A stretch of 64,000 nt of DNA from an uncultured Paracoccaceae bacterium (lineage in GTDB: Bacteria; Pseudomonadota; Alphaproteobacteria; Rhodobacterales; Rhodobacteraceae), in assembly GCA_938002605.1 (NCBI GenBank), contig CALLAF010000004.1, positions 62,001 through 126,000 on the forward strand, read 5' to 3'. Both the position numbers and the translations under genes were made by a program. Shown here in pieces: positions 1 through 64,000 of the stretch (the first letter of the stretch is position 1; each line of letters opens with the position of its first letter). Under the pieces are notes generated by a model that was not told where the DNA came from, did no database searches, and saw only the letters and a list, made by a program, of their open reading frames with translations.

Positions 1-84
1 TCACTGCACGGTCTTTGGAACGACATCGGCGAAGGCACGCTCGAATCCTATGATCCAGACGTGGACGGGTTCGTACCGATCTAA
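1..84 (+). CDS. 3' end of an unidentified gene (partial)
   Basis: The first 27 codons of the window read in frame 1 to a TAA stop at 82-84, ending in the residues DVDGFVPI. The gene starts outside the window. The fragment is too short to identify a family. That it is a real gene is supported by the tight tail-to-tail arrangement with the zapE gene, whose TAG stop (81-83 on the other strand) overlaps its stop in the sequence CTAA, an arrangement that recurs in this window. Confidence 0.5.
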   Translation, partial: SLHGLWNDIGEGTLESYDPDVDGFVPI

Positions 85-1136
85 ATCCCCCAGTCAGCCG
101 ATTGCATTTCGCGCAAACGGCTGGCGGTGCGTTCAAATTCAAACGTCCCTTCACCTTCGAGATAGAGCAGTTCGGGCGCGGCGGCGGCCGAACAAATCAG
201 CTGTACCTTTGCCTCGTAAAGCGCGTCGATCAAAGTGACAAAGCGTTTTGCCTCGTTGAAATTGCTGCGCGACAATGTGGGAATATCTTCTAGGATCAAC
301 ACGCGCACGGCCTCTGCCAGCGCAAGGTAATCTGCGGCCCCCAAGAAACGCCCGCATAGATCATAGAATTTAGCGCGTGCCACCCCGTTGTGATAACCCG
401 GCAAGTCAACCTCGCGCCCTTTCACGTGCAGCACCAATGGTTCTGATTTACCATTGCTCAGGTGATCCCATATTTCGGCAATAGCGGCCTGCGCAGCGGC
501 ATCGTTGGGGGTAAAGTAGCTTTGCTTTCCAGCGAGCCGATCCTGCCGATAGTCTGTTTCACTGACCAACTCATGTACGACCATCCGGTCTTTGATGAGC
601 GCGATGAATGGCGTGAAAAGCTGGCGGTTTAAGCCATTCTTATAAAGGTCATCGGGGGGGCGGTTGGACGTCGTCACCACCACAACGCCCGCTGCAAAAA
701 GCGCTTCGAACAAGCGCCCAACAATCATCGCGTCGGTGATGTCAGTGATTTGCATTTCGTCAAAGGCCAAAAACCGGACTTCATCCGCCAGTTTCGCAGC
801 AACGGGTGCAATTGCATCATCCACACCGCGTTTACGGGCTTCGGTCATTTCGGCATGCACCCATTGCATAAAGGCGTGGAAATGATCGCGCCGTTTGGGG
901 GCATCAACCTGATCATATAGCAAATCCATCAACATGGATTTACCGCGTCCTACGCCGCCCCACATATACAACCCCGGCACGGGTGGCGGGGCTTTACGGA
1001 ACAAGCCACGCTTAGCCGGTGGTGTCGCAAGCGCCACCCGCACGCGCTCTAACTCGGGTAGAACGTTTAGCTGCGCATCGTCAGACGTTAAGGTCCCCGC
1101 AGCAACGGCGGCATGATATACATCTTGAATTGTCAT
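81..1136 (-). CDS. zapE: Cell division protein ZapE (AFG1-like ATPase)
   Basis: P-loop ATPase of the AFG1/ZapE family, 351 residues. In other bacteria ZapE associates with the divisome and affects Z-ring stability; mitochondrial AFG1 has protein quality-control roles. The sequence shows a Walker A motif GGVGRGKS at about residues 60-67, a Walker B FLAFDE at about 122-127 and the family's sensor-like stretch VVTTSNRPPDDLY. I chose the ATG at 1136 (protein begins MTIQDVY) because the longer reading to 1229 adds 31 residues unlike the family and runs into the start of the divergent MFS gene. It shares a 92-base intergenic region with that gene. Family assignment is firm; the cell-division role here is inferred from homologues. 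Confidence 0.93.
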   Translation of the reverse strand: MTIQDVYHAAVAAGTLTSDDAQLNVLPELERVRVALATPPAKRGLFRKAPPPVPGLYMWGGVGRGKSMLMDLLYDQVDAPKRRDHFHAFMQWVHAEMTEARKRGVDDAIAPVAAKLADEVRFLAFDEMQITDITDAMIVGRLFEALFAAGVVVVTTSNRPPDDLYKNGLNRQLFTPFIALIKDRMVVHELVSETDYRQDRLAGKQSYFTPNDAAAQAAIAEIWDHLSNGKSEPLVLHVKGREVDLPGYHNGVARAKFYDLCGRFLGAADYLALAEAVRVLILEDIPTLSRSNFNEAKRFVTLIDALYEAKVQLICSAAAAPELLYLEGEGTFEFERTASRLREMQSADWGI

Positions 1137-1228
1137 AACGGTCAGATACCCCGCGATTGCGGTGATGGAAAGCGTGTCGATACAATTGAATATTTGACAA
1201 AACCGCGACAAGCACGCGAACTGCACCA

Positions 1229-2467
1229 ATGGAACATAAAGCCCCCCTTATCACCCCGGTCCTGATTGCCGGCTGCCTGATCATCATGACCGGATTCGCG
1301 ATCCGCGCATCATTTGGGGTCTTCCAAATCCCAATCGCGGATGAATTTGGCTGGGTCCGCGCCGATTTCAGTCTCGCCATTGCGATCCAAAACTTGGCTT
1401 GGGGGATTGGGCAACCGATATTTGGGGCAATCGCCGAAAAGATCGGCGACCGCAAAGCGATCATTATGGGGGCCTTGTTCTATGCCGCGGGGCTTTTGCT
1501 ATCGGCGGGCGCGACCACGCCCGAAGCACATCAGTTTTACGAAATCCTAGTCGGCTTTGGGATTGCAGGCACCGGGTTTGGGGTGATCCTTGCCGTTGTC
1601 GGGCGGGCGGCATCAGCTGAAAACCGGTCGATGGCACTTGCCATCGCAACGGCAGCTGGGTCTGCGGGTCAGGTCTTTGGTGCGCCATTGGCGGAATATT
1701 TGTTGGGTTTCATGACGTGGCAATCCACCTTTGTGGCCTTTGCCGGCATGATCATGGCGACCCTCTTGGTGCTGCCAATGATGCGCAGCCCTGCGCGAGC
1801 GACAAAGGCAGAGCTTGAAGAAAGCATGGGCACGATCCTGATCCGCGCGTTCAAAGACCCGTCCTATACGTTGATCTTTTTGGGGTTCTTCTCATGTGGC
1901 TATCAGCTTGCTTTTGTGACGGCGCATTTTCCGGCGCTTGTGACGGAAATGTGCGGGCCATTGGACCAAGGCGGGCTGCTTGCCGGGCTTGGGATTACGA
2001 CAACCAGTAGGCTTGGCGCGGTCGCAATTTCATTGATTGGGCTGGCCAATATCGGGGGCACCTTATTGGCCGGATGGGCTGGTAATCGATATTCTAAAAA
2101 ATATTTGCTCGCAGGGATTTATACGGGGCGGACTATTATCGCCGCTTTGTTTATCTTGCTGCCAATTACACCGCTATCGGTCGTGCTGTTTTCTGTTGGA
2201 ATGGGCAGCCTGTGGCTCGCTACTGTGCCGCTCACTTCCGGGCTGGTCGCGCATCTTTATGGGATTCGCTATATGGGCACACTTTATGGAATTGTGTTCT
2301 TTTCCCATCAACTAGGATCGTTTTTGGGGGTTTGGCTCGGCGGTAAGCTGTACGATATCTATGGGACATACACACATGTCTGGTGGGTCGGTGTGGCAAT
2401 TGGCGCGTTCAGTGCGATCGTGCATTTACCGATCAAAGAAAATCGCACCGCACCAGCCCCCGCTTAG
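1229..2467 (+). CDS. MFS transporter (monocarboxylate/oxalate-formate-like)
   Basis: Twelve-helix major facilitator superfamily carrier of 412 residues, inner membrane. Hydrophobic segments run along the full length, with the typical short polar N-terminus (MEHKAP) and a charged central loop near residues 185-205 (SPARATKAELEES) dividing two six-helix halves. The N-terminal half motif AIRASFGVFQIPIADEFGW resembles the monocarboxylate / oxalate-formate antiporter branch, so an organic anion is a reasonable but unproven substrate. It is transcribed divergently from zapE, and its TAG stop overlaps the TAA stop of the convergent hydrolase gene by three bases inside TTAG at 2464-2467. Confidence 0.82.
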   Translation: MEHKAPLITPVLIAGCLIIMTGFAIRASFGVFQIPIADEFGWVRADFSLAIAIQNLAWGIGQPIFGAIAEKIGDRKAIIMGALFYAAGLLLSAGATTPEAHQFYEILVGFGIAGTGFGVILAVVGRAASAENRSMALAIATAAGSAGQVFGAPLAEYLLGFMTWQSTFVAFAGMIMATLLVLPMMRSPARATKAELEESMGTILIRAFKDPSYTLIFLGFFSCGYQLAFVTAHFPALVTEMCGPLDQGGLLAGLGITTTSRLGAVAISLIGLANIGGTLLAGWAGNRYSKKYLLAGIYTGRTIIAALFILLPITPLSVVLFSVGMGSLWLATVPLTSGLVAHLYGIRYMGTLYGIVFFSHQLGSFLGVWLGGKLYDIYGTYTHVWWVGVAIGAFSAIVHLPIKENRTAPAPA

Positions 2468-3384
2468 ATTTTCATAGCTTTCACAATCGCCTGCAAAAGC
2501 TGCGGGCAATGTGTATAAGGCATCGCGTGATCAGCGCCCGCGACAACCTCTTGGCGGACGGCGCGGTGCCATTGCGCCAAAACGCCCAGCGCCTGAATTG
2601 GGACCACTTGGTCATGCTCTGCCCAGATCGCGATTGTCGGCACATCAACACGGCCAAGGCGCCGGTGATCCTTTTCTTGCACCTCGGATAACATGCCGCG
2701 ACGGCTAGAAAGAATTGCGGGCAAATATCCACGGCGTCGCAATTCAAGGCGCTGCGCGGCATAGACCTTGCCCGCCATTGAACTTGGCCCGACCTTTGGA
2801 ATCGCCTTGGCGGCACGGCGGCGCGCAAGCATTCCGTGCACCCAATCGCCCAGCACCGGCGTCTTGCGGCAAAACTCAGAAAATTTGCTTTCTTCGGTCA
2901 CGACGCCAGCCGTAGCGACAAGAATGAGCTGCTTGATGAAGTGCGGATTATCGGCTGCAAACGCCGTCGCAATCGCGCCACCCATCGAATAGCCGACAAG
3001 TGTGATATCTTCCGAGAGATGATGATAAGCAAGCAATTCGGTCAGCTGTCGTAAAAAAAACGCGCGGTTTTGACGGCCAGAGGCTGTGTCGGACAACCCG
3101 CGCCCGTAAAGATCATACACCAAGACCCGGTAGCCCATTTCGCCCAAGCCTTCTGCAAGCCCGTCAATAGACGCCGATGACGTTGATACCCCATGTACTA
3201 CCACCGCAACCGGACCGCGCACGGGACCCACCCAGCGGTAATGCGTCAAACCTTGTGACAAAGGTGCAAGATCACCGGTCGTTTGTCCGCGCTCCCATTC
3301 GCTGACTGGTTTACGCATCCGTTCAAACAGCAGCGGCAAGGCAGCCAAAACCACAAATGCCCCAAGAACCCAATAATACCACAT
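2464..3384 (-). CDS. Membrane-anchored alpha/beta hydrolase
   Basis: Alpha/beta-hydrolase fold protein of 306 residues. Residues about 3-20 form a hydrophobic N-terminal anchor, followed by a predicted catalytic domain. Visible elements are the oxyanion-hole region VVVHG at 61-65, the nucleophile elbow GYSMGG at 131-136 (Ser133), an acid in WAEHDQVV near 257-264 and a catalytic His in GADHAMPY near 283-290. Substrate cannot be deduced; esterase or lysophospholipase-like activity is typical of such proteins. It lies 14 bases downstream of the cyclodeaminase-like gene on the same strand and may be the last gene of a HAD / cyclodeaminase / hydrolase operon. Confidence 0.85.
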   Translation of the reverse strand: MWYYWVLGAFVVLAALPLLFERMRKPVSEWERGQTTGDLAPLSQGLTHYRWVGPVRGPVAVVVHGVSTSSASIDGLAEGLGEMGYRVLVYDLYGRGLSDTASGRQNRAFFLRQLTELLAYHHLSEDITLVGYSMGGAIATAFAADNPHFIKQLILVATAGVVTEESKFSEFCRKTPVLGDWVHGMLARRRAAKAIPKVGPSSMAGKVYAAQRLELRRRGYLPAILSSRRGMLSEVQEKDHRRLGRVDVPTIAIWAEHDQVVPIQALGVLAQWHRAVRQEVVAGADHAMPYTHCPQLLQAIVKAMKI

Positions 3385-3398
3385 AATCTTTTGTCCCG

Positions 3399-4328
3399 TT
3401 ATTTAGCAGGTACCGCGCCCCGCGTCTGCCATGCAGCCAGTATGTAGCGACTTGTCATAAGATCAAGATGCGCCCCACCACCGTTTTTGAACAGCGTAAT
3501 CTCAGCGTCATCGACGCGTTTAAACTGATTTAGCGTATAATAGTCGGCCACAACATCCTTTTGCGTGATTGCCCCTGTTTTCAGCGGAATCTTGAGCTCT
3601 CCGATATGGTCCAACGTCGTGTCAAAACTGTCCACAAAGATGCGGGATCGCTGGAGCGCAAGATCGTCTGCCTCGCGCATATCAGGTCGATATGCACCAA
3701 TAAGATCAATATGTTGCCCCGGGCGCAACCATTCGCCCTTGATCAAAGGATCGGTCGACATCGTGGCCGAAGTCACGATATCAGCGGCATTCACCGCCTC
3801 GGCGAGATTTTGCGCAATTTTGACCTGCGGGTGTGACTCTTGAAAAGAATTTGCGCCGTCAGGCGATCTATTCCACACAGTGAACGCAGCATCCGGAAAG
3901 GCGGCAGAATAAGCAGCAAACAAGCTGTGCCCAACCGTGCCCGCACCAACAATGAGGATATTCTTGCTATCGGGTCGCGCCAAACGCCGTGCAGCAAGCA
4001 GGCTATCGCCCGCCGTTTTCCATTTCGTCACAAGATGGAAATCGACAATGGCTTCTAGCGATCCGTCATCCCCTGAAAACAGGTTCACAGCACCGCCAAC
4101 CATCGGTTTACCCACCGTGCGGTTGCCTGGAAAAATCGTGGCACATTTCACCGCAAGCCCCATGCCCGCAATCCAAGCAGACCTGTTCAACAGCGTATTG
4201 TCGCCCTCATAAAGAAACACATCCGCGACATCCGCTTTGGGTAAATCATGCCCAGCGGCCAAAGCATCGGTAAGCGCGATCCAATCAAGCTGCTCTTCGC
4301 CTTCGGCAAAGGGAATCATCACGGTCAT
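3399..4328 (-). CDS. Ornithine cyclodeaminase / mu-crystallin family protein
   Basis: NAD(P)-binding protein of 309 residues in the ornithine cyclodeaminase / mu-crystallin family, whose members include ornithine and alanine dehydrogenases, ketimine reductases and other amino-acid enzymes. A Rossmann segment ILIVGAGTVGHSLF is seen near residues 124-137, preceded by the family's substrate-domain motif KCATIFPGNR near 62-71, and a late RIFVDSFDTTLDHIGEL segment near 228-244. Its ATG overlaps the stop of the upstream HAD gene as ATGA (4325-4328), so the two are probably co-transcribed and translationally coupled. The true substrate is unknown; a role on ornithine should not be assumed. Confidence 0.87.
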   Translation of the reverse strand: MTVMIPFAEGEEQLDWIALTDALAAGHDLPKADVADVFLYEGDNTLLNRSAWIAGMGLAVKCATIFPGNRTVGKPMVGGAVNLFSGDDGSLEAIVDFHLVTKWKTAGDSLLAARRLARPDSKNILIVGAGTVGHSLFAAYSAAFPDAAFTVWNRSPDGANSFQESHPQVKIAQNLAEAVNAADIVTSATMSTDPLIKGEWLRPGQHIDLIGAYRPDMREADDLALQRSRIFVDSFDTTLDHIGELKIPLKTGAITQKDVVADYYTLNQFKRVDDAEITLFKNGGGAHLDLMTSRYILAAWQTRGAVPAK

Positions 4329-4948
4329 TGTGCGGTCTCTTTAGTCAAAAGGTTCTCGGCAACGAGGCGGTCAGCCCAGCCCTGCGCCCCGGTAAACACA
4401 TGCGTTTGCCATCCGCGTGCTGCTGCCGTGTCGATGTTTTCGGCACGGTCATCGACGAACAACAACGCCTCGGGTGCGATACCGCAATCCTGTTCGACCA
4501 TTTCGTAAATCCGGTGGCCGGGCTTCACCTCTTGCATATGCCCCGAAATATAGCGGCGGTCGAATTCCTTGAGAAATGGATAGACGGGTTCCGCGATGTC
4601 AAACGTCTGGATACCAAAATTCGACAGGGCAAACACCGGCACCCCCGCCGCACCCAATGCTCGGAGCAGGCGCACAGAATGATCAATCGCTGGTGTCGCC
4701 ATTTCGGACCAATTATCGTGCCACATCCGTACTTCTGCGGCCCAATCGGGGTTGTCGTCCGCCGCTGCATAGATCGTGTCGCGAAAATTATGGCCACGGT
4801 CGACCAGATCATTAATGCCGTGCAAATCAATCTCTGCGAACATCGCTTTGCGGCGTTCCGCGCCAATAACACGGTCATAAAACCGCTCTGGTTGCCATTC
4901 GATCAGTACGTTGCCGATGTCAAAAATGACAGCCTGAATTTTTGCCAT
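4325..4948 (-). CDS. HAD-family hydrolase (subclass IA)
   Basis: Haloacid dehalogenase superfamily phosphatase, 207 residues from the chosen start. Motif I FDIGNVLIEW is near residues 8-17, with the second conserved Asp of DxD replaced by Asn (DIGN), as in the YihX/epoxide-hydrolase-N branch that cleaves sugar phosphates. Motif II is ALSNFG, motif III Lys lies in KPGHRIYEMV, and motif IV is LFVDDRAENI. I prefer the ATG at 4948 over a TTG at 4960 because a G-rich Shine-Dalgarno (TTGGGGG) precedes it. First gene of a likely three-gene leftward operon. The in vivo substrate is not known. Confidence 0.87.
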   Translation of the reverse strand: MAKIQAVIFDIGNVLIEWQPERFYDRVIGAERRKAMFAEIDLHGINDLVDRGHNFRDTIYAAADDNPDWAAEVRMWHDNWSEMATPAIDHSVRLLRALGAAGVPVFALSNFGIQTFDIAEPVYPFLKEFDRRYISGHMQEVKPGHRIYEMVEQDCGIAPEALLFVDDRAENIDTAAARGWQTHVFTGAQGWADRLVAENLLTKETAQ

Positions 4949-5006
4949 ACTGGCCCCCAAAATTTTTTATTAAGATAGTCTAACAGCGATCGGGTAGGTG
5001 TAAATG

Positions 5007-5450
5007 CTATCGCGCCGCTTGGCGTACCATCCGTTCCAATGCGTCTAAAAAACGTGCGCGATCCGCCTTACCAAAGGGTTTCCCCCCACCTTGCCGAAAC
5101 GGGTCAGCGGCGCGCATGTCTGCCATCAGATCACGGGTCGCGAGCACATTACCGATATTGGCCGTCGTCAGCGGTTCACCATTGTGTTTGAGCACAAGCG
5201 CCCCGTTCTCAATACAACGCGCAGCCAAGGGAATATCCCCTGTAATCACCACATCGCCTTTGGTCGCGCGGTCCGCGATCCACATATCCGCGATATCGGG
5301 GCCGTCAGGCACGACGACCGTTTCAACAAAGGGGTTGGGTGATGGGCGGATGCCCCCGTTTGAGACGACAAACATCTTTAATTTGTGACGGGTGCCGACC
5401 CTTTCGACCTCTGCCTTGACCGGGCAGGCATCCGCATCAACATAGATCAT
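5007..5450 (-). CDS. YaiI/YqxD family protein (UPF0178)
   Basis: Conserved 147-residue protein of the YaiI/YqxD (UPF0178) family, which has a PIN/NYN-like fold. It begins with the characteristic [12 protein letters not shown] and contains the family motifs [27 protein letters not shown] and LKHNGEPLT. Acidic residues in DADACP, DIADMW and TGDIPLA form the presumed metal site. Molecular function is not established. Its start codon overlaps the stop of the S-formylglutathione hydrolase gene (ATGA at 5447-5450), so the two are likely translated from one message. Confidence 0.92.
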
Positions 5451-6277
5451 CCGTAGAGCGCCTCTGCATGGAATGCGACATGGTCTTCCATGAAGGTTGA
5501 GATAAAGAAATAGGAATGATCATAGCCCTTTTGCAGGCGGATCGAGCCTTCTTGCGGTTTTGCAGCCATCGCCTGAGCGAGCGCTGGGGTGCCCAGCAAA
5601 TGCGTGAACTGATCCTCTGTGCCCGTGTCGATCAAAATCGGGCCGTCGAATCCACTGCCTTGCATCAGGACGCTGGCGTCATGCGGGCCCCATTTGGCCT
5701 CATCTGCGCCCCAATAAGCCGTGAACTGTTTGCGGCCCCATTCGCTGGCCAACGGGTTGCAGATCGGCGCAAAAGCCGACACCGACCGAAACCGTCCCGG
5801 CAGTGCCAGCGCCATTGTCAATGCACCGTGCCCCCCCATCGAATGGCCGCAAATGGATTGACGATCCATATCCAACGCAAAGTGTTCTGCCACCAACGCG
5901 GGCAACTCGTCAGCAACATACGTCCACATTTTGAAATGCTTGTCCCAGGGGGCCTCGGTCGCATCAATATAAAACCCTGCACCCTGCCCTAGATCATAGG
6001 CTTCATCATCCGGGACATCCGCACCACGCGGGGATGTATCCGGAAAAATCAGTGCAATCCCTTGTTCAGCCGCCCATGCCTGCGCACCAGCCTTGGTCAT
6101 CGCATTCTCATGCGTGCAGGTCAGGCCCGACAAAAACCACAAGACAGGCACGGGGCCATGCGCGGCTTCTTCGGGAAGGAACACCGCAAAGGTCATATCG
6201 CAATTGCAGCTTGTCGATGCATGTGAATAGACCCCTTGGGTCCCACCATAGCAGCGATTTTCAGAAATTGTTTTCAT
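5447..6277 (-). CDS. fghA: S-formylglutathione hydrolase
   Basis: Esterase-D family enzyme of 276 residues that hydrolyses S-formylglutathione to formate and glutathione, the second step of glutathione-dependent formaldehyde detoxification in the cytoplasm. Nucleophile elbow [10 protein letters not shown] places the catalytic Ser at about residue 146; the oxyanion segment [11 protein letters not shown] at 48-58 and the late HSYFF His are typical. The ATG at 6277 is chosen because AGGAGG lies five bases upstream of it. The partner alcohol dehydrogenase (adhC/flhA type) is not in this window; the only close neighbour is the YaiI gene. Confidence 0.93.
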
Positions 6278-6369
6278 CAAGACCTCCTGTCATTTGCACA
6301 ACGGCTAGCGCAGGATCAGATGCTTGTCACCCATGCAATCACCAGTGAAACAGTGACCATCGTTTGCGG

Positions 6370-7233
6370 TTAATCAAACGTGCCCACCGCACGCCCCAAC
6401 AGCATAAACGCGCGCGCGCTGCGTGTTTCGGCAAGAACAAGCAACGCGTCATCGCTTACTTCAGGTGCAAATTGCGCGAGCATTTTGTCGAAGTAGCGCA
6501 AGAAATGCAGCATCGAATCGCGAAAGATCGTGTCGTCTTTCTTGCGGTGCACCACTGCGGCCAATGCTGCCGGATCGGCCACACCGCCCAAGCCCGCAAT
6601 CGCAGCCCCGCGCGTGCCCGCCGCAAACTTGCGCCATAACTCTGCGCTGGCTGGCGTGACCTTTAAATCATCCATATAGATGCCGTCTTGCGACAAAAGC
6701 GTCAGCACATCTTGGCTTGCTTGCACCAATTGCCGGGCTTGCGGATCACGCAGCGCGGCACGGAGGGCCGCGAAACCTTCGGCATCGTCTTCGGTATTAG
6801 GAAAGTTCAAGGCACGGATCAGATCGATTGGGTCCAAGGCACTGGCAGGCGCCGGGGCAACAGATGCGGCGGCTGGTTTGGATTCTGGTGCGGCCTGGGG
6901 CCTTTGTACAGATTTTGCCTCAACAGGCCGCTGTGGCGCAGGCTGGCTCGCGCGGGTTTGGCGCAGCGCATCAAGTGCGGACTGCATGCGAAACGCGTCG
7001 TCACGCAACTTACGGTGCGCACGAAACCCCGCCGCAGCCAATAAGGCCACTGCAACAGGCAAACATGTGACAACGACCAAGGCCACAAGCCGCAGGCTGT
7101 CAAACCCCGCATCGGTCACAATGCGTGGCGGCGACAGCAAGAAAAGAACTGCAAGCACGACAAGCCACCCAACCGCGAACCCCACGGCAACCCGTGAAAC
7201 TGGATCTGAATCAGTGATCAGAGGGCGCGCCAT
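6370..7233 (-). CDS. Conserved membrane protein of unknown function
   Basis: A 287-residue protein I cannot assign to a named family. Two hydrophobic segments occupy about residues 14-34 and 47-69, followed by a Pro/Ala-rich linker near 95-130 and a soluble C-terminal domain (about 135-287) predicted to be helical, with a DLIRALNFPNTEDD start. This two-helix-plus-cytosolic-domain design resembles uncharacterised Rhodobacterales proteins. It lies 14 bases downstream of greA on the same strand and may be read through from it. Function unknown. Confidence 0.75.
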   Translation of the reverse strand: MARPLITDSDPVSRVAVGFAVGWLVVLAVLFLLSPPRIVTDAGFDSLRLVALVVVTCLPVAVALLAAAGFRAHRKLRDDAFRMQSALDALRQTRASQPAPQRPVEAKSVQRPQAAPESKPAAASVAPAPASALDPIDLIRALNFPNTEDDAEGFAALRAALRDPQARQLVQASQDVLTLLSQDGIYMDDLKVTPASAELWRKFAAGTRGAAIAGLGGVADPAALAAVVHRKKDDTIFRDSMLHFLRYFDKMLAQFAPEVSDDALLVLAETRSARAFMLLGRAVGTFD

Positions 7234-7247
7234 GCGACGATTGCCCC

Positions 7248-7718
7248 CTATTTGAAAGTGATCGACAGGATTTCATAGCTGCGCACACCACCAGGGGTAC
7301 GCACTTCGACGCTGTCGCCTTCCTCTTTGCCGATCAAGGCACGCGACAGGGGCGACTGCATGTTCAGCTTTCCGTTTTCGATATCGGCTTCGTATTCGCC
7401 AACAATCTGATAGGTTTTTTCTTCGTCGGTCTCTTCGTCTACCAATGCGACAGTCGCGCCGAATTTTATGGTGCCGGTCAGCTTGGCGACATCAATAACG
7501 TCGGCCAAAGAAATCACGCCTTCCAATTCCTTGACGCGCCCTTCGATAAAGGACTGTTTTTCCTTTGCGGAATGATACTCGGCGTTCTCGGACAAATCAC
7601 CATGTTCACGTGCTTCGGCAATAGCGCGAATGATAGCCGGGCGTTCAACAGTCTTCAGATGCTTCAATTCGGCATCCAGCTTGTCAAAACCTGCGCGTGT
7701 AAGTGGGATCTTGTCCAT
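7248..7718 (-). CDS. greA: Transcription elongation factor GreA
   Basis: GreA, 156 residues, the usual length. It rescues backtracked RNA polymerase by stimulating transcript cleavage through the secondary channel. The N-terminal coiled coil begins [14 protein letters not shown] and holds the family signature [20 protein letters not shown] near residues 34-53, with the acidic tip DLSENAE. The C-terminal FKBP-like domain contains [14 protein letters not shown]. About 200 bases separate it from the divergent ETF-QO gene. Assignment is firm. Confidence 0.97.
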
Positions 7719-7922
7719 AATGCCTTTGCTCCGGGGTAAATAGTGTCAATCGAACGTTCATAGCCTAAGTGGGGTCAGCAAAGTCAAGAGCTTTGACGCG
7801 TTACCGTGTCGCGGTCAAACGCTTTGACGTCGTGTATTGATTGCCCCACAATCCTGCATCAGGTAACGCTTGAGACAAGCAATTTAAAGGGGGCACCGCC
7901 CCAATAGACGAAGGATACCCAG

Positions 7923-9572
7923 ATGGCCGAGACGACACGCGAAACGATGGAATATGACGTAGTAATCGTTGGCGCAGGGCCTGCCGGGCTATCAGCAGCA
8001 ATCCGCTTGAAACAGCTCGACGCTGATCTAGAAGTCGTCGTGCTTGAAAAAGGGTCCGAAGTTGGCGCGCATATCCTTTCAGGTGCGGTGCTTGACCCAT
8101 GCGGTTTGGATGCGCTGATCCCTGACTGGAAAGAAAAAGGCGCGCCGCTGAACGTCCCCGTTGAAAAAGACAATTTTTATATGATGGGTGACGCAGGCCA
8201 AATTCGCCTTCCCAATATGGCAATGCCGCCCCTGATGAACAATCACGGTAATTATATTGTGTCTATGGGCAACGTGTGCCGATGGATGGCCGAACAAGCC
8301 GAAGAACTCGGCGTTGAGATTTTCCCCGGCATGGCCTGTTCCGAATTGGTGTTCGGCGACAATGGCGAAGTCAAAGGCGTCGTCGCGGGCGAATTTGGCA
8401 AAAGCGCCGATGGTTCTGAAGGCCCCGGCTATGAACCCGGCATGGAATTGCACGGCAAATACGTGTTCCTATCCGAGGGCGTACGCGGGTCGCTATCCAA
8501 GCAAGTGATCGCCAAATACAATCTGACCGATGGGCATGATGTCCAAAAATACGGGCTGGGCATGAAAGAAATCTGGGAAATCGATCCCGCCAAGCACAAG
8601 CAAGGCACCGTAACCCACACAATGGGCTGGCCTTTGGGCAGCAACGCGGGCGGTGGGTCGTTCATCTACCACCTTGAAAACAATCAGGTCTACGTCGGTT
8701 TCGTGGTTCACTTGAATTACAAAAACCCGCATATGTTCCCCTATATGGAATTCCAGCGGTTCAAGCATCACCCGATGGTCGCGGAGCTGCTGAAAGGCGG
8801 CAAGCGCGTGGCGTACGGCGCGCGCGCAATCACCGAAGGCGGCTATCAATCAATGCCAAAACTGACCTTCCCCGGCGGCGCCCTGCTGGGTTGTTCTGCG
8901 GGGATGGTCAACGTGCCACGCATCAAAGGCAACCATAACGCCATGCTATCCGGCATCGCCGCCGCCGAAGCTGCGGTTGCGGCAATCAAAGACGACCGCC
9001 AAAGCGATGAGCTGGCCGATTATGAAACCTCCGTACGCGAAGGTGACATCGGCGCAGATCTGAAAAAAGTGCGCAACGTCAAACCACTTTGGTCCAAATT
9101 TGGACTGCTTGCGTCGCTTGCTGTTGGCGGCATGGATATGTGGACAAACACATTCGGGTTCTCGCTGCTTGGCACGCTCAAGCACGGTAAATCTGATGCA
9201 GAGGCAACAGAGGACGCAAGCAAACACAAGGTTATCGATTATCCGAAACCCGACGGGAAGCTATCGTTTGACCGTCTGACGAACGTGTCGTTCAGCTTTA
9301 CCAATCACGAAGAAAGCCAGCCCGCGCATTTGCACCTGACCGATCCGTCAGTGCCGGTCGACGTGAACCTCGCCAAATACGCAGGCCCATCAGCGCGCTA
9401 TTGCCCGGCAGGCGTCTATGAATTTGTGCACGAAGAAGACAAAGACACACGGTTTGTGATCAACTTCCAAAACTGCGTGCACTGCAAAACCTGCGACATC
9501 AAAGACCCAAGCCAGAATATCACCTGGACAGTCCCACAAGGCGGCGACGGGCCGAATTATCCGAATATGTAA
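7923..9572 (+). CDS. Electron transfer flavoprotein-ubiquinone oxidoreductase
   Basis: ETF-QO, 549 residues, a membrane-associated FAD and 4Fe-4S protein passing electrons from electron transfer flavoprotein (fed by acyl-CoA and other dehydrogenases) to ubiquinone. The FAD-binding [11 protein letters not shown] lies at about residues 17-27. The C-terminal ferredoxin-like domain has cysteines in RYCPAGVYEF and NCVHCKTCDIKDP, the ligand set for one 4Fe-4S cluster, and ends in the family-typical GGDGPNYPNM. A Shine-Dalgarno-like AAGGA precedes the ATG. The ETF subunits are not in the window. It is followed after two bases by a small DUF1493-like gene. Confidence 0.96.
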   Translation: MAETTRETMEYDVVIVGAGPAGLSAAIRLKQLDADLEVVVLEKGSEVGAHILSGAVLDPCGLDALIPDWKEKGAPLNVPVEKDNFYMMGDAGQIRLPNMAMPPLMNNHGNYIVSMGNVCRWMAEQAEELGVEIFPGMACSELVFGDNGEVKGVVAGEFGKSADGSEGPGYEPGMELHGKYVFLSEGVRGSLSKQVIAKYNLTDGHDVQKYGLGMKEIWEIDPAKHKQGTVTHTMGWPLGSNAGGGSFIYHLENNQVYVGFVVHLNYKNPHMFPYMEFQRFKHHPMVAELLKGGKRVAYGARAITEGGYQSMPKLTFPGGALLGCSAGMVNVPRIKGNHNAMLSGIAAAEAAVAAIKDDRQSDELADYETSVREGDIGADLKKVRNVKPLWSKFGLLASLAVGGMDMWTNTFGFSLLGTLKHGKSDAEATEDASKHKVIDYPKPDGKLSFDRLTNVSFSFTNHEESQPAHLHLTDPSVPVDVNLAKYAGPSARYCPAGVYEFVHEEDKDTRFVINFQNCVHCKTCDIKDPSQNITWTVPQGGDGPNYPNM

Positions 9573-9574
9573 GT

Positions 9575-10015
9575 ATGATGGCTATTCGCGACGAGATACT
9601 ATCGCTTTTGACCGCCTATGGGCTGCACGGTCAAAAGCGTCTCGACTGTTCGGATATTTTCATCGCGAACGGTTTCGAAGGCGATGATGCTAGTGAACTG
9701 GTCGACGATTTCGCTAAACACTTTAACGTTGATATGACCCGCCTTTTTGAGCACTGGTACTTTCATTACATCGGTGATGAACCACCGGGGCATCGACGGG
9801 TACTACCAATCGACGTTCATGGAAAAGTCCTGCCGTTCATTCCCGTCAACATAGATATGTTGGCCACGTCCGCGGAAGCAGGCAAATGGGTTTTTTCCTA
9901 CCCCGAGCATACGGTACGGACGAGCCTACGTTCGCGGCTCGCCCTCATTGGGTTTTGTTCGGTCCTTACTGTCGCCCTAACCAGCTACTTGCGGACGTTT
10001 TTTGGCCCTACGTAG
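9575..10015 (+). CDS. DUF1493-like acyl-carrier-protein-fold protein with C-terminal membrane helix
   Basis: A 146-residue protein. The N-terminal part (about 1-75) resembles DUF1493, a family with an acyl-carrier-like helical fold: compare GFEGDDASELVDDFAKHF, where carrier proteins have an Asp-Ser-Leu attachment site; here the Ser position after the second Asp is Ala, so phosphopantetheine attachment is doubtful. A hydrophobic stretch at about 121-139 (LALIGFCSVLTVALTSYL) suggests a C-terminal membrane anchor. It starts two bases after the ETF-QO stop without a clear ribosome site, so coupling is likely. Its TAG stop (10013-10015) is formed by the interspersed palindrome at 10011-10033. Function unknown. 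Confidence 0.65.
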   Translation: MMAIRDEILSLLTAYGLHGQKRLDCSDIFIANGFEGDDASELVDDFAKHFNVDMTRLFEHWYFHYIGDEPPGHRRVLPIDVHGKVLPFIPVNIDMLATSAEAGKWVFSYPEHTVRTSLRSRLALIGFCSVLTVALTSYLRTFFGPT

Positions 10016-10033
10016 GGTGGATTTTAATCCACC
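10011..10033. repeat. 23-base palindromic interspersed repeat, copy 1
   Basis: CGTA followed by the perfect inverted repeat GGTGGATT-TT-AATCCACC (about 10016-10033, after one extra G). The same 23-base design recurs at 21022-21044 and 30676-30698 with different but still perfectly paired stems. This copy lies between two convergent genes and supplies the TAG stop codon of the upstream DUF1493-like gene; the stop of the convergent MuiA-like gene begins at the next base. Confidence 0.8.
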
Positions 10034-11701
10034 TTACCGCAAAACATACCCACCCGGCCACGACAGCGTGTAATCAAGCGCAATGTCAGCACTTTCGCCC
10101 GCAGGCACGTTCAGATCCCATTCTAGGATGCCGCGCCGCCCTTCTGGGCTGGTACGATCAGGGGCCGGGCTGGCGGAAACTGTGACCTCTAGGTCGTCTT
10201 GTTCGGAATAGGGGACCGCGTCGCGCAGCAATACATCCCAATCTTGCCCAGTCAGATTTTCGACGGTGATTACAGCCTCTTCTTTCAGCTCGTTTGTGCT
10301 GGAAAATACACCACGGTCGCCCTCGGATCGGTTTGGCGTCATGCGGTTCAAAACGATGCCGTCAAGCGGCCCAAAGCCCATCTGCGTGTCCGCCCCCGAC
10401 GCAATCAACGGCAGTTCACTAAATCCAATCATCGTGCCATCCGCAAACATCAAGGCTGTGCCGGGCAGCAGTAATTCATCAGTCGTATTCGTAAATTCGG
10501 CGACGCGGTAAGCAATGTTGTCGCGGCTTGGCACCGCTTCCGCCCAGACATCAGCGTCCAACGACAGGGTATCAAGCGGTAGACGCAAATCTTCGACCCC
10601 ATTGCGAATATTTACGCGGCCCGGATAGGTATAGGTCACCGCAGCCCCGCTGAAATCTGCGGTTGCGACCACGGCAGGTGCCATCTCGGCGACCATCGCC
10701 ATCGGCGCCGGCGCGTCCATCAAGGCAACAGACCCGGACATTCGGTCAGATACCGCACGTTCATCGCGTTCTTTCTCTAGCTCTTCTTCGGATACAATCT
10801 GGCGCAACGGCGCCCAGACGCCGCTAGGGGCGATTTGTTCACCTGGACGCGCGGTAGATAGCACCAGCTTCACATCCATCCAGTCTTGGCCGCTGCTTTG
10901 GCTAATCACAACCGAACGATCAAGATCAAGCGCAGGCGTATCGCCTGTCGTCAGCCGCATATCGTAAACGGGCGCCCAATTTGCAAAGCCTTCTTGGGTG
11001 CTGACATCAATCGCGACTTCGCCCGCCTCAGCCATCAAAACAGAAAACGTCAAAACCGATCCGTCTTTTTCAGGGGCCATAAGTGCAGCAAGCGCGCGCT
11101 GCGCGTCTTGCAGCGCAGTCATATCGTCTTCGCGTGCTCGTTCTGCTGTGCGTGCCTCTTGTTCAGCAGCAAACCCCGCCTGACGTGCAGCCAAAGTTTC
11201 GGCGCCGACCATTTGAGCAAGCGCGCGAATATCATCAATGCCATTGGCCGACAGCGCATCGCCCGCGCTGGCTTGTGACAGGCTTTGCAAAAACGCGACT
11301 TGTTCGTCTGCGGCCTGCACCCGCAACCGGATTTCCGCGATCGCTGTATCACGCGCGCGCAACACATCTTCAAGCCGCTCGACCTCATCTTTGGCGGCCC
11401 GAACTTCCGGGGAGGTTTGATCCGGCGTGACGGGCAAACGGTCGTGCGCGAGGTTCACAGCGCCAATTTGCACGCCCTGCGGTGCAGCCAACCGCAATCC
11501 TTCGGTCATGAGCCCTTGGGGTAATCCGGGCACCGTGATTTCATGTTGCCCTGCAGGCAGATCAAGCACGACCTGCCGCGTGACCATCGCAAGGCCGGGA
11601 TAGATCGTGACGGTATCGACATGGGCCGCGCCCGTGAAGCTATCCGCAAAGGCGGGCGCGCAAAGCGCAATCAAGCTGGTTGTCAAAAGTGGACGCAACA
11701 T
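10034..11701 (-). CDS. Secreted MuiA-like protein (DUF4139 domain)
   Basis: Exported protein of about 555 residues of the mucoidy-inhibitor MuiA-like family (DUF4140 N-terminal and DUF4139 C-terminal domains). It has a signal peptide (MLRPLLTTSLIALCAPAFA), a leading TVTIYPGLAMVTRQV strand, a coiled-coil-like region about 90-200 (EVERLEDVLRARDTAIAEI) and a C-terminal beta-rich domain with the family pattern NGVEDLRLPLDT ... ENLTGQDWDVLLRDAVPYSEQ. The start at 11701 is chosen because GAGGAAA lies at a suitable distance; an in-frame ATG at 11716 lacks one, and readings to 11932 would precede the signal peptide with unrelated sequence. Exact biochemical function is unknown. Confidence 0.86.
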   Translation of the reverse strand: MLRPLLTTSLIALCAPAFADSFTGAAHVDTVTIYPGLAMVTRQVVLDLPAGQHEITVPGLPQGLMTEGLRLAAPQGVQIGAVNLAHDRLPVTPDQTSPEVRAAKDEVERLEDVLRARDTAIAEIRLRVQAADEQVAFLQSLSQASAGDALSANGIDDIRALAQMVGAETLAARQAGFAAEQEARTAERAREDDMTALQDAQRALAALMAPEKDGSVLTFSVLMAEAGEVAIDVSTQEGFANWAPVYDMRLTTGDTPALDLDRSVVISQSSGQDWMDVKLVLSTARPGEQIAPSGVWAPLRQIVSEEELEKERDERAVSDRMSGSVALMDAPAPMAMVAEMAPAVVATADFSGAAVTYTYPGRVNIRNGVEDLRLPLDTLSLDADVWAEAVPSRDNIAYRVAEFTNTTDELLLPGTALMFADGTMIGFSELPLIASGADTQMGFGPLDGIVLNRMTPNRSEGDRGVFSSTNELKEEAVITVENLTGQDWDVLLRDAVPYSEQDDLEVTVSASPAPDRTSPEGRRGILEWDLNVPAGESADIALDYTLSWPGGYVLR

Positions 11702-11859
11702 ATGTGGTTTCCTCATTGGGACTTTAAATAAGTATATGATGGTAGGACGCGCGCCACCACGCAATCCTTTGGTAATTAGGGAGATATATTTAATCTGGTA
11801 GTTTACAAGCGATTGACCGCCCCTGCAAAGCCGCCCACACATGCGCGTGGAGGCCCAAT

Positions 11860-12747
11860 ATGCACGCAGATAGTAAACACGCCAATCTGATAGGAAGCCT
11901 TTGGATGATCGGGGCGATGGCCTGTTTTGCAATCGAAGATGTCTTGTTCAAAGCAGCATCCCAGAGCATGGCCGTCGGGCAACTTTTGATGCTTTTTGGC
12001 GCAGGTGGTGCGCTGGCGTTTTGGGCTATGGCAATGGTCACCAAAACCCGCTTAATCAGCCGCGACGCTATTTCGCCAGCTATGCGCGTGCGGGTGATTT
12101 TTGAAATTTTGGGGCGGTTATTTTTTGCACTGGCCCTTGCGCTGACACCGCTTTCTGCAACCACGGTCATCTTGCAAGCGACCCCGCTGGTGGTTGTCGC
12201 GGGGGCTGCGTTGGTGTTTGGCGAAACGGTTGGTCCACGTCGCTGGGTTGCGATTTTTATCGGGTTGTTGGGTGTTGTCATCATCATCCAACCCGGCAGT
12301 GATAGCTTTTCGGCGGCCTCCATTCTTGCGCTGATTGGGATGTTTGGTTTCGCGGGGCGCGACCTTGCCAGCCGCGCGGCTCCTAAAACACTCGGCACTG
12401 CCGCATTAGGGTTTTACGGGTTCATGTCCCTCTTTGCTGCTGGCGCACTTTATGCAGCCTATGAACGCCAGCCGTTTACGGCGACCACATCCGCAAATGC
12501 TCCCTATTTGATCGGGCTCGCATTGGTCGGGGCAGTTGCATACGGCGGGTTGATGAAGGCCATGCGCACAGGCGAAGTGTCAGCGGTCACGCCGTTTCGC
12601 TATGTACGGCTTTTGTTTGGAATCGGCTGCGGTGTTTTGTTTTTTGGGGAAACTGTGACACCCGCTATGTTGATCGGCAGCGCCTTGATTGTGACCTCAG
12701 GGCTGGTGATCATTTGGCGCACAAGAACGCAAAAAGGGGCGCAATAA
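11860..12747 (+). CDS. DMT-superfamily transporter (EamA)
   Basis: Ten-helix EamA/DMT carrier, 295 residues, inner membrane; family members export amino acids, metabolites or drugs. Two EamA repeats are visible: the first about residues 10-145 with the motif PLVVVAGAALVFGETVGPRRW, the second about 150-290 with GVLFFGETVTPAMLIGSALI. GTGGAGG precedes the ATG. The last codons and the stop at 12745-12747 are also part of a hairpin that probably terminates transcription of the convergent asd gene. Substrate not predictable. Confidence 0.88.
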   Translation: MHADSKHANLIGSLWMIGAMACFAIEDVLFKAASQSMAVGQLLMLFGAGGALAFWAMAMVTKTRLISRDAISPAMRVRVIFEILGRLFFALALALTPLSATTVILQATPLVVVAGAALVFGETVGPRRWVAIFIGLLGVVIIIQPGSDSFSAASILALIGMFGFAGRDLASRAAPKTLGTAALGFYGFMSLFAAGALYAAYERQPFTATTSANAPYLIGLALVGAVAYGGLMKAMRTGEVSAVTPFRYVRLLFGIGCGVLFFGETVTPAMLIGSALIVTSGLVIIWRTRTQKGAQ

Positions 12748-12754
12748 GCGCCCC
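12736..12754 (-). terminator. Rho-independent terminator of asd, inside the 3' end of the EamA gene
   Basis: GGGGCGC (12736-12742) pairs with GCGCCCC (12748-12754) around a five-base loop; on the minus strand the stem is followed by five T residues (12731-12735). It lies 27 bases past the asd stop. The loop contains the TAA stop of the convergent transporter gene. Confidence 0.82.
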
Positions 12755-12780
12755 CTGTCAGGTCTTTCGATTTGGGTCTA

Positions 12781-13803
12781 TTAGCCCTTTTTCAGACACT
12801 CACGGCCCAGCACTTCGGCGATTTGCACCGCGTTCAACGCCGCACCTTTACGCAGGTTGTCAGAGACGCACCACAGGTTCAGGCCGTTGTCGATTGTGCT
12901 ATCTTGGCGGATGCGGCTGATGAATGTCGCGAAATCGCCGACACATTCAATCGGGGACACATAGCCGCCGTCTTCGCGCTTATCGATCACCATGATCCCG
13001 GGGGCTTCGCGCAGGATATCGCGGGCTTCATCTTCATCAAGATGGTCTTCAAATTCGATGTTGATCGCTTCGGAGTGGCCAACAAATACAGGTACACGCA
13101 CGCAGGTGGCAGTGACCTTGATCGCCTTGTCGATGATCTTTTTGGTTTCGGCGACCATTTTCCATTCTTCTTTGGTCGACCCGTCTTCCATGAACACATC
13201 GATGTGCGGAATCACGTTAAATGCGATTTGCTTAGTGAACTGTTTAGCCGGTTTTTCATCGGTCGGATTGTAGATCGATTTTGTTTGATCCCACAATTCG
13301 TCGATCCCACCTTTGCCCGCACCGGACACAGATTGATAGGTGCTGACGACAACGCGCTTGATCGTCGCGCGGTCGTGTAATGGTTTCAACGCAACAACCA
13401 TTTGCGCGGTCGAACAGTTCGGGTTCGCGATGATGTTTTTCTTTGTGTAGCCGTGAATCGCATCGGCGTTCACTTCGGGCACGATCAGCGGCACATCGGG
13501 GTCATAACGGTAAAGCGAAGAGTTATCGATCACGACACAGCCAGCGGCCGCGGCCTTGGGGGCGTAGATTTTTGTCGCCTCGGAACCAACAGCGAATAGG
13601 GCCATATCCCAACCGGCGAAATCAAAGGTATCAAGATCCTTTGTTTTCAGGGTCTGCTCACCAAAGCTGACTTCGCTACCCAGCGATTTGCGGCTGGCAA
13701 GTGCGACGATCTCGGCCACAGGGAATTCCCGTTCGGCGAGAATGTTCAGCATTTCACGACCCACGTTACCCGTGGCCCCTACAACAGCAATTTTATAGCC
13801 CAT
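12781..13803 (-). CDS. asd: Aspartate-semialdehyde dehydrogenase
   Basis: ASADH, 340 residues, reduces aspartyl phosphate to aspartate semialdehyde for lysine/diaminopimelate, threonine and methionine synthesis. The N-terminal NADP-binding motif GATGNVG is at about residues 9-15 and the active-site Cys is in NPNCSTAQ (about Cys130); SVSGAGKGG and the C-terminal substrate-binding region with RVPVFVGHSE are typical. The ATG at 13803 gives the family N-terminus MGYKIAVVGA; the reading to 13881 adds 26 unrelated residues. Followed by a strong terminator. Assignment is firm. Confidence 0.96.
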   Translation of the reverse strand: MGYKIAVVGATGNVGREMLNILAEREFPVAEIVALASRKSLGSEVSFGEQTLKTKDLDTFDFAGWDMALFAVGSEATKIYAPKAAAAGCVVIDNSSLYRYDPDVPLIVPEVNADAIHGYTKKNIIANPNCSTAQMVVALKPLHDRATIKRVVVSTYQSVSGAGKGGIDELWDQTKSIYNPTDEKPAKQFTKQIAFNVIPHIDVFMEDGSTKEEWKMVAETKKIIDKAIKVTATCVRVPVFVGHSEAINIEFEDHLDEDEARDILREAPGIMVIDKREDGGYVSPIECVGDFATFISRIRQDSTIDNGLNLWCVSDNLRKGAALNAVQIAEVLGRECLKKG

Positions 13804-14043
13804 GTCATCAATTCCTTTTTGGCGATTGCTGCCTGTTACACCCTTCGTGAAATAAGGAAAAGAGGCATAGAAAACGACCAACGTCTAGCAATACGTTCGG
13901 ATCACCAAAAGATTCGTCGCTAGCTGATTTTGGGGTTTATATGTATAGACTTACACCAGACCCTTTTCATTCAAAACGTGATTTGGAATTGCACAACGCG
14001 CACGATATGCTGATCGAGAAACGCAACCGAAAAGAACTGCTCT

Positions 14044-15063
14044 ATGAAACGCGCCCTCCTTTCACTTGCTTCTACTGCCGTTTTTGCAAGCTCGGCCTTG
14101 GCCCAAACCCAAGCGGAACAAAACCGCTATGACGCCCTAGTGGCACATTTCCAATCTGCCACAGTCGTCGGTGAACCAAGCCTCTCGCCCTGCACAATGG
14201 TGGAAAACGCCGCAGGCTTTTGTCTGAATATTACTGTGGTTGCGGCCCCAGCGGATCACATCACGGGTCCGTATTGTCCGCTCAACATTTCCGACACAGC
14301 CGAGGCGGGCGGCAAATGGTTTGTCGATGGCGAAGTCATGGATGTCGATGGCGAATTCATCGCGAACCTATCCGAAATCTACCAAGACGATATCTGGCAA
14401 ATGTTTGACCCCGAAACCGGTGATGTCTTTGTGCGTAACAATGAAATCGGCTGTATCGTGGCAGGTGATCCAACCAACGAAACCGGGCAGCCCAACAATA
14501 TTTGCGTCGATTGCAGCCTTGGCTTTATCGGCAATACCGTCACAAATACCTATCAAATTCCACTAAGCCCGATCCCCAGAGAAACCAGCGAAAGCGATAT
14601 CCGCCAAGGCGTTGGTCTTGCGTTCAACGGTGTCAAAGTCGAAGGGCCAGCCCCACTCGAATTGATTCTAGGTGGACACACGTTAGGGCCGTTTGATGAT
14701 TGTGGCGGGCACATAAACCCCTCTGAAGGCTATCACTACCACGGGATTATGGACGGTTGCGGCGCCCGTGTTGCGGCTACGGTTGAAGGGCATTCCGCAC
14801 AGCTAGGTGTCGCCTTGGATGGGTTTGATCTGTACGAACAGCTTGATCAAGACGGCACAGAACCCGCTGATTTAGACGCCTGCCGTGGGCATAGCGTAGA
14901 AGGGTTGGGCTATCATTATCATGTGTCAGATACAGCGACGAACCAAATCCTACCCTGCCTGACCGGGCAAACTGTCTGTACTCGGCTTGACGAAAATGGT
15001 AGCTGCGATACGTCGCCACGTGGCGGCAGACCGGGCGGCCCTCCTCCCGGCGCGGATCAGTAA
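14044..15063 (+). CDS. Secreted YHYH-domain protein
   Basis: Exported protein of 339 residues with a signal peptide (MKRALLSLASTAVFASSALAQ). It carries the YHYH signature twice: YHYHGIMDGC at about 230-239 and YHYHVSDTA at about 290-298, surrounded by Asp/Gly-rich sequence and conserved Cys and His (DDCGGHINPSEGYHYH), which suggests metal binding. The tail is Gly/Pro rich (GGRPGGPPPG). The domain is found in secreted or surface proteins of marine and environmental bacteria, but its activity is unknown. It stands alone, convergent with the Lrp-type regulator. Confidence 0.8.
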   Translation: MKRALLSLASTAVFASSALAQTQAEQNRYDALVAHFQSATVVGEPSLSPCTMVENAAGFCLNITVVAAPADHITGPYCPLNISDTAEAGGKWFVDGEVMDVDGEFIANLSEIYQDDIWQMFDPETGDVFVRNNEIGCIVAGDPTNETGQPNNICVDCSLGFIGNTVTNTYQIPLSPIPRETSESDIRQGVGLAFNGVKVEGPAPLELILGGHTLGPFDDCGGHINPSEGYHYHGIMDGCGARVAATVEGHSAQLGVALDGFDLYEQLDQDGTEPADLDACRGHSVEGLGYHYHVSDTATNQILPCLTGQTVCTRLDENGSCDTSPRGGRPGGPPPGADQ

Positions 15064-15073
15064 GTTGGGCGCA

Positions 15074-15532
15074 TCATACAGGCAAAGCCGTGGTATGCCG
15101 CACCGTCCGTAACGAAAACGAAGATTGCATCTGCGCCACTCCGGGCAGACGCGCCAAATATCGGCGATGGATGCGCGCAAAATCATCAGTGTCGTCAGCC
15201 ACGACCTTGAGCAGATAGTCAGCAGTACCAGCCATCAAGTGGCACTCAAGCACATCCGGCACTAGTGCCACGGCACGTTCAAACGCGTCTAAAACCTCAT
15301 CCGCTTGGGCGCTGAGCGTGATTTCAACAAACACGGTGGTTGGCAAGCCAACTTTGCGCGGGTCCAGTAGCGCAACATAATCACGGATATAGCCGTCTTT
15401 TTCCAACCGCTGTACGCGACGGTGGCAAGCCGATGGGGACAGGTTCGCAACCTCGGACAGCTCCGCATTGGACATGCGTCCGGTTTTCTGCAGGACCTGC
15501 AAGATTCGGCGATCAATACTGTCCAGCTCCAT
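15074..15532 (-). CDS. Lrp/AsnC-family transcriptional regulator (probable AldR-type)
   Basis: Leucine-responsive-regulator family protein, 152 residues. Residues about 1-60 form the AsnC-type helix-turn-helix (LDSIDRRILQVLQ ... LSPSACHRRVQRLEKDG), and residues about 65-150 the RAM/ACT-like effector domain (CHLMAGTADYLLKVVADD). The ATG at 15532 gives the canonical N-terminus. It is divergent from alanine dehydrogenase, the classical layout for AldR-type control, so it probably senses alanine or another amino acid and regulates ald; that role is inferred from position. Confidence 0.92.
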   Translation of the reverse strand: MELDSIDRRILQVLQKTGRMSNAELSEVANLSPSACHRRVQRLEKDGYIRDYVALLDPRKVGLPTTVFVEITLSAQADEVLDAFERAVALVPDVLECHLMAGTADYLLKVVADDTDDFARIHRRYLARLPGVAQMQSSFSLRTVRHTTALPV

Positions 15533-15550
15533 ACGGCGCACAATCCTTTT

Positions 15551-15600
15551 GATATTTGCGTATTTTGCGCACGATATTACCATGTTTAGCGCAAACAACC
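15551..15600. promoter_or_regulatory. Candidate Lrp-family operator in the lrp/ald intergenic region
   Basis: Repeated half-sites lie between the divergent genes: TTTGCG at 15555-15560 and 15564-15569, and its inverse CGCAAA at 15590-15595 within TAGCGCAAAC. Their AT-flanked, phased arrangement fits multimeric Lrp-family binding. Functional binding is inferred from position only. Confidence 0.5.
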
Positions 15601-15666
15601 AATGCTATTCCCAAAGAAATTGCGCCCAATCAGGCCGAAGGTTTTCCAATACAGGAGGACAAAGCA

Positions 15667-16785
15667 ATGCACATCGGTTGCCCAAAAGAGATCAAACCCC
15701 AAGAATTCCGCGTTGGCATGACCCCAAACGCCGCGCAAGAGGCTGTGAACCACGGCCATAGTGTGACAATTGAAACAGATGCCGGGATCGGCGCTGGTTT
15801 TACTGACGCGGATTACGTCGCTGCGGGAGCCACTATCGCCAGCACCGCCGCCGAGATTTTCGCAGCCGCGGATATGATCGTCAAAGTCAAAGAACCCCAA
15901 GCGGGCGAGCGCGCAATGCTCCGCGAAGGACAGATTCTTTTCACCTATCTGCACCTTGCTGCTGATATGGACCAAACCCGTGATCTGATGGAATCAGGCG
16001 CGACCTGTATCGCCTATGAAACGGTGACAGATGATCGTGGCGGCCTGCCATTGCTGGCCCCCATGTCAGAGGTCGCCGGGCGCTTGGCCCCGCAGGTTGG
16101 CGCATGGACGCTACAAAAGGCAAACGGCGGGCGTGGCGTATTGATGGGCGGCGTGCCCGGTGTTGGCCCGGCCCGCGTTGTGGTGATCGGCGGCGGTGTT
16201 GTTGGCACACAAGCAGCCAAAATCGCGGCGGGTATGGGCGCGGATGTTACTGTGCTTGATCGGTCGCTGGCGCGATTGCGCTATCTTGACGACGTGTTTG
16301 GTCAGCAGTTCAAGACCAGCTATGCCAGCGCAGGCAACACTATAGAGCTTGCCCGTGAAGCGGACATGATCATCGGCGCAGTACTGATCCCCGGTGCGGC
16401 CGCGCCTAAGCTGATTTCGCGCGCGCAATTGGCCAAATTGAAACCCGGTGCCGCGCTTGTGGATGTGGCCATCGACCAAGGCGGGTGTTTTGAGACGTCA
16501 CGCGCAACAACCCACCAAGACCCGATCTACGATGTCGATGGGATCATGCATTACTGCGTGGCCAACATGCCGGGTGCGGTCGCGCGCACATCGACCATCG
16601 CGCTTGGGAATGCGACCATGCCCTTTATGATCGCTTTGGCGGATAAAGGATGGCGCAAGGCTTGTGAGGACGACGAACACCTGTTGCGCGGGCTAAACGT
16701 TCACGCGGGTAAACTGACCTATGCAGCCGTCGGCAAGGCGTTGGAAATTGACGTGCTGTCACCAAGCTTGGCGCTCAAGGTGTAA
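15667..16785 (+). CDS. ald: Alanine dehydrogenase
   Basis: NAD-dependent L-alanine dehydrogenase, 372 residues, interconverting alanine with pyruvate and ammonia. The N-terminal catalytic domain shows MHIGCPKEIKPQEFRVGMTP, a catalytic Lys in VKVKEP (about residue 74) and His in FTYLHLA (about 96); the Rossmann motif GGGVVGTQAA is near 176-185. The ATG at 15667 follows AGGAGGA by a normal distance, while the longer in-frame reading covers the regulatory region. The Lrp-type gene is divergent. Downstream lies a bidirectional terminator shared with mscL. Confidence 0.97.
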   Translation: MHIGCPKEIKPQEFRVGMTPNAAQEAVNHGHSVTIETDAGIGAGFTDADYVAAGATIASTAAEIFAAADMIVKVKEPQAGERAMLREGQILFTYLHLAADMDQTRDLMESGATCIAYETVTDDRGGLPLLAPMSEVAGRLAPQVGAWTLQKANGGRGVLMGGVPGVGPARVVVIGGGVVGTQAAKIAAGMGADVTVLDRSLARLRYLDDVFGQQFKTSYASAGNTIELAREADMIIGAVLIPGAAAPKLISRAQLAKLKPGAALVDVAIDQGGCFETSRATTHQDPIYDVDGIMHYCVANMPGAVARTSTIALGNATMPFMIALADKGWRKACEDDEHLLRGLNVHAGKLTYAAVGKALEIDVLSPSLALKV

Positions 16786-16789
16786 ACAA

Positions 16790-16822
16790 AAGAAAGGCCC
16801 GCATGATCTGCAGGCCTTTCTT
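16790..16822. terminator. Bidirectional terminator between ald and mscL
   Basis: AAGAAAGGCC (16790-16799) pairs perfectly with GGCCTTTCTT (16813-16822) around a 13-base loop. It lies between the convergent ald and mscL genes. T residues follow the GC core on both strands (CTTTCTTCTT on plus, CTTTCTTTTG on minus). Confidence 0.8.
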
Positions 16823-16843
16823 CTTATCGCTATCGCGCGATAC

Positions 16844-17272
16844 TTACTTTTTCAAAGCAGCCAAGATATCTGCGAGAAGTTCTTCTTGGGTTGGGCCTTT
16901 TGGCTCCTCTGCTGCTGCCTCTTCTTCGTTGGCAGCTGCGTCTTTTGCGCGGTTCACAGTTTTTACCAGCATGAACACCACAAACGCGATGATCAGAAAG
17001 TTGATGATCGCCATGATGAAGGAACCATATGCAAAGATCGAAGCGCCAGCTTCACGTGCTGCGTCCAATGACGCACCGGCAGGAACTTCGCCAGCAAGAA
17101 CCGCATATTTGTTAGTAAAGTCGATACCGCCGGACACCAGCCCGATGATTGGGTTGATCAGGTCACCAACAAGCGACGTCACAATCGCCGTGAAGGCGGC
17201 ACCGATGATAATACCAACGGCCATATCCATGACGTTGCCCTTGGCGATAAAATCTTTAAATTCGTTGATCAT
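16844..17272 (-). CDS. mscL: Large-conductance mechanosensitive channel MscL
   Basis: MscL, 142 residues, a homopentameric inner-membrane channel that opens under extreme turgor on osmotic downshock. The N-terminal amphipathic start [20 protein letters not shown] leads into TM1 ([16 protein letters not shown]), a periplasmic loop and TM2 ([19 protein letters not shown]), with an acidic C-terminal bundle rich in Glu. The ATG at 17272 gives the canonical start; the longer reading to 17308 adds 12 unrelated residues. Confidence 0.96.
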
Positions 17273-17383
17273 TCTTGATCTCACTCTTTCTGTTGCGCAT
17301 AGGCGCACAGTATCTCCTATATTTGAGCAGGTTTCTATGGGTTTTGTCCTAGTCTGTGCAGACTATCTAATTTCCCTAACGTC

Positions 17384-18103
17384 ATGACACAAAGGATGAC
17401 CACCGTGATTGATACCAATGAATTTCCAATTGTTGCACGCTGGCCTGCAAAAAACCCCTCCGTCATACAGCTGTATTCTTACCCCACACCAAACGGGGTT
17501 AAGATTTCAATCGCGCTCGAAGAAATGGGATTACCGTACGAAGCGCATCTTGTGACACTCAGCGATGCAGACGTGAAAAGCCCCGAATTCCTATCATTGA
17601 ACCCTAACAACAAGATCCCTGCCATCATTGACCCAAACGGGCCAGACGGCCCTATTGGCCTGTTCGAGAGCGGTGCGATTTTGCTGTACCTTGCTGAAAA
17701 ATCGGGAAAGTTTTTAGGGAAGACGGCGACCGAAAAGGCGAAAACTACACAATGGCTCATGTTCCAAATGGGCGGGCTTGGCCCGATGCTGGGGCAGATG
17801 GGATTTTTCTACAAATTTGCGGGCGCAGACATCGCAGACCCCCGCCCCCGCGAACGTTACCTGAACGAAGCAATTCGCCTTTTGGCTGTTCTGGACGCCC
17901 AGCTAGAAGGAAAAGACTGGATCGCGGACGATTTTTCTATTGCCGATATCGCGATTGCACCTTGGATCAATGCGCTTGAATTTTATGGAACCAAAGATCT
18001 GGTCGGCTATCACGATCTGAAAAACGTACCCGCCTATGTTGAGCGGTTCTTTGCCCGCCCAGCCGTCCAGAAAGCCAGATCGATCCCAAACCCTAACGGG
18101 TAG
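17384..18103 (+). CDS. Glutathione S-transferase family protein (nu-class-like)
   Basis: 239-residue glutathione transferase fold protein. The thioredoxin-like N-terminal domain (about 25-110) contains SYPTPNGVKISIALEEMGL and the glutathione-binding NNKIPAIIDP and FESGAILLYLAEK; the helical C-terminal domain ends with ADIAIAPWINAL and the conserved ARPAVQKA. The NGVKISIALEE pattern is like YfcG/YghU (nu-class) enzymes, which reduce disulfides with glutathione rather than conjugate. An internal ATG at 17399 (MTTVID) is an alternative start. Its TAG stop abuts the stop of the convergent YtoQ gene (TAGCTA). Confidence 0.88.
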   Translation: MTQRMTTVIDTNEFPIVARWPAKNPSVIQLYSYPTPNGVKISIALEEMGLPYEAHLVTLSDADVKSPEFLSLNPNNKIPAIIDPNGPDGPIGLFESGAILLYLAEKSGKFLGKTATEKAKTTQWLMFQMGGLGPMLGQMGFFYKFAGADIADPRPRERYLNEAIRLLAVLDAQLEGKDWIADDFSIADIAIAPWINALEFYGTKDLVGYHDLKNVPAYVERFFARPAVQKARSIPNPNG

Positions 18104-18547
18104 CTAGGGCAATTGCCCGCTGATCACATAGCGCAGGATCTCAACAACCTGCTGCGGTTCTTGCACCACGGCAAGGGCCGCCGCGTCGACCTCTTTCAGC
18201 GCATGTTGGTGATCTGCTCCGTGCATCACAATCAGCGATTTACCCAAAGCGGACGCATAGCCCGCGTCAAACGCCGCGTTCCACTGTTTATATTTGTCAC
18301 CAAACCGCACAACAACGACATCCGCGTTTTCAATCGCGTGGCGGGTGCGGATCGCGTTTAGTTTCGCGCCTTTGTTATCGTGCCAAAATTTGTCAGGCTC
18401 AGCCCCCATAATCGCGACGCCACAGTCATCTGAAGCCGCGTGATCCGTCACCGGTGCAGAAAACGTAACAGCCAGATTCGCCGCCGCTGCGGTGATCTGA
18501 TCGCGCCAATCCGTATGAATTTCACCCGACAAATAGACATTCAGCAT
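18104..18547 (-). CDS. YtoQ family protein
   Basis: 147-residue protein of the YtoQ family. Typical features are the start MLNVYLSGEIHTDWR, then FSAPVTDH, DDCGVAIMG, and KLNAIRTRHAIENADVVVVRFGDKYKQWNAAFDAGYA. The last segment is reminiscent of nucleoside 2-deoxyribosyltransferase-like folds that bind nucleotides, but the enzyme activity is unknown. It lies 11 bases downstream of pheT on the same strand and may be co-transcribed with it. Confidence 0.87.
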   Translation of the reverse strand: MLNVYLSGEIHTDWRDQITAAAANLAVTFSAPVTDHAASDDCGVAIMGAEPDKFWHDNKGAKLNAIRTRHAIENADVVVVRFGDKYKQWNAAFDAGYASALGKSLIVMHGADHQHALKEVDAAALAVVQEPQQVVEILRYVISGQLP

Positions 18548-18558
18548 GGCTCTCTTCC

Positions 18559-20955
18559 TTATCCGCGCAACACGCCACCGGTCGCTTTGGTGACTTTTTC
18601 AACGATTTTTGCAGAAACCGCTTCGATATCCGCATCCTTGAGCGTCTTATCTTTGGGCTGCAAACGCACCGTCACCGCAAGCGATTTCTTACCCTCGCCT
18701 AGCGCCCCGCCGATGAATTCATCAAAAACGCGGACATCGGTGATCAACGCCTTGTCCGCACCGGACGCTGCGTTCACCAATGTCAGCGCCGCAACATCGG
18801 CATCGACGACAAAAGCAAAATCGCGGTCAACGGCTTGCAAATCAGTCGCTGCCAACGCAGGGCGGGTCGCGGATTTGTTTTTCGGTGTTGGAATTTCATC
18901 CAGCCAAATCGTAAATCCAACGGCAGGCCCTTTGATATCCATTTCGCGCAAGACTTTGGGATGCAATTCACCAAAGATTGCAAGAACCTTTTTCGGCCCC
19001 AGACAAATCTGCCCGTGCCGGCCGGGATGCCACCATTCGCGTGCGCCGCGCAAGATTTGCACCTTGGAAGGGGCACCAACAGCTGCCAAAACGGCCTCTA
19101 CATCGGCTTTCGCGTCGTAAACATCCACAGGGCGCGACGTGCCATGTACATCCTTTGGCCCAGTCCGCCCGATCAAGATACCTGACACGGCGTTATGCTG
19201 TTCGCCCGGTTCGCCACCGTGAAAAGCCGCGCCAACTTCGAACAGGGCCATATCCATAAAACCACGCGCCTGGTTACGGGCGGCTGCACGCAGCAGACCG
19301 GGCAACAACGCGGGGCGCATATGGGACATTTCTGAACTGATCGGGTTTTCCAACATCGTCGCATCGTCACCGCCGCCAAACAGCTTCGCGGCCTCGCGGT
19401 CGATGAAGGTGTAGGTCACGCATTCATTGTACCCCAGCGCAGCCGCCGTCCGGCGCGCCGTCTGCTGACGCAGCTGCCCATCGGTCAAAATCGGCTTTGG
19501 CACGCCGGCCGTCATCCGCGGCAATGGCACGCCCTGCAATTTGGTCAATGACGCAATGCGCGCAACCTCCTCGACCAAATCGGCCTCACCCTGCACATCC
19601 GGGCGCCAAGACGGCACGCTAGCCATATTACCTTCAAGCTTGAAACCAAGAGCGGTTAGCGTCTGGCGCTGGGTGCTTTCGGGAATATCCATGCCAACAA
19701 GGCTGATCACACGTTTCGCATCCAGTTTATAGGCGCGCGCGGTGTCCGGCACGCTGCCCGCTTGAATAACTTCGGACGCTTCGCCGCCCGCGTGATCAAC
19801 GATCATGCGCACGGCATGCTCCAAACCTTCGGGTGTGAACGCCGGGTCGACACCGCGTTCAAACCGGTAGCGCGCGTCAGAATTGATCTTGAGCGCGCGC
19901 CCCGCATAGGCAATCTGCACCGGGTCCCAATAGGCGCTTTCGACAAAGACATTCACGGTGTCTTCTGTGCAGCCCGTCGCAGCACCGCCCATGATCCCGG
20001 CAATGCTTTCAACACCAGTATCATCCGAAATCACCATCTGCCCCGGCTGCAAAGTATAGTCTTTGTCATCCAGCGCGGTGATCACTTCACCACCTGCGGA
20101 GCGGTGTACGCGCAGATTACCCGCGACCTTATCCGCGTCAAACACGTGCAGCGGGCGGTTCAGATCATAGGTGAACCAGTTGGTGACATCGACCAAGAAA
20201 TTAATCGGGCGCAGACCAATGGCACGCAACTGCTGCTGAAGCCACTCTGGGCTTGGGCCATTTTTAACACCTTTGATCAAACGACCATAGAAAACCGGGC
20301 AACCATCAAGCGTGTCATCATCAATGGACACATCCAAGTCGGCTTTGAAAGACGCGGCAACAGGATCAACCTCAATCGGTTTCAGCGTGCCCAATCCACG
20401 GGCCGCCAGATCGCGCGCAATGCCACGGACACCCAGCGCATCAGGACGGTTCGGCGTAATCGCAATCTCGATCACTGGATCAACCTTGGACGGATCGTTC
20501 ACAGCCAACCAATCAGCAAAGTTCTCACCCACATCACCCGATGGCAATTCGATGATGCCATTATGTTCGTCTGACAGTTCCAGCTCTTTCTCAGACGCCA
20601 TCATGCCAAAGCTATCGACACCGCGAATATTGCCAACCTTAATGGTGATATCGAGACCGGGGATATAGGTGCCGGGTTTCGCAAGAACAACGGTGATCCC
20701 CTCGCGGGCGTTTGGCGCGCCGCAGACAATCTGCGTTTCGCCTTCATCCGACTGCACCTTGCAGACCTTCAACTTATCCGCATCAGGGTGCTTTTCGGCG
20801 TGGGTCACCTTGGCAATCGTAAAATCGCGCAGCTTCGCAGCCGGGTCTTCGATGCCTTCGACCTCAAGCCCAAGGTCAGTCAGCGCGTCAGCAATTTCAT
20901 CGACGCTCGCGTCGGTTTCAAGGTGGTTTTTCAGCCAGGAGAGGGTGAATTTCAT
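18559..20955 (-). CDS. pheT: Phenylalanyl-tRNA synthetase beta subunit
   Basis: PheT, 798 residues, the full bacterial length. With PheS it forms the alpha2-beta2 enzyme charging tRNA-Phe. Domains in order: N-terminal MKFTLSWLKNHLET, the EMAP-II-like tRNA-binding domain (about 40-150, CKVQSDEGETQIVCGAPNAREG), B3/B4 editing domain (about 210-370), B5 domain (about 395-470), catalytic-like core (about 480-690) and the C-terminal anticodon-binding ferredoxin-fold domain (about 700-798, ending in VTKATGGVLRG). It is separated from pheS by about 1 kb holding two small genes and repeats. Confidence 0.97.
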   Translation of the reverse strand: MKFTLSWLKNHLETDASVDEIADALTDLGLEVEGIEDPAAKLRDFTIAKVTHAEKHPDADKLKVCKVQSDEGETQIVCGAPNAREGITVVLAKPGTYIPGLDITIKVGNIRGVDSFGMMASEKELELSDEHNGIIELPSGDVGENFADWLAVNDPSKVDPVIEIAITPNRPDALGVRGIARDLAARGLGTLKPIEVDPVAASFKADLDVSIDDDTLDGCPVFYGRLIKGVKNGPSPEWLQQQLRAIGLRPINFLVDVTNWFTYDLNRPLHVFDADKVAGNLRVHRSAGGEVITALDDKDYTLQPGQMVISDDTGVESIAGIMGGAATGCTEDTVNVFVESAYWDPVQIAYAGRALKINSDARYRFERGVDPAFTPEGLEHAVRMIVDHAGGEASEVIQAGSVPDTARAYKLDAKRVISLVGMDIPESTQRQTLTALGFKLEGNMASVPSWRPDVQGEADLVEEVARIASLTKLQGVPLPRMTAGVPKPILTDGQLRQQTARRTAAALGYNECVTYTFIDREAAKLFGGGDDATMLENPISSEMSHMRPALLPGLLRAAARNQARGFMDMALFEVGAAFHGGEPGEQHNAVSGILIGRTGPKDVHGTSRPVDVYDAKADVEAVLAAVGAPSKVQILRGAREWWHPGRHGQICLGPKKVLAIFGELHPKVLREMDIKGPAVGFTIWLDEIPTPKNKSATRPALAATDLQAVDRDFAFVVDADVAALTLVNAASGADKALITDVRVFDEFIGGALGEGKKSLAVTVRLQPKDKTLKDADIEAVSAKIVEKVTKATGGVLRG

Positions 20956-21021
20956 AGGTCCGGTCCTGCGGTTTGCATTGGTTGGATTGGGCTTAGCGGA
21001 TTACGCGCAAATGGGAAAGGC

Positions 21022-21044
21022 CGTAGGGTGGGGTTTACCCCACC
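21022..21044. repeat. 23-base palindromic interspersed repeat, copy 2
   Basis: CGTA, then G, then the perfect inverted repeat GGTGGGGT-TT-ACCCCACC at 21027-21044. Stem sequence differs from copies 1 and 3 at the inner positions on both arms, keeping full pairing. Located upstream of pheT and just downstream of the ASCH-domain gene. Confidence 0.8.
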
Positions 21045-21050
21045 GCCCCG

Positions 21051-21479
21051 TCAAAGTTCACGGCCAGCAAGGTCTTCGACCAGTTCAAAGGTCTCAAACA
21101 CCAGCATCATTTCGGGGTGAAAATCGCCGCCGCGTTTGAAATAAGCTTTGTGTGATTTACGCCAAGCCAACAGCGTATCATCTTCGCCCTCGGCAAGCGC
21201 CATTTCTTCGGTGACATCGCAATAGCGGACCTCTTCAACGCCCGTTGTGCGGATCACCAATGCGGGTGTGCCATCCCAATTGGCGGCAATATCGCAGCGC
21301 CCCACGACGGGCATCGCATCCGGGTCACCGTCAAAATCTGACAGCGCCGCACAAGTCGCGCGTTTTTTACCCTGACGGACCAGCGCGATCAAATGTTGGC
21401 ACAGCGCGGGACCATCCCCAAACCGAAACGTCCCCGCACCGGGGTATGTGTCTTGCAGGTCTTCAACGTCATTGGTCAT
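21051..21479 (-). CDS. ASCH domain-containing protein
   Basis: 142-residue protein with an ASCH (PUA-like RNA-binding fold) domain. The pattern FRFGDGPALCQHLIALVRQGKKRATCAAL is the family's GKKxAT-type signature, followed by CDIAANWDGTPALVIRTTGVE and the late W/Y-rich stretch. ASCH proteins have been proposed to bind RNA or modified nucleosides. The ATG at 21479 (MTNDVEDL) is preferred; the longer reading to 21572 translates the structured repeat upstream. Located between pheS and pheT on the same strand. Confidence 0.84.
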   Translation of the reverse strand: MTNDVEDLQDTYPGAGTFRFGDGPALCQHLIALVRQGKKRATCAALSDFDGDPDAMPVVGRCDIAANWDGTPALVIRTTGVEEVRYCDVTEEMALAEGEDDTLLAWRKSHKAYFKRGGDFHPEMMLVFETFELVEDLAGREL

Positions 21480-21500
21480 GTGGTTTCCATTCAAAACACA

Positions 21501-21579
21501 GGGCAGCGCTTGGAACTCGGGGTGGGTGCGAAGCGCCCTCCCCATGGGGGAGGTCCGGGCGCTGCCCGGCAATGCCGGG
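21501..21579. repeat. Nested hairpin element between pheS-side and pheT-side genes
   Basis: Outer arms GGGCAGCGC (21501-21509) and GCGCTGCCC (21559-21567) enclose a second perfect hairpin CCTCCCC-ATG-GGGGAGG (21537-21553), and a third, CCGGC-AAT-GCCGG, follows at about 21566-21578. The element fills the gap between the ASCH and DUF2513 genes. It resembles a REP/BIME-type structured repeat; no second copy was seen in the window. Confidence 0.6.
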
Positions 21580-21584
21580 TAGGA

Positions 21585-21938
21585 TTACAACTCGATACCC
21601 GTTTTTTCAGATATTCTTTTCTTTAGATAGCCGACTGCCAATTGCTTCATGATTTCCAGCGTAGCATTGCCGCCAGTTTCAGCCACAGCGTCCTTAGTTT
21701 GCTTCCAAATACTATCGGACCGAATGGCGTCCAAAAAATCATGACCAGCATTCGTCATACGATAACTTGACGTAGATACGCGAGTTAAGTGACCTGCATC
21801 ACGGAGCAACTCCACATGATAGTTCTTCTTTTCAACTTCAGGCGGCATGCTCATGTAATTTCGTACCGGAAATGATCCCTCTGCATCAGCCTCAATCTCA
21901 AATAATAGCTGCCGCAGGTATTCATCATCCCGTTTCAT
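21585..21938 (-). CDS. DUF2513 family protein
   Basis: 117-residue protein resembling DUF2513, a winged-helix-like small family often found in phages and mobile regions. It begins MKRDDEYLRQLLFEIEAD and contains the diagnostic HVELLRDAGHLT and YRMTNAGHDFLDAIRSDSIW segments. Function is unknown. The gene is visibly richer in A and T than its neighbours, and sits between the pheS stop (3 bases away) and a hairpin element, which suggests insertion of accessory DNA into the pheST locus. Confidence 0.82.
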   Translation of the reverse strand: MKRDDEYLRQLLFEIEADAEGSFPVRNYMSMPPEVEKKNYHVELLRDAGHLTRVSTSSYRMTNAGHDFLDAIRSDSIWKQTKDAVAETGGNATLEIMKQLAVGYLKKRISEKTGIEL

Positions 21939-21941
21939 TGA

Positions 21942-23006
21942 CTACAGCCCACCATGCAACGTCGGCACTTGCAGCGCACTGAACCCATAGTGGCGCAGCC
22001 AGCGCAGGTCTGAATCAAAGAACGCACGCAGATCGGGGATGCCGTATTTCAGCATCGCGATCCGGTCGATCCCGACGCCAAAGGCAAAGCCTTGCCAGAG
22101 ATCAGGGTCAATCTTCGCGGCTTGCAGCACCTTGGGGTGGACCATGCCGGACCCCAAAACTTCAAGCCAGCCATCGCCTTCGCCAACTTTCAACTGCCCA
22201 TCAACCCATGAACATTGAATATCCACCTCGGCGGATGGTTCGGTGAACGGGAAATGGGACGCGCGGAAACGGGTTTTCACGCGCGCGCCAAAATAGGCGC
22301 TAAAGAATTCCTCGAGCACCCATTTCAAGTTGGCCATGCTAATGTCTTTGTCGATGGCCAGACCTTCGACTTGGTTAAACATCGGCGTGTGTGTTTGGTC
22401 ATAATCGGCACGGTACACGCGGCCCGGGCAAATAATGCGAATGGGGGCGCCGTTCGCCTCCATACTGCGGATTTGCACGGGGCTGGTATGGGTGCGCAAC
22501 ACATGCGGCGGGCGGTCATCATCCGCGCCGCGGTGTGTATAAAACGTGTCCATTTCGGCGCGCGCGGGGTGGTGGCCGGGAATGTTGAGCGCGTCAAAAT
22601 TATACCAGTCGGATTCGATCTGCGGCCCTTCGGCAACCGAAAACCCCATATCGGCAAAAATCGCGCTGACCTCTTCTGTGACCTGACTGATCGGGTGGAT
22701 TGATCCCGCGCGGCGGTCACGTGATGGCAATGTCACATCCAACCATTCGCTGCGCAGGCGTTCATCCAGCGCCGCATCTGCAAGCGCGGCTTTCTTTGCG
22801 GCCAATGCGCTGTTGATTTCATCTTTCAACGCATTCAACGCCGGGCCTGCGATTTGGCGTTCCTCTGGTGTCATTTTACCCAGCGAACGCATTTGCAGGC
22901 TGATCTCACCTTTTTTGCCAACAGCCTGCACACGCAGGTCTTCGATTGCGGCCTCATCGGCGGCATCCGCAATCAGGGAAAGGTATTTTGATTTCAGATC
23001 GTCCAT
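21942..23006 (-). CDS. pheS: Phenylalanyl-tRNA synthetase alpha subunit
   Basis: PheS, 354 residues, class II synthetase catalytic subunit. An N-terminal coiled coil (about 1-85) with [20 protein letters not shown] precedes the catalytic core: motif 1 region [21 protein letters not shown], motif 2 [12 protein letters not shown] and motif 3 [18 protein letters not shown]. The ATG at 23006 (MDDLKSKYL) gives the family length. Normally directly followed by pheT; here DUF2513 and ASCH genes intervene. Confidence 0.97.
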
Positions 23007-23084
23007 GGCGCGCCTCTTGCAACTGTCCACGCGGTGCTAGCGAACTGAGGGCTTAGTTGCAAGCATATGCGCGACTAGCAAGGG

Positions 23085-23819
23085 TTACCCCGGTGCAATT
23101 TTGGCGATCTCTGACCGGAAATATGCAAGAGATACCGTGGCGCGATTTCCCGCGATCCCGTGGTATTTTGACTGCCCCGATGTCGTTGGCAGCCCCGCCC
23201 AAATCGCAGCAAGGTTGTTCATAAACCGCTGCTGACTGATTTGCCCGGCCCGAAACGCGGGCAGCCCCGCATCAGCCAAGAGCACATCCGCGAGCCGATC
23301 CTGCATCGCAGGGCTGAACCGATCGCTTTGACGCGCACCCGTTTGTTCAACCACGCGGGCCAGCGTATCTGGAATAAACTGGTAGCGCCCAATGGCATGC
23401 GGCTGACCTGGGGTTGCCGCGATCCATGCAAAGATTTCACCAATAGTCATCTGTGTTGGGGGTTTATCAGGCTTGATCGCGGCGCCATGTTGCACCGCAT
23501 CATACCCGGCAAAAGGCGATTCCGCGCGCCCAATAATTGCGCGCACATGAGCCGCCACATCAGGGTTCGCATCAAGTGGCGCACTTTGCCTAAGCATGGC
23601 AGGGAACGGTGCGAATAGACTGCCCTCAGCATTGCCTGCAAATAGACTCGCCCCGGTCGATGTTATTTCGACCGCATCCGCGGATCGTGAAAGCAACCCT
23701 TGCGCCTGCCCGAAAGCGCCATCACCAACAAGCGACCCGGTTTCCGCCCGGCAGATCGCCGGCCAGATCAGCATCGCACAGCACAATGTTAGCCGCAGTA
23801 TCACCATGGCCCGCAGCAT
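23085..23819 (-). CDS. Secreted lysozyme/transglycosylase-like protein
   Basis: Exported protein of about 244 residues from the start at 23819 (alternative ATG 23807). A signal peptide (LRLTLCCAMLIWPAICRA) precedes a region of low complexity, then a lysozyme-like domain at about 115-240: ESPFAGYDAVQHG, MTIGEIFAWIA, HAIGRYQFIPDTL and QDRLADVLLADAGL. This pattern (Glu near the first segment, GxYQF) resembles phage/GH104-like muramidases. The coding start cannot extend to 23888 without running through the rplT terminator. Cell-wall hydrolysis in the periplasm is inferred. Confidence 0.75.
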   Translation of the reverse strand: MLRAMVILRLTLCCAMLIWPAICRAETGSLVGDGAFGQAQGLLSRSADAVEITSTGASLFAGNAEGSLFAPFPAMLRQSAPLDANPDVAAHVRAIIGRAESPFAGYDAVQHGAAIKPDKPPTQMTIGEIFAWIAATPGQPHAIGRYQFIPDTLARVVEQTGARQSDRFSPAMQDRLADVLLADAGLPAFRAGQISQQRFMNNLAAIWAGLPTTSGQSKYHGIAGNRATVSLAYFRSEIAKIAPG

Positions 23820-23859
23820 CGCGCAAATTCGTTTCGTTTTCGTTGCCAAAAACGAGAAA

Positions 23860-23885
23860 GGCCGCATTGGTTTCCCAATACGGCC
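23860..23885 (-). terminator. Rho-independent terminator of rpmI-rplT
   Basis: On the minus strand GGCCGTATTGG pairs with CCAATGCGGCC (one G-T pair) around GAAA, followed by TTTCTCGTTTTT. It lies 21 bases past the rplT stop and upstream of the lysozyme-like gene. Confidence 0.85.
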
Positions 23886-23906
23886 CAAATTCAGATTTCT
23901 TACTGC

Positions 23907-24269
23907 TTAGGCTGCCAGTGCATCCTTGGCTTTGCCGACGATTGTCGCAAATGCCTCAGGTTCGTTCACAGCAAGGTCAGCCAGAACCTTACGGTCGACT
24001 TCGATGCCAGCCAATGTCAGGCCGTTGATGAACTTGGAATAGTTCAGTGTTTCGTCAACTGAACGCACACCTGCGTTGATCCGCTGAATCCACAAAGCGC
24101 GGAAGTTGCGCTTGCGATTATGACGGTCGCGGGTTGCATATTGGTTGGCTTTGTCGACGGCCTGTTTGGCGACTTTAAAAGTCTTTGACCGGCGATCATA
24201 ATAACCTTTGGCAGCGTCGAGAACTTTTTTGTGACGACGATGTGTGACTGTTCCGCCTTTAACGCGCAT
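23907..24269 (-). CDS. rplT: 50S ribosomal protein L20
   Basis: L20, 120 residues, an early-binding large-subunit protein needed for 23S rRNA folding. The basic N-terminal extension [20 protein letters not shown] and segments [32 protein letters not shown] and [16 protein letters not shown] are diagnostic. It follows rpmI by 17 bases, the standard order; infC is not directly upstream. A strong terminator follows. Confidence 0.98.
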
Positions 24270-24286
24270 ATCCTAATTCCCTCTAA

Positions 24287-24487
24287 TTAACGTGCGTAAG
24301 GCATCATTGATTTAACGATACCTTCGTCAGCTTTGCACAAAGTGGTTGTGCCACGTGCGTTACGAAGGAATTTGTTCGAGCGTTTGATCATGCCATGTTG
24401 CTTACCCGCTTGGGCAGCTACGACACGGCCAGAAGCCGTCGTTTTGAACCGCTTTTTGCAGCTCGATTTTGTTTTCATCTTCGGCAT
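24287..24487 (-). CDS. rpmI: 50S ribosomal protein L35
   Basis: L35, 66 residues, a small basic large-subunit protein. The sequence [15 protein letters not shown], the [10 protein letters not shown] region and [10 protein letters not shown] are family hallmarks. The ATG at 24487 follows an AGGAGACGGA ribosome site; upstream in-frame ATGs would give a non-homologous extension. It leads rplT in one operon. Confidence 0.98.
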
Positions 24488-24598
24488 TTCCGTCTCCTCT
24501 TTGGGTCGGTAGAAAACGCGACTCGGCATGCCATGTCGGCCGGACGCGCGGGTTTCAGACGCGCCATATATGACGCATCCGAACAATTGGCAAGTGGA

Positions 24599-24823
24599 TT
24601 AGAGCAGATAGCGTCCGATCACATCGACAAATATCTCATCAATCACGCCGACAGCGTAGACTCCCGGATTTTCTTGCATCGCATAGGCGATACTCACACC
24701 GCCCAGCACGCCGAATGCAATCGCGACACGCGGGAAACGACGATCCGAGAACGCAGCAATCAAGGCCGGAATCGCGAAGGCACAGCACAGCACACCCACC
24801 ACAAAGATCAGGTCATAATCCAT
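24599..24823 (-). CDS. Small membrane protein of unknown function
   Basis: 74-residue protein with two hydrophobic segments, about residues 4-25 (DLIFVVGVLCCAFAIPALIAAF) and 32-48 (RVAIAFGVLGGVSIAYAM), and a short C-terminal tail. Not assignable to a named family. It lies on the same strand between pyruvate kinase (33 bases upstream) and rpmI, so it is probably co-transcribed with pyk. The ATG at 24823 is the only convincing start. Confidence 0.7.
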   Translation of the reverse strand: MDYDLIFVVGVLCCAFAIPALIAAFSDRRFPRVAIAFGVLGGVSIAYAMQENPGVYAVGVIDEIFVDVIGRYLL

Positions 24824-24856
24824 ATCTACGTTCCCGTTACGCGACTTTTCGGTAAC

Positions 24857-26302
24857 TTAGTCCGCTTCTGCAGGGAAAATCAAACGTTCATCGCAGGGGG
24901 CGACGCGCAAAATGTTGGTTGAACCCGGCGTGTTGAACGGCACACCCGCAGTAATGACGACCATATCATCTTTGGTCGCAAGGTTTTGACCAACAGCCGC
25001 GCGGACCGCCGCAATCACCGCATCCTTAAAGCGATCAACCGGGCCAGTGACCACACAGTTTGTTCCCCAAGACAGGCAAAGGCGACGCGCCGTATCGACA
25101 TGGCTGGTCATGGCAATGATCGGCACGCGCGGACGTTCGCGCGAGACAAGCAAAGCAGTCGTGCCGGATTGTGAGAAGCAGCAGATTGCTTTGACATCGG
25201 TCGTTTCCGCAATCTCGCGCGCCGCAGACACAATACCGTTCGCAACGGTTTTGCCGTCAGCGTGGCGAGATGCCTCGATGATGTCGGTGTAGGTTGGGTC
25301 GGTTTCGACTTCGCCTGCGACATTATTCATCGTGGTAACTGCTTCGATCGGATAATCACCCGCTGCTGATTCAGCAGATAGCATAATCGCATCTGCGCCT
25401 TCATAAATCGCAGTCGCAACATCAGATACTTCGGCGCGAGTCGGCATTGGTGAATCGATCATCGATTCCAACATCTGGGTCGCAACGATCACCGGTTTGG
25501 CGGCCGCGCGTGATTTTCGGATCAATTGCTTTTGAATTGGCGGCACCGCGTGCACGGGCAGTTCAACACCTAGATCGCCACGCGCAACCATGATACCATC
25601 GCTGACTTTTAGAATTTCATCAAACGATTTCACCGCGTTTGGCTTTTCAATCTTAGACAAAATCGCTGCGCGGCCTTTCGCCAAGGCACGGGCTTGTTCA
25701 ACATCGGCGGGGCGCTGCACGAACGACAGGGCCAACCAATCGACACCCAATTCGCACACGAATTCGAGGTCTTTAAGATCTTTTTCAGACAGCGCGGCCA
25801 ATGGCAGGGTCACGTCTGGCACGTTCACACCTTTACGGTTCGAAATTGCCCCACCGACGATGACTTCACAATCTGCAAAAGTTGCGCCGCAGTCTTTGAC
25901 ACGCAGCTTGATTTTGCCATCATTCACCAACAGATGCGCGCCCGGCTCAAGCGCGTCAAAAATTTCTTTATGTGGCAGCTTCACGCGATTGACGTCGCCT
26001 TCGGCATCATCAAGGTCGAGCCGGAATGACGCACCAACAACCAGTTCTTCTTCGCCGTTAGCAAAGACACCAACACGCAGTTTCGGCCCCTGCAAGTCAG
26101 CCAGAATTGAAATCGGGCTGTCCAAGTCTTTTTCAACTTGGCGAATAATCTCATGACGCGCACGAATTTCGGCATGGTCGCCATGTGACATATTCAAACG
26201 AAAAACATCAGCGCCTGCTTCGTGCAACGCACGGATCATTTCGTAATCATTGGAGGCAGGGCCAAGTGTGGCGACGATCTTTACGTTACGGTGGCGTCTC
26301 AT
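24857..26302 (-). CDS. pyk: Pyruvate kinase
   Basis: Pyruvate kinase, 481 residues, converting phosphoenolpyruvate and ADP to pyruvate and ATP in lower glycolysis. N-terminal RNVKIVATLGPASNDYEMI and RLNMSHGDH; the active-site signature ILSKIEKPNAV with the catalytic Lys, then MVARGDLGVELP and PVIVATQMLESMI, VATAIYEGADAIMLSAESA; C-terminal domain about 350-481. It is divergent from the DUF1244 gene across 184 bases. Full length and intact. Confidence 0.97.
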   Translation of the reverse strand: MRRHRNVKIVATLGPASNDYEMIRALHEAGADVFRLNMSHGDHAEIRARHEIIRQVEKDLDSPISILADLQGPKLRVGVFANGEEELVVGASFRLDLDDAEGDVNRVKLPHKEIFDALEPGAHLLVNDGKIKLRVKDCGATFADCEVIVGGAISNRKGVNVPDVTLPLAALSEKDLKDLEFVCELGVDWLALSFVQRPADVEQARALAKGRAAILSKIEKPNAVKSFDEILKVSDGIMVARGDLGVELPVHAVPPIQKQLIRKSRAAAKPVIVATQMLESMIDSPMPTRAEVSDVATAIYEGADAIMLSAESAAGDYPIEAVTTMNNVAGEVETDPTYTDIIEASRHADGKTVANGIVSAAREIAETTDVKAICCFSQSGTTALLVSRERPRVPIIAMTSHVDTARRLCLSWGTNCVVTGPVDRFKDAVIAAVRAAVGQNLATKDDMVVITAGVPFNTPGSTNILRVAPCDERLIFPAEAD

Positions 26303-26398
26303 GATAATTCCTTCGTGCGTCTACTGCCGTTAGCGATAACACCCGGCTTTGCGCCCTTATTGCGCAATTCTATCTCTATCACAACTAGCCTACTACGC

Positions 26399-26429
26399 GT
26401 GACACCGGAATGACATCAAACATGTCACA
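26399..26429. promoter_or_regulatory. Nested inverted repeats between pyk and the DUF1244 gene
   Basis: TGACAT (26411-26416) and ATGTCA (26422-26427) form a 17-base dyad with a 5-base centre, nested in GTGACA (26399-26404) and TGTCAC (26424-26429). The inner dyad is the size of a CRP/FNR-type or GntR-type operator. No binding protein is identified; it could serve either divergent gene. Confidence 0.35.
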
Positions 26430-26486
26430 CGCGCCCTTTTTAAAGGCTGCCTTTGCAGCTAGGTTAAGACAACAACGGAGGACACC

Positions 26487-26780
26487 ATGGACGACCAAAC
26501 CCGGATCGAAATCGAAGCCGCAGCATTTCGGCGCCTGCAACATCATTTGATGCAAGATCGGCCTGATGCGCAAAACATTGATATGATGAACCTTGCCGGA
26601 TTTTGCCGGAATTGCCTGTCACGCTGGTACCAAGAAGCGGCAAATGAACGCGGCATCGAGATGGACAAAGACGCGGGACGCGAAGCGTTCTATGGAATGC
26701 CGTTTGCGGAATGGAAAGCAAAACACCAGACCGAAGCAAGCCCCGAGGCGCAAGAGGCATTCAAGGCATCGCACGGGTAA
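26487..26780 (+). CDS. DUF1244 family protein
   Basis: 97-residue protein matching DUF1244, a small helical alphaproteobacterial/gammaproteobacterial family. The stretch NIDMMNLAGFCRNCLSRWYQ, with conserved Cys pair, then GREAFYGMPFAEWK is characteristic. Function unknown. A clear ribosome site CGGAGGA precedes the ATG. It stands alone, divergent from pyk and convergent with the beta-barrel gene. Confidence 0.9.
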   Translation: MDDQTRIEIEAAAFRRLQHHLMQDRPDAQNIDMMNLAGFCRNCLSRWYQEAANERGIEMDKDAGREAFYGMPFAEWKAKHQTEASPEAQEAFKASHG

Positions 26781-26794
26781 TCAAAGCGCAAGAA

Positions 26795-26820
26795 GCCCGG
26801 CGGCGAAACTAGCGCCGGGC
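26795..26820. terminator. Hairpin between the DUF1244 gene and the convergent barrel gene
   Basis: GCCCGGCG (26795-26802) pairs with CGCCGGGC (26813-26820). On the minus strand it is followed by TTCTTGCGC, a weak T tract; on the plus strand there is no T run. Probably the terminator for the barrel gene. Confidence 0.55.
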
Positions 26821-26843
26821 AATGATCGCTAACGCAAAGATTA

Positions 26844-27521
26844 TCAAAAGGTGAAACTGGCTTCTAGCACGAGACCCAAAAGACCGTAATCCTCTTCATC
26901 GTTACGAACCGATTGATATTGCTGGGCCTCAATACCCAAATCCAACCCCAAAGTCCCAGCTGACATATCTTTTTCCCAGCTCACACCCGTGCCAAGTTCA
27001 GTTATGGCAATTTGGTGCGGGTGATCTTCGACAGCTTCATCGCCGAACACGACCGATGAACGCACGCCGCCGTAGATACCAAAGCCGGAACCCAGCGCGC
27101 TGGTAAGTTTCGCGGCGACAACAGGGCCAACCGCCCCTTCCCATCGACCATCAGGCGCATCCATTTCCAGATATCGAATACCGGCGCTGAATTCAGCGTC
27201 GATCGTCTCGCTAAGGGCAAACTGGGACACAAACTCTAGATCCTTGGTTTCAATATCCAACGTATCTGAGGCACTGTCGTCATCGACCCCGGAAAACTGA
27301 AACGCGCGCAAGCGCACACCAGATGTTTGTGAAAAACTGTATCCAACCGTGGCCCGGTACCCCGCTGAAAACGCATCTTGGCTATCATCGCCGTCAGTGT
27401 CGCTCCATTGAAATTGAAGCACCTCAACGCCGCCGTAAAAATCACCGGCACCCTGTGCAAGTGCCGACGTCGCCGTGCATGCGGCCACACATGCCGCAAG
27501 AATTTCGTTCGAAAATTTCAT
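26844..27521 (-). CDS. Outer-membrane beta-barrel-like protein
   Basis: 225-residue exported protein. After a signal peptide (MKFSNEILAACVAACTATSALAQ) the chain shows alternating hydrophobic beta-strand patterns with aromatic residues, acidic loops (SDTDGDDSQDAF, DDDSASDTLD) and a terminal Phe (LEASFTF), the outer-membrane sorting signature. The pattern resembles Lpg1974/Legionella-type major outer membrane proteins in short form, but I cannot assign a family with certainty. It stands alone between DUF1244 and the D-amino-acid operon. Confidence 0.72.
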   Translation of the reverse strand: MKFSNEILAACVAACTATSALAQGAGDFYGGVEVLQFQWSDTDGDDSQDAFSAGYRATVGYSFSQTSGVRLRAFQFSGVDDDSASDTLDIETKDLEFVSQFALSETIDAEFSAGIRYLEMDAPDGRWEGAVGPVVAAKLTSALGSGFGIYGGVRSSVVFGDEAVEDHPHQIAITELGTGVSWEKDMSAGTLGLDLGIEAQQYQSVRNDEEDYGLLGLVLEASFTF

Positions 27522-27643
27522 CTGTTCTTCTCCGTTTAAACCAAAGCAGTAGTCGCTTTGGATACGAACGGTTGGGACCGCAGAAATAATCCCGCTAAGA
27601 TGAAATTTCTTTTGGGGGCGCCGCCATTTCTTGCGGCGACGCC

Positions 27644-28510
27644 TTAGATCGCGACCTTGCGGCTTTCTTCCAGGTAAATCTCGCGCAGACGAGCTGCGAT
27701 TGAACCCGGTGTGCCTGTACCGATTTTAGCGCCGTCGATTTCAACCACAGGCATGACAAATGTGCTGGCCGAGGTGATAAACGCCTCATCGGCTTCTTGC
27801 GCCTCGGCAATGGTAAAGCTGCGCTCTTCGACTTGCATTTGGGCTTCGCGTGCAAAACGCAAAACAGCGGCGCGGGTAATGCCGTGCAGGATTTCATTGC
27901 CAAGGTTGCGAGTAATGATCGTATTACCTTTGACAATATAGGCATTGTTTGACGTGCCTTCGGTCACGGCGCCGTCTTCGACCATCCATGCATCATCTGC
28001 ACCTGCGGCCTTGGCCATCATCTTGCCCATAGATGGGTAAAGCAGTTGCACAGTCTTAATATCACGACGCGCCCAACGCTGATCTTCGATTGAGATTACC
28101 TTGATACCTTTTTGCGCGACAGGATTATCGGCAAGGCCGGGTTTGTTTTGGGTAAACAGAACAACCGTTGGCGTTGTCGTTTCCGGATCAGGGAATGCAA
28201 AGTCACGGTCATCAGGCGCACCACGTGTGATTTGCAGATAGATCATGCCCTCTTCAATGCCGTTCAAACGCACCAATTCACGGTGCACCTCAAGCAAATC
28301 GGGCAGCACAGTCGGGTGCGGCATGTCCAGTTCGTCCAAGGACCGTTCTAGCCGTTTCGCGTGACCGTCAAAATCGATCAGCTTACCGTCTAGAACTGAT
28401 GTCACCTCGTAAACGCCATCGGCCATCAAAAACCCACGATCAAAGATCGAAATCTTGGCTTCGTTTTCAGGTAGGTAGTCGCCGTTGACGTATACTGTGC
28501 GCATGGTCAT
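27644..28510 (-). CDS. dat: D-amino-acid transaminase (class IV, PLP)
   Basis: 288-residue fold-type IV aminotransferase. MRTVYVNGDYLPENEAKISIFDRGFLMADGVYEV is the DAAT/BCAT N-terminus; the PLP Lys lies in RRDIKTVQLL and the cofactor phosphate segment in VTEGTSNNAY. These features fit D-amino-acid transaminase, which swaps amino groups between D-alanine or D-glutamate and 2-oxo acids. The start at 28510 overlaps the dgcA stop as ATGA; ATG 28504 is an alternative. Third gene of dgcN-dgcA-dat, so it likely serves D-amino-acid use. Branched-chain or 4-amino-4-deoxychorismate activity cannot be excluded by eye. Confidence 0.85.
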   Translation of the reverse strand: MTMRTVYVNGDYLPENEAKISIFDRGFLMADGVYEVTSVLDGKLIDFDGHAKRLERSLDELDMPHPTVLPDLLEVHRELVRLNGIEEGMIYLQITRGAPDDRDFAFPDPETTTPTVVLFTQNKPGLADNPVAQKGIKVISIEDQRWARRDIKTVQLLYPSMGKMMAKAAGADDAWMVEDGAVTEGTSNNAYIVKGNTIITRNLGNEILHGITRAAVLRFAREAQMQVEERSFTIAEAQEADEAFITSASTFVMPVVEIDGAKIGTGTPGSIAARLREIYLEESRKVAI

Positions 28511-29466
28511 CCCCATAATGCGGCGGCAGGTGCATGCACGCCATTGTCATCAAATTGCAGTGGTTGGTCACGGTCTTCGGCCAATAACAGCGGCCCGTCA
28601 AGGTCCGTAAATGCCACACCCTGCGCCAAGATGGTCGCAGGGGCCATCGCAAGCGACGATCCGACCATGCAGCCAACCATCACGCCGTAACCTTCGGCGA
28701 TGGCTTGCTGCTTCAGCGCAAGCGCCTCAGTCAGCCCACCGGTCTTATCAAGCTTGATATTCACCATGTCATATTTGCCCTTCAAGCTCGGCAGGCTTGC
28801 GCGATCATGACAGCTTTCATCGGCGCAAACAGGCAAAGGGCGCGCGATTTCAGCAAGCATATCATCAGCGCCAGCAGGGAGCGGCTGCTCAACCATCTGC
28901 ACCCCAAGGCGGATCAAATGTGGGGCAAGTTCGGCATAAACATCCGCCGTCCAGCCTTCGTTGGCGTCCACGATAATCTGCGAATCTGGCGCACCGCGGC
29001 GCACGGCCTCTAGCCGGGCCATATCGTCTGGGGTGCCAAGTTTGATTTTCAGCAACGGGCGGAACGCGTTTTTCGCGGCCTGCATCTGCATTGCGTCCGG
29101 CGCATCCAATGACAGGGTGAACGCCGTGATCTCGGGTTTGGGCGCCGGCAAATCCAACAAATCCCACACGCGTTTACCCGCACGTTTCGCTGCGTGATCC
29201 CAAAGCGCACAATCAAGCGCATTGCGCGCTGCCCCGGCGGGCAATGCATTGGGCAAATCGCCCCACGTCCCGTCAAAGTCAGCGATCTGCGTGGTGACGC
29301 TATCAAGCGTTTCGCCGTAGCGGGCATAGGGCACGCATTCGCCCCAGCCAGTGACACCGTCACCCTGTGCAGTGACGGTCAGAACTTCGGCCTGCGTGCG
29401 CGAGCCGCGACTGATCGTAAACACCTGCGCCAGTTGGAACACGTCGCGTGTCACATCGAACTTCAT
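28507..29466 (-). CDS. dgcA: N-acetyl-D-glutamate racemase / dipeptide epimerase-like (enolase superfamily)
   Basis: 319-residue member of the enolase superfamily, mandelate-racemase/dipeptide-epimerase subgroup. The capping domain contains GWGECVPYARYGET; the barrel shows LKIKLGTPDD (KxK catalytic bases), IIVDANEGWT, MVEQPLPAG and CADESCHDR (metal ligands D, E, D), and NIKLDKTGGLTEAL. Next to dgcN this matches DgcA, described as racemising N-acetyl-D-glutamate in D-glutamate catabolism; otherwise it would be called L-Ala-D/L-Glu epimerase. A GTG at 29469 precedes the ATG directly and could also start translation. Confidence 0.88.
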   Translation of the reverse strand: MKFDVTRDVFQLAQVFTISRGSRTQAEVLTVTAQGDGVTGWGECVPYARYGETLDSVTTQIADFDGTWGDLPNALPAGAARNALDCALWDHAAKRAGKRVWDLLDLPAPKPEITAFTLSLDAPDAMQMQAAKNAFRPLLKIKLGTPDDMARLEAVRRGAPDSQIIVDANEGWTADVYAELAPHLIRLGVQMVEQPLPAGADDMLAEIARPLPVCADESCHDRASLPSLKGKYDMVNIKLDKTGGLTEALALKQQAIAEGYGVMVGCMVGSSLAMAPATILAQGVAFTDLDGPLLLAEDRDQPLQFDDNGVHAPAAALWG

Positions 29467-29526
29467 CACGATACCCTTTTTATACGCGCACCCCGCAAGG
29501 CACGATCAAATTTACGAAATCTGATC

Positions 29527-30528
29527 TTATAGCGCCGCAAGCGCATCGACCAGACGGCCAGCGCCTTGGCGATATGTATCAACTGCTGGCAGCCCCATGC
29601 GGGATTCGACTTCGGCAAGATATGCCTCGGCCTCGGCCTCTGACAAATGCTGGGTGTTCACGGAAACCCCAATCACTTGACAATCGGGGTTCGCAATACG
29701 TGCCAGCGGAAGTGCAGTGTCGCGCAATTTTTCAAGACTTTGCAAAGCATATCCCGGCAGGCCGCGCATATGGGTGCGGGTAGGTTCATGCGCCAACACA
29801 AGCGCATCTGGCTGACCACCGTGGATCAGCGCCATAGTCACGCCAGAATAGGACACGTGGAACAGGCTGCCCTGCCCCTCAATGTGATCCCAATGATCTT
29901 CGTCATTGTCCGGGGTTAGGTATTCGACCGCACCCGCCATGAAATCGGCGATCACAGCGTCAAGCGGCACGCCACCCCCGGTGATCAAAATCCCTGTTTG
30001 GCCAGTCGGGCGGAACGTGGATTTCATACCGCGTTTTTGCATCTCAGCATCCATCGCAAGCCCGGTATACATTTTACCAACCGAACAGTCGGTCCCCACA
30101 GCAAGACAACGTTTTCCGGTCCGCTTGACGCCATTGGCGATGGGATACGCGACAGAGGGAATTCGCACATCAAACAGTGTACGACCATTGACGCGGGCAG
30201 CGGCCATAAGATCATTTTCATCGCGCAGCAAATTGTGCAGCCCTGACGCGATGTCGAACCCCATTTGCAGCGCCTCGATCAAGACCTCTTTCCACGCGTC
30301 GGAAATCACACCCCCGCGATTGGCGACCCCGATAACAAGGGTTTTTGCACCAGCCTCTTTCGCTTGGGCAAGCGTCATATCGGCAATACCGACATCCGCG
30401 CCACAACCTGGCATGCGAATTTGGCCAACGGCGTTATCGGGGCGCCAATCTTTGATCCCCTGCGCGACCTTCGCGGCAAGCTGATCAGGCGCATCGCCAA
30501 GAAACAAAAGATATGGGGTCTGGATCAT
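29527..30528 (-). CDS. dgcN: N-acetyltransferase DgcN (DUF1611 family)
   Basis: 333-residue DUF1611 protein. A P-loop-like segment GTDCSVGKMYT is seen near residues 142-152, with a Rossmann-like N-terminal domain (about 1-125, QTPYLLFLGDAPDQLAAKVAQGI) and C-terminal GLPGYALQSLEKL. In marine bacteria DgcN is reported to acetylate D-glutamate as first step of its catabolism, followed by DgcA racemisation. The gene is first in the operon, 60 bases upstream of dgcA. No adjacent LysR-type DgcR is present here. Role inferred from family and neighbours. Confidence 0.87.
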   Translation of the reverse strand: MIQTPYLLFLGDAPDQLAAKVAQGIKDWRPDNAVGQIRMPGCGADVGIADMTLAQAKEAGAKTLVIGVANRGGVISDAWKEVLIEALQMGFDIASGLHNLLRDENDLMAAARVNGRTLFDVRIPSVAYPIANGVKRTGKRCLAVGTDCSVGKMYTGLAMDAEMQKRGMKSTFRPTGQTGILITGGGVPLDAVIADFMAGAVEYLTPDNDEDHWDHIEGQGSLFHVSYSGVTMALIHGGQPDALVLAHEPTRTHMRGLPGYALQSLEKLRDTALPLARIANPDCQVIGVSVNTQHLSEAEAEAYLAEVESRMGLPAVDTYRQGAGRLVDALAAL

Positions 30529-30675
30529 GGGACTACTCCGAATGCAGGGGAAACTCTTTCTTGACGATTACAGCGCAAATCACGGGAATTCTTTGCTATC
30601 TCACACCCCAATACGCTAATAGGCGCAAAAATATCGCGCAAAGTCGCAATAATTCGAACAATCTTGCACCCAAAA

Positions 30676-30698
30676 CGTAGGGTGGATCTTGATCCACC
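30676..30698. repeat. 23-base palindromic interspersed repeat, copy 3
   Basis: CGTA, then G, then the perfect inverted repeat GGTGGATC-TT-GATCCACC at 30681-30698. Located between the dgcN 5' end and the amtB terminator. Stem inner bases differ from the other copies with matched changes in both arms. Confidence 0.8.
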
Positions 30699-30705
30699 AG
30701 CGCAC

Positions 30706-30734
30706 AAAAAAACCCGGGCGCGAACGCCCGGGTT
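30706..30734 (-). terminator. Rho-independent terminator of glnK-amtB
   Basis: AACCCGGGCG (30711-30720) pairs perfectly with CGCCCGGGTT (30725-30734) around a four-base loop; on the minus strand it is followed by seven T residues (30706-30712). A smaller perfect hairpin ACTTAAC-AAAG-GTTAAGT (30741-30758) lies between it and the amtB stop. Confidence 0.93.
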
Positions 30735-30759
30735 ATGCTCACTTAACAAAGGTTAAGTA

Positions 30760-32181
30760 TTAGCCTTTTGAGAACTCAGGGTAGGCTTCCATTCCCAACT
30801 CGGACACGTCCAAACCGTTGATTTCAGCTTCTTCAGAAACCCGGATACCGACGGTTGCTTTCAGGATGAACCAGACAACAGCCGATGCAACGATGGTCGC
30901 AAGACCGATCACAACGATACCGAACAACTGGTCACCGATAGTTGCAGTGCCCGTAAGAACAACAGCCAGCGTACCCCAGATACCGCAAACAAGGTGAACA
31001 GGGATCGCACCAACAACGTCATCGATCTTGAACTTGTCAAGAAGTGGTACAGTAACGACAACCAAGACGCCGCCGATCATACCAATGATCGTAGACAGAC
31101 CCAAAGACGGTGCCAAAGGCTCCGCGGTGATAGACACCAGACCAGCAAGTGCGCCGTTCAGAACCATTGTCAGGTCGGCCTTTTTGTACAAAATCTGTGT
31201 CAACAGCAGCGCAGCAACGGCACCACCAGCAGCAGCCGCGTTGGTGTTCGAGAAGATGCGCGAAACATCTGCAACGTCGCCAACAGAACCCATAGCAAGC
31301 TGTGAACCACCGTTAAAGCCGAACCAACCCATCCACAGGATAAATGTACCCAATGTGGCCAATGGCAGGTTTGAACCGGGGAAAGGTGTTACCTTACCAT
31401 CTTTGTATTTGCCCAAACGTGGTCCAAGAATGATCGCACCAGTCAACGCAGCCCAGCCACCGACAGAGTGAACGATTGTCGAACCAGCAAAGTCAGAGAA
31501 GCCAGCTTGGCCAACAAAACCGCCGCCCCACGTCCAAGACGCAGTGATTGGGTAGATGATTGCAGTCAAAATAACCGTAAAGATCAAGAACGGCCACAGT
31601 TTGATACGCTCAGCAACAGTACCAGAAACGATCGATGCGGTTGCCGCACAGAACATCAGCTGGAAGAAGAAGTCAGAACCGGTTGACGCATAGCTATAGT
31701 CGTCAGCGCCTTCAGCGGTCACGCCAACAGCTTCCAGAACACCTGGACCAAAGAGGCCAGATAGATAACCCATGACAACTGTGCCCGTCTCGCCATCGAC
31801 TTCTACATTTTCTTTCAAGCTGTAGATCGCCCAAGAGATTGAATCGGTATCGACCACACCACCGGCAAAGAAATTCGTACTAAGCGGGTACATCAGGTTG
31901 TAGCCAATGAGATAATAGAAGATTGAAGCCAAACCAAACAGCGCGACGTTTTTAGTCAGCTGGGTGGTCACGTTCTTAGAGCGCACAAGACCGGCTTCCA
32001 ACATGGAAAAGCCCGCAGCCATAAAGAACACAAGAAAGCCGCCGATCAAGAACAGCAGCGAGTTAAAGATAAAGACGGAATCCGTTGGCACAGCGACAGC
32101 CACTTCGGCGTCCTGTGCAAAAGCCACCAACGGCATCGCAGTCGCGAGCGCTGTGGCTGGAATAAGGTTTGAGAGTTTCAT
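30760..32181 (-). CDS. amtB: Ammonium transporter AmtB
   Basis: Amt-family ammonium channel, 473 residues. A signal-like N-terminus (MKLSNLIPATALATAMPLVAFAQ) is followed by 11 predicted membrane helices, with LFLIGGFLVFFMAAGFSMLEAGLVRSKN, the family signature DFAGSTIVHSVGGWAAL holding one conserved His, and a second His in VHLVCGIWGTLA. It carries ammonium across the inner membrane and is gated by GlnK. The gene follows glnK by 30 bases, the classical pair, and ends at a strong terminator. Confidence 0.96.
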   Translation of the reverse strand: MKLSNLIPATALATAMPLVAFAQDAEVAVAVPTDSVFIFNSLLFLIGGFLVFFMAAGFSMLEAGLVRSKNVTTQLTKNVALFGLASIFYYLIGYNLMYPLSTNFFAGGVVDTDSISWAIYSLKENVEVDGETGTVVMGYLSGLFGPGVLEAVGVTAEGADDYSYASTGSDFFFQLMFCAATASIVSGTVAERIKLWPFLIFTVILTAIIYPITASWTWGGGFVGQAGFSDFAGSTIVHSVGGWAALTGAIILGPRLGKYKDGKVTPFPGSNLPLATLGTFILWMGWFGFNGGSQLAMGSVGDVADVSRIFSNTNAAAAGGAVAALLLTQILYKKADLTMVLNGALAGLVSITAEPLAPSLGLSTIIGMIGGVLVVVTVPLLDKFKIDDVVGAIPVHLVCGIWGTLAVVLTGTATIGDQLFGIVVIGLATIVASAVVWFILKATVGIRVSEEAEINGLDVSELGMEAYPEFSKG

Positions 32182-32211
32182 TAGTGTCTGTCCCTTGTTT
32201 TTTGGGCGCGC

Positions 32212-32550
32212 TTAAAGCGCGTCGTCGTTTGTCTCGCCTGTCCGCACGCGAACGGCGCTTTCAACGTCGAGAACGAAAATCTTGCCGTCGCCGATTTTTT
32301 CGGTTTTAGCGGTGGATGCGATGGTGGAAACCACCTGCTCGGCCATCGACGCAGGCACGACGACTTCGAGCTTGACCTTTGGCACGAAATTCACGGCGTA
32401 TTCAGCGCCGCGGTAAATTTCTGTGTGGCCGGATTGCGAGCCGAAGCCCTTGATTTCTGACACCATCATGCCACGTACACCCACGGTGGTCAGCGCCTCG
32501 CGGACCTCCTCGAGTTTAAACGGCTTGATTGTTGCAATGATGAGTTTCAC
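32212..32550 (-). CDS. glnK: Nitrogen regulatory protein P-II (GlnK)
   Basis: PII signalling protein, 112 residues, the exact family length when started at the GTG at 32550 (protein begins MKLIIATIKPFKLEEV). It senses 2-oxoglutarate, ATP/ADP and uridylylation state and blocks AmtB when nitrogen is plentiful. The T-loop GSQSGHTEIYRGAEYAV contains the uridylylation Tyr at 51; the C-terminal signature is KTEKIGDGKIFVLDVESAVRVRTGE. A GGGGACGAAC ribosome site precedes the GTG; longer readings to 32631 are not homologous. Confidence 0.96.
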   Translation of the reverse strand: MKLIIATIKPFKLEEVREALTTVGVRGMMVSEIKGFGSQSGHTEIYRGAEYAVNFVPKVKLEVVVPASMAEQVVSTIASTAKTEKIGDGKIFVLDVESAVRVRTGETNDDAL

Positions 32551-32823
32551 GTTCGTCCCCTTGCAATATTTAAATGCACGCCGCTTTTGCAGCGACGGCT
32601 TGCAAGGGGACAAAAACCGCGTGCGCCCCATCCGAGCAAGGTTTCCGAGGTGTTAAACTGCCCACAAAGCGGCCACAGTTGCACAATTTTTGCACAATTT
32701 ACCACAACAGCCCACTTATTGGGCGCTATAAAAACTCTTAAACCGCGACTCATCACGCTCTACATTTGTAAAAATCGGCGTTATGGTTGTAAAAAACCTG
32801 ATAAATAATCAATCGAGCAGACA
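32551..32823. other. Divergent control region between glnK and the penicillin-binding protein gene
   Basis: About 270 bases without a gene. It holds two perfect tandem copies of TTGCACAATTT (32679-32700) and two TTGTAAAAA words 20 bases apart (32766 and 32786) close to the start of the rightward gene. No convincing sigma-54 element (GG-N10-GC with TGGCA/TTGC) was found by eye on the glnK side. Promoters for both genes must lie here. Confidence 0.5.
32679..32700. promoter_or_regulatory. Tandem 11-base repeat upstream of glnK
   Basis: Two perfect head-to-tail copies of TTGCACAATTT, one helical turn apart, 129-150 bases from the glnK start. The TTGCAC word resembles half of an NtrC-type site (TGCACC). 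A regulator binding same-face repeats is inferred. Confidence 0.45.
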
Positions 32824-34980
32824 ATGACTGGAAACGGCAATAAACGGACACCTTTGGTGGCCGACAAGCGCTACCCGGCGAAAACAACGCCCAAAAAGAA
32901 GCCCGCGTCGAAGAAAAAGCCTGCTGCGAAACCTAGCACCCGCCGTCAGGCGACGCCAAAGCAGCGTAAGCCACGCGGGCTATTGGGCTGGATTCTGCTG
33001 CCATTCCGCTGGGCCTTGCGCATCATTTGGGCTGTTAGCTGGCGGCTTGGTCTTGTTGTTGGGCTGATCATCGCCGGATTTTCATTCTATTTCGCGGCTC
33101 AGATGCCCCCAGTCGAAGAACTCATTGACGGGCGGACACGCGGTTCGGTCACAATGACCGACTTTCGCGGCGAGGTCTTTGCTTGGCGCGGCGACCAATT
33201 TGGCGGCATGGTTACAGTTGATAGCGTCTCGGACCATCTTACCAATGCGGTGATCGCCACTGAGGATAAGCGCTTCTATCGCCACTTTGGCATTTCCCCG
33301 CGCGGGATCGCATCCGCTGTCCGGATCAACCTGCGCGAAGGGCGTGGGCCACTGTCTGGCCACGGCGGGTCCACGATCACGCAGCAAACCGCCAAACTGC
33401 TTTGTCTGGGCGTGCCATTTGATCCGACCCGTTGGGAATCGGAATCCGACTATGAAAACGACTGTCGCCGGGGATCGCTTTGGCGCAAAGCCCGCGAGGC
33501 GGTGTATTCTGTCGGCATGGAGATCGCCTATACCAAGGATGAAATCCTGTCCATTTACCTGAACCGCGCCTACCTGGGTGCAGGTGCACGCGGTTTTGAG
33601 GCCGCAGCGCAGCGCTACTTTGGCATTCCGGCAAGAGCGTTAGACCCCGCGCAATCAGCGATGTTGGCCGGCTTGCTTACCGCGCCATCGACCTTGGCAC
33701 CCACAAGCAACTTGCAGCGTTCCCAGAACCGGGCTGCCGTCGTCGTCGGCCTAATGGAGGACCAAGGCTATCTAACGGCGGCCCAGGCCAATGATGCACG
33801 CGCCACCCCTGCGACCCTGTCGGAAACCGCGCGCGCAAATGCCGCCACATTCTTTGCTGATTGGATCATGCGCAGCGGGCCAGAATCATTCACCCGCAAC
33901 ACCACCGAAGACGTGCATATCCGCACCACATTAGACCCGGAAATCCAAGCCGCCGCCGAAGAAGCGATGATCAGCGTGTTCGAGGAACGGGTCAGCGCCG
34001 ATTCTACAGCGCAAGCCGCGATTGTCGTTATGTCGGCAGACGGCGCGGTCCGTGCGATGGTTGGCGGGCGCAACATTGGCGAAACAGGCGCGTTCAACCG
34101 CGCGACCCAAGCCAACCGGCAGACTGGGTCTTCGTTCAAGCCGTTCATCTTTGCTGCTGCGCTTGATCTTGGCATATCGCCTTACACCATGATTGATGAT
34201 GCCCGCACATGTTGGAGCAGGCGCGGCGCAGGCGATTGGTGCCCCGAAAACTATGACCGCGAATTCAAAGGGCCAATCACACTTATCCAGTCCCTCGCCG
34301 AAAGCCGCAACATCCCCGCGATTATTCTATCCGAAGACGTAGGGCGCGAATTGGTACGCAACGTCGCCAACGGCTTTGGACTAAACGGAGACTTGGCCGC
34401 TGGCCCCGCTTTGGCGTTGGGTGTTTCGGAAAGTACCTTGCTGGATATGACGGGTGCCTATGCAGGTATCTTGAACGGTGGGTCGCAAGTAACACCCTAT
34501 GGTTTGGTTGATTTGCGCATTCGTGGCGACAATGAATCGCTGATGGATTCGCAAGGGTCCGGCATCGGCGAACGCATCATCAGCCAAAATGCCGCACGTC
34601 AATTGACGTGGATGATGACCAAAGTTGTCCAAGAAGGCACCGGAGGCCGCGCGCGGATTGATGGTTGGGAAATCGCGGGCAAAACAGGCACGACCCAAGG
34701 GGCACGTGACGCCTGGTTTATCGGGTTTACCGGCGATTATGTCACCGGGGTTTGGATGGGTAATGATGACAACCGCCCCCTGACAGGCGTCACAGGCGGC
34801 GGCCTGCCCGCAACGATTTGGCGCGAAACAATGACCCGTGTGCTGGCCGACAAAACACCGACGCCGCTGCCGGTAATTGTGCCGGAGCGCCCTTTCGATT
34901 CAGGTCTCTTGCATAGCGAAGGCGGTGAGGTGCTTGATCAGGATATCTTGAACCTGCTTGATTCGATTATCGGCGACTAA
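32824..34980 (+). CDS. Class A penicillin-binding protein (bifunctional transglycosylase/transpeptidase)
   Basis: 718-residue class A PBP. A Lys/Pro-rich cytoplasmic tail (about 15-50) leads to a membrane anchor (about 72-92). The GT51 transglycosylase domain (about 110-290) shows VIATEDKRFYRHFG (catalytic Glu147) and GGSTITQQTAKLL. The transpeptidase domain (about 350-670) contains SSFK (Ser436-Lys439), ESRN (SxN) and KTGTT (620-624). It polymerises and cross-links peptidoglycan in the periplasm. Shorter than PBP1a with an OB domain, it resembles the PBP1A-family form common in Rhodobacterales. Its stop overlaps that of the next, convergent gene (CTAA). Confidence 0.95.
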   Translation: MTGNGNKRTPLVADKRYPAKTTPKKKPASKKKPAAKPSTRRQATPKQRKPRGLLGWILLPFRWALRIIWAVSWRLGLVVGLIIAGFSFYFAAQMPPVEELIDGRTRGSVTMTDFRGEVFAWRGDQFGGMVTVDSVSDHLTNAVIATEDKRFYRHFGISPRGIASAVRINLREGRGPLSGHGGSTITQQTAKLLCLGVPFDPTRWESESDYENDCRRGSLWRKAREAVYSVGMEIAYTKDEILSIYLNRAYLGAGARGFEAAAQRYFGIPARALDPAQSAMLAGLLTAPSTLAPTSNLQRSQNRAAVVVGLMEDQGYLTAAQANDARATPATLSETARANAATFFADWIMRSGPESFTRNTTEDVHIRTTLDPEIQAAAEEAMISVFEERVSADSTAQAAIVVMSADGAVRAMVGGRNIGETGAFNRATQANRQTGSSFKPFIFAAALDLGISPYTMIDDARTCWSRRGAGDWCPENYDREFKGPITLIQSLAESRNIPAIILSEDVGRELVRNVANGFGLNGDLAAGPALALGVSESTLLDMTGAYAGILNGGSQVTPYGLVDLRIRGDNESLMDSQGSGIGERIISQNAARQLTWMMTKVVQEGTGGRARIDGWEIAGKTGTTQGARDAWFIGFTGDYVTGVWMGNDDNRPLTGVTGGGLPATIWRETMTRVLADKTPTPLPVIVPERPFDSGLLHSEGGEVLDQDILNLLDSIIGD

Positions 34981-35336
34981 TATTCGCCTTCTTCGCAGCG
35001 CGAATAGCGAAACGCATAGCCGTTCCATATCATAATGATGCCGGCCTGTTCGGCGTCATTCATTACGATGGCACGTTCCGACCATGTTTGCCCCTCGCCC
35101 GAGCATTCCATCTGAAAAATGGTTGCGTCCATATCGTTGATATCAACAGGATTGGTCATACGGCATTGCATTTCAACGCCATGGAAAATCCCGTCTTTGA
35201 TTTCAAGCGACCCACCATCAACGCCAACTAACGCGCATTCCGAATGGGCTGTCTGTTTATAGACACCGTCAAACGGGTCGGCAAAGGCAAGATTGGGGAC
35301 AAGCAGAGCAAAAGCAATTTTAGGCAGATATGTCAT
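34977..35336 (-). CDS. Small secreted protein of unknown function
   Basis: 119-residue exported protein: signal peptide MTYLPKIAFALLVPNLAFA, then a mature domain of about 100 residues with four cysteines (SECALVG, QCRM, MECSGEG, RCEEGEY) suggesting two disulfides in the periplasm. Not assignable to a named family. Its TAG stop overlaps the TAA stop of the convergent PBP gene in CTAA at 34977-34980. It is divergent from the type I secretion ABC gene. Confidence 0.72.
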   Translation of the reverse strand: MTYLPKIAFALLVPNLAFADPFDGVYKQTAHSECALVGVDGGSLEIKDGIFHGVEMQCRMTNPVDINDMDATIFQMECSGEGQTWSERAIVMNDAEQAGIIMIWNGYAFRYSRCEEGEY

Positions 35337-35484
35337 AACGCCGAGGCTAGCGGGAATGAGCCAAGATGATCAATCTATTAAATGAATGATTGCGCATAAA
35401 TTCAAAGGTGTAGATTGAAGGTTAACACCCTTGTGTTTTGCTATAGGTTGCGCAAAATATGCGCAGGTAAGGAAAATTTCACGC

Positions 35485-37218
35485 ATGCCCGACAACGCCA
35501 AAGGTCTGTCCCAACTACGCGCTGCCAGACAGTCTAGCCGCGCGCTCTATTGGGCCGTCGCAATTTTCAGCTTTTTTGTGAACCTGCTGATGCTGACCGG
35601 GCCGCTTTATATGTTGAACGTCTATGACCGCGTGCTGAGCTCGCGTTCGTTTGAAACGTTAATCGCACTCTCGGCTCTCGTTGGGTTTCTATACGGGATG
35701 ATGGGCACTTTGGATTATGTCCGTGGCCGGATCATGGCCCGCGTGGGCGCGCAGTTTCAAACGCAGCTAGACCGTCCTGTCTTTGCCGCCGTAATGCAAG
35801 CCACAACGCTTGCCCGCGCCCCGCGTGAAGCGGCCACCGGATTGCGTGATCTCGAAGCCATCCAGCGCATGATCACGTCTCCGGCGCTGATGTCGGCGTT
35901 TGATCTGCCTTGGGCCCCTTTGTTTTTCTTGGGCATCTTTATCTTTCACCCGTTGATGGGGGGGCTTGCGGTCATCGGGGCCGTTGTTTTGATTGCGGTC
36001 GCGTTGATGAACCAATTCAGCAGCCGCAAGCCGTTAAGCAAATCGCAGGCCGCACGGTTTGCGGCTGACCAAATGGGAAGCCAAATTCGTCAAGAAAGCG
36101 AAATGGTCCATTCACTAGGGATGCGTGATGCTGCCTTTGGACGCTGGCAACGCGCACGCGGAAAATCGCTAGAGGCAACCATTTCAGCCGCAGATACGTC
36201 GGGTACATTCACTGCACTGACCAAAACGTTCCGGCTTTTCTTGCAATCGGCAATGCTGGGTCTTGGCGCCTATCTTGTGTTGAACAACCAACTGTCGCCC
36301 GGCGCGATGATTGCTGGATCGATCCTATTGGGTCGCGGGCTTGCACCGATTGAATCGATTGTCGGTCATTGGGCGGTTTTCCAAAGCGGACGCGAAGGCT
36401 GGCGCAATCTGTCGGTATTGCTTAGCGCGGTTCCCGCCGACACCGTGCACACCACATTGCCAAAGCCAAACGCGCATTTGCGCGTGGAACAAGTGACTGT
36501 GGTCCCGCCCGGGGAAACCCTGCCTGCGTTGCGCGCCATGAGCTTTGAAGTCAAACCCGGCCAAGCCGTTGGGGTAATCGGCACCTCTGGCGCAGGGAAA
36601 TCCACACTAGCGCGGGTGCTGACGGGCGTGTGGCAACCTGCGGGCGGCAAGGTTCGTTTGGATGGGGCCGCACTTGATCAGTATGATCCTGACACCTTGG
36701 GGCAATATATTGGATATCTGCCGCAGCGCGTGCAATTGTTCGACGGCACAATCAAAGAAAACATCGCCCGGATGGCGTTGCAGCCGGATGACGCTGCCGT
36801 GGTCAAAGCCGCGCAAAAATCCGCAGCACATGATATGATCCTGCGGTTACCCGACGGCTACGACACTCGCGTGACCGCCACCGGGGGCCGGTTGTCAGGC
36901 GGGCAAATTCAGCGGATCGGCTTGGCGCGCGCGCTTTACGGTGATCCCGTTATGCTGGTCTTGGATGAACCCAATTCGAACCTTGATAACGAAGGATCAG
37001 TTGCGCTGAACCGCGCGATCAAGACGCTCAAGTCCGAAGGGGCGATTGTGTTTATCATGGCGCACCGGCCCGCCGCGATCCAAGAATGCGACACAATCTT
37101 GGTAATTGAAAAAGGCACACGCCGTGCGTTCGGCCCCAAGGATGTAGTAATGGCCGAGATGGTCAAAAATCACGGCGACATTCAACGTGCAAGCGGCAAA
37201 TCCGGGGGTGTCACATGA
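35485..37218 (+). CDS. Type I secretion ABC permease/ATPase (PrsD/AprD-like)
   Basis: 577-residue fused permease-ATPase of a type I secretion system. The membrane domain (about 20-310) has the PrtD/AprD-type start NLLMLTGPLYMLNVYDRVLSSRS; the ATPase domain shows Walker A GTSGAGKST (about 366-374), signature LSGGQIQRIGLARAL and Walker B VMLVLDEPNSNLD. No N-terminal C39 peptidase, so substrates would carry a C-terminal signal. The ATG at 35485 is used. ATG of the adaptor gene overlaps its stop (37215-37218). No RTX-type substrate or TolC gene is visible nearby. Confidence 0.93.
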   Translation: MPDNAKGLSQLRAARQSSRALYWAVAIFSFFVNLLMLTGPLYMLNVYDRVLSSRSFETLIALSALVGFLYGMMGTLDYVRGRIMARVGAQFQTQLDRPVFAAVMQATTLARAPREAATGLRDLEAIQRMITSPALMSAFDLPWAPLFFLGIFIFHPLMGGLAVIGAVVLIAVALMNQFSSRKPLSKSQAARFAADQMGSQIRQESEMVHSLGMRDAAFGRWQRARGKSLEATISAADTSGTFTALTKTFRLFLQSAMLGLGAYLVLNNQLSPGAMIAGSILLGRGLAPIESIVGHWAVFQSGREGWRNLSVLLSAVPADTVHTTLPKPNAHLRVEQVTVVPPGETLPALRAMSFEVKPGQAVGVIGTSGAGKSTLARVLTGVWQPAGGKVRLDGAALDQYDPDTLGQYIGYLPQRVQLFDGTIKENIARMALQPDDAAVVKAAQKSAAHDMILRLPDGYDTRVTATGGRLSGGQIQRIGLARALYGDPVMLVLDEPNSNLDNEGSVALNRAIKTLKSEGAIVFIMAHRPAAIQECDTILVIEKGTRRAFGPKDVVMAEMVKNHGDIQRASGKSGGVT

Positions 37219-38519
37219 CCGATCAAACCCAACATAACTGGTCTACAAAACGGCTGCTTTGGGCGGGTATATTAACCTTGACTGTTCTTGTGGGCGGGTT
37301 CGGGACATGGGCCGTACTAGCGCAAATCACCGGTGCGGTCGTCACCAGCGGCCAGATCGAAGTCGACCGCAATCGCCAAGTTGTGCAGCACCCGGACGGC
37401 GGCGTGGTCTCTGAAATTCTGGTGGTTGAAGGCGACACTGTAGCGGCTGGCGATCTACTTGTCCGGCTTGACGCGGCTGTGCTGCAATCAGAACGCGCTG
37501 TTGTTGAAGGACAGCTGTTCGAAATTCTCGCTCGGCGCGCACGGCTCGAGGCGGAACGCGACGGAACAGATACGCTGACGTTTGACGCGACCTTGACCGA
37601 TGCAGGCACGGCTGAAGCAGCCGAGTTGATTGCAGGGCAAAACCGGCTTTTTGCGGCCCGTCGTGAATCGAACCAAAGCGCGGTTGAGCAGCTACACCAG
37701 CAAAGCGCCCAAATAGCGAGCCAAATCGACGGCATCACCGCACAGCAAACCGCCCTATCCACCCAACGCACCTTGATCGCGCAAGAACTGGCCGATCAGC
37801 AAACGCTGCTTGATCGCGGGCTTGCGCAGGCTAGCCGGGTTTTATCGCTACAACGCGAAGAGGCCAGCCTGCTTGGCACGATGGGGGATCTGTCGGCACA
37901 AGCCGCACAAGCTGCAGAACGCGCCACCGAAATTGACCTGCAAATTCTGGCGCTCTCAACCACGCGGCGCGAAGAGGCGATCACCCGCCTGCGCGACCTG
38001 CAATACAACCAGCTAGAACTGGCCGAACGGCGCCGTACATTGATCCGGCAACTGGACCGCCTAGATATCCGCGCGCCCGTGTCTGGGGTCGTCTACGGCA
38101 TGCAGGTCTTTGCCGAACAATCCGTCATCCGCGCGGCTGATCCTGTGCTTTTTTTGATACCACAAGACCGTCCGCTGGTGATTGCGACCCAAGTAAACGT
38201 GCAAGATGTCGATCAGATTTATGTGGGCCAAGAAGTCACGCTGCGCTTTTCTGCCTTTGATCGCAGCCGCACTCCTGAACTTTTTGGGACAGTCACCCAA
38301 GTCTCAGCCGATGCATTTCAAAACGAAAATTCGGGGCTGTCGTTCTATCGCGCTGAGGTGCAATTGAACGAAGGTGAAATCGCCCGGCTGCCCGCAGATA
38401 TGACGCTGATCCCCGGCATGCCCGTCGAAGCATTCATTCGGACTGCGGACCGTAGCCCAATGGGATACCTGCTTAAGCCGCTTGCAGATTATTTTGCCAA
38501 AGCATTCCGCGAGACGTGA
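37215..38519 (+). CDS. Type I secretion periplasmic adaptor (HlyD family)
   Basis: 434-residue membrane fusion protein. One N-terminal membrane helix (about 14-38, LLWAGILTLTVLVGGFGTWAVLA), a lipoyl-like segment (VVQHPDGGVVSEILVVEGDTVAAGDLLVRLD), a long coiled-coil hairpin (about 90-285, Gln/Ala/Leu-rich), then DIRAPVSGVVYGMQVFAEQSVIRAADPVLFLIP and the C-terminal HlyD family motif with GMPVEAFIRTADRSPMGYLLKPL. It bridges the ABC exporter to an outer-membrane TolC-like channel. Co-translated with the ABC gene. Confidence 0.94.
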   Translation: MTDQTQHNWSTKRLLWAGILTLTVLVGGFGTWAVLAQITGAVVTSGQIEVDRNRQVVQHPDGGVVSEILVVEGDTVAAGDLLVRLDAAVLQSERAVVEGQLFEILARRARLEAERDGTDTLTFDATLTDAGTAEAAELIAGQNRLFAARRESNQSAVEQLHQQSAQIASQIDGITAQQTALSTQRTLIAQELADQQTLLDRGLAQASRVLSLQREEASLLGTMGDLSAQAAQAAERATEIDLQILALSTTRREEAITRLRDLQYNQLELAERRRTLIRQLDRLDIRAPVSGVVYGMQVFAEQSVIRAADPVLFLIPQDRPLVIATQVNVQDVDQIYVGQEVTLRFSAFDRSRTPELFGTVTQVSADAFQNENSGLSFYRAEVQLNEGEIARLPADMTLIPGMPVEAFIRTADRSPMGYLLKPLADYFAKAFRET

Positions 38520-38572
38520 TTGCACGCGGCCTGATTGCCCGCTAGCGTCCGACAAAATGACAGGAGATTCCC

Positions 38573-39034
38573 ATGAGCGCGATTGAAACAAAACTGGCCG
38601 AACTGGGTGTGACCCTGCCTGACGCACCCGCTCCCGCCGCCAACTATGTGCCCTATGTTATTGTTGGCGATATGGTTTACGTGTCTGGCCAGATTTCGTC
38701 CTCAGCGGACGGGCTGATCACCGGCAAGCTGGGCGCTGATGTAAGCGTCGAAGCGGGCGCAGACGCCGCCAAAGCCTGTGCAATTAGCCTTTTGGCGCAA
38801 CTCAAGGCCGCTTGTGACGGCGACATCGATCGGCTTGTGCGCGTTGTAAAACTGGTAGGTTTTGTCAATTCTACGGCCGATTTCATCGACCAACCCAAGG
38901 TAATTAACGGCGCATCTGACTTTATGGTTGCTGCCCTTGGCGATGCGGGCCGCCATGCCCGGTCTGCCGTCAGCGCAGCCAGCCTGCCGCTGGGGGTCAC
39001 GGTTGAAATCGAAGCGATCTTTCAAATCAAATGA
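38573..39034 (+). CDS. RidA family protein
   Basis: 153-residue RidA/YjgF-family protein, a trimer that hydrolyses reactive enamine/imine intermediates or related compounds. Visible are YVPYVIVGDMVYVSGQIS, VVKLVGFVNSTADFIDQPKVINGASDFM and the C-terminal RSAVSAASLPLGVTVEIEAIFQIK; the Arg of RSAV corresponds to the substrate-carboxylate-binding Arg of RidA. It belongs to the longer subfamily. An AGGAGA ribosome site precedes the ATG, and the next gene's start overlaps its stop (39031-39034). First gene of a probable five-gene rightward operon. Confidence 0.92.
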   Translation: MSAIETKLAELGVTLPDAPAPAANYVPYVIVGDMVYVSGQISSSADGLITGKLGADVSVEAGADAAKACAISLLAQLKAACDGDIDRLVRVVKLVGFVNSTADFIDQPKVINGASDFMVAALGDAGRHARSAVSAASLPLGVTVEIEAIFQIK

Positions 39035-39783
39035 CGCTGCCCGCATCTTTCTTTGCCCGCCCGATCACCCACCGCGCCTTGCATGACCGTGCAAAGGGCT
39101 GCGTTGAAAACAGCCTTGCGTCGATACAGGCCGCCGTCGATGCAGGCTATGGCATCGAAATTGACGTGCAGCTATCGCGCGATGGGCACGCCGTTGTGTT
39201 TCACGACGACCTGCTTGATCGGCTAACCGCGCAAACCGGTCCCGTGAAAGCACGCAATCTTGCGGAATTGGTGCAGATTCCCCTGACGGATGACGCTGGC
39301 ACAATTCCGACATTGCCAGAGGTTCTGACCACCGTGAACGGGCAAGTCCCGCTTCTGATCGAAATTAAAGACCAAGACGGCGCGATGGGTCCGAACATCG
39401 GTCAGTTGGAAAAAGCCACCGCCGATGCGCTTGCCAACTACAGTGGTGACGTTGCGGTGATGTCGTTCAACCCGCATAGCGTGGCCGCGATGGCGCAGCT
39501 TGCCCCGCAAATCCCGCGCGGGATCACGACCTCAAGCTACCTGCCCGAATTTTGGCCCGAGGTTCCCAGCGATAGACGTGATGAATTGCGCGAAATCCCA
39601 GATTACGCCCGCACCGGGGCCTGCTTTATCAGTCACGAGGCCGATGACCTAGACCGCCCACGCGTGGCCGCGCTCAAATCGCAGGGCGCGCGCGTGCTGT
39701 GTTGGACCATCCGATCGCCCGAGGCAGAAGCAAAGGCGCGCGCAGTCGCGGAAAATGTGACCTTTGAAGGGTACCGCGCTTGA
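39031..39783 (+). CDS. Glycerophosphodiester phosphodiesterase family protein
   Basis: 250-residue GDPD TIM-barrel enzyme. Catalytic signature RALHDRAKGCVENSLASI (with His-Arg start and Glu of ENS), GIEIDVQLSRDGHAVVFHDDLLDRLT with metal ligands Glu-Asp and His, then LIEIKDQ, and VMSFNPHSV. It splits glycerophosphodiesters into glycerol-3-phosphate and alcohols; no signal peptide is seen, so it acts in the cytoplasm. Overlaps the RidA gene start-to-stop, and overlaps or abuts the GNAT-like gene. Confidence 0.92.
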   Translation: MTLPASFFARPITHRALHDRAKGCVENSLASIQAAVDAGYGIEIDVQLSRDGHAVVFHDDLLDRLTAQTGPVKARNLAELVQIPLTDDAGTIPTLPEVLTTVNGQVPLLIEIKDQDGAMGPNIGQLEKATADALANYSGDVAVMSFNPHSVAAMAQLAPQIPRGITTSSYLPEFWPEVPSDRRDELREIPDYARTGACFISHEADDLDRPRVAALKSQGARVLCWTIRSPEAEAKARAVAENVTFEGYRA

Positions 39784-39808
39784 CGCGGACCCGCGCAATC
39801 CCAAATCT

Positions 39809-40999
39809 ATGGGCATGACCAACACCCCGATCGAAATCGCAGCGCACCCCAGCCTTGCCGGTATTGACGCCGCACAATGGGATGCCTGCGCCTGCCCCGA
39901 AGACGCCGTGGGGCGGCCCGTTGACCCGTTCACCACCTATCGGTTTTTGCGCGCAATTGAGGATAGCGGATCAGTGGACGCGGGCAGCGGTTGGCGGCCG
40001 CGTTATCTGACAGCGCATAAAGACGGGCAGATGATCGCCGCCGCCCCGCTGTATGCCAAAGGCCACAGTCAGGGCGAATACATCTTTGATCATAATTGGG
40101 CGCAGGCCTATGAAAACGCGGGCGGGCGATATTACCCGAAACTACAGATCGCCGTCCCCTTCACACCCGCGACGGGTCGCCGCTTTTTAACCCGTCCGGG
40201 GTTTGAAACCGTCGGCATGTCGGCCCTGATCCAAGGGGCTATCCAAATTGCGGCCGACAATGAACTGTCTTCACTACACGCCACGTTCTGCACCGAGGCC
40301 GAGGCCATCGCAGGCGCTGAAATGGGGTTGCAAACGCGCATAGGCCAGCAATTTCACTGGGTAAATGACGACTATGCAGACTTCGACGCATTTCTAACAA
40401 CGCTATCCAGCCGCAAGCGCAAAAACATCCGCAAAGAACGCGCGCAAGCCCAGGCATTTGGGGGTGAAATCATCATCCTTACGGGTGATCAAATTCAACC
40501 GGTCCATTGGGATGCATTTTGGCGATTCTACCAAGACACAGGAAACCGCAAATGGGGATCACCCTATTTGACCCGAGATTTTTTCGATCGGGCGCAAGAA
40601 TGCTTGCGCGACGACATACTGTTGGTCTTCGCCATGCGCGACGGGCAAGCGGTCGCAGGCGCGCTGAATTTCATCGGACGTGATACGCTTTATGGGCGGT
40701 ATTGGGGCTGCACCGAACACCACCCCTGCCTACATTTTGAAATTTGCTACTACCAAGCTATCGAATTTGCGATTCAAAACGGATTGCGCCGGGTCGAGGC
40801 TGGCGCCCAAGGTGAACATAAACTCGCCCGTGGATACCTGCCCGTCGCCACACATTCATTGCATTGGTTCGGCGATCCGGGGTTTCGTGACGCGATTGGG
40901 CAGTATCTTGAGGCCGAACGCGCGGCCATTGATAATGAAATCGAAATCCTCACCAGCTATGGCCCCTCTAAGAAATCCCACCAAGAGGAACAGCAATGA
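39809..40999 (+). CDS. GNAT-family acyltransferase (COG3146/DUF482-like, peptidogalycan-biosynthesis type)
   Basis: 396-residue protein of the DUF482/COG3146 group, with FemAB/GNAT-like fold. Family segments are [76 protein letters not shown] and [17 protein letters not shown] ... [14 protein letters not shown]. The acylated substrate is unknown. Start codon is uncertain: ATGs at 39809 or 39815 and a TTG at 39764 inside the GDPD gene are possible, none with a strong ribosome site. It overlaps the next gene start-to-stop. Confidence 0.85.
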
Positions 41000-41292
41000 C
41001 ACCAGCAGAACGCGAAGATCTGATTGCCCCACTCTTGGCAAATGGCTGGGGCATGGTCGACGGGCGCGACGCGATTAGCAAGACTTACCGCTTTGCCAAT
41101 TTCATTGATGCCTTTGGTTTCATGACGCGTGCTGCTTTTTGGGCAGAAAAGTGGAACCACCACCCTGAATGGACAAATATTTATAAAACCGTCGCAGTCA
41201 CGTTGACCACGCATGACGCAGGTGGTCTATCGGCGAGAGACGCCAAGCTTGGCGAAAAATTGGATGAACTTGCAGGAGGCAAACTTGGATAA
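40996..41292 (+). CDS. phhB: Pterin-4a-carbinolamine dehydratase
   Basis: 98-residue PCD/DCoH enzyme that recycles 4a-hydroxytetrahydrobiopterin formed by aromatic amino-acid hydroxylases. The family core [19 protein letters not shown], the active-site [26 protein letters not shown] (two His and one later His) are intact. Its last codons contain the ribosome site and TTG start of the following mscS-like gene. The partner hydroxylase is not in the window. Confidence 0.95.
41274..41279 (+). promoter_or_regulatory. Shine-Dalgarno deciding the TTG start of the MscS gene
   Basis: AGGAGG lies five bases before TTG at 41285, within the 3' end of phhB. An in-frame ATG at 41264 has no comparable site. 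Confidence 0.65.
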
Positions 41293-42130
41293 GTTGCTAA
41301 ATACCGTCATTTGGAACGAAAACACCGTCGGCGATTTGCTGACCGTGCAGTTTCTCGCATCTATCTTTGGGAATGTCGCGGCCGCGATTTTCATTTTGGT
41401 CGCAGGGTTTATCATCGGCGGCTGGCTACGTCGGCGGTTGATCAAACTGGGGCAGGCAAACCCGCATCTTGATATCACCCTGTTCAACTTCCTAGGGAAT
41501 ATCACCCGCTATGTAGTGATTGGCTTCGCCTTCCTCTTTGTGCTGAACACATTTGGCGTGCAAACCACATCATTTGTCGCAGTCATCGGTGCGGCTGGTT
41601 TGGCGATTGGTCTGGCCCTGCAAGGTACGTTGTCGAATGTCGCTGCAGGCGTAATGATCGTGTTTTTCCGCCCTGTGAAAATCGGTGATTTTGTCGAAGT
41701 ATCGGGCCAAATGGGCACCGTGCAGAATGTCACGCTGAACTTTATTGAACTGGCATCGCCCGACAATTTGCAAATCATCATCCCAAACGCGCAGGTTTGG
41801 GGCAATACAATCGTCAACTATTCTATCTATGAAACACGTCGCGCAGAATGGATTTTTGGCGTTGGCTATGGCGCGAACCTAAAGACAGCCGAACAAGTTA
41901 TCCGCGATACGATCCTTGGAGATCCACGCGCGAAAACCGACCCAGAGCCGTTTATTCAGGTCAATAACCTTGGCGACAGTTCTGTTGATTTTCTGGTGCG
42001 TGTCTGGTGCGATCGCGGCGATCTTTTCCAGTTCCAAGCGGATATGAAACGTCAGGTCAAAGAAGCATTGGATCAAGCCGGGATCGATATTCCGTTCCCG
42101 ACCCAGACAATTGTACAAGCCAATGGCTAA
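41285..42130 (+). CDS. Small-conductance mechanosensitive channel (MscS family)
   Basis: MscS-family channel, 281 residues when started at TTG 41285; ATG at 41264 gives seven more residues. Helices TM1 ([21 protein letters not shown]), TM2 ([14 protein letters not shown]) and pore TM3 ([31 protein letters not shown], Ala/Gly-rich with the LQGTLSN signature) are clear, followed by the beta domain [19 protein letters not shown] and the alpha/beta domain. It opens under membrane tension. Translation is probably coupled to phhB (overlap 8 bases). A terminator hairpin follows. Confidence 0.92.
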
Positions 42131-42135
42131 TTTGA

Positions 42136-42162
42136 TTGGGCGGCGCAAAACACGCCGCCCAA
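42136..42162. terminator. Terminator between the mscS-like and peroxiredoxin genes
   Basis: TTGGGCGGCG (42136-42145) pairs with CGCCGCCCAA (42153-42162) around a seven-base loop. On the plus strand it is followed by CATTTTCC; on the minus strand by TCAAATT. It lies between convergent genes and probably works for both. Confidence 0.75.
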
Positions 42163-42169
42163 CATTTTC

Positions 42170-42661
42170 CTATTCCATCGCTTCAAGAAGCGTCTCGCCC
42201 GCCGAAATATCGCATTCCCCTGGGTTAGATTCAGCGTTCAAGATGCTAACGACGCCGTTATCAACCAGCATCGCGTAGCGTTTTGAGCGGTTGATAAACC
42301 CGGCCGGTGGCGCGCTAAATTCCATCCCAATTGCCATCGTGAATTCGCTTTGTGCATCCGCGAGCATCGTAATGCCTTCGTCGGTCGCGCGAGTCGCCTC
42401 GCCCCATGCTTTCATCACAAATGGGTCGTTCACAGAGACGCATATAATTTCATCCACGCCTTTGGCTTTAAAGTCGTCAGACGTAATCATAAAGCTGGGC
42501 ACATGTGCGGTTGAACATGTGCCGGTATAGGCCCCCGGCAGCCCAAAAATAACGACTTTGCGGTTTGCCAATTTATCCGCAAGCGCGACTTCCTCTGGCC
42601 CATTTTCACCCATTACCAGCAGCGTTGCATCTGGTAGCGTGTCACCTGTTTTTATTGTCAT
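42170..42661 (-). CDS. Peroxiredoxin (Prx5-type)
   Basis: 163-residue peroxiredoxin of the Prx5/AhpE-like class reducing hydroperoxides with glutaredoxin or thioredoxin. The peroxidatic Cys lies in PGAYTGTCSTAHVPSF (position about 50); other Prx5 elements are CVSVNDPFVMKAWG, ITMLADAQSEFTMAIG and RYAMLVDNGVV. One further Cys in NPGECDIS near the C-terminus could be the resolving residue. It stands alone, facing the mscS gene. Confidence 0.94.
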   Translation of the reverse strand: MTIKTGDTLPDATLLVMGENGPEEVALADKLANRKVVIFGLPGAYTGTCSTAHVPSFMITSDDFKAKGVDEIICVSVNDPFVMKAWGEATRATDEGITMLADAQSEFTMAIGMEFSAPPAGFINRSKRYAMLVDNGVVSILNAESNPGECDISAGETLLEAME

Positions 42662-42748
42662 GATTATTTACCCCTTCGTGTTTGTTTCTTTTGGTGAGTC
42701 CCATATAGATGGTCCTGAAACAAGTGGGCGACCCCCAAGGAGATCAGC

Positions 42749-43963
42749 ATGACACATGTCGTCATCGTCGGCGCGGGCCAAGCGGGTGCCGCATTGGCCG
42801 CGAAACTGCGCAAAGACGGGTTTGCAGGTGACATCACGATGATTGGGGCCGAATCTGTGCCCCCCTACCAACGCCCACCGCTTTCAAAGGCTTATTTACT
42901 TGGGGAAATGCCAAAAGAACGGCTGTATTTACGCCCTGCGGAATTCTACGAAGATCAGCGAATTTCACTGCGTTTGAACACCCGTGTGGTCGCAATTGAC
43001 GCCCAGAATCGGACCGTCGCCTTGTCTGATGACAGCACCGTTCACTACGATGAACTGGCTCTCACAGTCGGCGCACATCCGCGCATGTTGCCAGGCAACA
43101 TCGGTGGTATGCTCGATGGTGTGTACGGAATGCGCGATCTTGACGACGCAGATGCAATGGCACCAGCGTTAGTTGAAGGGCGGCACGTGTTGATTATTGG
43201 TGGCGGTTATATCGGGTTAGAAGCAGCGGCGGTGGCTTCGAAACGCGGTCTAAAAGTCACGCTGGTCGAAATGGCAGATCGCATTTTACAACGAGTCGCC
43301 GCGCCGCAAACTTCGGACTACTTTCGCAATCTTCACGCGTCTCACGGCGTCGATATCCGCGAAGGTGTCGGGCTTGATCGCCTGCTTGGCGACGATCATG
43401 TCACCGGCGCGCGCCTAACCGATGGCACCGAAATCGCCATTGATTTTGCCGTTGTCGGGGTTGGGATCACCCCCGCGACGATCCTTGCCGAAAGTGCCGG
43501 GATCGCAGTCGATAGCGGGATCACCACTGACGAAAACGGGCGCACCTCTGATCCGCATATCTGGGCTGCAGGCGATTGCGCATCTTGTCTGTTCAAGGGC
43601 GCGCGTATTCGGCTTGAAAGTGTGGGCAATGCGATCGATCAGGCCGAAGCCATCGCGCGCAATATCATGGGCAACGATGAACCCTATGTACCAAAGCCGT
43701 GGTTCTGGTCGGATCAATATGATTGCAAATTGCAGATCGCCGGCTTGAACATGGGTTACACCGATGTTTACACGCGCATGGGTGATGCGCCCGGTGTGCA
43801 ATCAAACTGGTACTATAGAGGCACAGAGCTTTTGGCCGTTGATGCGATGAATGATCCGCGCAACTACATGATCGGCAAACGCCTGATCGAGGCAGGGCGC
43901 AGCCCAACACCCGCGCAAATCATCGACCCCGCTACCGATATGAAAGCCCTGCTTAAGCCATGA
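42749..43963 (+). CDS. FAD-dependent ferredoxin reductase-type oxidoreductase
   Basis: 404-residue two-dinucleotide-binding flavoprotein like putidaredoxin/rhodocoxin reductase and NAD-ferredoxin reductases. FAD motif HVVIVGAGQAGAALAAKLR near 3-21, substrate segment PPYQRPPLSKAYLL, NAD motif VLIIGGGYIGLEAAAVASKRG near 147-167, and the late ATG-GD type PHIWAAGDCAS. The conserved C-terminal DQYDCKLQIAGL places it in the ferredoxin reductase class. It passes NADH electrons to a ferredoxin, perhaps for a P450 or Rieske enzyme not present here. Its stop overlaps the rsmD start. Confidence 0.91.
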   Translation: MTHVVIVGAGQAGAALAAKLRKDGFAGDITMIGAESVPPYQRPPLSKAYLLGEMPKERLYLRPAEFYEDQRISLRLNTRVVAIDAQNRTVALSDDSTVHYDELALTVGAHPRMLPGNIGGMLDGVYGMRDLDDADAMAPALVEGRHVLIIGGGYIGLEAAAVASKRGLKVTLVEMADRILQRVAAPQTSDYFRNLHASHGVDIREGVGLDRLLGDDHVTGARLTDGTEIAIDFAVVGVGITPATILAESAGIAVDSGITTDENGRTSDPHIWAAGDCASCLFKGARIRLESVGNAIDQAEAIARNIMGNDEPYVPKPWFWSDQYDCKLQIAGLNMGYTDVYTRMGDAPGVQSNWYYRGTELLAVDAMNDPRNYMIGKRLIEAGRSPTPAQIIDPATDMKALLKP

Positions 43964-44517
43964 GGATCGTTGCAGGCACCCATCGCGGCACCCTGTTGGC
44001 GGATGTCGGCGCGGGTGATGCAGCCGCGCATTTGCGCCCCACTACGGACCGCGTCCGCGAAAGCCTGTTTAACGTGCTGCAAGGTGGCCGCTTTGGCGAT
44101 CCGATCAACGGGGTCACAGTATTGGATCTTTTTGCCGGCACGGGTGCGCTTGGGCTTGAGGCGCTTTCACGCGGGGCATCCCATGTGACATTCATTGAGA
44201 ACGGGCGTGTGGCGCAAAAACTGATCCGCGAAAACATTGCAAAGCTGCGACGCCAAGCAGACACAAAGCTGATCAGCGTCGATGCAACGCAACTGCCTAC
44301 GGGTACCCCTTGTGGATTGGTGTTTTTGGACCCGCCTTATGGGCAAGCGCTTGGAGCAAAGGCCCTCGCCGCTGCAAATTCCGCCGGATGGATCGCGCCC
44401 GGTGCGCTGATCGTTTGGGAAGAAAGCACCGCCCAAATCGCCCCCCCTGGATTTTCAACACGTGATCAGCGCCGCTATGGCGACAGCTGGGTCACATTTC
44501 TTGAGGCAAACCCATGA
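43960..44517 (+). CDS. rsmD: 16S rRNA (guanine966-N2)-methyltransferase RsmD
   Basis: 185-residue SAM-dependent methyltransferase that modifies G966 of 16S rRNA. The start MRIVAGTHRGTLL, LRPTTDRVRESLFNVL, the SAM motif LDLFAGTGALGLEALSRGA and the catalytic FLDPPYG are diagnostic. Start overlaps the reductase gene (ATGA 43960-43963) and stop overlaps the HAD gene (44514-44517), so the three are a translationally coupled run. Confidence 0.96.
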   Translation: MRIVAGTHRGTLLADVGAGDAAAHLRPTTDRVRESLFNVLQGGRFGDPINGVTVLDLFAGTGALGLEALSRGASHVTFIENGRVAQKLIRENIAKLRRQADTKLISVDATQLPTGTPCGLVFLDPPYGQALGAKALAAANSAGWIAPGALIVWEESTAQIAPPGFSTRDQRRYGDSWVTFLEANP

Positions 44518-45158
44518 CCCCAAAACTGGTAATTTTCGATTGCGACGGCGTGCTGGTCGATACAGAACCCATGACGGATCAGATCATTTCGGCCAATTTG
44601 GAGCGCTTTGGTCTGTCCATCGCACCGCATGAGGTGCACCGGATGTTCGCAGGTGGCACGATTGAGGGCGTCGGGATTGAAGCCACGCGCCTTGGTGCCA
44701 CCCTTCCAGATACGTGGGTAGCCGATATCTATGTCGAGATATTTGCAGCCCTGCGCAAAGGCGTGCCTGTCATCGCTGGGGTGATCGACCTGATCCGCGC
44801 GCTTGACCGCGCCGGGATCAAACGCGCGATTGCATCAAACGGACCTGTGCCCAAGATGGAAATTAGCCTCGCGCCTTCTGGCCTATTTGATCTGTTTGCG
44901 GGACGGATTTATTCGGGTCATGATCACGGCCCCAAGCCAAGCCCCGATATGCTCCGCAAAATCATATCAGATCACGGCGTCACCCCAGAAGAAAGCGTGA
45001 TGATCGACGATATGCCCGCCGGGTTCTTGGCCGCAAAAGCGGCTGGTGTGCGATGTTTCGGCTATGTAGCAGATGGTGATCCGTCACGGATTGGCGATAC
45101 GGGCGCAACCCCCGTGACCCATATGGATCAAATTGCCGCCACCTTGGGCGTCAGCTAA
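44514..45158 (+). CDS. HAD-family phosphatase (beta-phosphoglucomutase/GPH-like)
   Basis: 214-residue HAD hydrolase. Motif I FDCDGVLVDTEP near residues 7-18 (nucleophile Asp and general acid Asp), motif II IASNGP, motif III GPKPSPDM, motif IV VMIDDMPAGFLAAKAAG. Cap domain lies between about 20 and 90. It fits the group containing phosphoglycolate phosphatase, beta-phosphoglucomutase and 6-phosphogluconate phosphatase; substrate unassigned. Its TAA stop overlaps the TAG stop of convergent ispE in CTAA (45155-45158). Confidence 0.9.
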   Translation: MTPKLVIFDCDGVLVDTEPMTDQIISANLERFGLSIAPHEVHRMFAGGTIEGVGIEATRLGATLPDTWVADIYVEIFAALRKGVPVIAGVIDLIRALDRAGIKRAIASNGPVPKMEISLAPSGLFDLFAGRIYSGHDHGPKPSPDMLRKIISDHGVTPEESVMIDDMPAGFLAAKAAGVRCFGYVADGDPSRIGDTGATPVTHMDQIAATLGVS

Positions 45159-46030
45159 AAAACCTGATCAGTGCCAAGCACCTCGGCGGGGGCGACCCAC
45201 CAATCCATTTGCGAAACCTGAACAATCCGCGCGACATGGCGCGCGGTGGCCATATCTTTGACCAAACCAAAACATGTCGCGCCCGACCCCGACATGCCCG
45301 CAACGCTGACACCGGGCAGTGAGTTCAGCTTGGCAAGAACCGTGTTGATTTCAGGGGCAATCGCCTGTGCTGCGGCCTGCATATCGTTACGTTGATCGCG
45401 CAGCCATGCCACGAAAGCATCGTAATCCGCGCCAACTGGCATTGGGGTCATGGGTGCGCCGTTTTTATTGGTCATTTTGGCAAATACTTGCGCCGTTGGC
45501 ACCGCGACCTTCGGGCGGACCAAGACAATCGCGCAGGCAGGCAGTTGCGGCACCGGTGTTAGTTCTTCGCCAATGCCGGACATACGCATCGGGTTGGGCG
45601 CAGCCAAGCAAACCGGCACATCCGCGCCAAGCGCCGTGACGGCGGGATGGTCAGCCTCAAGCGGTGCAACCCCCCAAAGTTCGGCCAGCATCGCCAAGGT
45701 AATCGCGGCATCAGACGAACCACTGCCGATGCCCGCCGCATGCGGCAAGTGTTTTTCTAACGTCAATGAAGCGCCATCAATAACCCCGCGCACCCGCCGA
45801 AGCGCCTGTGCCGCACGCATCATCAGATTGCTCTCATCGGTCGGCACCCCGCCCGAAAACGGGCCATGCACGCTGATCTTTAGGTCTGGCGTGATCGTCG
45901 CGCTCAGCTGGTCGCAGACCCCGGCGAAGACCACCAGACTGTCAAGTAAATGATACCCATCATCACGCTGCCCTGTCACATGCAAGGTGAGGTTCACCTT
46001 GGCCGGAGCGATCGCCTTAATTGTCGCCAC
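45155..46030 (-). CDS. ispE: 4-diphosphocytidyl-2-C-methyl-D-erythritol kinase
   Basis: GHMP kinase IspE, 291 residues from a GTG at 46030, the fourth step of the MEP isoprenoid pathway. The N-terminal motif IAPAKVNLTLHVTGQRDDGYH and ATP loop HAAGIGSGSSDAAI are characteristic; the C-terminal GMSGSGATCFGL is the third GHMP motif. GTG is preferred, with GGGTGG upstream, because the reading to 46072 adds residues from the overlapping TPR gene. The start lies within the 3' end of the TPR gene (14-base overlap), so translation is probably coupled. Confidence 0.94.
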   Translation of the reverse strand: MATIKAIAPAKVNLTLHVTGQRDDGYHLLDSLVVFAGVCDQLSATITPDLKISVHGPFSGGVPTDESNLMMRAAQALRRVRGVIDGASLTLEKHLPHAAGIGSGSSDAAITLAMLAELWGVAPLEADHPAVTALGADVPVCLAAPNPMRMSGIGEELTPVPQLPACAIVLVRPKVAVPTAQVFAKMTNKNGAPMTPMPVGADYDAFVAWLRDQRNDMQAAAQAIAPEINTVLAKLNSLPGVSVAGMSGSGATCFGLVKDMATARHVARIVQVSQMDWWVAPAEVLGTDQVF

Positions 46031-47717
46031 TGGCCACCCGGATCGGCGCAAGACCTTCATCAACAAGCACAAGATCGAGCCCGCGTTCTAGTTTGTCACG
46101 GATACGCGCGGCATCCTTTTCAAGCGGATCAAATGACAGCGCACGGTGCCATTGAAACCGCGCTTCGATGGTGCGCCCAACAGCCCAATACACATCCCCC
46201 AGATGGTCGTTCACCACGGCGTCGACAGGGGCAAGCGCGGCGGCACTTTCAAGTAATCCGACAGCTTCGTCATAGCGCCCAAGTTGGAACAACACCCAGC
46301 CAAGACTATCGATAATCGCACCACTATCCGGGCGCGCGTCTGCCGCAGTTTCGAGCATACCCAGCGCCTCGTCGAGTTTTTCACCGCGCTCAACCAGCGA
46401 ATACCCCAAATAGTTCAATACCATCGGATGATCAGGTTGAAGCGCAAGCGCCGCACGAAAGTCTGATTCTGCACTGGGCCAATCATCCGTTTGGTGATCG
46501 CAGATACCCCGTGTGTAATAGACGAACCACTTGGCAGGGTTGTCATCTGAATAAAGTTCGAGCGCACGTGTGTAGGCGGATTTTGCCGCGCCAAACTGTC
46601 CATCATGGCGCAGCGCATCTCCGAGGTTTGCAAAAACTTGCGGCATATCAGAATGGCTCCGCGATAGGGCATCTAGCACCTCGATCGCGGCATCAACGCG
46701 CCCGCCCGACTCTAGAACATCAGCCCGGCCCAGTTCAGCGGCATAAAACGCTGGATCATCGCGCGCAACACTGGTGTAGGCGGCGTTGGACAGATCATAT
46801 TGTTCAAGCTTTTCCAGCAAGCCTGCGGTCATCAAAATTACGCCTGAATTATCCGGCCACAAAAAATTTGCCGAACGGGCAAACATCAATGTGTATGCGT
46901 CATGCGCGTCATCCATCACGGCGCTAGCGGTGATATGATAAAGCTCGGCAATGCCTTGCTGGGGGGTCGCGACGGCATCATAGGCCACAGCTTCACCTGC
47001 TGCCAATTGCGCACGCAGCATGACCAGTTCAGGGTCCAAATTTGCCCCAAAAATCAGATCGAAAATCGTCAGCGCATCATCATTGCGGTCCAGTTGGCTC
47101 AGGATTTGAACATGGGCGATACCGCTGTTGCGGTTATAGCGCATCCCGCCCGCGACCGGGGTTGTGAATACGGCTTCGGCCCCTTCGAAATCACCCACAG
47201 AGGCCAGCGCGTAAGCCTTGTGGGTCATGCCATAGACAGCAAGCCCGTCTGCCTCAATGACCCGGTCAAACGCTGCGCTTGCCTTGCGCATATCACCGTT
47301 ACCCAAATGCGCCCAAGCCTGCGCCACGCCATCAATCAAAGGGCTTACCGTGCGGCCGTTTTCAAGCCCGCGAAAGATTTCATCCCAGTTCCCAGCGTCA
47401 GCAGCCGCAGCTTGCAAGACCAAATGTGCGACCTGATTGCGGATTTCAAGATCGGCCAGCGCCTCTGCGACAACCACCGCTTTGTCGAAATCAGCCAGCG
47501 CGACATAGGCGGTCAAGTTCAGGTCTAAAAGATCAGGGTTCGTCGGATCTGCAAGCAAACCTTTGGTCAAATACTGCACGCCGGCAGCAAAATCGCTGTC
47601 GAAAACGGCCTGCCGGCTGGCCAAATATGCGCCGGCATCGGGATCGGCATGTACCGCCCCACCAGAAGTCAGAAAGCAGGACACAACAAGTGCGGGAATA
47701 AAGGTACGTTTGAGCAA
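46017..47717 (-). CDS. Secreted tetratricopeptide-repeat protein
   Basis: 566-residue TPR protein with a signal peptide (MLKRTFIPALVVSCFLTSGGAVHA). At least ten TPR-like helical pairs can be seen, for instance ADPTNPDLLDLNLTAYVALADFDKA, FANLGDALRHDGQFGAAKSAYTRALEL, HPMVLNYLGYSLVERGEKLDEAL and DAVVNDHLGDVYWAVGRTIEARFQWHRAL. It is a periplasmic or membrane-attached scaffold, a common neighbour of ispE in Rhodobacterales. The LGDVYWAVGR end resembles TPR proteins linked to outer-membrane assembly; partner unknown. Confidence 0.88.
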   Translation of the reverse strand: MLKRTFIPALVVSCFLTSGGAVHADPDAGAYLASRQAVFDSDFAAGVQYLTKGLLADPTNPDLLDLNLTAYVALADFDKAVVVAEALADLEIRNQVAHLVLQAAAADAGNWDEIFRGLENGRTVSPLIDGVAQAWAHLGNGDMRKASAAFDRVIEADGLAVYGMTHKAYALASVGDFEGAEAVFTTPVAGGMRYNRNSGIAHVQILSQLDRNDDALTIFDLIFGANLDPELVMLRAQLAAGEAVAYDAVATPQQGIAELYHITASAVMDDAHDAYTLMFARSANFLWPDNSGVILMTAGLLEKLEQYDLSNAAYTSVARDDPAFYAAELGRADVLESGGRVDAAIEVLDALSRSHSDMPQVFANLGDALRHDGQFGAAKSAYTRALELYSDDNPAKWFVYYTRGICDHQTDDWPSAESDFRAALALQPDHPMVLNYLGYSLVERGEKLDEALGMLETAADARPDSGAIIDSLGWVLFQLGRYDEAVGLLESAAALAPVDAVVNDHLGDVYWAVGRTIEARFQWHRALSFDPLEKDAARIRDKLERGLDLVLVDEGLAPIRVASGDN

Positions 47718-47984
47718 AATACAAATCAGCCTTATGGAAGTTTCAATTGCAGCCTAAGCACAGCTGGCGAAGCTTGCAAACACGTCCTCGTGAACAGGGC
47801 ACATCAAGCTAATTTTTGGGGGATCTCAAAAGTGATGCTGGCACAAGAAGACAGGCCATAACGACCCGCCCGCTTGCCCTGCCAAGACTGCTCCACAACG
47901 CCTATTACGTATGACGTTTTACGTTTAGAGCGACACTACGCGACGAAGTGATTCGCAGTCAATAGAGTGATTCGCGAATCGGCA
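47718..47984. other. Intergenic region upstream of the TPR gene
   Basis: 267 bases with no gene. It presumably holds the TPR-ispE promoter. Near its right end AGTGATTCGC occurs twice (47947 and 47966) and the perfect palindrome GATTCGCGAATC lies at 47969-47980, just past the stop of the next gene. ACGT-rich sequence (TATTACGTATGACGTTTTACG) sits at about 47903-47923. Nothing else is recognisable. Confidence 0.6.
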
Positions 47985-48491
47985 TTAACTTACCGGGGCG
48001 TATGTCCGGCAATAGGGATCAATGGGCACCGGGCTAACCAAGAACGGGGTATCGGGGGGCATACCGCTTTGTTCGATCCAAACACCGTTCAGACAAAAAT
48101 CCTGAGCATAGTTACCAAGGTTAAATCCAAACCCGGGATTGCCACAATCATCGGCATCGCCACCCGCGTTCCAGGCTTGCGTCACCCCAAGTCCAAGGTC
48201 GCTCGGCGTGACAAAGACCTCGCGCTGTGGATCATAGCGCAACATCCAACTGGTGCTGGCCGTGCGCTGGGCCATGTCCCACTTTCCGAGCAGCGTGCCC
48301 TCTTGGTAGCCTGCGATCTTGAAACGCGTCACATCCATCTCGTCGATCATGGGCTGGCCAAGCGCGCTATCCGGAATCGTCATCTGCCCTGTCATCGTGT
48401 AGCCATTTGCGCCAGTCCAACAGAAATAGAACTCTGCAGCCTGCGTTTGACTTGCGAATAACGCAAGGATGGTCGCCCCAATACGGATCAT
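47985..48491 (-). CDS. Secreted conserved protein of unknown function
   Basis: 168-residue exported protein with a short signal peptide ([18 protein letters not shown]). The mature part has an early FYFCWTGANGYTMTGQMTIPD, four or more cysteines (FCW, DDCGNP, DFCLNG, YCRTY) and many aromatic residues. I cannot name a family. Its ATG overlaps the folC stop as ATGA (48488-48491), so it is the third gene of an accD-folC-this-gene operon. Confidence 0.77.
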   Translation of the reverse strand: MIRIGATILALFASQTQAAEFYFCWTGANGYTMTGQMTIPDSALGQPMIDEMDVTRFKIAGYQEGTLLGKWDMAQRTASTSWMLRYDPQREVFVTPSDLGLGVTQAWNAGGDADDCGNPGFGFNLGNYAQDFCLNGVWIEQSGMPPDTPFLVSPVPIDPYCRTYAPVS

Positions 48492-49762
48492 GCGCCATTC
48501 TCGCGCATGACGTGGCCCGCAAGGTAAAGCGACCCGCAGATTAATATGCGGGCGTCCGGCGTTTCGGCGGTTATCAATTTTATTGCTTCCGCGACGCTGT
48601 CGGCAATTGTTGCCTTCATCCCAACCCCCTGCGCTGCGCGGGCAGTATCTGCCGCGGGGATTGTGTTTTTCTCATTCGGGATCGACACGGCAGTCAACGA
48701 TGCCGATACATCCGCGAGCGGCGCCAGATAACCACCGATATCTTTGGTGTTCAGCATACCGCAGATCAAATGCACAGGGCGCGCGGATAGTTGTTGCAAC
48801 GTCGCCGCAATCGCACGCGCCGCAGCCGGGTTATGGCCGCCATCCAACCAAAGTTCAGCGGTGCCAGCCAAATCAACCAATGCCCCCTCTTTCAACCGCT
48901 CCATCCGGGCGGGCCAATAAGCTGATGCCACCGCGGCCTCGCAGGCGGCATCATCTTTGCCCAACAGCCGCAATGTCGCAATCGCAGCGCCCGCGTTCAT
49001 GATCTGATGTGGCCCGGGCAAGCTGGGCAGCGGCAAATCCAACAACCCACGTTCGTCTTGAAAAACGAGCCGGTCACGTTCGGCGCTCACATGCCAATGC
49101 TGGCCATAAGCCTGCAAAGGGGCGCCAAGTCGCGCGGCGACGGCTTCGATCACTTCCATGCTTTCTGCGTGCTGCGGCCCAACAACGCAGGGCACGCCGC
49201 GTTTGATGATACCTGCCTTTTCGCCTGCAATTTCTGTCAGCGTTTCACCCAAGAACTGCTGGTGATCCAAATCGACCGGTGTAATCACCGTAACAGCAGG
49301 GTGCGCAATCACATTGGTCGCGTCCAAACGACCACCAAGCCCAACTTCAAGCAATGTGTAATCGGCAGGCGTTTGCGCAAATGCCAAAAGCCCAGCAATT
49401 GTCGTGATCTCAAAATAGGTGATCGGGTCGGTGCCATTGGCCGTGTAGCATTGGTCCAACACCGCCGTCAGCGCGTCCTCTGAAATCAATGTCCCTGCCA
49501 GCCGGATACGTTCATGAAATCGCGCCAAATGCGGCGATGTATAGGCATGTACAGATGATCCGCCCGCTTCAAGCCCCGCGTGGATCATCGCCTGTGTTGA
49601 CCCTTTGCCGTTGGTACCCGCCAAATGGATGACAGGCGGCAAATTTTCTTGCGGATTGCCCAGCTTTTCAAGCAGCGTCCAGACACGGTCCAACGTCAGA
49701 TCAATAACCTTGGGGTGCAAGGCCATCATCCGATCAAGGATCACATCAGATCCGGCGGTCAC
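48488..49762 (-). CDS. folC: Folylpolyglutamate synthase / dihydrofolate synthase
   Basis: FolC, 424 residues, a Mur-ligase-like enzyme adding glutamate to (dihydro)folate. The ATP P-loop [15 protein letters not shown] lies at about residues 46-60, then [13 protein letters not shown] and the catalytic [15 protein letters not shown]-terminal domain starts near [14 protein letters not shown]. The GTG start at 49762 overlaps the accD stop (GTGA). The following secreted-protein gene overlaps its 3' end. Order accD-folC is usual in alphaproteobacteria. Confidence 0.96.
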
Positions 49763-50691
49763 TTTTCTGGTTCCGCCGGGGTTTCAACAGGTTCCGCCAC
49801 CACGGCTTCTTCGGGTGCAGGTAAATCACCTTTGATTGGGGCATCAAGCCCCATCAACATCCGCACGATCGTGACCAATTCATCCTTAAGATCGGGGCGT
49901 TTTGTCACCCGGTCCAACATCCCATGATCCAGCAAATATTCCGCACGCTGGAAACCTTCGGGCAGTTTTTCACCAATGGTTTGTTCGATCACGCGGGCAC
50001 CAGCAAAACCGATCAGCGCATTGGGTTCGGCAATTTGCACATCGCCTAGCATCGCATAGGATGCAGTCACCCCGCCCGTGGTCGGGTGGGTCAAGACCAC
50101 AATATAGGGCAGCCCCGCCTCTTTGAGCATCTGCACCGCAATCGTCGTGCGCGGCATTTGCATGAGGCCAAGAATGCCTTCTTGCATACGTGCGCCACCA
50201 GCAGCGGAAAACAAAATCAGCGGGCGGCCCAGCGCAATCGCGCGTTCGGCAGCGGCCACAATCGCATTGCCGACATACATCGACATCGACCCGCCCATGA
50301 ATGAAAAATCTTGCACAGCCACGACAACGCCTGTGCGGCCCATGTCGCCTTCGGCGACCAGCATCGCATCTTTTTCGCCGGTCTTTTTGCGCGCATCTTT
50401 GATCCGGTCGGTGTATTTCTTTTGGTCCCGGAAGTGCAGCGGATCAGCGACAGGTTCTGGCACAGGCACATCGACAAAAACACCACCATCAAACACAGAA
50501 ATCAGACGATCGCGCGCTGAAATCGCCATATGGTGATCGCAATTTGTACAAACATTCAGATTGTCTGCCAATTCGCGGTGAAACAGCATCGTTCCACACT
50601 CAGGGCATTTCGTCCAAAGGTTCTCAGGCACCTCGCGGCGCGAAAACAGTGAATTGATCGTCGGACGGACGTAGTTGGTGATCCAGTTCAT
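49759..50691 (-). CDS. accD: Acetyl-CoA carboxylase carboxyltransferase subunit beta
   Basis: AccD, 310 residues, half of the carboxyltransferase that makes malonyl-CoA for fatty-acid synthesis. The N-terminal zinc ribbon [27 protein letters not shown] (four Cys, about 29-51) and the crotonase-like core with [13 protein letters not shown] and [20 protein letters not shown] are intact. A C-terminal acidic Ala/Pro/Glu tail (about 285-310) follows. The ATG at 50691 gives the family start. trpB, often its neighbour, is not here. Confidence 0.97.
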
Positions 50692-50892
50692 TGGCGCGCC
50701 TTTTGCAGTCTCCACACTCAAATATGACGGCGCGTCACGAAATGCAATCAATGGCGTTCACATGCGTCGGGGCAGCTTGGCACCTCCGATGCTATCTTGA
50801 ATAGGTAAAGCAATTAAAGGTTGCATTTCTCCACACACACACTCGCAGCATGAGAACTTAGTACTGTAGGGTTTTTGGAGTGTTGAAACAAG

Positions 50893-51552
50893 ATGAAAGC
50901 ACAAGCGACACTGACACATCGGGCAACGCCGGCCTCGACACGGAAATCGAATGCTAAGGACACATCGATCAGCCCGCTGTCAGGTTTGACCCAACTACGC
51001 CACGCGGCCGATCAAAGCCCAAGCGTTCACGCCCTGCACCAATTGCAACAAAATGCGTCTGACTATTCAGATGTTACTATCCAACGGATCGTCACCCCAA
51101 ATCCCGTGCCGTGGGGGCCCAACAAGGGGAAATGGAGATCATCAGAGACCGGAAAAGAAGATTATGACACTCAACAAGAAGCGCAGATTGCAGATGATCT
51201 TGCGCGCCAAAGAAGAGAGCAAGCCGAGGAAGAAAATTGGAACAATGCCGCCGACCAATTTGCATGGCAAATAGAGCTTTCTGCACGGCGTCATTACGAT
51301 GACGGTTGGGGTGCTTTATATGGGATTCAAAGTGATGATGCGCTTATCGACAGAATCTTACAAAGCGACGATTACCCGATCGGCGGAGGCGAGCACAAAA
51401 TTGATTTAGGAACATACGGACATTCGCGAGAACACGTTATGAGGCCCTGCACCATCGTGAGCGATGTAGAGACGCAGACACTAACCGTGGGTCCGATTAC
51501 GCACGACGTCGCTGTCTATCGCGCATTCCACTGCGGGCCGTCGGATCAATAA
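50893..51552 (+). CDS. Orphan protein with contractile-injection-cargo-like N-terminal leader
   Basis: 219-residue protein with no clear named family. Residues 32-66 (LTQLRHAADQSPSVHALHQL through VTIQR) match the repeated pattern (Leu-x-x-Ala-x-x-Ser-Pro-x-Val, then Leu-Gln-x-x-Ala ... Val-x-x-Gln-Arg) typical of proteins linked to extracellular contractile injection systems and DUF4157-type polymorphic toxins. A charged helix (about 93-122, Gln/Glu/Arg-rich) follows, then a C-terminal region with HYDDGWGALYG and HSREHVMRPC (about 134-186) that might be a toxin or enzyme domain. Visibly lower GC than neighbours. No baseplate, sheath or immunity gene nearby. Function is inference. Confidence 0.55.
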   Translation: MKAQATLTHRATPASTRKSNAKDTSISPLSGLTQLRHAADQSPSVHALHQLQQNASDYSDVTIQRIVTPNPVPWGPNKGKWRSSETGKEDYDTQQEAQIADDLARQRREQAEEENWNNAADQFAWQIELSARRHYDDGWGALYGIQSDDALIDRILQSDDYPIGGGEHKIDLGTYGHSREHVMRPCTIVSDVETQTLTVGPITHDVAVYRAFHCGPSDQ

Positions 51553-51555
51553 AGC

Positions 51556-52461
51556 CTATCTTCGGATCGCAATCCTTGCGGCGAGCCACATCACCAGCAC
51601 CGAGAGGACCTGCGCCGCCACCTGTAAAATTACCCAAGGTGTCATCAGCGCTTCGATGCCGTCGCTATAAGACGCGGGGTCTTCGTAGGGGAATAGAAAC
51701 AGCGCGACGCCGCTCCCCGGCCAGCCGGCGATTGCATAGAGCAAAATCGCAAATGCATTATTCGCCAGGTGCAGCCCGATTGCAGGACCCAAATTCCCAC
51801 TTCGTGCGGTCAGATCGGCGCAAGCGGCCCCCAGCATCGCGGCCCAAAACGCCCAAAGCGCCCCTTCGGCTGCCCCGTGACCGTTCCAATAATGCAGACC
51901 ACCAAACAAAACCGAAGGGATCCCCATCCAGATCCACCGCCGCGCAGAAAGATTGGCAAGTTGTTGTTGCAGATAGCCGCGAAACACTAGCTCTTCAGTC
52001 CCGACTTGGACCAACAATACAAATAGCGTGATTGGAATCAGCGCGACCCAGCCCAGCAACGGGCGCATTTTTGCGTCGCTAAGATCGAACCATGGGGGCA
52101 AAAGCTCTTGTGCGCAAAGAACCGCTGCGACGGCCAAGGTCACTGCAACAAGATCGCGCCATGCTGCCTCTGGCGGCCCGATCATCGTCCAGAACCCCCG
52201 CCCATGCAGCAGGTTTACCAACATCACCAATCCAGCCCCGCTAATGCCAAATGTCAGAAACCGCATCAACGTCCCAAAGGTTGAAACCCCTTCGACATAT
52301 GCGTTTTGAGCCCCGATCGGCACTAGGAATTCGGCGACGATGCTGCTGGAAAGCGCAAAAATCAGTTCGAACCCGACAACCACAAACACAATCCGCCACA
52401 GCTGTGCGCGCCGCGCGGCGACGGCGATAAACGACTGATGGGGTGCGTAGGGGTCAGACAT
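51556..52461 (-). CDS. CPBP-family intramembrane metalloprotease
   Basis: 301-residue CAAX-protease/bacteriocin-processing (CPBP, Abi) family membrane protein. Several helices run through the chain; the catalytic motif EELVFRGYL has Glu156-Glu157 and Arg161, followed by FGGLHYW (His190) and the late HLANNAF (about His240). Homologues process peptides or confer bacteriocin immunity; the substrate here is unknown. ATG 52461 (MSDPYAP) or 52470 may be used. It is convergent with the cargo-like gene, with only three bases between stops, and divergent from ilvD. Confidence 0.87.
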
Positions 52462-52567
52462 GCGGGACATTAGGCCGCGTTTCAACACGGCTGCAAGCAC
52501 AGTTCTAACTTGCGTCACCTGCGCCCAACTTTTAGACCTTGCCCAACTGTTCCCGGGAGATAAGCCA

Positions 52568-54301
52568 ATGCTTAAAGGCAAAGCCGATAAAACCAACCTA
52601 CCTAGCCGTCACGTCACCGAAGGCCCAAGCCGTGCGCCGCACCGGTCGTATTTCTACGCGATGGGTCTGGACGAAGACGATATCGCACAGCCGTTTGTGG
52701 GAGTTGCGACTTGCTGGAACGAAGCTGCCCCATGTAACATTTCGCTCAACCGTCAGGCTCAAGCGGTTAAACTTGGCGTGAAGGCGGCGAACGGCACCCC
52801 GCGCGAATTCACGACCATCACTGTCACCGACGGCATCGCGATGGGCCATGAAGGCATGCGGTCGTCGCTTGCATCACGCGAAGCGATTGCCGACACTGTT
52901 GAATTAACGATGCGCGGTCACTGCTATGATGCGATTGTTGGTCTTGCGGGCTGTGACAAATCCCTGCCGGGTATGATGATGTCGATGGTCCGTTTGAACG
53001 TGCCATCCGTCTTTATCTACGGTGGGTCAATCCTTCCCGGTCGTTTGAACGGCAAAGATGTCACCGTCCAAGATGTGTTCGAGGCTGTTGGCCAGCACCA
53101 AGCTGGCAACATGTCCGATGCAGAGCTTGAAGTGCTTGAACGTGTCGCATGCCCATCTGCGGGCGCATGTGGTGGTCAGTTTACCGCCAACACAATGGCC
53201 TGCGTATCCGAGGCAATTGGCCTTGCACTGATGAATTCCTCCGGTGCCCCTGCCCCCTATGAAAGCCGTGACCAATATGGCGAAGCTTCTGGTCAGGCTG
53301 TCATGAACCTGATCGAAAAGAACATCCGCGCCCGTGACATCGTCACACGCAAGTCACTAGAAAACGCGGCACGTGTGGTGGCCTGCACCGGTGGCTCTAC
53401 CAATGCGGGTCTGCACTTGCCTGCTATCGCACATGAAGCTGGGATTGATTTCGACCTTGGTGATGTTTGCGATATTTTCCGCGACACGCCTTACTTTGTC
53501 GACCTTAAGCCGGGCGGCCAATATGTGGCCAAAGATCTTTACGAGGCTGGCGGCGTGCCCGTCGTGATGAAGGAACTGCGCAAAGCGGGCCTGATGCACG
53601 AAGATTGCATGACAGCCACAGGCCGCACAATGGGTGAAGAACTGGACATGATCAAAGGCGAGGCGGACAACAAAGTCATCTATTCCGTCGAAAACCCAAT
53701 CACCAAAACCGGCGGTGTTGTCGGCCTAAAAGGGAACGTGGCCCCAGAAGGCGCGATTGTGAAGGTTGCGGGCATGAATACCCAAGAACAATCATTCACT
53801 GGCCCAGCCCGTGTATTTGAATGCGAAGAAGATGCGTTCGAAGCCGTCAAGGCCCGCAAATACGAAGAAGGCGAAGTGCTTGTCATCCGCAACGAAGGCC
53901 CATCAGGCGGCCCCGGCATGCGTGAAATGCTCGCCACAACCGCTGCTTTGTCTGGCCAAGGCATGGGTAAAAAGGTCGCGCTGATCACGGACGGTCGCTT
54001 CTCTGGGGCGACACGCGGGTTCTGTGTAGGGCACGTTGGGCCAGAGGCCGCACATGGTGGTCCGATTGCCTTGCTCGAAGATGGGGATGTGATCACCATC
54101 AACGCGATCACTGGCGAATTGTCTGTCGATCTGACGGACGATGTGCTGGCTGCACGCAAAGCAAACTGGACCGGTGCGAAACCGACGATCTATGCATCGG
54201 GCGCACTGTGGAAATACGCACAGCTGGTTGGATCAACGCGTCTTGGGGCGGTCACACACCCCGGTGCGAAAGATGAAAAACACATCTATATGGACCTGTA
54301 A
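52568..54301 (+). CDS. ilvD: Dihydroxy-acid dehydratase
   Basis: IlvD, 577 residues, an Fe-S enzyme dehydrating dihydroxy acids in valine, isoleucine and leucine synthesis. Conserved cysteines appear in [20 protein letters not shown] and [17 protein letters not shown]; other landmarks are [49 protein letters not shown]. The ATG at 52568 follows GGGAGAT; longer upstream reading is not homologous. Next gene starts four bases after the stop. Confidence 0.97.
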
Positions 54302-54305
54302 GTAC

Positions 54306-54914
54306 ATGACCCGCGCGCTCGCGTGTTTGGCTGGGGTATCGGCGATTGCCGCCTGCACCCCGGTTACGACGCAAAATTCTGTGATTTTCGCCGAAAGCAG
54401 TGTCATCGTCCAAGCCCCAACCGGCTATTGCGTTGATGGCCCGGCCAGCAAACCCAGCACCGGGTTCGCCGTGGTGGCACCCTGTGCCACATTGGGTGGA
54501 ACACAAGCCGCGCCCAGCACCACCGCTGTCGCCACGGTCCAAGTCGGCGCTGCAGGTTCAGGCGCGGTTGCAGGATCCGAAACCGCACTGCGTGAATTTC
54601 TAGAAACCGAAGCAGGCGCAGCATTGTTAAGCAGTGCAGGCGATAGCAGCACAATCAGCGAAGTTGACGCACAAGCTGCCGACGGGCGCGTCATTGTGCA
54701 CTTCACCGACAGCGCCCCACACAGCATGCCCGGCCTTCAAGCCCAAGAATGGCGCGCATTCAAGGATATCAACGGGCGGCTTGTCACGGTTGCCCTGCGC
54801 GGCTTGGCCAGCGTGCCACTGAGTGAAAGTACAGGCATCTGGTTGCTTAACGCGGTAACCACAGGGGTCAAACCTGTCGTTTTCGAACCCGACGCGCAAC
54901 CAACTGAATCCTAG
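54306..54914 (+). CDS. Lipoprotein of unknown function
   Basis: 202-residue predicted lipoprotein. The N-terminus MTRALACLAGVSAIAACTP carries a lipobox (AIAAC; mature Cys at residue 17). The mature part is Ala/Thr/Ser rich with GYCVDGPASKPSTGFAVVAPC (two Cys) and a C-terminal half with VIVHFTDSAPHSMPGLQAQ. I cannot assign a family. It starts four bases after ilvD and is probably co-transcribed. A perfect hairpin (TCCTAGCA/TGCTAGGA, 54909-54931) includes its stop codon. Confidence 0.78.
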   Translation: MTRALACLAGVSAIAACTPVTTQNSVIFAESSVIVQAPTGYCVDGPASKPSTGFAVVAPCATLGGTQAAPSTTAVATVQVGAAGSGAVAGSETALREFLETEAGAALLSSAGDSSTISEVDAQAADGRVIVHFTDSAPHSMPGLQAQEWRAFKDINGRLVTVALRGLASVPLSESTGIWLLNAVTTGVKPVVFEPDAQPTES

Positions 54915-54931
54915 CAGATTTTATGCTAGGA
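54909..54931. repeat. Hairpin over the lipoprotein stop codon
   Basis: TCCTAGCA (54909-54916) pairs perfectly with TGCTAGGA (54924-54931) around a seven-base loop. The TAG stop (54912-54914) is in the stem. No T tract, so termination is doubtful. Confidence 0.5.
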
Positions 54932-54955
54932 TCAGCGCGCAATCTAAGGTGATGC

Positions 54956-55729
54956 ATGGCGATGAACCCGAAATCACTGTTGGGACGATTTATTCAACGG
55001 GCCGCGCTGGCGCGTTGGACCAATTCTGCGCGCGCGGCGCACAACACTGAATTAACGACGCTGCGCACATTACGCCAAGATGCGCGCCAGCTGCTGTTAC
55101 CATTACAAAAGCTCAACCAGATCGCGGAAACCCGTCTGGCACGCCCGCGTATCGGTTCCACCACATTTACGCGTGCTGCTGGCACCGATTGGTCATGGCG
55201 ACCGATAATTTGGCGCGCGGCACTGCCCAAACGAGGTCTGGCCCCCGCACAAAACAAAGACAGGCTAGGCGACGAGATTGGAATTTTCCATGACTGCAAA
55301 CGGCCCGAAATCAGCATCAGCCAATATCGCAATCTTGGGGCAGACGACCTTGCCGCATATGGGCTAGGGCTCGAAGTTTTTCATTTTGATGGTAGCTTTC
55401 TTTCACTGGTTGTTGACCTGCCAAAAGACGCCTGTATCGGGCTAAAAAGACGCCATGTGTTGCAATTGGCTGCGGTGATTGATCGTGAGATGCCGATCAA
55501 TATTTACGCCCGGCTGAACATCAAAAACGGGCCAAACGTTGAACAATCATTGCTGACTTTGCCTGCGGAGACGCGCGAAACATCGGTCGCGTTTGATCTG
55601 GCCTACACCCAACTGAACGAAGCGCGCACTGAAAAAATTTGGATTGATTTGCTGTTTGAAAATCCAAACATGAATAAGATCACAATCCGCGACATCAACA
55701 TCTGCCGCTACCCGCGCGCTGAAATCTAG
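54956..55729 (+). CDS. Conserved Rhodobacterales protein (DUF6478-like)
   Basis: 257-residue protein resembling the DUF6478 family known from Rhodobacterales. No signal peptide. The N-terminal part is Arg/Ala-rich and helical (FIQRAALARWTNSARAAHNTEL), followed by GTDWSWRPIIWRAALPKRG, a beta-rich central region FHDCKRPEISISQYRN and FHFDGSFLSLVVDLP, and ENPNMNKITIRDINICRYPRAEI at the C-terminus. Function unknown. It forms a set with the downstream 121-residue gene. Confidence 0.75.
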   Translation: MAMNPKSLLGRFIQRAALARWTNSARAAHNTELTTLRTLRQDARQLLLPLQKLNQIAETRLARPRIGSTTFTRAAGTDWSWRPIIWRAALPKRGLAPAQNKDRLGDEIGIFHDCKRPEISISQYRNLGADDLAAYGLGLEVFHFDGSFLSLVVDLPKDACIGLKRRHVLQLAAVIDREMPINIYARLNIKNGPNVEQSLLTLPAETRETSVAFDLAYTQLNEARTEKIWIDLLFENPNMNKITIRDINICRYPRAEI

Positions 55730-55749
55730 ACACGCAAGAAGGACCCGAC

Positions 55750-56115
55750 ATGGCCACATATGAGCTGACCAAAACGCGCCTGACCGCCGGTGTATGGGAA
55801 GGTGTGCTGACAGGTGCTGGTACCGACGAACCCGCATTGATCGCCACACATCAGGGTGATCCCGTTGTCGGGCTAAGTTTGGAATACGATACGACAGACG
55901 ACATATGGCTGGTTAAGTTCCCTATCCCGGCAAACCTGATCAGCGACGGCGTGCAAACCTTTGTCATCAGTGATGCCCGCGGGCAAACATTGGTCAGCTT
56001 TGCTCTACTGTCTGGGGAAGCCTTAGCCGAGGACATAAGGGCAGAAGTTGACCTACTGCGCGCAGAGTTGGACCTGCTCAAATCCGCGTTCCGGGCACAT
56101 TGTAACGGCGGATAA
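55750..56115 (+). CDS. Small conserved protein of unknown function
   Basis: 121-residue protein with a predicted beta-sandwich-like first 80 residues (MATYELTKTRLTAGVWEGVL ... VQTFVISDARGQTLVSFAL) and a C-terminal helix with heptad leucines (EVDLLRAELDLLKSAFRAH, about 97-115) that could oligomerise. It lies 20 bases after the DUF6478-like gene with an AAGGA ribosome site and probably shares its operon. No family name can be given. Confidence 0.72.
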   Translation: MATYELTKTRLTAGVWEGVLTGAGTDEPALIATHQGDPVVGLSLEYDTTDDIWLVKFPIPANLISDGVQTFVISDARGQTLVSFALLSGEALAEDIRAEVDLLRAELDLLKSAFRAHCNGG

Positions 56116-56185
56116 ATAGCAGAAAACTATCTAATTCGCCCTCAGCGAGGGGGCGGATGAAGTCGGTGATCCTTCGCAAAATCGA

Positions 56186-56635
56186 CTACATTTCCTGTTT
56201 TACCATTCCTCGTGATTGTGGATGAAACCCTTCGGGAAAGATCGTATTCCTATCATACTGCGCGCCTTCAAGAATTGCCCCGGTTAAGACAGCTCCGGTA
56301 AGATCAGCACCTTGTAACTGCGTATTGCCGCCCAAATTATCTCTTCCTAAGTGGGCGTTTTTAAAATTAGTACCTACGCATGATGCCCCACAAAGGTAAG
56401 CACCTTGCAAATTGGCACCTTCGAAGTTTGCCATGTCGAGATGTGCGTTAAATAGGCCCGCCCAATAAAGAACAGCGCCCTGAAAGTTAGCTCCTCCAAG
56501 TTGAGCACCATACAAATGAACACCTTCCCAGGAGACACCTTCAAATTGATCTTGACCTCTTGGGACTTTGTACGTTTTCAAAACTTCACCAAATTCATCT
56601 AGTATCTGAATTTCCATTATCATCGATCCGCCCAT
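56186..56635 (-). CDS. Pentapeptide-repeat protein
   Basis: 149-residue pentapeptide-repeat protein. Residues about 35-130 consist of tandem A(N/D)L/F-x-x units such as GAQLG GANFQ GAVLY and MANFE GANLQ GAYLC, forming a right-handed quadrilateral beta-helix. Short N- and C-terminal caps flank it. Some relatives mimic DNA and protect gyrase, but many have no known role; no claim is made here. The gene looks more AT-rich than neighbours and is alone between the ilvD group and dienoyl-CoA reductase, which suggests acquisition. Confidence 0.85.
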   Translation of the reverse strand: MGGSMIMEIQILDEFGEVLKTYKVPRGQDQFEGVSWEGVHLYGAQLGGANFQGAVLYWAGLFNAHLDMANFEGANLQGAYLCGASCVGTNFKNAHLGRDNLGGNTQLQGADLTGAVLTGAILEGAQYDRNTIFPEGFHPQSRGMVKQEM

Positions 56636-56753
56636 TTAGCGAAAAGACGACATAATAGCTGAAGCTGTATTAAATTGTAAGAAAGGTGCTAGATTTAGCG
56701 CCCAGTTGCTATTTTTGTCCGAAAAGAAAAATGCTTTGCTTGGACAGCCATGA

Positions 56754-58862
<2,109 letters not shown>

Positions 58863-58899
58863 CCAAAGCGCGAAAACCGCCTTGAAACAAGCGACTATC

Positions 58900-58958
58900 T
58901 GACAAAATCGTGGCTGATACCCCGGATTTGTCAGGCATATGTCCCATTCCTGCCTGAT
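58900..58958. promoter_or_regulatory. Overlapping inverted repeats upstream of the LysR gene
   Basis: CTGACAAA (58900-58907) is the inverse of TTTGTCAG (58928-58935). TCAGGCA (58932-58938), which shares four bases with the latter, is the inverse of TGCCTGA (58952-58958). The two pairings exclude each other if formed as RNA hairpins; as DNA they could be two operators. Lies between fadH and the LysR gene. Confidence 0.4.
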
Positions 58959-59003
58959 TTCACCGTCAAGAAATGTGCGTGAAGTTAGATTTTAGGAATG
59001 TGT

Positions 59004-59909
59004 ATGGATCGCCTGACGGAAATGGAAGCCTTTGCTACGGTTGTTGACCAGGGCGGTTTCACAGATGCGGCTAAAAAGATGGGGATTTCTAAATCCGCCG
59101 TTTCCAAACATGTTTCCTCGCTTGAAGCGCGCCTTGGCGCGCGCCTGCTCAACCGGACGACACGCCGCGTCAGCCCAACTGAAATCGGGCTTGCCTATTA
59201 CGACCGCGCTTGCCGTGTTTTGAACGACGCCGGAGAGGCGGATGCGCTTGTGACCTCAATGCAATCCGCACCCTCTGGCCTGTTGCGGATCAGTGTCGCC
59301 ACCGATTTTGGCGTGAACCATCTGTCGCCTGTGCTGGGGGATTTTCTGCGCGAATTTCCTGACATCACGGTCAACATGGTGTTGAACAATCGCTACGTCG
59401 AACTGATTTCCGAAGGGTTTGACATGGCCGTACGTATTGGTGAACTCGAAGACAGCACCCTGCGCGCCCGCAAGCTGACCGAAACAACCCGGCGCATGAT
59501 CGCAAGCCCCGCCTATTTTGAACAATACGGGCGACCAGAAAAGATCGATGATCTGAACGATCACAAGCTGCTACACTATTCCAATCAAGCAAATTCAGCT
59601 GTGTGGAAATTGACTGCGCCCTCTGGCGAAAAGCGGCAGGTGCGCACGGCGGGCTGGCTGACGGTCAATGACGGTCAGTCACTGTTGAATGCCTGTGTCA
59701 GTGGATTGGGAATCGCATATTTGCCATCGTTCTTATACGCAGACGCTTTGCGGCAGGGTCTGGTCGAAGAGGCCATTCCTGACCTGCCAGTAGAATCCCA
59801 AGGCATCTATGCCGTCTACCCCCCTGGGCGGTTTACACAGCCGAAAGTGCGCGCATTCATTGACTTTCTCGCACATGCATTCGCCGACAAAAGCCCCAAC
59901 TCCTGGTAA
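59004..59909 (+). CDS. LysR-family transcriptional regulator
   Basis: 301-residue LysR-type regulator. The helix-turn-helix occupies about residues 1-60 (MDRLTEMEAFATVVDQGGFT ... SKSAVSKHVSSLEARLGARLLNRTTRR), and the effector domain about 88-300 (GLLRISVATDFGVNHLSPVL). This is the CrgA/DsdC-like group with the RLTEMEAF start. The ATG at 59004 follows TTAGGA. Target genes unknown; fadH upstream on the same strand and the repeats between are candidates for control. Confidence 0.93.
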   Translation: MDRLTEMEAFATVVDQGGFTDAAKKMGISKSAVSKHVSSLEARLGARLLNRTTRRVSPTEIGLAYYDRACRVLNDAGEADALVTSMQSAPSGLLRISVATDFGVNHLSPVLGDFLREFPDITVNMVLNNRYVELISEGFDMAVRIGELEDSTLRARKLTETTRRMIASPAYFEQYGRPEKIDDLNDHKLLHYSNQANSAVWKLTAPSGEKRQVRTAGWLTVNDGQSLLNACVSGLGIAYLPSFLYADALRQGLVEEAIPDLPVESQGIYAVYPPGRFTQPKVRAFIDFLAHAFADKSPNSW

Positions 59910-59935
59910 GGCCACGGGCGATTTTCTTTGTGCGA

Positions 59936-59950
59936 TTAAACCTGAATTAA
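59936..59950 (+). promoter_or_regulatory. Perfect CtrA-type site (TTAA-N7-TTAA)
   Basis: TTAAACCTGAATTAA matches the full CtrA consensus exactly. It lies 25 bases before the start of the diguanylate cyclase gene, so it overlaps the likely promoter or leader. In Rhodobacterales CtrA controls motility, signalling and gene transfer agent genes. Confidence 0.65.
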
Positions 59951-59974
59951 TGAAGCGGCGCTATCTTCGCCGCT

Positions 59975-60730
59975 ATGATAGATACTCGATTTGACAGGCT
60001 CATGCGCATACTGGAACCCCGCAGCGGATCAGCCGTTGTTGGGCGTTTTACTGTGGCTGTGTGCCTTATCGCACTTGTGAACATCGGCTTTATGCGGGCG
60101 TATGGTCTGTCGCACCTCGTTACGCCGCTTTATTATGTCTTACATGCTGTATTTGTGGGCGGGCCTTTTGTTTTATTTGCCCTCGCCGTCATCGTTTTTC
60201 AGATCCAATTGCAGCGTAAACTTTCATTCTTGTCACGCAAGGATGGGCTGACGGGGTTGAATAACCGACGCACCTTTTTGGAACATACCGACAGCCGGCG
60301 CAAAGATTGCAAGGATGGGGTGCTGCTGCTTGTTGATGCCGACAACTTCAAGCGCATCAACGATACATATGGGCATCAAACGGGCGATCTTTGCCTGAAA
60401 CGCATTGCCGAAACGCTTCGTAAAAACGTGCGACACGATGATATTATTGGCCGGGTCGGCGGTGAAGAATTCGCAATTTTCCTGCGCAACGCATCGCTTG
60501 AACAAGCAAGTGCGGTTGGCGAACGCCTAACGAAACCAATCATTTTTCGCCCTGCTAATGGGAGTAGCGCGCGTGATCTTCGGGTCACACTTTCCGTCGG
60601 CGCGGCGATGAATTTTGCAGATCAACCTCTTGACACATTGTTCGCGCGCGCCGATCAAGCCTTGTACAAGGCAAAAGCGGACGGGCGCGCACGGCTTGTC
60701 GTGTGGACAGAACAACTGCCTGTGCACTAA
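59975..60730 (+). CDS. Membrane diguanylate cyclase (GGDEF)
   Basis: 251-residue protein. Two helices at about 23-40 and 58-78 anchor it in the inner membrane; the GGDEF domain (about 88-248) makes cyclic di-GMP from two GTP. Landmarks are DGLTGLNNRRTF, LLVDADNFKRINDTYGHQTGD, and the active-site GGEEF at 162-166. An inhibitory I-site RxxD (Arg153-Asp156) stands exactly five residues before it, so feedback by cyclic di-GMP is expected. No sensory domain beyond the short membrane part. A CtrA box lies just upstream. Confidence 0.95.
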   Translation: MIDTRFDRLMRILEPRSGSAVVGRFTVAVCLIALVNIGFMRAYGLSHLVTPLYYVLHAVFVGGPFVLFALAVIVFQIQLQRKLSFLSRKDGLTGLNNRRTFLEHTDSRRKDCKDGVLLLVDADNFKRINDTYGHQTGDLCLKRIAETLRKNVRHDDIIGRVGGEEFAIFLRNASLEQASAVGERLTKPIIFRPANGSSARDLRVTLSVGAAMNFADQPLDTLFARADQALYKAKADGRARLVVWTEQLPVH

Positions 60731-60731
60731 T

Positions 60732-61712
60732 TTAGTCAGATGTCGATGTAACGATCACTTCAACCCGACGGTTTTCTTGACGCCCAGCTTCCGTCAAATT
60801 GGAAGCAATCGGGGCCAAATACCCCATGCCTTCCGCCGCGAGTTGCGCGCGTGCAACCCCGTAATCAGCAACCAACCGCTCCAGAACAGATCCCGCACGT
60901 CGTTTAGAAAGCGCAATATTTGCATCAAGCGAACCGGACGCATCGGTATGCCCGACAAGCGCGACCTTGCGATCAGGATGGTCCGCCAGATAGTCAGCCA
61001 GCGCTTGCAGTGCTTCCATATTGCCAGCCGCCAATTGCGACGATCCGATTTCAAAGCGCAAATCTGCCAAGATCGCGTGGCCATTTTGATCAAGTTGGTC
61101 CGCAAGACTACCTGTGTTCACATGCGCAACTGCACCCGCAGCTGGCCCTACGGCAACCGTGGCGGGCGACGCTGTCAGGGTTTCAGGGCCTACATGCACG
61201 ACTTGCACAAATCCGGCCTGCGCGGTTCGGGTGACCAACAAGGTCAGTTGTTCGGGGCCATCTGCCCCGATCCGCACTGCAGACAAAAATCGAAAATCAC
61301 CGATATTAATCTGCATTTCTGGCGGCGGTAGCGTCATCGTGCCAAAGCGAAAATCAAAGCCCCCGCAGGCTTCTGTCTGACATTCGAACACAATCTGGTA
61401 GCGGTCATCGCGCAATTGATCCCGCAAGGGGCGCAGCAATTGCAAAGTCGTCAGCCCCTGCGTGTCTATTCGCCAGGCCTGCTTGGTCACGGTGCCTTCG
61501 ACAATTTCGACGGGCAAAACACCATTCGCCCAGATATCAACTGGCATCGCATAGCTATCCAAAGCAGCAATATCTTGCGTTTGCAGCGTCGCATTGCTCG
61601 GGAATTGTAGTGTTTCAGCACCGCCCGCCGTCCCCAAAACCCACAGCAAACATATTCCCGCCGTGTACCAGCTGGGAACTAAGGTCGCGATGGGGTGCTG
61701 GATGCGGTTCAA
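60732..61712 (-). CDS. OmpA-family envelope protein
   Basis: 326-residue exported protein with a C-terminal OmpA-like peptidoglycan-binding domain (about 210-325): LADLRFEIGSSQL, ALADYLADHPDRKVALVGHTDASGSLDANIALSKRRA and the final ENRRVEVIV. The start is a TTG at 61712, supported by GGAG seven bases upstream and because no ATG occurs before a plausible signal segment (AGICLLWVLGTAGGA). The N-terminal 190 residues are a beta-rich region of unknown role. It starts inside the spacing left by the upstream GNAT gene, four bases after its stop. Confidence 0.86.
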   Translation of the reverse strand: MNRIQHPIATLVPSWYTAGICLLWVLGTAGGAETLQFPSNATLQTQDIAALDSYAMPVDIWANGVLPVEIVEGTVTKQAWRIDTQGLTTLQLLRPLRDQLRDDRYQIVFECQTEACGGFDFRFGTMTLPPPEMQINIGDFRFLSAVRIGADGPEQLTLLVTRTAQAGFVQVVHVGPETLTASPATVAVGPAAGAVAHVNTGSLADQLDQNGHAILADLRFEIGSSQLAAGNMEALQALADYLADHPDRKVALVGHTDASGSLDANIALSKRRAGSVLERLVADYGVARAQLAAEGMGYLAPIASNLTEAGRQENRRVEVIVTSTSD

Positions 61713-61716
61713 CAGG

Positions 61717-62439
61717 TTACTCCGGCAACATCCGATAGTGGTACTGTCCCGCAGGGGTCATGCCAAGGGACCTATAAAGCGCATTTGCAGCTTCGTTTTC
61801 TTGGGTCGTCACGAGCGTGAGATAGGCTGCGCCCTGCGTCTGTGCCCAATGTGCCGCCGCAACGGTCAAATCCCGCGCGAGCCCTTTGCGTCGGTGTGCA
61901 GATGAAACTTCAAGCGCGTGAATCATCGCACAATCCCCAGCGATAGCGACATAAACACTGCCTGCGGGCGCATCGCCGACCCGGCCAAGAAGCGTCACCT
62001 TGGGATCGCGGGCCCGGTCCATAATCGCGATCCGGCCCGGCCCAATGCCACCTTGCGCCCAAATCTCAATCTGCACGGCCAGCGGCGGCCAAGCCGCAAA
62101 ACTGCGCTCTGGGTCGCGTGGGTACGCAATATCTGCGACCGCAGCTGCGTACATTTGCACCGGATCTTTGATCACATATCCGCGTTCAGCCAACATGGCA
62201 TCAAGCCGTTCTTCACCAGCACGGATCATAAAAAGCGGGCGCTGCCCACCGTCAATCATCGCCTCTTGGGCGATTTCGATGTCGGCTTCTTGAAAGGGTT
62301 GCTCTGCGGTTGCGGCATTGACCCGGCTGCTGTTGCTATCGTCAAGCCGGACAGTCCAAGGACCGAGCGCCTGTTTCACGGCGGCGGGCCAGGTCCCCTC
62401 GATCACTGCATATAGTTTTCGTGCATCTGGAAAACTCAT
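61717..62439 (-). CDS. GNAT-family N-acetyltransferase
   Basis: 240-residue acetyltransferase. The N-terminal part (about 1-115) is an extra region; the GNAT fold is in about 120-240, with the acetyl-CoA loop VSSAHRRKGLARDLTVAAA (R/Q-x-x-G-x-G/A) and VTTQENEAANALYRSLGM near the end. Substrate unknown. Its ATG overlaps the stop of the CinA-like gene (62436-62439), so the two are probably co-translated. Confidence 0.87.
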   Translation of the reverse strand: MSFPDARKLYAVIEGTWPAAVKQALGPWTVRLDDSNSSRVNAATAEQPFQEADIEIAQEAMIDGGQRPLFMIRAGEERLDAMLAERGYVIKDPVQMYAAAVADIAYPRDPERSFAAWPPLAVQIEIWAQGGIGPGRIAIMDRARDPKVTLLGRVGDAPAGSVYVAIAGDCAMIHALEVSSAHRRKGLARDLTVAAAHWAQTQGAAYLTLVTTQENEAANALYRSLGMTPAGQYHYRMLPE

Positions 62440-63158
62440 TCACAAAACACCTTCTTTAGCGCGATAAACGCCGAATCAAGCTGCGCAATATCACTTCCAC
62501 GCAGCACGAGGTTGGTACCATATTGGCCATCTTTCTGAAACGGGTATGACCCGACCGAAAGATCGCTGTGCTGGGTCGCGAATGCGGTCAAGCGCGCGGC
62601 GACATCCCCTTCGCCTTGCATCAATGGCAGGGTGCGCGACTGTAATGGCGCGCCACCCGCCAATTCCGGCAAAATACTCGCCACCATGGCCTGAAACACC
62701 GACGGCACCCCTGCCATGACATGCACGTTGCCCAAGGTAAATCCGGGGGCAATGCTGACAGGGTTATCGATAAGCACGGCCCCATCAGGAATGCGGGCCA
62801 TGCGCAAACGCGCCGCGTTTAATTCCTTGCCAGAGGCGTCATAATGCGCTTGTAGCAGGGCCTTTGCATCATCGCGCACATCGATTGCGCGATCAAACGC
62901 GGCGGCGATACAGTCAGCGGTGATATCATCATGGGTTGGGCCAATGCCACCGCTTGTGAAAACATGGTCATACCAGTCCGACAATGCACGCACTGCGGCG
63001 ATAATCGCCGGGCGGTCATCGCTGACCACGCGGACTTCGCGTAGGTCAACGCCGACGGCAGTCAATGCCCCCGCAAGGTGATGCATGTTCGCATCGCGCG
63101 TGCGCCCAGACAGAATTTCGTCACCAATCACAAGCATAGCGGCGGTTGGGTTGGGCAT
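62436..63158 (-). CDS. Molybdopterin-binding domain protein (CinA N-terminal-like)
   Basis: 240-residue MoCF-fold protein like the N-terminal domain of CinA, lacking the C-terminal nicotinamide-nucleotide amidase domain. AAMLVIGDEILSGRTRDAN and FTSGGIGPTHDDITADCIAAAF are diagnostic. Related proteins have ADP-ribose/CoA pyrophosphatase activity; the role here is unproven. The ATG at 63158 follows AGGAGA; the longer reading to 63191 is not needed. It lies upstream of the GNAT gene. Confidence 0.9.
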   Translation of the reverse strand: MPNPTAAMLVIGDEILSGRTRDANMHHLAGALTAVGVDLREVRVVSDDRPAIIAAVRALSDWYDHVFTSGGIGPTHDDITADCIAAAFDRAIDVRDDAKALLQAHYDASGKELNAARLRMARIPDGAVLIDNPVSIAPGFTLGNVHVMAGVPSVFQAMVASILPELAGGAPLQSRTLPLMQGEGDVAARLTAFATQHSDLSVGSYPFQKDGQYGTNLVLRGSDIAQLDSAFIALKKVFCE

Positions 63159-63220
63159 TAGCGATCTCCTACGGGTGGTGTTCAGATGCACACACCTATG
63201 ACGCGCACATGCCCGCGAAT

Positions 63221-64000
63221 CTATACCCCATATTCATCGCGCAAAAGGTTCTTTTGGACCTTACCCATCGTATTGCGCGGCAACGCGTCGCGCATGATAT
63301 AGCGGCGCGGGTGCTTAAACCGGGCCAACTCTGCCGTGACCTGTGCCGCGATTTCATCGCTGGTCACCGCCGCCTCGGGTTCAAGAATAACCGCAGCCAG
63401 AACCGATTCACCAAAATCGGGATGCGGCACGCCAAAAACAGCACTTTCCAAGACCCCGTCAACATCATTGATCACGTCCTCGATCTCTTTGGGGTAGATG
63501 TTGTAGCCGCCAGAAATAATCAGGTCTTTTTGACGTCCAACAATGCTAATCCGTCCGTCTTCAGCTGCGACGCCAAGATCACCGGTAATAAAAAATCCAG
63601 TCTCGCGCAGCTCTTCACGGGTTTTTTCGGGCATATTGAGGTAGCCTTGGAATACGTTGTCACCGCGAACTTCGATCATGCCGATGTCGCCTGCGGGTAC
63701 GGGTGCGCCTGTGTCTGGGTCAGTGATGATCACTTCGGTGCCGGGCAGCGGATAGCCGACCGTGCCCGCAATCCGGTCGCCCGCGAAAGGATTTGACGTG
63801 ATCATATTGGTTTCAGTCATCCCGTAGCGTTCCAAAATACGCTGGCCGGTCCGTTGTTCAAACGCAGTATGGGTTTCGGCCAATAGCGGGGCCGAACCTG
63901 AAACGAACAAACGCATGTTTGCGCAAAGATCGCCAGTCAAGCGCTGGTCATCTAACAGCCGCGTGTAGAACGTCGGCACCCCCATCAACATGGTCGATTT
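63221..64000 (-). CDS. Malonyl-CoA ligase (MatB-like), C-terminal part
   Basis: The frame is open through the window edge, so the gene is partial; about 260 residues are visible. It is an acyl-AMP-forming ligase: the ERYGMTETNMITSNP motif, GTVGYPLPGTEVIITD, the hinge region FITGDLGVAAEDGRISIVGRQKDLIISGGYNIYPKEIE and the C-terminal PRNTMGKVQKNLLRD with the catalytic Lys. MLMGVPTFYTRLL near the visible start and the overall pattern match malonate-CoA ligase MatB, which activates malonate to malonyl-CoA. Assignment of malonate is probable. Confidence 0.85.
   Translation of the reverse strand, partial: KSTMLMGVPTFYTRLLDDQRLTGDLCANMRLFVSGSAPLLAETHTAFEQRTGQRILERYGMTETNMITSNPFAGDRIAGTVGYPLPGTEVIITDPDTGAPVPAGDIGMIEVRGDNVFQGYLNMPEKTREELRETGFFITGDLGVAAEDGRISIVGRQKDLIISGGYNIYPKEIEDVINDVDGVLESAVFGVPHPDFGESVLAAVILEPEAAVTSDEIAAQVTAELARFKHPRRYIMRDALPRNTMGKVQKNLLRDEYGV

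Follow-up and report, generated by a model that had tools for sequence, protein, structure and literature searches.

The window analysed here, a 64,000-nucleotide stretch on contig C4 of the 3.0-Mb, 64-contig genome of an uncultured Paracoccaceae bacterium, encodes a 219-aa protein that is very probably a DUF4157-free cargo of an extracellular contractile injection system (eCIS) encoded away from its machine. New here is a predicted eCIS payload that has no DUF4157 and is encoded apart from the eCIS genes; its leader can be recognized by sequence in its lineage, and its C-terminal domain is a putative effector. The gene, the parts of its product, and its flanks are as follows:

50893..51552, + strand: complete 219-aa ORF, predicted eCIS cargo (ORF list; orthologues L002/L008 and L003/L009 in the same place)
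50980..51090, + strand: predicted loading leader, residues 30-66 (profile tests, alignments, structure model)
51172..51264, + strand: predicted long charged helix, residues 94-124, joining the leader to the C-terminal domain (model)
51265..51549, + strand: C-terminal domain, residues 125-219, putative toxin/effector domain (5-sequence alignment, structure models)
49759..50751, - strand: accD, conserved left flank of the slot, outside the system (ORF list, slot comparison)
51556..52596, - strand: CPBP-family membrane protein gene, conserved right flank (ORF list, slot comparison)

The left flank is taken to be accD, as in the preliminary description, and the right flank is presumably of the CPBP family.

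The N-terminus of the 219-aa protein is hydrophilic, basic, and disordered without a hydrophobic export signal, displaying pLDDT values below 50 for residues 1-29, a mean Kyte-Doolittle value of -0.55 over 35 residues, and a charge of +3 in residues 6-21. Within residues 1-70, the 15-residue means never exceed 0.21 on the same scale; six of the 55 window ORFs of at least 200 aa, the 219-aa ORF itself counted, are as hydrophilic as this. The aromatic residue within the first eight positions named in PMC11297309 is absent. The leader (residues 30-66) comprises predicted helices at 30-40 and 43-58 plus the SPxV..LQxxA..QR pattern in the structure model and alignments, and the residues that the preliminary description had reported were located at S42-P43-S-V45, L51-Q52-Q-N-A55, and I63-Q64-R65, with its Cys/His-containing region HSREHVMRPC at residues 177-186. 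The charged helix was modeled with pLDDT of about 61-84 per 10-residue block, and alignment showed the related "Ca. Anammoxibacter" protein to be mostly without this stretch. The 219-aa protein had no match in Pfam and chance-level matches only in NCBIfam, and the Pfam family eCIS_core (DUF4157, PF13699) matched neither it nor its two orthologues. Fold searches with the structure models gave no significant match; a RelE-type fold appeared in the VIA rows of the whole-protein model and not in those of the domain model, and was set aside.

The leader was evaluated with an HMM built from 13 leaders from outside the 219-aa family. Of the proteins bearing them, 11 match eCIS_core in Pfam; the 94-aa L077 frame and L119, also among the 13, lay outside the eCIS_core scan. 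Among all 583 window ORFs with 40 aa or more, this HMM ranked the 219-aa ORF first, at 21.3 bits versus 7.9 for the next; shuffling the protein 2000 times gave 12.5 bits at most, and the two orthologues scored 23.0 and 20.3 bits. The training set is only partly independent, since a profile containing the 219-aa family had served to collect most of its leaders. A three-leader profile made from the Anammoxibacter, Nitrosomonas, and Dinoroseobacter shibae leaders, collected without that family, did not single out the 219-aa ORF: at 3.6 bits it came fourth in the window, and 3 of 500 shuffles equaled that score, whereas none of 500 did so for the G033 orthologue, at 12.5 bits. Within its lineage, the leader likeness is beyond chance by the 13-leader HMM. 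By profile, the leader is common to eCIS_core proteins within the genus and is not shared with those of Nitrosomonas and D. shibae, so the outcome that the preliminary description had named as its refutation, a leader matching only unrelated conserved proteins, was not what was found. For the Nitrosomonas and D. shibae proteins, a leader was proposed by eye only and was discarded, the Yoonia profile giving -1.3 and 0.1 bits, respectively. NepR, sigma-factor, and response-regulator genes adjoin that of the D. shibae protein (pDSHI02, L138 19905-21299), which carries DUF4157; the 40 kb inspected there has no annotated CIS gene, and the protein's leader likeness is by eye only.

The preliminary description had proposed searching the rest of the genome for eCIS sheath, tube, and AAA+ genes, and these were found on contigs C14 and C26. 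Profile matches on C14 included Pvc16_N, a 761-aa sheath (above the PF17482 cut-off and below that of PF04984), two gp19 tubes, CIS_tube, a Phage_base_V spike, PAAR, and gp25, while a CIS_TMP tape measure and an AAA ATPase lie at the end of C26. With the window on C4, the 219-aa gene is neither in nor beside the eCIS operon, where cargos usually, though not obligatorily, lie. The term "orphan" holds for its gene neighborhood and fails for the genome, other contigs of which encode the eCIS apparatus and three further leader proteins. Of the two origins that had been suggested, a cargo left without its apparatus is not the supported one; the C14/C26 apparatus and the three further leader proteins, one with eCIS_core, favor, judging from sequence, a cargo delivered from a machine encoded elsewhere in the genome. 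The corresponding eCIS region of G043 is on a single contig with no leader match within it, and the genes after its AAA gene and a 1050-aa gene look by sequence like housekeeping genes. The middle region of this genome's eCIS sheath (L020 3030-5315) matches the cadherin-like/Ig-like families PF16184, PF19076, and PF17963. A second, divergent contractile sheath was also identified at G022:C1:514740, G033:C59:35374, G050:C1:471808, and G044:C7:119560, with 30-41% identity in the C-terminal part.

Leader and apparatus showed the same distribution among relatives. A full-length homologue of this genome's sheath was present in eight of 56 congeneric genomes, a ninth (G044) having a divergent partial match only, and leader profile A2 gave 24 matches at E<=1e-3, which covered every one of the eight sheath-positive genomes and none of the 48 others. 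A2 had been trained in part on four of the eight; the four held out gave 4/4 versus 0/48 (3.7e-6 by counting, shared ancestry ignored), and such association p-values overstate independence because the genomes counted share ancestry. At E<=10, some A2 match occurred in 44 of the 56 genomes, and the cut-off of E<=1e-3 dropped G002 (0.0023; a 34-aa frame with two stops) and, in sheath-positive genomes, G042 (0.0031), G050 (0.0054 and 0.033), G030 (0.0128), and G033 (0.0187), among others. Four of the dropped matches (L087, L088, L089, and L090) were still read as ORFs, included in profile A5, and scanned against Pfam; the leader match at G043:C30:170325 is covered by no intact ORF. Across 398 genomes of the phylum, A5 at E<=1e-3 matched only this genome, G158, and G195, all three among the 19 genomes carrying Pvc16_N. 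The remaining 16 of the 18 other Pvc16_N-positive genomes had no leader at this threshold, and since A5 reaches only two of the 18, the tag belongs to some eCIS lineages only. The tape measure followed the leader as well: CIS_TMP was found in 8/8 leader-positive and 0/12 leader-negative congeneric genomes (20 of the 56 tested), and in all four others tested, namely the G195, G158, Anammoxibacter, and Nitrosomonas genomes.

The 219-aa gene is one of four leader genes in this genome, the others being on C10 (with eCIS_core), C45, and C25. None of the 24 congeneric leader matches shared a contig with the sheath at a distance below 115 kb, a count limited by draft contig breaks. Beyond the genus, about 1.4 Mb separate the G195 leader gene from the nearer of two Pvc16 genes; in G158 the leader gene shares a contig with Pvc16 (about 34 kb off) and the tape measure (about 16 kb off) and is considered linked to the CIS because of these distances. 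Pfam scanning of 24 congeneric leader ORFs (four of them weaker than 1e-3; L074, L086, and the 94-aa L077 frame left out) gave 11 with and 13 without eCIS_core, and among the latter one is a DNA/RNA non-specific endonuclease (PF13930). In G038, a nuclease-like leader cargo (L079 2826-4271) has an interrupted counterpart with the same upstream neighbors in G043 (L081 2968-4482).

A second cargo slot, between genes taken by sequence to be pssA and ogt-like, carries a leader plus eCIS_core cargo in 8/8 sheath-positive genomes, the G030 leader match being weak (E 0.0128). The cargos of this slot are L027 15624-16523 (this genome, C10), L073, L075, L088, L076, L080, L078, and L077. The first 181-183 residues of this cargo are about 93% identical between this genome and G038 and G043, and past these residues no tblastn match was found between this genome and either relative; the delivery half was thus kept and the C-terminal half swapped. 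C-terminal halves that differ completely between close relatives are the usual behavior of polymorphic toxins. A CGTGYTA element is located 51-58 bp before the start codon of the pssA-ogt cargos (L026, L073, L075, L076, L077, L078, L080, and L088) and once at -82 before an unrelated cargo in L083; 18 copies occur on both strands in 237 kb (loci L071-L090), nine of them in pssA-ogt cargo promoters. Its reading as a regulon was rejected, as nine of the ten carriers are the pssA-ogt slot or tandem copies and the 219-aa gene is without the element.

Full-length orthologues of the 219-aa protein were confined to three of the 56 congeneric genomes: this genome, G043, and G033, the two relatives being Loktanella sp. 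D2R18 and a Yoonia MAG. The two orthologues, at 43% and 35% identity, are in the same place between accD and the CPBP-type gene, and 3/3 orthologue-bearing genomes are among the eight with the full-length eCIS sheath; orthologues in all related genomes with no link to eCIS, the other pattern that would have spoken against the preliminary description, were therefore not found. The slot was inspected in 26 of the 56 genomes, and the CPBP gene adjoins accD in 24 of these, cargo present or not. The gap between them holds the cargo in three genomes, other genes in G038, G050, and G032, and a second CPBP-like copy in G012, and is about 240 bp or less in the remaining 17 of the 24 with both flanks found; the junction is a small variable slot because its contents differ between genomes. 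Between this genome and G043, identity is 98% for AccD, 94.5% for CPBP (201 residues held), and 43% (protein) or 48% (DNA) for the cargo, displaying fast divergence or allele replacement within fixed flanks. No candidate immunity gene was found between the cargo gene and the conserved flanks, and the CPBP neighbor was ruled out as an immunity protein as it adjoins accD with or without the cargo.

A transfer event had been proposed from low GC content and position. The cargo gene has 52.0% GC versus 55.1% for the window, ranking 96 of 576 among 660-bp segments, such that its GC content is not unusual, and the two orthologues agree in GC with their own loci. With all three orthologues in the same accD-CPBP slot, the proposal is unsupported, and recent transfer of the cargo gene was dropped. 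Elsewhere in the window, a 149-aa ORF at 56186-56635, pentapeptide-repeat-like by eye, lies in a low-GC stretch (about 44% at 56250-56749).

The C-terminal domain has relatives outside the genus, in "Ca. Anammoxibacter" (L010 4415-4960) and Nitrosomonas sp. (L011 7077-8261). The Anammoxibacter protein was located via this domain, and its N-terminus matches the Yoonia-only leader profile at 28.8 bits (0 of 500 shuffles as high), giving it both the same domain and, by profile, the same leader. The Nitrosomonas protein shares the domain and differs in combining it with eCIS_core and in lying beside CIS_TMP and AAA genes in a CIS locus. The domain is modular because it recurs with the leader in the former and with eCIS_core in the latter. 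Residues invariant in all five aligned sequences are H134, Y135, D137, G138, W139, G140, Y143, I145, L151, G166, I170, L172, G173, C186, I188, H213, C214, G215, and P216.

Based on these comparisons, we infer that the 219-aa protein would be loaded and delivered by the eCIS. Its first ~66 residues would act as the loading signal, with a disordered basic tip followed by the two short helices bearing SPxV..LQxxA..QR. This leader and the charged linker helix would probably let the AAA+ ATPase encoded on C26 bring the protein into the tube, and on contraction the C-terminal domain (125-219) would be delivered and act in the target. Weighing against this reading are the lack of eCIS_core and of a candidate immunity gene, the distance from the eCIS genes, the confinement of the tag to some eCIS lineages, the low three-leader score, the Yoonia profile results for the Nitrosomonas and D. 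shibae proteins, and the fold searches with no significant match. In the PVC/Afp systems, an N-terminal segment is described as loading the payload aided by the AAA ATPase Pvc15, and the signal peptides of this lineage were grouped by sequence alignment (PMC11495950); PVC effectors are encoded downstream of the operon, and their likeness to the 219-aa protein is by description and not by sequence. The AlgoCIS cargos Cgo1 and Cgo2, described in the eCIS tube lumen (PMC8894135), likewise have a predicted disordered N-terminal region in common followed by differing C-terminal domains; compared by description only, they have DUF4157 and are within the eCIS cluster, whereas the 219-aa protein is without DUF4157 and unlinked. 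The EATs resemble it in a hydrophilic basic N-terminus, a distinct C-terminal domain, and an eCIS-bearing genome, and were reportedly chosen largely by operon position and DUF4157 context (PMC8213781; PMC11297309). The toxins of eCIS reportedly tend toward the 3' end of operons (PMC8213781), whereas the 219-aa gene is not near eCIS genes. A precedent for unlinked effectors is given by Hbor_01880, Hbor_02990, and Hbor_07690 of Halogeometricum borinquense, in a system described as archaeal and membrane-associated with effectors that all have DUF4157 (PMC11566945). No description of the leader or of dispersed DUF4157-free eCIS cargos was found in the portions of the open-access literature searched.

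What the domain does once delivered can be read in more than one way. The 219-aa protein could be loaded and delivered by the eCIS with a domain that is a non-toxic effector, such as a signal or a target-modifying factor, a reading that we hold to be unlikely while giving it real weight: it would agree with the lack of an immunity-type gene between the cargo and the conserved flanks and with family and fold searches that gave no known toxin at a significant level, and is opposed by the PF13930 endonuclease among the leader proteins of the genus and by the pssA-ogt cargo, whose C-terminal half is wholly different between close relatives as in polymorphic toxins. We infer instead that the domain is most likely a toxin. 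That it is a metal-independent RNase using H134 (first helix) and H213 (last strand) is a tentative guess, more doubtful than probable.

Readings that deny a working eCIS cargo fared worse. A former cargo gene, now a nonfunctional relic in this genome, might be suspected from its confinement to 3/56 genomes and its absence from the accD-CPBP slot in 21 of the 24 with both flanks; the reading frame is intact, and all 19 invariant domain residues are kept against G043 despite 48% DNA identity, which points to protein-level constraint and makes decay highly improbable. It is more improbable still that the protein belongs to another tail-like particle, a phage or R-type tailocin. The second divergent sheath is indeed present in three of the eight leader-positive genomes (G022, G033, and G050), but the same sheath search found none in this genome, G044 has only the second-type sheath match and no leader match up to E 10, and the presence of CIS_TMP follows that of the leader across the 20 congeneric genomes examined for it. 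Barely credible, to the same degree, is an unrelated cytoplasmic protein with a chance or low-complexity likeness to the leader. The leader spans only about 40 positions and is rich in Ala and Gln, matches in 44/56 genomes at E<=10 are in line with this, and the three-leader profile from outside the genus gives the ORF just 3.6 bits; against it, leader and sheath distributions coincide over 56 genomes, the Anammoxibacter protein carries the leader although it was found by the C-terminal domain alone, and an eCIS_core protein within a CIS locus has the domain too.

We lean, by a little over an even chance, toward a dispersed plug-in arsenal in which a sequence-conserved, DUF4157-independent loading tag of ~35 residues marks cargo genes scattered beside housekeeping genes and the domain at 125-219 is a new toxin family. 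The failure of the Yoonia profile on the Nitrosomonas and D. shibae proteins makes this arsenal slightly less likely, while the cargo reading keeps its strength through the leader confirmed in the Anammoxibacter protein. In such an arsenal no leader gene lies among the eCIS genes as far as these were read, and the pssA-ogt slot would keep the delivery half while swapping the toxin half. The shared leader points to more such scattered payloads. Outside the genus, the tag is met in "Ca. Anammoxibacter" and in two further families of the phylum, and therefore searching whole genomes with the tag alone could reveal the cargos of these eCIS lineages. Two cargo catalogues reportedly look mainly near the operon and for DUF4157 (PMC8213781; PMC11297309). 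If true, a sequence-recognizable tag on unlinked DUF4157-free cargos would enlarge the known payload set, and payload choice by eCIS ATPases would become directly testable with a defined ~40-residue segment.
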